Source: Hyphomicrobium sp.
GTDB lineage: Bacteria; Pseudomonadota; Alphaproteobacteria; Rhizobiales; Hyphomicrobiaceae
DNA length: 12,015 bases
Direction of reading: 5' to 3'
NCBI GenBank assembly: GCA_030598645.1
Contig: JAUVPN010000038.1
Location: forward strand, 1-12,015
Positions 1 through 12,015 of this stretch are shown in pieces. Below the pieces are notes generated by a model that saw nothing but the letters and a program-made list of their open reading frames with translations, made no database searches and was not told where the DNA came from. Within the stretch, counting starts at the first letter, position 1. Each line of letters opens with the position of its first letter. The position numbers and the translations under genes are program-made.

Positions 1-825
1 AATACGTTGCGGGTAACGCTGGAGGATCAGATTGTCGTCGTGAGGATCAACGATTCTGAGGTCGCGCGGTTTCGCGGTCAGACACCGGAAGGGCCAAGTC
101 GCGTTGGTCTTGTGGCTGCGTCCTCTCCTAATGCCGCCAACACCTGGCGCCTCAGCGACTTGAAGGTGACAAATGTTCCGCCGGACAAGAATCCGGTCAA
201 GCGCGCAAATGTTAAAAAGAAGTCCGCTGACACACGTGCTTCTGCGCCCGGATGCGCCGACGGCAAAGTTCTGTTTGTAGACAACTTCAGGGCACACGAC
301 CCGACTTGGGGCAGAAAAGACGCCCGCCTGAAAATTTCTTCGGGCAAGGCCGTCTTTACCCCAGTGCCGGGCACGCGGACCTTCCGTTGGAACCGTGTGT
401 TTGTATTCGACGATCTCGACGCTTGCGCAACCCTAAGTCTGGCCAAGCGCACATCGGACGCGACTGCAAGCTATGCTGGCATGATGTTTTGGGTTGAAGA
501 CAACAAGAACTACTACCAGGCAGTGATTGCGCCCAATGGCTATTTCACGATCGCGCGCATAGTCAACGGGAGGGAGGCTCCCTCGCGTCCTGTCAAATGG
601 ACCAAGACGGATGCCATCAAGTACGGAGCAAAAAAGAAAAACACCTTAAGGCTGATCCTCAAGAGCGATCAAGTCGGGGTTTTGATCAACGGTAAGGAGG
701 TTGCCAGCTTTAGAGGCGAGCCCCCATCGCGACCAAGCTATGTCGGTTTGCTCGCGGCATCGGCGCCGAGCAAGAGAGGCGACACGTGGTCCATTAGCGG
801 CTTCAAAATAACTGAACCACAATAG
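1..825 (+). CDS. Two-copy beta-sandwich-like protein, 5' end outside the window
   Basis: The reading frame is open from base 1 with no convincing start, so this is the C-terminal 274 residues of a longer protein. It contains a clear internal duplication. Residues 1-58 (NTLRVTL, INDSEVARFRG, VGLVAAS, NTWRLSDLKVT) match residues 214-272 (NTLRLIL, INGKEVASFRG, VGLLAAS, DTWSISGFKIT), a repeat period of about 213 residues. A basic linker at about 60-80 separates the truncated first copy from the complete second copy. The second copy starts near CADGKVLFVDNF (about 85) and has two cysteines near 85 and 142 that may pair. The strand-rich pattern, with NGYFTIARIVNG and a final VGLLAAS..TWSISGFKI, resembles concanavalin A/LamG-like or DUF1080-type ligand-binding folds; that is inference. 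Any signal peptide would lie upstream. Carbohydrate binding outside the cell is possible but unproven. A terminator follows 26 bases after the stop. Confidence 0.7.
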   Translation, partial: NTLRVTLEDQIVVVRINDSEVARFRGQTPEGPSRVGLVAASSPNAANTWRLSDLKVTNVPPDKNPVKRANVKKKSADTRASAPGCADGKVLFVDNFRAHDPTWGRKDARLKISSGKAVFTPVPGTRTFRWNRVFVFDDLDACATLSLAKRTSDATASYAGMMFWVEDNKNYYQAVIAPNGYFTIARIVNGREAPSRPVKWTKTDAIKYGAKKKNTLRLILKSDQVGVLINGKEVASFRGEPPSRPSYVGLLAASAPSKRGDTWSISGFKITEPQ

Positions 826-851
826 CATTCTTGGGACGTGTAGAGTGTGCT

Positions 852-887
852 GAGGTTCACGCCGTCGCATGAACCTCGCTATTTTTT
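852..887 (+). terminator. Intrinsic terminator of the upstream plus-strand gene
   Basis: A perfect 8-bp stem GAGGTTCA (852-859) / TGAACCTC (870-877) with a 10-base loop is followed on plus by GCTA and six T (882-887). It lies 26 bases after the stop at 825. It overlaps the last codons of the convergent rpoH gene. On minus no T-run follows the stem, so it terminates plus transcription only. Confidence 0.7.
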
Positions 888-1762
888 GCGGCGTTCTGCA
901 CTGCCTTTTGCACTTTCTCGAAGGCGCGTACTTCGATCTGGCGGATGCGTTCGCGGGACACGCCAAACTCCGTGGAGAGATCCTCAAGAGTGATGGGACT
1001 ATCTGTTAGGCGCCGCGCCTCGAAAATGCGACGCTCGCGATCGTTTAGCGAAGAGAGCGCGTTGGAAAGGTAGCCCCTGCGCTGATCGAGTTCTTGTGTT
1101 TCGGCAAGTTGATCTTCCTGACTCGGCGCGTCGTCGACAAGCCAATCCTGCCATTCTCCTGCTTCCGTATCGGCGCGAACCGGCGCGTTAAGAGATGAAT
1201 CTCCGCCCAGCCGACGATTCATAGACACGACGTCGGTTTCACTAACCCCCAACTTACGGGCAATCGTCTGCACGTGGTCGGGGTGCAAGTCCCCCTCGTC
1301 TAAGGCGCGCAACTGACTCTTTGCGCGACGTAGATTGAAAAATAATTTTTTCTGCGCGGCTGTGGTGCCCATCTTAACTAGGCTCCACGAACGCAGAATG
1401 TATTCCTGGATCGAGGCGCGGATCCACCACATCGCATACGTAGCGAGACGGAAGCCCTTATCGGGGTCGTAGCGCTTCACAGCCTGCATCAGGCCGACGT
1501 TGCCCTCCGAGATCACCTCGCCGATCGGTAGCCCGTAGCCGCGGTAGCCCATGGCGATGCGCGCTACAAGACGCAAGTGAGACGTTACTAGCTTCTCGGC
1601 CGCATCCGAGTCTTCGTGTTCTTGCCAGCGCTTAGCCAGCATGAACTCCTCACCCGGCTCCAGCATTGGAAACTTACGGATGTCATCTAAATAGCGCGAC
1701 AGGCCCATCGAGCCCTGCGCAATTGTTGGTAGTCTTGCCGCCATCATCTTACCAGTTGCCAT
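857..1762 (-). CDS. rpoH: RNA polymerase heat-shock sigma factor RpoH (sigma-32)
   Basis: A 301-residue group 3 sigma factor that directs RNA polymerase to heat-shock and protein-quality genes. Region 1.2 (SRYLDDIRKFPMLEPGEE, about 22-39) precedes region 2 (SHLRLVARIAMGYRGYGLP to RLATYAMWWIRASIQEYIL, about 61-123). The RpoH box QKKLFFNLRR at 137-146 distinguishes RpoH from RpoD and RpoS. Region 4.2 has the DNA-binding helix-turn-helix LEDLSTEFGVSRERIRQIE (about 259-277). Length is normal for the family. ATG at 1762 gives the expected N terminus but has no strong ribosome binding site; ATGs at residues 6 and 7 are alternatives. rluD lies upstream on the same strand, a pairing I recall as common in Rhizobiales. 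The last codons overlap the convergent gene's terminator. Alphaproteobacteria often carry several RpoH paralogues, and which one this is cannot be told. Confidence 0.95.
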   Translation of the reverse strand: MATGKMMAARLPTIAQGSMGLSRYLDDIRKFPMLEPGEEFMLAKRWQEHEDSDAAEKLVTSHLRLVARIAMGYRGYGLPIGEVISEGNVGLMQAVKRYDPDKGFRLATYAMWWIRASIQEYILRSWSLVKMGTTAAQKKLFFNLRRAKSQLRALDEGDLHPDHVQTIARKLGVSETDVVSMNRRLGGDSSLNAPVRADTEAGEWQDWLVDDAPSQEDQLAETQELDQRRGYLSNALSSLNDRERRIFEARRLTDSPITLEDLSTEFGVSRERIRQIEVRAFEKVQKAVQNAAKNSEVHATA

Positions 1763-2181
1763 GCACCAAAAAAGCTACGGGCTGGCTGTTCTGTTCCCTT
1801 TATCTCCCGCGGCTAGCCCAACGCCGCGATATTATCGCGCCTTCCTAGGCCAGACGCATCATTAACGTTTCGGGCTTGGCCGATCCGTTGTTACGATTAT
1901 CTCGCACCCAAACATTCGATTATACGAAAGACTGGGCTGGTCGGATGCGTTCGGACCTTTGGTTGCCTGACAGATCAGTATGCCCGACGCAGTAAACTCG
2001 CCAAAGAACCGCGACAAACACAAGGCGTTTTGCATTAATTTTAGGCAATGCTGCTGCGGTAACTCTCATGGCTAGAAATGATTGTTCTTAGGAAATGCAT
2101 CGGAATTCACGAAGGGTAACAACGTATCTCGATTGCGTGAAGGCGCTGGCCGTTGTTCTGGCAGGTTATTCGATATTTGCG
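1763..2181. other. Intergenic region between rluD and rpoH, probable rpoH promoter region
   Basis: No supportable gene lies in these 419 bases. The region is upstream of rpoH and should hold its promoters. Minus-strand -10-like hexamers are visible: TATAAT at 1919-1924 and GATAAT at 1897-1902. Neither has a good TTGACA-like partner at 16-18 bases, and no convincing CTTG-type sigma-32 promoter was found. A 15-base palindrome at 1825-1839 is listed separately. No clear intrinsic terminator follows the rluD stop, so readthrough into rpoH is possible. Confidence 0.5.
1825..1839. promoter_or_regulatory. Perfect palindrome upstream of rpoH, possible operator
   Basis: CGCGATA (1825-1831), one base, then TATCGCG (1833-1839) forms a perfect inverted repeat. 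It is centred about 70 bases upstream of the rpoH start. The size and symmetry suit a dimeric regulator's operator. A role as an RNA hairpin in the rpoH leader is also possible. No regulator is identified. Confidence 0.3.
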
Positions 2182-3195
2182 TTAAAGCGCCACTTCCAGC
2201 GCCTCAATGAGTGCACGCAACTCATCATTTGGCGGACTGGAAAAGTGTAGACGCCTACCGCTGACAGGGTGCTCGAAACCTAGTTCACTGGCATGTAGGG
2301 CTTGGCGCCCTAGTTGCTTGAGTCTTTGTTGTGCCGTTTCGTTTAGAGTCTTGATGCTAGCCTTGAAGCCGCTACCGTAACTGGAATCTCCGAGTATGGG
2401 GTGTCCGCAGTGGGCAAGATGTACGCGGATCTGATGCGTGCGTCCGGTCTCTAGTTGCAATTTTAGAAGCGAAACCGGGCGGGCGCCGCTGGCACTTTCG
2501 AAAGTCTTGAGAACCTCGTAGTGCGTTACCGCGCGCCGCCCGGTTTCAGCCTTAGCCACCGCCATCTTAGTGCGATTGGTTGGGCTGCGTCGCAGAGGTG
2601 CATCGATGCTACCGCGCCGGTGCACGGGCGTTCCCCACACGAGCGCGAGATATGTGCGTTCCAGCCGTCCGTCCGCGCCGTGTGCCGCAAACTGTTCACT
2701 CAAACCCTGATGTGATGCGTCCGTTTTTGCTACTACGAGCAGCCCCGACGTCCCCTTGTCCAGGCGATGCACAATGCCTGGTCGCTTTACGCCGCCAATC
2801 CCGGACAGGCTTGCGCCGCAGTGGGCAATAAGCGCGTTGACGAGCGTACCCGAGGCATGACCCACCGCAGGATGCACTACGAGGTGGGCTGGCTTATCGA
2901 TAACGATGAGCTGATCATCCTCGTAGACGAGATTGAGCGCCATTTTTTCCGGTGCAGGCGTGGCCGGTTCAGGCTCGGGTACCGAGACGGTAAAGGTCTC
3001 GCCTGGTTTGACCCTGTGTGCTCCGTCTCTTATGGTCTCCGCCGCCTCGCTAGAGACGTTACCCGTACGGATCAGCGCTTGGATTCGCGCCCGGCTAAAC
3101 CCCTCGGTTCGCCCCGTCAGGAAGCGGTCCAAACGGGCCCCGGCGTCGTCTGGTCCTGCTGCTACCGTGACTAGATGTTCGCGAATTGCTGTCAT
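2182..3195 (-). CDS. rluD: Large-subunit rRNA pseudouridine synthase, RluD family
   Basis: A 337-residue RluA-family pseudouridine synthase. RluD isomerises uridines in helix 69 of 23S rRNA during large-subunit assembly. An N-terminal S4-type RNA-binding domain (ARLDRFLTG, FSRARIQALIRTGNV, about 20-47) precedes the catalytic domain (YEDDQLIVIDKPAHLVVHP, about 91-109). The signature HRLDKGTSGLLVVAK is at 143-157, with D146 as the expected catalytic aspartate. RTHQIRVHLAHCGHPILGD (252-270) is a further family motif. The frame is open upstream to 3423, but those 76 extra residues are low-complexity and basic and overlap the divergent gene. ATG at 3195 gives the usual MTAIREH-like start, with a weak GAGGG just upstream. 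The RluC or RluA subtype cannot be fully excluded, but the S4 domain and alphaproteobacterial context favour RluD. Confidence 0.9.
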   Translation of the reverse strand: MTAIREHLVTVAAGPDDAGARLDRFLTGRTEGFSRARIQALIRTGNVSSEAAETIRDGAHRVKPGETFTVSVPEPEPATPAPEKMALNLVYEDDQLIVIDKPAHLVVHPAVGHASGTLVNALIAHCGASLSGIGGVKRPGIVHRLDKGTSGLLVVAKTDASHQGLSEQFAAHGADGRLERTYLALVWGTPVHRRGSIDAPLRRSPTNRTKMAVAKAETGRRAVTHYEVLKTFESASGARPVSLLKLQLETGRTHQIRVHLAHCGHPILGDSSYGSGFKASIKTLNETAQQRLKQLGRQALHASELGFEHPVSGRRLHFSSPPNDELRALIEALEVAL

Positions 3196-3228
3196 CGCCC
3201 TCGCGCGGCCCTTGTAGGAGTGAGTTCT

Positions 3229-3624
3229 ATGCAAGCGTCCAGCAGCGTCGCCCCTGGCTCGCAACAATCTACGAGCGGTCCCATGCCTTCTGCTCAAAAT
3301 CCCAATGCGCGGTTGCAGAGTATCCTTAAACTCGTGGTCATTGCGCTGGGCATTTTGTTGGTAGCGGGACTGGCGATCGTGATCGGCCGCATTATCTATC
3401 TCGCGTCGGTGCCTTCTGCACAACCCGTAGCGTCTGCCATGGTAAGCTCAAATCAGACCCTGCAACTGCCACCGGGCTCGGAAGTACGCTCCGTCTCGCT
3501 TTCGGGCAATCAGATGGCCGTGTACTACGAGATGCCAGAAGGTTCCGGCATTGCCGTTCTCGATCTCGCTACGGGCCGGAAAGCAACGCACGTATCGATC
3601 GTGCCTGCACCCCCGCGCGACTGA
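3229..3624 (+). CDS. Single-pass membrane protein divergent from rluD (DUF6476-like)
   Basis: A 131-residue protein of unknown function. A Ser/Gln/Pro-rich N terminus (1-28) leads into one hydrophobic helix (about 32-57: ILKLVVIALGILLVAGLAIV and on), then a short domain (about 76-125) with LPPGSEVRSVSLSGNQMAVYY and IAVLDLATGR, which reads as beta strands. Lack of basic residues after the helix suggests the C-terminal part is periplasmic. ATG at 3229 is preferred because AGGAG sits 8 bases upstream; the frame extends to an ATG at 3175, but that start would overlap rluD. It lies only 33 bp from the rluD start, divergently. I recall small proteins of this type (DUF6476) next to rluD in alphaproteobacteria, but this assignment is from memory. 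Confidence 0.8.
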   Translation: MQASSSVAPGSQQSTSGPMPSAQNPNARLQSILKLVVIALGILLVAGLAIVIGRIIYLASVPSAQPVASAMVSSNQTLQLPPGSEVRSVSLSGNQMAVYYEMPEGSGIAVLDLATGRKATHVSIVPAPPRD

Positions 3625-3664
3625 ATACTTGTTTGCCTCTGCGCACGACGCCTGAAGGAAAGGC

Positions 3665-3694
3665 TTGATCGAGAGGCCTTGCCTCCCATATACG
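3665..3694 (+). promoter_or_regulatory. Candidate sigma-70-type promoter of tRNA-Glu
   Basis: TTGATC (3665-3670) is followed after 16-18 bases by a -10-like CATATACG stretch (3687-3694). This would start transcription near 3701, about 9 bases before the mature tRNA 5' end. Spacing and position fit a dedicated tRNA promoter. Neither hexamer is perfect. Confidence 0.4.
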
Positions 3695-3709
3695 TTGATC
3701 TTTCGCGCT

Positions 3710-3785
3710 GCCCCGTTCGTCTAGTGGCCTAGGACGCCAGCCTCTCACGTTGGTAACAGGGGTTCGAGTCCCCTACGGGGCGCCA
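3710..3785 (+). tRNA. tRNA-Glu (anticodon CTC)
   Basis: The 76-base cloverleaf is complete. The acceptor stem is GCCCCGT (3710-3716) with ACGGGGC (3775-3781), discriminator G at 3782 and an encoded CCA (3783-3785). The anticodon arm is CCAGC, CTCTCAC, GTTGG, giving anticodon CTC, which reads GAG. The T arm carries GGTTCGAGTCC. The layout closely follows bacterial tRNA-Glu. No obvious terminator follows. Confidence 0.95.
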
Positions 3786-4094
3786 CTTCTCCACTAAAAT
3801 GATTTCATATCATAGACTTAGCGAAGGTGGCACACCGCTTGGCTTGGAGAGTGGGACACTTATGTTTCATCTTTGGCCCTCACGGGCAGGGGTACTACGT
3901 TCGCTCCGAGCTTTCTATGATTGACGGCGAACGCTTATCTTTCTGTCTCCTTCAACGATTTACAACTGAACCAAGCGATAAGCCGGTGCGCGCTGGCGCC
4001 AGCTTCGACGAGTAACATAACGGCGGCCTTTGGAGAGGGTGAGCGGAAAAGTGCTCTAGCCCGGCCGCGTTAAACCCATTGGTGCATTTTGAGC

Positions 4095-4141
4095 AAAAGA
4101 AGGGCGCTGGCCCAACGGGAGTAGGTAGGTCCAGCGCCCTT
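4095..4141 (-). terminator. Strong minus-strand intrinsic terminator
   Basis: A perfect 11-bp stem AAGGGCGCTGG / CCAGCGCCCTT (4141-4131 with 4110-4100 on minus) and a 20-base loop are followed on minus by CTTTTGC. Together with the last two stem bases the tail reads TTCTTTT. On plus the stem is followed by AGTCTGCC, so it works as a terminator only on minus. No protein gene ends here, which implies a non-coding transcript. Confidence 0.55.
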
Positions 4142-4231
4142 AGTCTGCCACCATGCTCAGGGGGAGATGGCAATCTTCCGCAAGGGGGGAGCGGAAGGGT
4201 GGCGGCATCATAGGTAGGGAGGGTTCGCCGC
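4095..4231 (-). ncRNA. Candidate small RNA: four hairpins with C-rich loops
   Basis: Read on minus, four stem-loops follow each other with short spacers. SL1: GCGGC/GCCGC (4231-4227, 4206-4202), 20-base loop containing ACCCTCCCTACC. SL2: CTTCCGC/GCGGAAG (4197-4191, 4181-4175), loop TCCCCCCTT. SL3: TGCCATC/GGTGGCA (4172-4166, 4152-4146), loop TCCCCCTGAGCAT. SL4: an 11-bp stem (4141-4131, 4110-4100), then CTTTTGC. SL3 includes a G-U pair on minus that is an A-C mismatch on plus, which supports the minus strand. Each loop exposes a C-rich stretch able to pair with G-rich ribosome binding sites. This resembles the anti-Shine-Dalgarno hairpin RNAs of alphaproteobacteria (alpha-r14, CcsR, 'cuckoo' RNAs), a comparison from memory. 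The 5' end is uncertain: a TTGACC at 4238-4233 has no well-spaced -10. A structured element of a repeat is the alternative. Confidence 0.45.
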
Positions 4232-4401
4232 TGGTCAAGATCGTTTAGGTGTGAAGTTTTTTTTAGGATGCGCGATCGAGGAACACTGCTCGTTCCGACA
4301 GCCAACCCGAGCCTGCGCCGACCACAACTGACCTCGGGAACCCGAGATAGATCTAACCGGAAGCTGAGGGCTGCTGTGTCAGCCAAGTCTGGGGAGTGGA
4401 A

Positions 4402-4432
4402 CATGTCCGTTGTAACCTCGAAAGCGGACATG
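4402..4432. repeat. Degenerate hairpin repeat, copy 1 (MSALPPKAD type)
   Basis: CATGTCCG (4402-4409) and CGGACATG (4425-4432) are perfect 8-base inverted arms around a 15-base loop. In the ATG frame on plus it reads MSVVTSKADM. This is a variant of the MSALPPKADI peptide seen in many spurious ORFs of Bradyrhizobium-like genomes, a family recognised from memory. A related copy lies at 5832-5860. Confidence 0.45.
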
Positions 4433-4500
4433 CGATTACGCTGCTATTGGTTTAACGACGTTGAGACGCACAATCGCCCTGCCGTCATTGTTACGACTAC

Positions 4501-4800
4501 TTATTTATTCGCAAAAATATTCTGCGCTGGCCGGATATCGTACATGCGGTCCAACGTGCCATGATCCGACGGTTGTCTTTGGATCGAAAGTAGGAATTCA
4601 TCCACAAACGCGGAAGGGCTCACGTTGTCTTCTTCACCGCTAACTTTTGCTTTGGCTCGCATTGCTTCTAAGCCGGACGCCAAATTTTCCATGCAGACGA
4701 TGCGCGAAAAAATCATGTGCTTGATGTCGCCTCGCGGCCGGCAAACCTCGCCATATCCATTATGAACTTTGCCGTCGGGTTGAGCCGGGAAGTAGCGCAT
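4501..4800 (-). pseudogene. Out-of-frame C-terminal part of the cysteine-peptidase-like gene
   Basis: A 99-residue frame whose first part (DGKVHNGYGEVCRPRGDIKH, then MIFSRI) looks like the natural continuation of the gene at 4713-5516. I recall related secreted proteins ending in a W-x-S-N..GYG..VPRSDIKRMVFSRL-like segment. It is shifted by one base relative to the upstream frame, consistent with a single-base deletion near 4800. Restoring one base would give one ORF of 1017 bases (338 residues) from 5516 to 4501. The remainder (ENLASGLEAM to IRPAQNIFANK) is polar and helical-looking. The alternative is a separate overlapping gene starting at ATG 4800, which does have GGGAAG about 9 bases upstream. 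No good -1 slippery heptamer was seen. Confidence 0.45.
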
Positions 4801-5516
4801 CTCACGTCGCTTCCCACGCTTCGTCCGCCCTTGTTTCTGATTTCCCAGAAACGGATCATCTCTGTCCCTGCGGTCACCTTGCGGCCCGTGAACACAACCT
4901 GGTGTCCACGCTCAGATTTGCGCCGATTGACTCCGCCGCTCTTGAAATATTCAATTCCGACGTTTTCATTCCAAAAAATTTTCAGAAAATCGCCCGACCG
5001 CACATACGACAACGTATCATCGCGAAAGCTTATGCCAGTACCCGTATGTTTCAAAAAGGCAGCGCTACCTGCACCGTTAGCGTTGAAGATCCAGAACGGA
5101 CCTTGCCCATCCAGCATCGGGGTGCCGTCCGGCCGGGCTTTGACGGCTTGTAGCGCGCTAATTTGCTCAACGCTTAAGTTGATCTGTCCGCTGTTGTGCA
5201 AGCGCGAGACCAGATGCATATAGAGGGCGTAGGCCGCGCTTGTGCAATGGGATGGATGGCCATCGCGAACATGTAACCCTAAGCGGCCCCCGAGCTGGTG
5301 CACAGCTATGACCGGCAGCGCAACGCGGCTTCCTCTGACCTCGCAGCCGCCACCTTTGGGAAGGCTATCGATGATCTCAAGGATAATCGTATTGTAGTCT
5401 ATGTCTTTGCACGCAATGTTGCTTGGGGTGTTTGCGCTCGTACTTGATGAGAGCACCGCCAAGACGAGCAGCACCGTAAGCATTAGCTGCAAAGCTGATT
5501 TACCAATGATAGGCAT
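4713..5516 (-). CDS. Secreted cysteine-peptidase/amidase-like protein, probably frameshifted
   Basis: As read, 267 residues. Residues 1-28 form a signal peptide (K6, then hydrophobic LMLTVLLVLAVL, cleavage likely after STSA), so the product is exported. The body resembles NlpC/P60-like (papain-fold) proteins. C91 in GHPSHCTSAAYALYMHLV starts a helix as the nucleophile does, and GDFLKIFWN (175-183) with H205 in RGHQVVF fits the catalytic His strand. A third polar residue would lie further on, near FWEIRN. C36 and C58 could form a disulfide. The substrate is unknown; peptide or peptidoglycan cleavage is inference. The final 35 or so residues in this frame (from about SDVRCATSR) look unrelated to the fold, while the overlapping frame to 4501 continues it better. 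The start at 5516 gives a proper signal peptide but only a weak ribosome binding site. No partner gene is adjacent. Confidence 0.6.
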   Translation of the reverse strand: MPIIGKSALQLMLTVLLVLAVLSSSTSANTPSNIACKDIDYNTIILEIIDSLPKGGGCEVRGSRVALPVIAVHQLGGRLGLHVRDGHPSHCTSAAYALYMHLVSRLHNSGQINLSVEQISALQAVKARPDGTPMLDGQGPFWIFNANGAGSAAFLKHTGTGISFRDDTLSYVRSGDFLKIFWNENVGIEYFKSGGVNRRKSERGHQVVFTGRKVTAGTEMIRFWEIRNKGGRSVGSDVRCATSRLNPTAKFIMDMARFAGREATSST

Positions 5517-5638
5517 TGATGTTGCCGCCCCCGTCCCTCGCGAAGTGTGGAAGCTTCCGTACCAGTCACATCGAAACTATTGCTATCGCAAACCCAGCTC
5601 GCCGTACAGCAACGCATTTCCTACCTTCTCTTCGCTGA

Positions 5639-5779
5639 ATGTCACCGTACCGCAACACTGCTCAGCGCAGCAATTATTTTGAGCGGGAGGTGTTGTGTGC
5701 GGGGGTGAAAGAAGGTGTCTGCAGTGAAACGGTGACGGTCGAGAATCTCAACGCCCTGCTCAAGCCATCGGGCGGCTAG
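5639..5779 (+). pseudogene. Possible coding relic or very small gene (46 aa)
   Basis: From ATG 5639 the frame encodes 46 residues ending KEGVCSETVTVENLNALLKPSGG (given here from 5709, split VKEGVCSETV / TVENLNALLKPSGG) and TAG at 5777-5779. The ending looks protein-like, with third-position G/C. No ribosome binding site precedes 5639; GGGAGG lies 11 bases upstream of a GTG at 5709. It may be the 3' remnant of a larger gene lost upstream. No family is recognised. Confidence 0.15.
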
Positions 5780-5831
5780 ACTGCTGGGCTTCGGTTTCGA
5801 CACTTAGCCGACATCTAAACTGTCTCGGAGA

Positions 5832-5860
5832 ATATCCGCTTACGGGGGCAGAGCGGACAT
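5832..5860. repeat. Degenerate hairpin repeat, copy 2 (MSALPP type)
   Basis: ATATCCGCT (5832-5840) and AGCGGACAT (5852-5860) pair with one mismatch around an 11-base loop. Read on minus, it starts ATGTCCGCTCTGCCCCC, giving MSALPP and then a stop. It shares the TGTCCG..CGGACA core with the copy at 4402-4432. The two copies flank the cysteine-peptidase-like gene. Confidence 0.45.
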
Positions 5861-6025
5861 CGCAGACGCACCCTCCACCTCGACCATCACCCTGATGCTA
5901 CGCTGATTGCACGGGCAGACGCTGCCGAAATGCCGCAAGAAGATTTGTGCTAGATCAAACCCAAAACTGCGACTCAGCTCTAGACCAAAAAGGGAAAGGA
6001 ACGGTCGGGAAGAGGGGAGATCACA

Positions 6026-6211
6026 ATGCCGGACATGCCAACGACAACTCTTATCTTCACTTGGAGTTTGATCGGGCTCGGACTTGGAGTGGCTCTGACG
6101 GCTCTGCAAGTTTGGTTTCAGGGCGACGTTCAGAATGATGCCTTTGACGACAATCCTCGGTCTCCAATGGAAGATCCCCGGGTCGAGAATGAGGCTCGAA
6201 GAGGTGTCTGA
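6026..6211 (+). CDS. Small single-pass membrane protein, 61 aa
   Basis: A short ORF with a strong ribosome binding site: GAGGGGAG lies 6 bases before ATG 6026. The N terminus MPDMPTTT is followed by one hydrophobic helix (about 9-31, IFTWSLIGLGLGVALTALQV), then a polar acidic tail (about 33-61, FQGDVQNDAFDD through the final ARRGV). Topology is probably a bitopic inner-membrane peptide. The minus frame over the same bases ends in repeat sequence and lacks these properties. No family is recognised, no operon partner is adjacent, and a function cannot be assigned. Confidence 0.55.
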   Translation: MPDMPTTTLIFTWSLIGLGLGVALTALQVWFQGDVQNDAFDDNPRSPMEDPRVENEARRGV

Positions 6212-6310
6212 CCTGTCTCTCGTCGCTACTCGACGCTAGGTCTCCACAATCCCTAAAAGCGGTGACGTGCGACGCCCGTATGCTCGATCTTCGGTTATTC
6301 CCAACAGGGC

Positions 6311-6316
6311 TATAAT
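6311..6316 (+). promoter_or_regulatory. Candidate -10 element for the downstream glycosyltransferase
   Basis: TATAAT matches the sigma-70 -10 consensus exactly. The sequence 16-18 bases upstream (around CTTCGG, 6289-6294) is a poor -35 match. If used, the leader to the start at 6717 would be about 395 bases. Weak evidence. Confidence 0.2.
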
Positions 6317-6687
6317 TCTCATCACGAGCATTTTTGTGATTGGAGTCGCGCGCGTGTCGCTCGGCTTCCTTGAGTGTCGTTCAACTGAAAAACGCTAGCA
6401 GCGGCCGCGCGACCCGATTGCGCCAGTGACGTACCAAAAGCCCAGCATTGGCCATGTGTCTAGCATGCAGGGCAACATCTTCGCCCCACCCAGGGGCAAG
6501 AAATCCCTGGTCTTGCTGTGTTTAGATATATTCACAGAACTGAACCCACCACTGCCAGGATTATTTTGGGGCCGCCTAATCAGGACGAAAATGCGTCAGC
6601 AAATCTGAATGCCTTATTGTGGACTGACTGTGTAGAGGCTGTCGGCCTGAGCTGCATATGCAGCCCTGCCCAAGTTCCTGCGTGCGC

Positions 6688-6701
6688 GATTCGAGCGAAT
6701 C
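6688..6701. promoter_or_regulatory. Palindrome upstream of the plus-strand glycosyltransferase
   Basis: GATTCG (6688-6693), AG, CGAATC (6696-6701) is a perfect 6-base inverted repeat ending 15 bases before ATG 6717. The position suits an operator or a translation-blocking hairpin. No regulator is known for it. Confidence 0.25.
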
Positions 6702-6716
6702 AGAAACTCTGTCGTC

Positions 6717-7994
6717 ATGATGTCATCGCTCGACGCCATGCCAGACGAATTGGGACGCCATCGTGCGCTTACGCAGCGAATTGAGGCGGCGGAAAGAGCG
6801 GCCCATGAGGGCGGGCGCACGCTGAAAATAGTCTTTGCAATCAAATCTATGAGCGTCCAAGGCGGTGGAGCTGAGCGTGTTCTTGCAGAAATCACCTCAG
6901 GATTGGCCGAGCGCGGCCACCAAATAACGTTGCTCACATTCGATCAACCAGGCACCCCTTCGTTTTATCCGCTTCATGGAAGGATTGCGCACCTGCAAAT
7001 TGGTGTAGGTGATTCACACCGGCCGGCTCGTCTATTCGAGACAGCGCGACGCATGGTGGCGATGCGGGAGCTCTTGCGCGGGATGGATCCCGACGCGGTG
7101 GTTGGGTTCATGCACAGCATGTTTATTCCCATGGGAATAGCGCTCTTCGGCACAGGTATTCCTCTTGTGGCCAGCGAACACATCGTGCCGGATCACTACA
7201 AGGCCCGCCCACTTCAAGCTTTACTACTACGGTTGATGCCGTGGATGACGCGCCGCATTACAGTGGTCTCAGATCAGGCACGGGCGGCCTACCCGGCAGC
7301 CTTGCGTGCTCTAATGACAGTTATGCCCAATCCAGTTTCGGTGCATTCCTCCGAGCCAGCAGACGTTGAGGGTGCGGCGCGTAGCCGGAAAACTCTCTTG
7401 GCAGTTGGTCGGCTTGCGTCTCAAAAGGATCATGCAACCCTTATCAGTGCGTTTGCTAGAATCGCCGAAAGATTGCCAGACTGGGATCTTCGGATCGTTG
7501 GTGAGGGCGAGATGCGCGGCGAGTTGGACGCCATGGTAGCGGCCTTGGGTCTTGATAAGCGAGTGCAAATGCCGGGAGCCATCAGGGATATATCGTCAGA
7601 GTACGCCTCAGCGCAGCTGTATGTAATTTCATCGCTTTACGAGAGCCAAGGCTTGGCGACGGCTGAAGCGCTTGCCCACGGTCTACCTGCCGTTGGCTTT
7701 GCCGACTGTCCCGGCACAAACAAGTTGATCCATAATGGTTGTGACGGAGTTCTGGTGAGGCCTAACGAAGATCGAGCGGACTCACTGGCTTCCGCGTTGG
7801 AGCCCCTGATGGGCGACCCCTGCGCACGGTTAAGCTTGGCACCCAAAGTCAAGAAGGCAGTTGAGCAACCTATCGTGGACTTATTCGACCTCTGGACCAA
7901 AATGCTGCATTCGGTCGCCGGCGGGTGCAGAACCTCTGCACTCTCTCAAAACGGACACGGCCCTGCGCAGGATCCGCGCTTCCAAAACATTTGA
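6717..7994 (+). CDS. GT4-family glycosyltransferase (GT-B fold)
   Basis: A 425-residue retaining glycosyltransferase of the GT4 family, which moves a sugar from an activated donor to a growing glycan at the cytoplasmic face of the membrane. The acceptor domain begins LKIVFAIKSMSVQGGGAERV (about 36-55), the glycine-rich loop typical of the family. The donor domain begins LLAVGRLASQKDH (about 227-239) and has PDWDLRIVGEGE (254-265). The E-x7-E motif ESQGLATAE is at 309-317, followed by GLPAVGFADCPG. The first 35 residues (helical, RIEAAERAAHEGGR) are an extension not seen in the two GT-B paralogues nearby. The start could be ATG 6717, 6720 or 6738; no clear ribosome binding site helps, and the frame is closed by a stop at 6648. 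The C-terminal end (from about 370) diverges from its paralogues. It converges with the gene ending at 8065. Confidence 0.88.
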   Translation: MMSSLDAMPDELGRHRALTQRIEAAERAAHEGGRTLKIVFAIKSMSVQGGGAERVLAEITSGLAERGHQITLLTFDQPGTPSFYPLHGRIAHLQIGVGDSHRPARLFETARRMVAMRELLRGMDPDAVVGFMHSMFIPMGIALFGTGIPLVASEHIVPDHYKARPLQALLLRLMPWMTRRITVVSDQARAAYPAALRALMTVMPNPVSVHSSEPADVEGAARSRKTLLAVGRLASQKDHATLISAFARIAERLPDWDLRIVGEGEMRGELDAMVAALGLDKRVQMPGAIRDISSEYASAQLYVISSLYESQGLATAEALAHGLPAVGFADCPGTNKLIHNGCDGVLVRPNEDRADSLASALEPLMGDPCARLSLAPKVKKAVEQPIVDLFDLWTKMLHSVAGGCRTSALSQNGHGPAQDPRFQNI

Positions 7995-8064
7995 GCTGGG
8001 CGCACCGGGACGCAGCTATCTCTAACTGGACAAGTCCCCCAGCAACGTGTCTTCGGCGAAAACA

Positions 8065-9255
8065 TCATTGGCTAGCTGCTGATCTGTTTCGCAGGACCCC
8101 TGGTGAACTGCCACTCTCAGGGGTCAAGCTTGCACCGGAGGCCGCAGAAGATATCACCTCACTTAAAACCTGTTCCCATTGGTCAATTATGCGATCGATG
8201 GCGAATGGTTGCACTCGGTTGCGTGCCGCTCGTCCCATGGCTTTGCGCAGGGGGGGATCTGAAAGAAGGACACTTAGCGCCTTGGCCAGAGTTACCTCGT
8301 TTCCATTGCCCTCAGCTAATAGGCCAGAATGGTCCGGTACAATCAGATCGCGCACGCCAGCGCAGTCAGCAAATCCGACTGCCGGTAACCCGTGTGCCAT
8401 AGCTTCTGCTAGAGCATTGGGAAATCCTTCCCAACGTGAGGGCAGGACGAAGCAGTGCGCTCCGGCGTAACTTTGGTCGAGCGATTTTCTAACGCCGACT
8501 AAGGATATTCGACCAGAAAGATCGTGTTCTGCGATAAGCGCTGTCAGTTTGATCCGGTCCTCGCCGTCTCCGACGATTGTCAAGTCCCAATCAGGAAAGG
8601 TTCGCGCCAACCGCGCAAAGGACTTAATGAGTACGTCGTAATTTTTCTGATAACTAAGCCGACCCACAGACAGCAGTGTGTATCTCCGTGTTGATGTTGG
8701 CCTGTGGGGGCGGGACCGGTTCACCGCTGGGGCAACAGGGTTCGGGATGGTGACAATACGATTTCGCAAGAACCCAGGGTAGTGCGAGCGATAGCTTTCA
8801 CATTGCACGATCACCCGGCGGGCCAAACGGAAACTCTGATAGATGAGGTTTCTCTGCCTACCCGCGCTAGTGTGGTCGAAGCGTGTGGGTGCGTTTCGTT
8901 CGGCCGCAAGAAATGGGACTCTTAGTCCGAGCGCGTACAGTCGAAGGCTGATAAAGGGACCATCTTGGAAACAAATGACAGCATGAGGCTTGCTGCGCGC
9001 CATTATCTGTCGAATAGCCTTCGCGCGCCGAATTTTCTGGAGGACACCAGCTTTATCACGTGGGTCCCCGTGGTTTAGACGTCGCCAGATTATCTCGGGA
9101 GCCATTGAATAGAAAGAAGTAGCCTTTGCTTGGTCCCAAGTGAAGAATTCTACGTGATGGCCACGCGCTACCAACGAATTCATGATCGTCACGACCATAC
9201 GCTCGACGCCCCCCGCCACATTGTCAATGGCACGCGCTGCAAACATAATTCTCAT
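8065..9255 (-). CDS. GT4-family glycosyltransferase (GT-B fold)
   Basis: A 396-residue GT-B enzyme, last in the visible minus-strand operon. The N-terminal domain starts MRIMFAARAIDNVAGGVERM, with the glycine-rich acceptor loop. The donor domain starts LLSVGRLSYQKNYDVLIKSF (194-213), then PDWDLTIVGDGED (221-233) and the E-x7-E motif EGFPNALAE (276-284), followed by GLPAVGFADCAG. The motif strings are shared with the plus-strand gene at 6717 and with the upstream gene at 11173, so the three are paralogues. Its ATG overlaps the upstream stop (ATGA, 9252-9255), with GGAGG 9 bases before the start inside the upstream gene. The C-terminal 25 residues are Ser/Gly-rich and probably disordered. Donor and acceptor cannot be predicted. 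No terminator was clear in the 70-bp convergent gap. Confidence 0.9.
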   Translation of the reverse strand: MRIMFAARAIDNVAGGVERMVVTIMNSLVARGHHVEFFTWDQAKATSFYSMAPEIIWRRLNHGDPRDKAGVLQKIRRAKAIRQIMARSKPHAVICFQDGPFISLRLYALGLRVPFLAAERNAPTRFDHTSAGRQRNLIYQSFRLARRVIVQCESYRSHYPGFLRNRIVTIPNPVAPAVNRSRPHRPTSTRRYTLLSVGRLSYQKNYDVLIKSFARLARTFPDWDLTIVGDGEDRIKLTALIAEHDLSGRISLVGVRKSLDQSYAGAHCFVLPSRWEGFPNALAEAMAHGLPAVGFADCAGVRDLIVPDHSGLLAEGNGNEVTLAKALSVLLSDPPLRKAMGRAARNRVQPFAIDRIIDQWEQVLSEVISSAASGASLTPESGSSPGVLRNRSAASQ

Positions 9256-10211
9256 GCCCGCAGCCTCCGGCGCATATTTATTTCATGAAGAATACGCTTT
9301 GGGGCTGTGCTCAGAAGGTGACTGGAAACCACAATCGGGTTACGCAGCATCAACAGCAGTGCGTCGACAAAGACCATGTCGTACCGTCGCTTGAAATGCC
9401 AGTAGCGTAGGCGTGGCCAACGCCAAGCGTATTCATAGCGACCTACTGAGCGCAGGTAGTCAGCGTGTTTAGTGGCAAGGAGTTGTTCTGCTTCTAGGTT
9501 CTTCTCAGGCGTTTTATCGAGAGCGTTAGTGGCATGCTGAGTGAGAAGTGCCGCACCAGTTCCCACGAAATGTGCCCCTCGAAGTGCAAGTCGAATTGCA
9601 AAGTCGACATCCTCAACCCGTCGGAGAGCAGGGTCAAAGTCTCCGACCTTGGCGAAGGTACTTCGGCGAGCCATCAATGCACATGCCGGTACTCCAGAAC
9701 CGTAGTTCCAATTGGGATTGCGTCGATAAAATAGCAGCCAATCCGCAACGCCAGGGCCACTTGGAACACGGATACAGTTCGCCCCTATGGCAGGTAACGG
9801 TTTGACGTAGCCGTTAGGATACCGTCGCTCTCCCGACGCGTAGCACGCGACTAGGCTTTGCCCCGTTCTATCTTCATATGAGGTCAAAGTTCGGAGCTGC
9901 TCGGCAAGCCTGTCTGGTGAACTCTCGTCGTCGTCATCGAATAGGGAAATAAACTCGCCTCGAGATTGAAGTAGAATAGTGTTGCGCGTCCCTGCAGGCC
10001 CAGTGTTCTTCGCGTGACGGACAAGGCGAGCTCGTTCGTCCGTCGCTATCCGCTTTTCTATAATATGCGCGGTTCTGTCAGTTGACGCATCGTCAACAAT
10101 AATCACCTCAAGATTGGGCCAGTGTTGTGCCAAGCAGGAGTCAATTGCGCGTTCAACCGTGTCTTGGGCATTGAAGCATGGGAGCCCTATTGTAATAAGT
10201 GGCGCGTTCAT
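9252..10211 (-). CDS. GT2-family glycosyltransferase (GT-A fold)
   Basis: A 319-residue inverting glycosyltransferase of the GT2 family. It opens with ITIGLPCFNAQDTVERAIDS and EVIIVDDASTDRT (35-47), the nucleotide-binding part. The metal-binding D-x-D site is in FDDDDE (91-96). VEDVDFAIRLALRGAHF (199-215) supplies the acidic ED motif usual for the catalytic base in GT2 enzymes. The C terminus is basic and aromatic (YAWRWPRLRYWHFKRRYD, about 261-278), with one hydrophobic stretch (MVFVDALLLML), suggesting membrane association. It shares this layout with the enzyme encoded just upstream, a probable tandem duplicate. It starts at an ATGA overlap with that gene (10208-10211) and ends at an ATGA overlap with the next. 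The product is likely one glycosidic bond of a surface glycan repeat; the sugar is unknown. Confidence 0.9.
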   Translation of the reverse strand: MNAPLITIGLPCFNAQDTVERAIDSCLAQHWPNLEVIIVDDASTDRTAHIIEKRIATDERARLVRHAKNTGPAGTRNTILLQSRGEFISLFDDDDESSPDRLAEQLRTLTSYEDRTGQSLVACYASGERRYPNGYVKPLPAIGANCIRVPSGPGVADWLLFYRRNPNWNYGSGVPACALMARRSTFAKVGDFDPALRRVEDVDFAIRLALRGAHFVGTGAALLTQHATNALDKTPEKNLEAEQLLATKHADYLRSVGRYEYAWRWPRLRYWHFKRRYDMVFVDALLLMLRNPIVVSSHLLSTAPKRILHEINMRRRLRA

Positions 10212-11176
10212 AGCGAGAGTTCCGGTTCTTTATGAAACTTCCGCAAAGACCTGTTGTGCGCGGCATGGCGGCGGGACGATAAAAATCGTTCCAAGGAGTA
10301 AATCGGATGCTGAAGCATCAGGAATGCAAAGGTGAAGGCCACGTCATGCCGTCCTTCGAGCCAGGCATATTTTCCCTCGATCCATCTGCGACAGAAAGCT
10401 AGCTGGCTATTGCTCTCAAAGAGATCGCGATGCTTCTCTAAGAGCATCAGAGCATATCGACACTCTTCTGAGAGTTGCTTTTCCGAAGAGTGCGTCATCG
10501 TCTGATTTACGAGTGGTTCTGCGATCCCGACAAAGTGAGCTCCCGCTCTTCCGAGCCTCACATTGAATTCAGTGTCCTCGCTTCTGCGAAAGTGCGTATC
10601 GAAACCTCCAAGAGCCTTGTATGTCGACAGCCTAGACATTTGCGAGCAGGTTGCACAGGCGCCGACAGAACTACCTAAGGATTTTCCAAAAAGTATGTAA
10701 TGAGCGACGTCGAGGCCGTTCGGCGCTAAACAATCAGATTGCTCGCCCATCGTCGGAAGGACCTCTACACGCCCGTCCGCAAATGTTTGTCGCCGAGCCG
10801 TATGGCAGACGATAGGCGCCCCACCGCCAAACTTTCTCTCATACTGAGTGATGCGAGCTATCTGACAAGCTAACCGTTGGGGCTCACTTACGTCGTCATC
10901 GTCAAAGAAGGCAACAAAATCGCCCCTTGCCGAGTCCAGGATGCGGTTGCGACTTGACGCTACGCCGAGATTCCGCTCATTCCTAAGCACATAAACATCG
11001 GGGAACTTATTCTGAAGCGTTTCTAGGACTGCAGGACTCTCGTCAGACGAACAGTCGTCGACGATAATAATTTCAATTGGCCGCCAAGTCTGAGCAAGGG
11101 CTGAGCGAACCGCCCGCTCTATCGTAGTTGAAGCGTTGAAGGACGTGATGCCACAAGTCACAAGAGTCGTTTTCAT
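10208..11176 (-). CDS. GT2-family glycosyltransferase (GT-A fold), tandem paralogue
   Basis: A 322-residue GT2 enzyme. LVTCGITSFNASTTIERAVR and EIIIVDDCSSDES (35-47) form the nucleotide site, FFDDDD (90-95) carries the D-x-D, and RRSEDTEFNVRLGRAGAHFVG (197-217; E200-D201) carries the catalytic acidic pair. Alignable motifs and the same basic C terminus make it a close paralogue of the gene at 9252. An in-frame ATG exists at 11218, but ATG 11176 is preferred. It starts MKTTLVTCGI, which matches the family N terminus, and it forms the same 4-base ATGA overlap with the upstream stop (11173-11176) as the other junctions. It is rich in cysteine (10 residues), more than its neighbour. Its role is presumably addition of a sugar adjacent to that added by its partner. 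Confidence 0.9.
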   Translation of the reverse strand: MKTTLVTCGITSFNASTTIERAVRSALAQTWRPIEIIIVDDCSSDESPAVLETLQNKFPDVYVLRNERNLGVASSRNRILDSARGDFVAFFDDDDVSEPQRLACQIARITQYERKFGGGAPIVCHTARRQTFADGRVEVLPTMGEQSDCLAPNGLDVAHYILFGKSLGSSVGACATCSQMSRLSTYKALGGFDTHFRRSEDTEFNVRLGRAGAHFVGIAEPLVNQTMTHSSEKQLSEECRYALMLLEKHRDLFESNSQLAFCRRWIEGKYAWLEGRHDVAFTFAFLMLQHPIYSLERFLSSRRHAAHNRSLRKFHKEPELSL

Positions 11177-12015
11177 ATCTTTCGGCCATTTGCAACACCC
11201 TCGATCAGTGTCGCCCATCTCTGAAATTGCTCTTCAGGTTCGTACTTGCGCATTTCTCGAGCGGCGAGCGCTCCACGGCGACGGCGCTCCTCGCCATCCG
11301 ACATCGCTTGATGAAGTGTGCAGGCAAGTGCGTCAATCTCGTTCCCGCGGTCTGCAAGCCAGCCAGTTGATCCGTGGCTAATGAGCTGTGCCACACCTTC
11401 GGCGTTCCTAAATCCGACTGCGGGAAGTCCCGCGCTTAGTGCCTCGGCCAAGGCATTTGGAAACCCCTCCCATCGTGACGGCATAACAAACAGGTTCGCC
11501 TTCCCATAGGCATCGTGAATGCATTTGGTCGGGACCTCAAAGGCGACCCGAGCCTCGAGCGCAAAGCTTGAGACCAATTTTCGGAGGGCCGGTTCATCCT
11601 GTCCTTCACCGATAATTTTAAGGTCCCAGTTGGGCATCAAAGGTGCAATGCGGCTAAAGGCGTGAATAAGGCAATCGAGACGCTTCTGAAGTTCGTCGAG
11701 GCGGCTTACGGCCAGCACCTGATAGCGTCCATCTTTGTTGGGAAATTCAGGCCGGGCGATGGCTTGAGGAGGACTAACGGGGTTGGCAATGCAGGTCATG
11801 CGCTTTTGCAACCAACTGGGATAGCCTTCAACATAGTCCGGGAACTGAACTGTGATCGCATCGCAAAGATATAGGAGCGCAAATCTGAGCCAGCGCTGCC
11901 CGCTTCCGCAACGAAAGCGATACATCGACGGTCCGTTGCGTTCGGCAGCGACGAGGCGCACGCCCGTAATCTGCGATGCGGCGTACACGGTCTTGTCACC
12001 ACTCATTACAAAGCC
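11173..12015 (-). CDS. GT4-family glycosyltransferase, 5' end beyond the window
   Basis: The frame stays open to base 12015, so the N-terminal acceptor part is missing; an ATG at 12006 lies within the coding region (preceded by G-F-V) and is not the likely start. Counting from that Met, the visible part has ITGVRLVAAERNGPS (13-27), the donor domain YQVLAVSRLDELQKRLDCLI (95-114), PNWDLKIIGEGQ (125-136) and the E-x7-E motif EGFPNALAE (180-188), followed by GLPAVGF. It resembles the gene at 8065 most in this stretch (SRWEGFPNALAEA in both). GT-B enzymes thus bracket two GT-A enzymes in the operon. The stop overlaps the next start (ATGA). Further operon genes probably lie beyond the window edge. 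Confidence 0.88.
   Translation of the reverse strand, partial: GFVMSGDKTVYAASQITGVRLVAAERNGPSMYRFRCGSGQRWLRFALLYLCDAITVQFPDYVEGYPSWLQKRMTCIANPVSPPQAIARPEFPNKDGRYQVLAVSRLDELQKRLDCLIHAFSRIAPLMPNWDLKIIGEGQDEPALRKLVSSFALEARVAFEVPTKCIHDAYGKANLFVMPSRWEGFPNALAEALSAGLPAVGFRNAEGVAQLISHGSTGWLADRGNEIDALACTLHQAMSDGEERRRRGALAAREMRKYEPEEQFQRWATLIEGVANGRKI

What the first reader, a model, noticed from the sequence alone, without database searches (positions are those of the whole stretch)
4095..4231. Four tandem hairpins with C-rich loops: candidate anti-Shine-Dalgarno small RNA
Seen: on minus, stems of 5, 7, 7 and 11 bp in about 137 bases. Loops include ACCCTCCCTACC, TCCCCCCTT, TCCCCCTGAG and ACCTACCTACTCCCG, and the last stem has a U-rich tail. 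A G-U pair that works only on minus sets the strand. Known: alphaproteobacterial alpha-r14/CcsR 'cuckoo' RNAs carry CCUCC-type loops that bind G-rich ribosome binding sites or a regulator. Inference: this is a relative or a new member with four loops; I see no DUF1127-type small ORF upstream, as CcsR RNAs have.
Basis: partly seen in the sequence, partly recalled or inferred. Interest (0 to 1): 0.7.

Follow-up and report, generated by a model that had tools for sequence, protein, structure and literature searches.

The report
Multicopy C-rich-loop small RNA family
The window holds one copy of a family of small RNAs, repeated several times in the genomes of some Hyphomicrobium-like bacteria, whose C-rich loops look made to cover ribosome-binding sites on messenger RNAs, and some of whose copies carry a promoter site of the kind read by low-oxygen regulators.

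Summary
The RNA is most likely about 112 nt, minus strand 4206-4095: an outer stem closing a three-way junction with two C-rich hairpins, then a terminator-like hairpin with a C-rich loop. The core folds 5.9 sd below shuffles. A covariance model found 22 copies (E<=0.01) in 4 of 8 genomes of the nearest genus, 2-7 per genome. In 25 aligned members 25 of 28 pairs change on both sides (alignment fitted to the model). Eight relatives carry an FNR/FixK-type box 38-41 nt upstream (7 perfect, 1 with one mismatch); the window's copy has none. Loop complements are commoner at ribosome-binding sites than at control positions in a 400-kb sample. It works like the alphaproteobacterial anti-Shine-Dalgarno RNAs (alpha-r14, CcsR, cuckoo) but fails their membership tests: Rfam 19.2 and 12.1 bits against cut-offs 58.8 and 65.3, no CCUCCUCCC. 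New variant of a known kind. No expression data; mechanism inferred.

The parts
4095..4206 (-). small RNA core (about 112 nt; predicted 5' end near 4206, 3' end in the U tail)
   Evidence: R2 match 90.7 bits (the window is one of the 13 training rows); MFE z -5.9; 5' end inferred from the position of FNR/FixK boxes in relatives
4200..4206 (-). outer stem, 5' arm (the family model pairs GCCAC with GUGGC, a register slipped by 3 nt from the window's MFE)
   Evidence: MFE; all 5 pairs of helix 1 have changes on both sides among 25 members (fitted alignment)
4175..4197 (-). hairpin A, 7 bp, loop UCCCCCCUU (4182-4190)
   Evidence: MFE; helix 2
4154..4172 (-). hairpin B, loop UCUCCCCC
   Evidence: MFE; helix 3, the weakest of the four (66.7% of cells paired, 83.3%)
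4147..4153 (-). outer stem, 3' arm
4100..4141 (-). terminator hairpin, 11-bp main stem, loop with ACCUACCUACUCCCG
   Evidence: helix 4; the only helix found by RNAalifold on A2
4095..4099 (-). U-rich tail (CUUUU)
   Evidence: sequence
4233..4238 (-). TTGACC, sigma-70 -35-like hexamer, 32 nt upstream of the core; at the same place (31-32 nt) in L161 and L167
   Evidence: sequence; no promoter passed the scan; TATGAT at 4207-4212 is 20 nt away, too far for the usual spacing
   Evidence: folds; its 3' arm overlaps the outer stem; not part of the family model

Best explanation
It is one copy of a multicopy family of intergenic, trans-acting small RNAs of a Hyphomicrobium-like alphaproteobacterial genus. 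Each copy is transcribed from its own promoter, folds into a three-way junction carrying two C-rich loops plus a terminator hairpin with a third C-rich loop, and ends at a run of U. The loops (UCCCUC, UUUCCCCC, CUCCCCCC types) pair with G-rich Shine-Dalgarno regions (GGGAG, GGGGA, GGAGG) of several mRNAs and block ribosome binding. Different copies have different promoters, so that several conditions feed the same kind of repressor: about a quarter have an FNR/FixK-type site where such a regulator activates transcription; the window's copy instead has a sigma-70-like -35 hexamer. Shown by sequence: structure, family, copy number, box position. Inferred: transcription, target pairing, translational block, low-oxygen control.
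For: Fold z -5.9. Single-sequence model R1 found 13 matches at E<=0.01 in 4 of 103 family genomes. R2 (window plus 12 of these; L147 dropped because it aligned badly) found 22 at E<=0.01 in 4 of 8 genus genomes: G438 7, G435 7, G434 6, G433 2; 10 of the 22 were not in training, one of them being the dropped L147. On an alignment not fitted to the structure 83.4% of cells pair against at most 50.1% when partners are slid, with 9 of 28 pairs changed on both sides; on the fitted alignment 89.8% against at most 51.3%, 25 of 28 pairs. Topology: 21 of 30 cores against 56 of 1740 shuffles. FNR/FixK box TTGAYNNNNRTCAA centred -38 to -41: 6 perfect and 1 with one mismatch among the 28 genus matches (one of the 28 has no upstream DNA); 0 of 20,000 random-anchor draws over 27 of them reach 6 (mean 0.03, largest 2). 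One perfect box (L177) among the 21 matches outside the genus, looked at afterwards; 78 of 20,000 draws reach 1. Complements of 6 nt or more to the six loops tried: 10-16 of 177 predicted ribosome-binding regions against 1-5 of 177 at two control positions. No ORF of 30 aa or more lies on the minus strand between the RNA and the opposite-strand tRNA-Glu apart from one that overlaps the RNA itself (3952-4431, no Pfam match), which speaks against a cis leader.
Against: No expression data. The window's own genome is not held, so its copy number and targets were not seen. The window's copy lacks the box (0 matches with up to 1 mismatch in 12 kb) and no sigma-70 promoter passed the scan. In one search the letter-shuffling control is close (81.1% paired when shuffled, 83.4% observed; 9 two-sided pairs against 5.6, reached by 30 of 500; further pair types reached by 129 of 500). 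9 of 30 cores do not fold into the topology. C runs are not universal: 51 of 77 MFE loops of 25 members fit my C-run patterns; L169 and L171 have none, and L153, L167 and L172 lack one in the terminator loop. The enrichment at ribosome-binding sites is not special to these loops: the alpha-r14-type motif gave 11 against 3 and 2, and with 5-nt complements the contrast is weaker; start codons were predicted crudely. The box motif was noticed on the copies on which it was first counted; only L177 is held out, and L153 is a weak model match (E 0.026). Boxes are not that rare in the flanks of the copies (6 perfect in 61,826 positions). Distribution is narrow: 6 of 397 order genomes at E<=0.003, two of which (G657, G717) do not show the fold.
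Confidence: 0.6

Rival explanations
1. A small RNA of the same family that works by binding or titrating a protein (a C-rich-binding or RNA-turnover protein) or by sponging other RNAs, not by covering ribosome-binding sites.
For: Loops are short and repeated within each molecule, as in protein-titrating RNAs; no target was shown; one copy lies 135 nt from a PNPase gene.
Against: Loops are complementary to local G-rich ribosome-binding sequences; for alpha-r14/NfeR1 loops of this kind are reported to repress ntrB by base pairing (PMC10746234, passages seen).
Confidence: 0.2
2. A dispersed palindromic repeat (REP/BIME-like) or mobile element without function as an RNA.
For: Several copies per genome; three copies lie within about 1.1 kb of tRNA genes (window, L161, L167), which are frequent integration sites. 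Besides the RNA, L169/L172 share 249 nt and L153/L168 share 464 nt of flank.
Against: 2-7 copies per genome at E<=0.01, mean pairwise identity 0.60, compensated stems, fixed spacing to the box in eight copies. Other long shared flanks are one orthologous locus pair (L148/L155) and one duplicated locus (L150/L156). None of the window ORFs scanned matched an integrase or transposase family (Pfam; PHROGs on four ORFs).
Confidence: 0.08
3. A CsrB/RsmZ-like RNA on the plus strand with G-rich loops.
For: On the plus strand the loops read GGGA/GGGGGG; the terminator palindrome also gives R2 a weak plus-strand match (17 bits).
Against: The plus strand folds worse (z -3.1); U tails and the boxes fit the minus strand; G-U cells outnumber A-C cells 29 to 18 (weak, since A3 is partly misaligned).
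Confidence: 0.03
4. A true alpha-r14/CcsR (cuckoo) member that Rfam models miss because stems diverge.
For: Same kind of make-up (C-rich-loop hairpin modules, several copies per genome; PMC3927594 section 2.7, read); of the bacterial families matched at this place in the lax search alpha-r14 scores best.
Against: CCUCCUCCC absent; scores 19.2 and 12.1, far below the cut-offs; outer stem and three-way junction; 20 loci of relatives reached no Rfam cut-off except tRNA.
Confidence: 0.12

Closest known systems
alpha-r14 / NfeR1 (RF02344)
   Same: Alphaproteobacterial sRNA of similar length (123 nt) with three C-rich, anti-Shine-Dalgarno-type loops and variable stems (PMC10746234, passages seen).
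   Different: 19.2 bits against 58.8; loops UCCCUC/CCCCC instead of CCUCCUCCC; outer stem makes a three-way junction; several copies with unlike promoters, some with FNR/FixK boxes.
CcsR1-4 of Rhodobacter (RF02791)
   Same: Several homologous C-rich-motif RNAs in one genome.
   Different: CcsR1-4 are processed from one RpoHI/HII transcript with a DUF1127 gene (PMC10253847, passages seen); here single copies at scattered places, no DUF1127 ORF seen at the window's copy, 12.1 bits against 65.3.
SmelA075/SmelA099 and the cuckoo RNA family
   Same: Modules of C-rich-loop hairpins, several copies per genome, variable stems (PMC3927594 section 2.7, read). The cuckoo paper itself is not held; its '2 to 4 hairpins' definition is recalled.
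   Different: Loop motif CCUCCUCCC not met; nested junction; FNR/FixK-type promoters on part of the copies.
FnrS and other FNR-dependent sRNAs (recalled, nothing read)
   Same: sRNA genes with an FNR-type box near -41.5.
   Different: No relation of sequence was looked for; FnrS is single-copy and of another fold (recalled).

Membership tests
alpha-r14 (RF02344) | covariance score at or above the curated cut-off | tested here: not met
   19.2 bits, cut-off 58.8; 0 of 103 family genomes over the cut-off
alpha-r14 (RF02344) | three hairpins with identical CCUCCUCCC loops | tested here: not met
   no CCTCCTCCC in the window; loops of 25 members
alpha-r14 (RF02344) | base pairing of loops with ribosome-binding sites of target mRNAs | not testable with these tools
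   only bulk complementarity to 177 predicted ribosome-binding regions of two relatives
CcsR (RF02791) | covariance score at or above the cut-off | tested here: not met
   12.1 bits, cut-off 65.3
CcsR (RF02791) | co-transcription with a DUF1127 gene | tested here: not met
   Pfam: no DUF1127 in minus-strand ORFs of 30 aa or more at 3952-5516; in 24 relatives only a six-frame motif scan without positive control, negative
CcsR (RF02791) | RpoHI/RpoHII promoter | not tested
   -
cuckoo family | 2-4 adjacent C-rich-loop hairpins (definition partly recalled) | tested here: met
   three C-rich loops in the window's core
cuckoo family | CCUCCUCCC in each loop | tested here: not met
FNR/FixK-controlled sRNA | TTGAY-N4-RTCAA centred near -40 of the RNA start | tested here: not met
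   not met for the window's copy; met perfectly by 7 relatives and with one mismatch by 1
REP/BIME-type repeat | many near-identical copies | tested here: not met
   2-7 copies per genome at E<=0.01, mean identity 0.60

The most novel reading that the evidence does not exclude
Up to seven or more paralogous anti-Shine-Dalgarno RNAs per genome form a distributed translation brake: the RNA body is kept constant while promoters are rewired, and part of the set is switched on by an FNR/FixK regulator at low oxygen or NO, so that oxygen limitation lowers translation of mRNAs with GGGGAG-type ribosome-binding sites.
Probability: 0.3. Interest if true: 0.75.

Novelty: new variant of a known kind. Interest (0 to 1): 0.52.

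Why it matters
It extends the anti-Shine-Dalgarno RNAs of Alphaproteobacteria to a fold and loop motif that Rfam's models do not reach, and it ties part of the family to an FNR/FixK-type site at a fixed distance, which gives a directly testable condition (low oxygen) for RNAs of this kind. The literature searches showed me no paper on FNR/FixK-controlled anti-Shine-Dalgarno RNA families in this group; I saw capped listings and passages or one section of three papers, in an open-access library only, so this is weak evidence of absence.

Tried and rejected
Synteny: the RluA-tRNA-Glu neighbourhood is conserved (tRNA-Glu in 18 of 20 fetched regions), but no C-rich hairpin cluster with a U tail was seen in the 20 (one tail-less cluster in L112 lies about 0.5 kb from the tRNA on the RluA side). 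My descriptor is strict (it found only two hairpins of the window's RNA, without the terminator), and in L124 the contig ends at the tRNA. blastn and nhmmer with the window's RNA hit none of the 74 loci then held. So the copy does not look like a conserved neighbour of rluA. Plasmids: no match.

Alpha-r14 model over 103 family genomes: 32 with sub-threshold matches at E<=0.1, none over the cut-off. Of the 30 loci kept, many look by eye like other C-rich-loop RNAs, some like GC-rich repeats or chance. Kept as a side observation.

Integrative island: tRNA-Glu beside the window's copy, a prophage record with an integrase beside the same tRNA in L002, tRNA-Arg near L161 and tRNA-Pro near L167; no integrase among the window ORFs scanned. 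Whether tRNA genes are commoner near copies than by chance was not tested.

Other promoter motifs in the copies without a box: looked at by eye, nothing firm.

Rows dropped: the ten weaker R1 hits (E 0.09-0.84) were not used; seven were folded and looked unlike the family, three (L133, L140, L141) were not looked at. L147 was left out of R2 training. L159 (E 0.0988) was left out by oversight and checked: no box, no topology.

Full report
Where the window lies. It encodes an RpoH-like sigma factor (857-1762 -), an RluA-type pseudouridine synthase (2182-3195 -), a DUF6476-like protein (3175-3624 +, below that family's cut-off), tRNA-Glu(CTC) (3710-3785 +) and a row of glycosyltransferases (6717-12006). 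Of the 120 RluA relatives listed, the three with an organism name are Hyphomicrobium sp. at 66-67% identity. The nearest of the held genomes that I searched, G433, has 68%; G433's own RluA is 75-95% identical to 51 listed proteins, and the four with an organism name are again Hyphomicrobium sp.. The host is therefore a Hyphomicrobium-like alphaproteobacterium; its genome is not held.

The observation. The minus strand of 4085-4240 folds at -60.9 kcal/mol, 5.9 sd below 200 shuffles, none as good. The core 4206-4095 alone gives -51.6, z -5.9; the plus strand z -3.1. In the core the best fold is not a row of hairpins but an outer stem holding hairpins A and B, followed by the terminator hairpin.

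No known family. Rfam at curated cut-offs finds only the tRNA. With a lax threshold, alpha-r14 gives 19.2 bits (cut-off 58.8, E 0.5) and CcsR1 12.1 (cut-off 65.3, E 9). Twenty loci of relatives give only tRNAs at the cut-offs.

Finding relatives. A model of the window's stretch alone (R1) was run over 103 genomes of the family: 23 matches at E<=1 in 12 genomes, 13 of them at E<=0.01 in four genomes (G438 5, G435 5, G434 2, G433 1). Most of these 13 show the nested architecture. R2 was built from the window and 12 of the 13. In the eight genomes of the genus R2 gave 28 matches at E<=0.1 in six genomes, 22 at E<=0.01 in four (7, 7, 6, 2); two genomes had none and two only weak ones. In the family, 25 of 103 genomes had a match at E<=0.05 under stricter filters. 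Of the 21 matches outside the genus, L177 (G415) and L176 (G404) have the nested fold; several others look like different C-rich-loop RNAs and some like chance (by eye). In the order, 6 of 397 genomes had a match at E<=0.003, of which G657 and G717 lack the fold. So, at this sensitivity, the family is mainly one of this genus.

Structure evidence. On the MAFFT alignment of 13 (A3), not fitted to the structure, 83.4% of cells pair against 39.7-50.1% for slid partners. The letter-shuffling control is much closer: 81.1% paired (1 of 500 as high), 9 two-sided pairs against 5.6 (30 of 500), covariation score 0.210 against 0.163 (2 of 500), further pair types 25 against 23.3 (129 of 500). Hairpin B is the weakest (66.7%), partly because the rows slip there. 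On the 25-row alignment made by the model (A4), 89.8% pair, 25 of 28 pairs change on both sides, and no shuffle reaches any of the five measures; this alignment leans to the structure. Folding each core on its own avoids that: 21 of 29 give the topology, against 56 of 1740 shuffles; with L159, which I had left out, 21 of 30. RNAalifold on the first alignment (A2) found only the terminator helix.

Gene family rather than repeat. Identity between the 25 members is 0.40-0.96, mean 0.60. L148 and L155 are orthologous loci in G438 and G435 (89% over 2.3 kb) between phasin and Hsp20 genes; L150/L156 are a duplicated locus in G434; L153 and L168, both with a box, share a flanking gene (71% over 464 nt), so they may be one locus in two species. 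Ten neighbouring ORFs from nine loci were scanned: besides phasin and Hsp20 they are PNPase, OmpW, CBS-BON, a histidine kinase, a membrane-fusion protein, PP2C, MerR and DNA polymerase I. The window's only blastn relative among 24 is L161; the match covers 4238-4093, i.e. from TTGACC to the tail.

Promoters. Six of the 28 genus matches have a perfect TTGAYNNNNRTCAA centred 38-41 nt before the core, and L171 one with a single mismatch (L174 has no upstream DNA). That consensus and the -41.5 position are those I recall for FNR/FixK-type activators. Random anchors in the same loci give 0.03 perfect boxes per draw, at most 2 in 20,000 draws. Among the 21 matches outside the genus, examined afterwards, L177 has a perfect box at -40; 78 of 20,000 draws do as well. 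Background: 3 perfect boxes in 416,026 bases of family loci, some counted twice, and 6 in 61,826 positions of the copies' own flanks. L148 and L155 have a perfect box further off, at -102 and -98. In an alignment of L149, L160, L163 and L154 nearly all of L154's box sits in a 19-nt stretch absent from the others, as if promoters were rewired around a constant RNA. The window's copy has no box; it shares TTGACC at -32 with L161 and L167, and no promoter passed the scan. Of the 30 alpha-r14-model loci none has a perfect box near its start; one (L091) has a one-mismatch box.

Mechanism. In 400 kb of G433 and G434, 177 predicted start codons were taken. GGGAG occurs in 13 upstream 20-mers against 2 and 2 at two control positions, GGGGA 12 against 2 and 2, GGAGG 9 against 2 and 3. 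Complements of 6 nt or more to the window's loops: hairpin A 16 against 4 and 3, hairpin B 12 against 5 and 3, terminator 10 against 2 and 1; the alpha-r14 motif 11 against 3 and 2. The loops thus suit the ribosome-binding sites of the genus, but no better than the classical motif. With the reported action of NfeR1 on ntrB (PMC10746234, passages), occlusion of ribosome-binding sites is the most likely mechanism. Target identity and regulation remain inferred.

Verdict. It is best filed as a new variant of the anti-Shine-Dalgarno RNAs: a nested, multicopy family with partly FNR/FixK-type promoters.

Noticed in passing
L178, L179, L181, L184, L086 (around the match; alignment A7): A second C-rich-loop RNA family in five genomes of the same bacterial family: loops AGTGCCCCCCGTCT and TTCCCTCCC are invariant while stems vary, with a C-rich terminator loop; no FNR/FixK box found.
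   Followed up: partly
L085, L087, L091, L093, L096, L097; L088/L187 (one locus) and L189: Further groups of C-rich-loop multi-hairpin RNAs with terminator-like ends in the same bacterial family; such RNAs seem numerous there.
   Followed up: no
window 3710-3785; L002 1024-3728: The tRNA-Glu beside rluA is probably a phage integration site: in L002 (a virus record) an integrase gene (Phage_integrase) lies within 2.7 kb of the same tRNA, on the side away from rluA.
   Followed up: partly
L138 1740-2009, L147 375-1190: ORF translations with the words FWHLADI / FGTKSVPA, which I recall as dispersed intergenic repeats of Hyphomicrobiales; near two RNA copies.
   Followed up: no
L149, L160, L163 upstream of the core (alignment A6): Conserved upstream sequence (about 75-95 nt in blastn) with GTGTGGCA and GTGTCGCAAT; a promoter of another kind, not identified.
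   Followed up: no
window 4713-5516 (-): 267-aa ORF with a signal-like N-terminus and no Pfam or PHROGs match, between the RNA and the glycosyltransferase genes.
   Followed up: partly
L089, L095, L098 around the match: Long GC-rich hairpins sharing GAGCGAAGCCGCCGG arms in three genomes; look like a dispersed palindromic repeat that the alpha-r14 model picks up.
   Followed up: no
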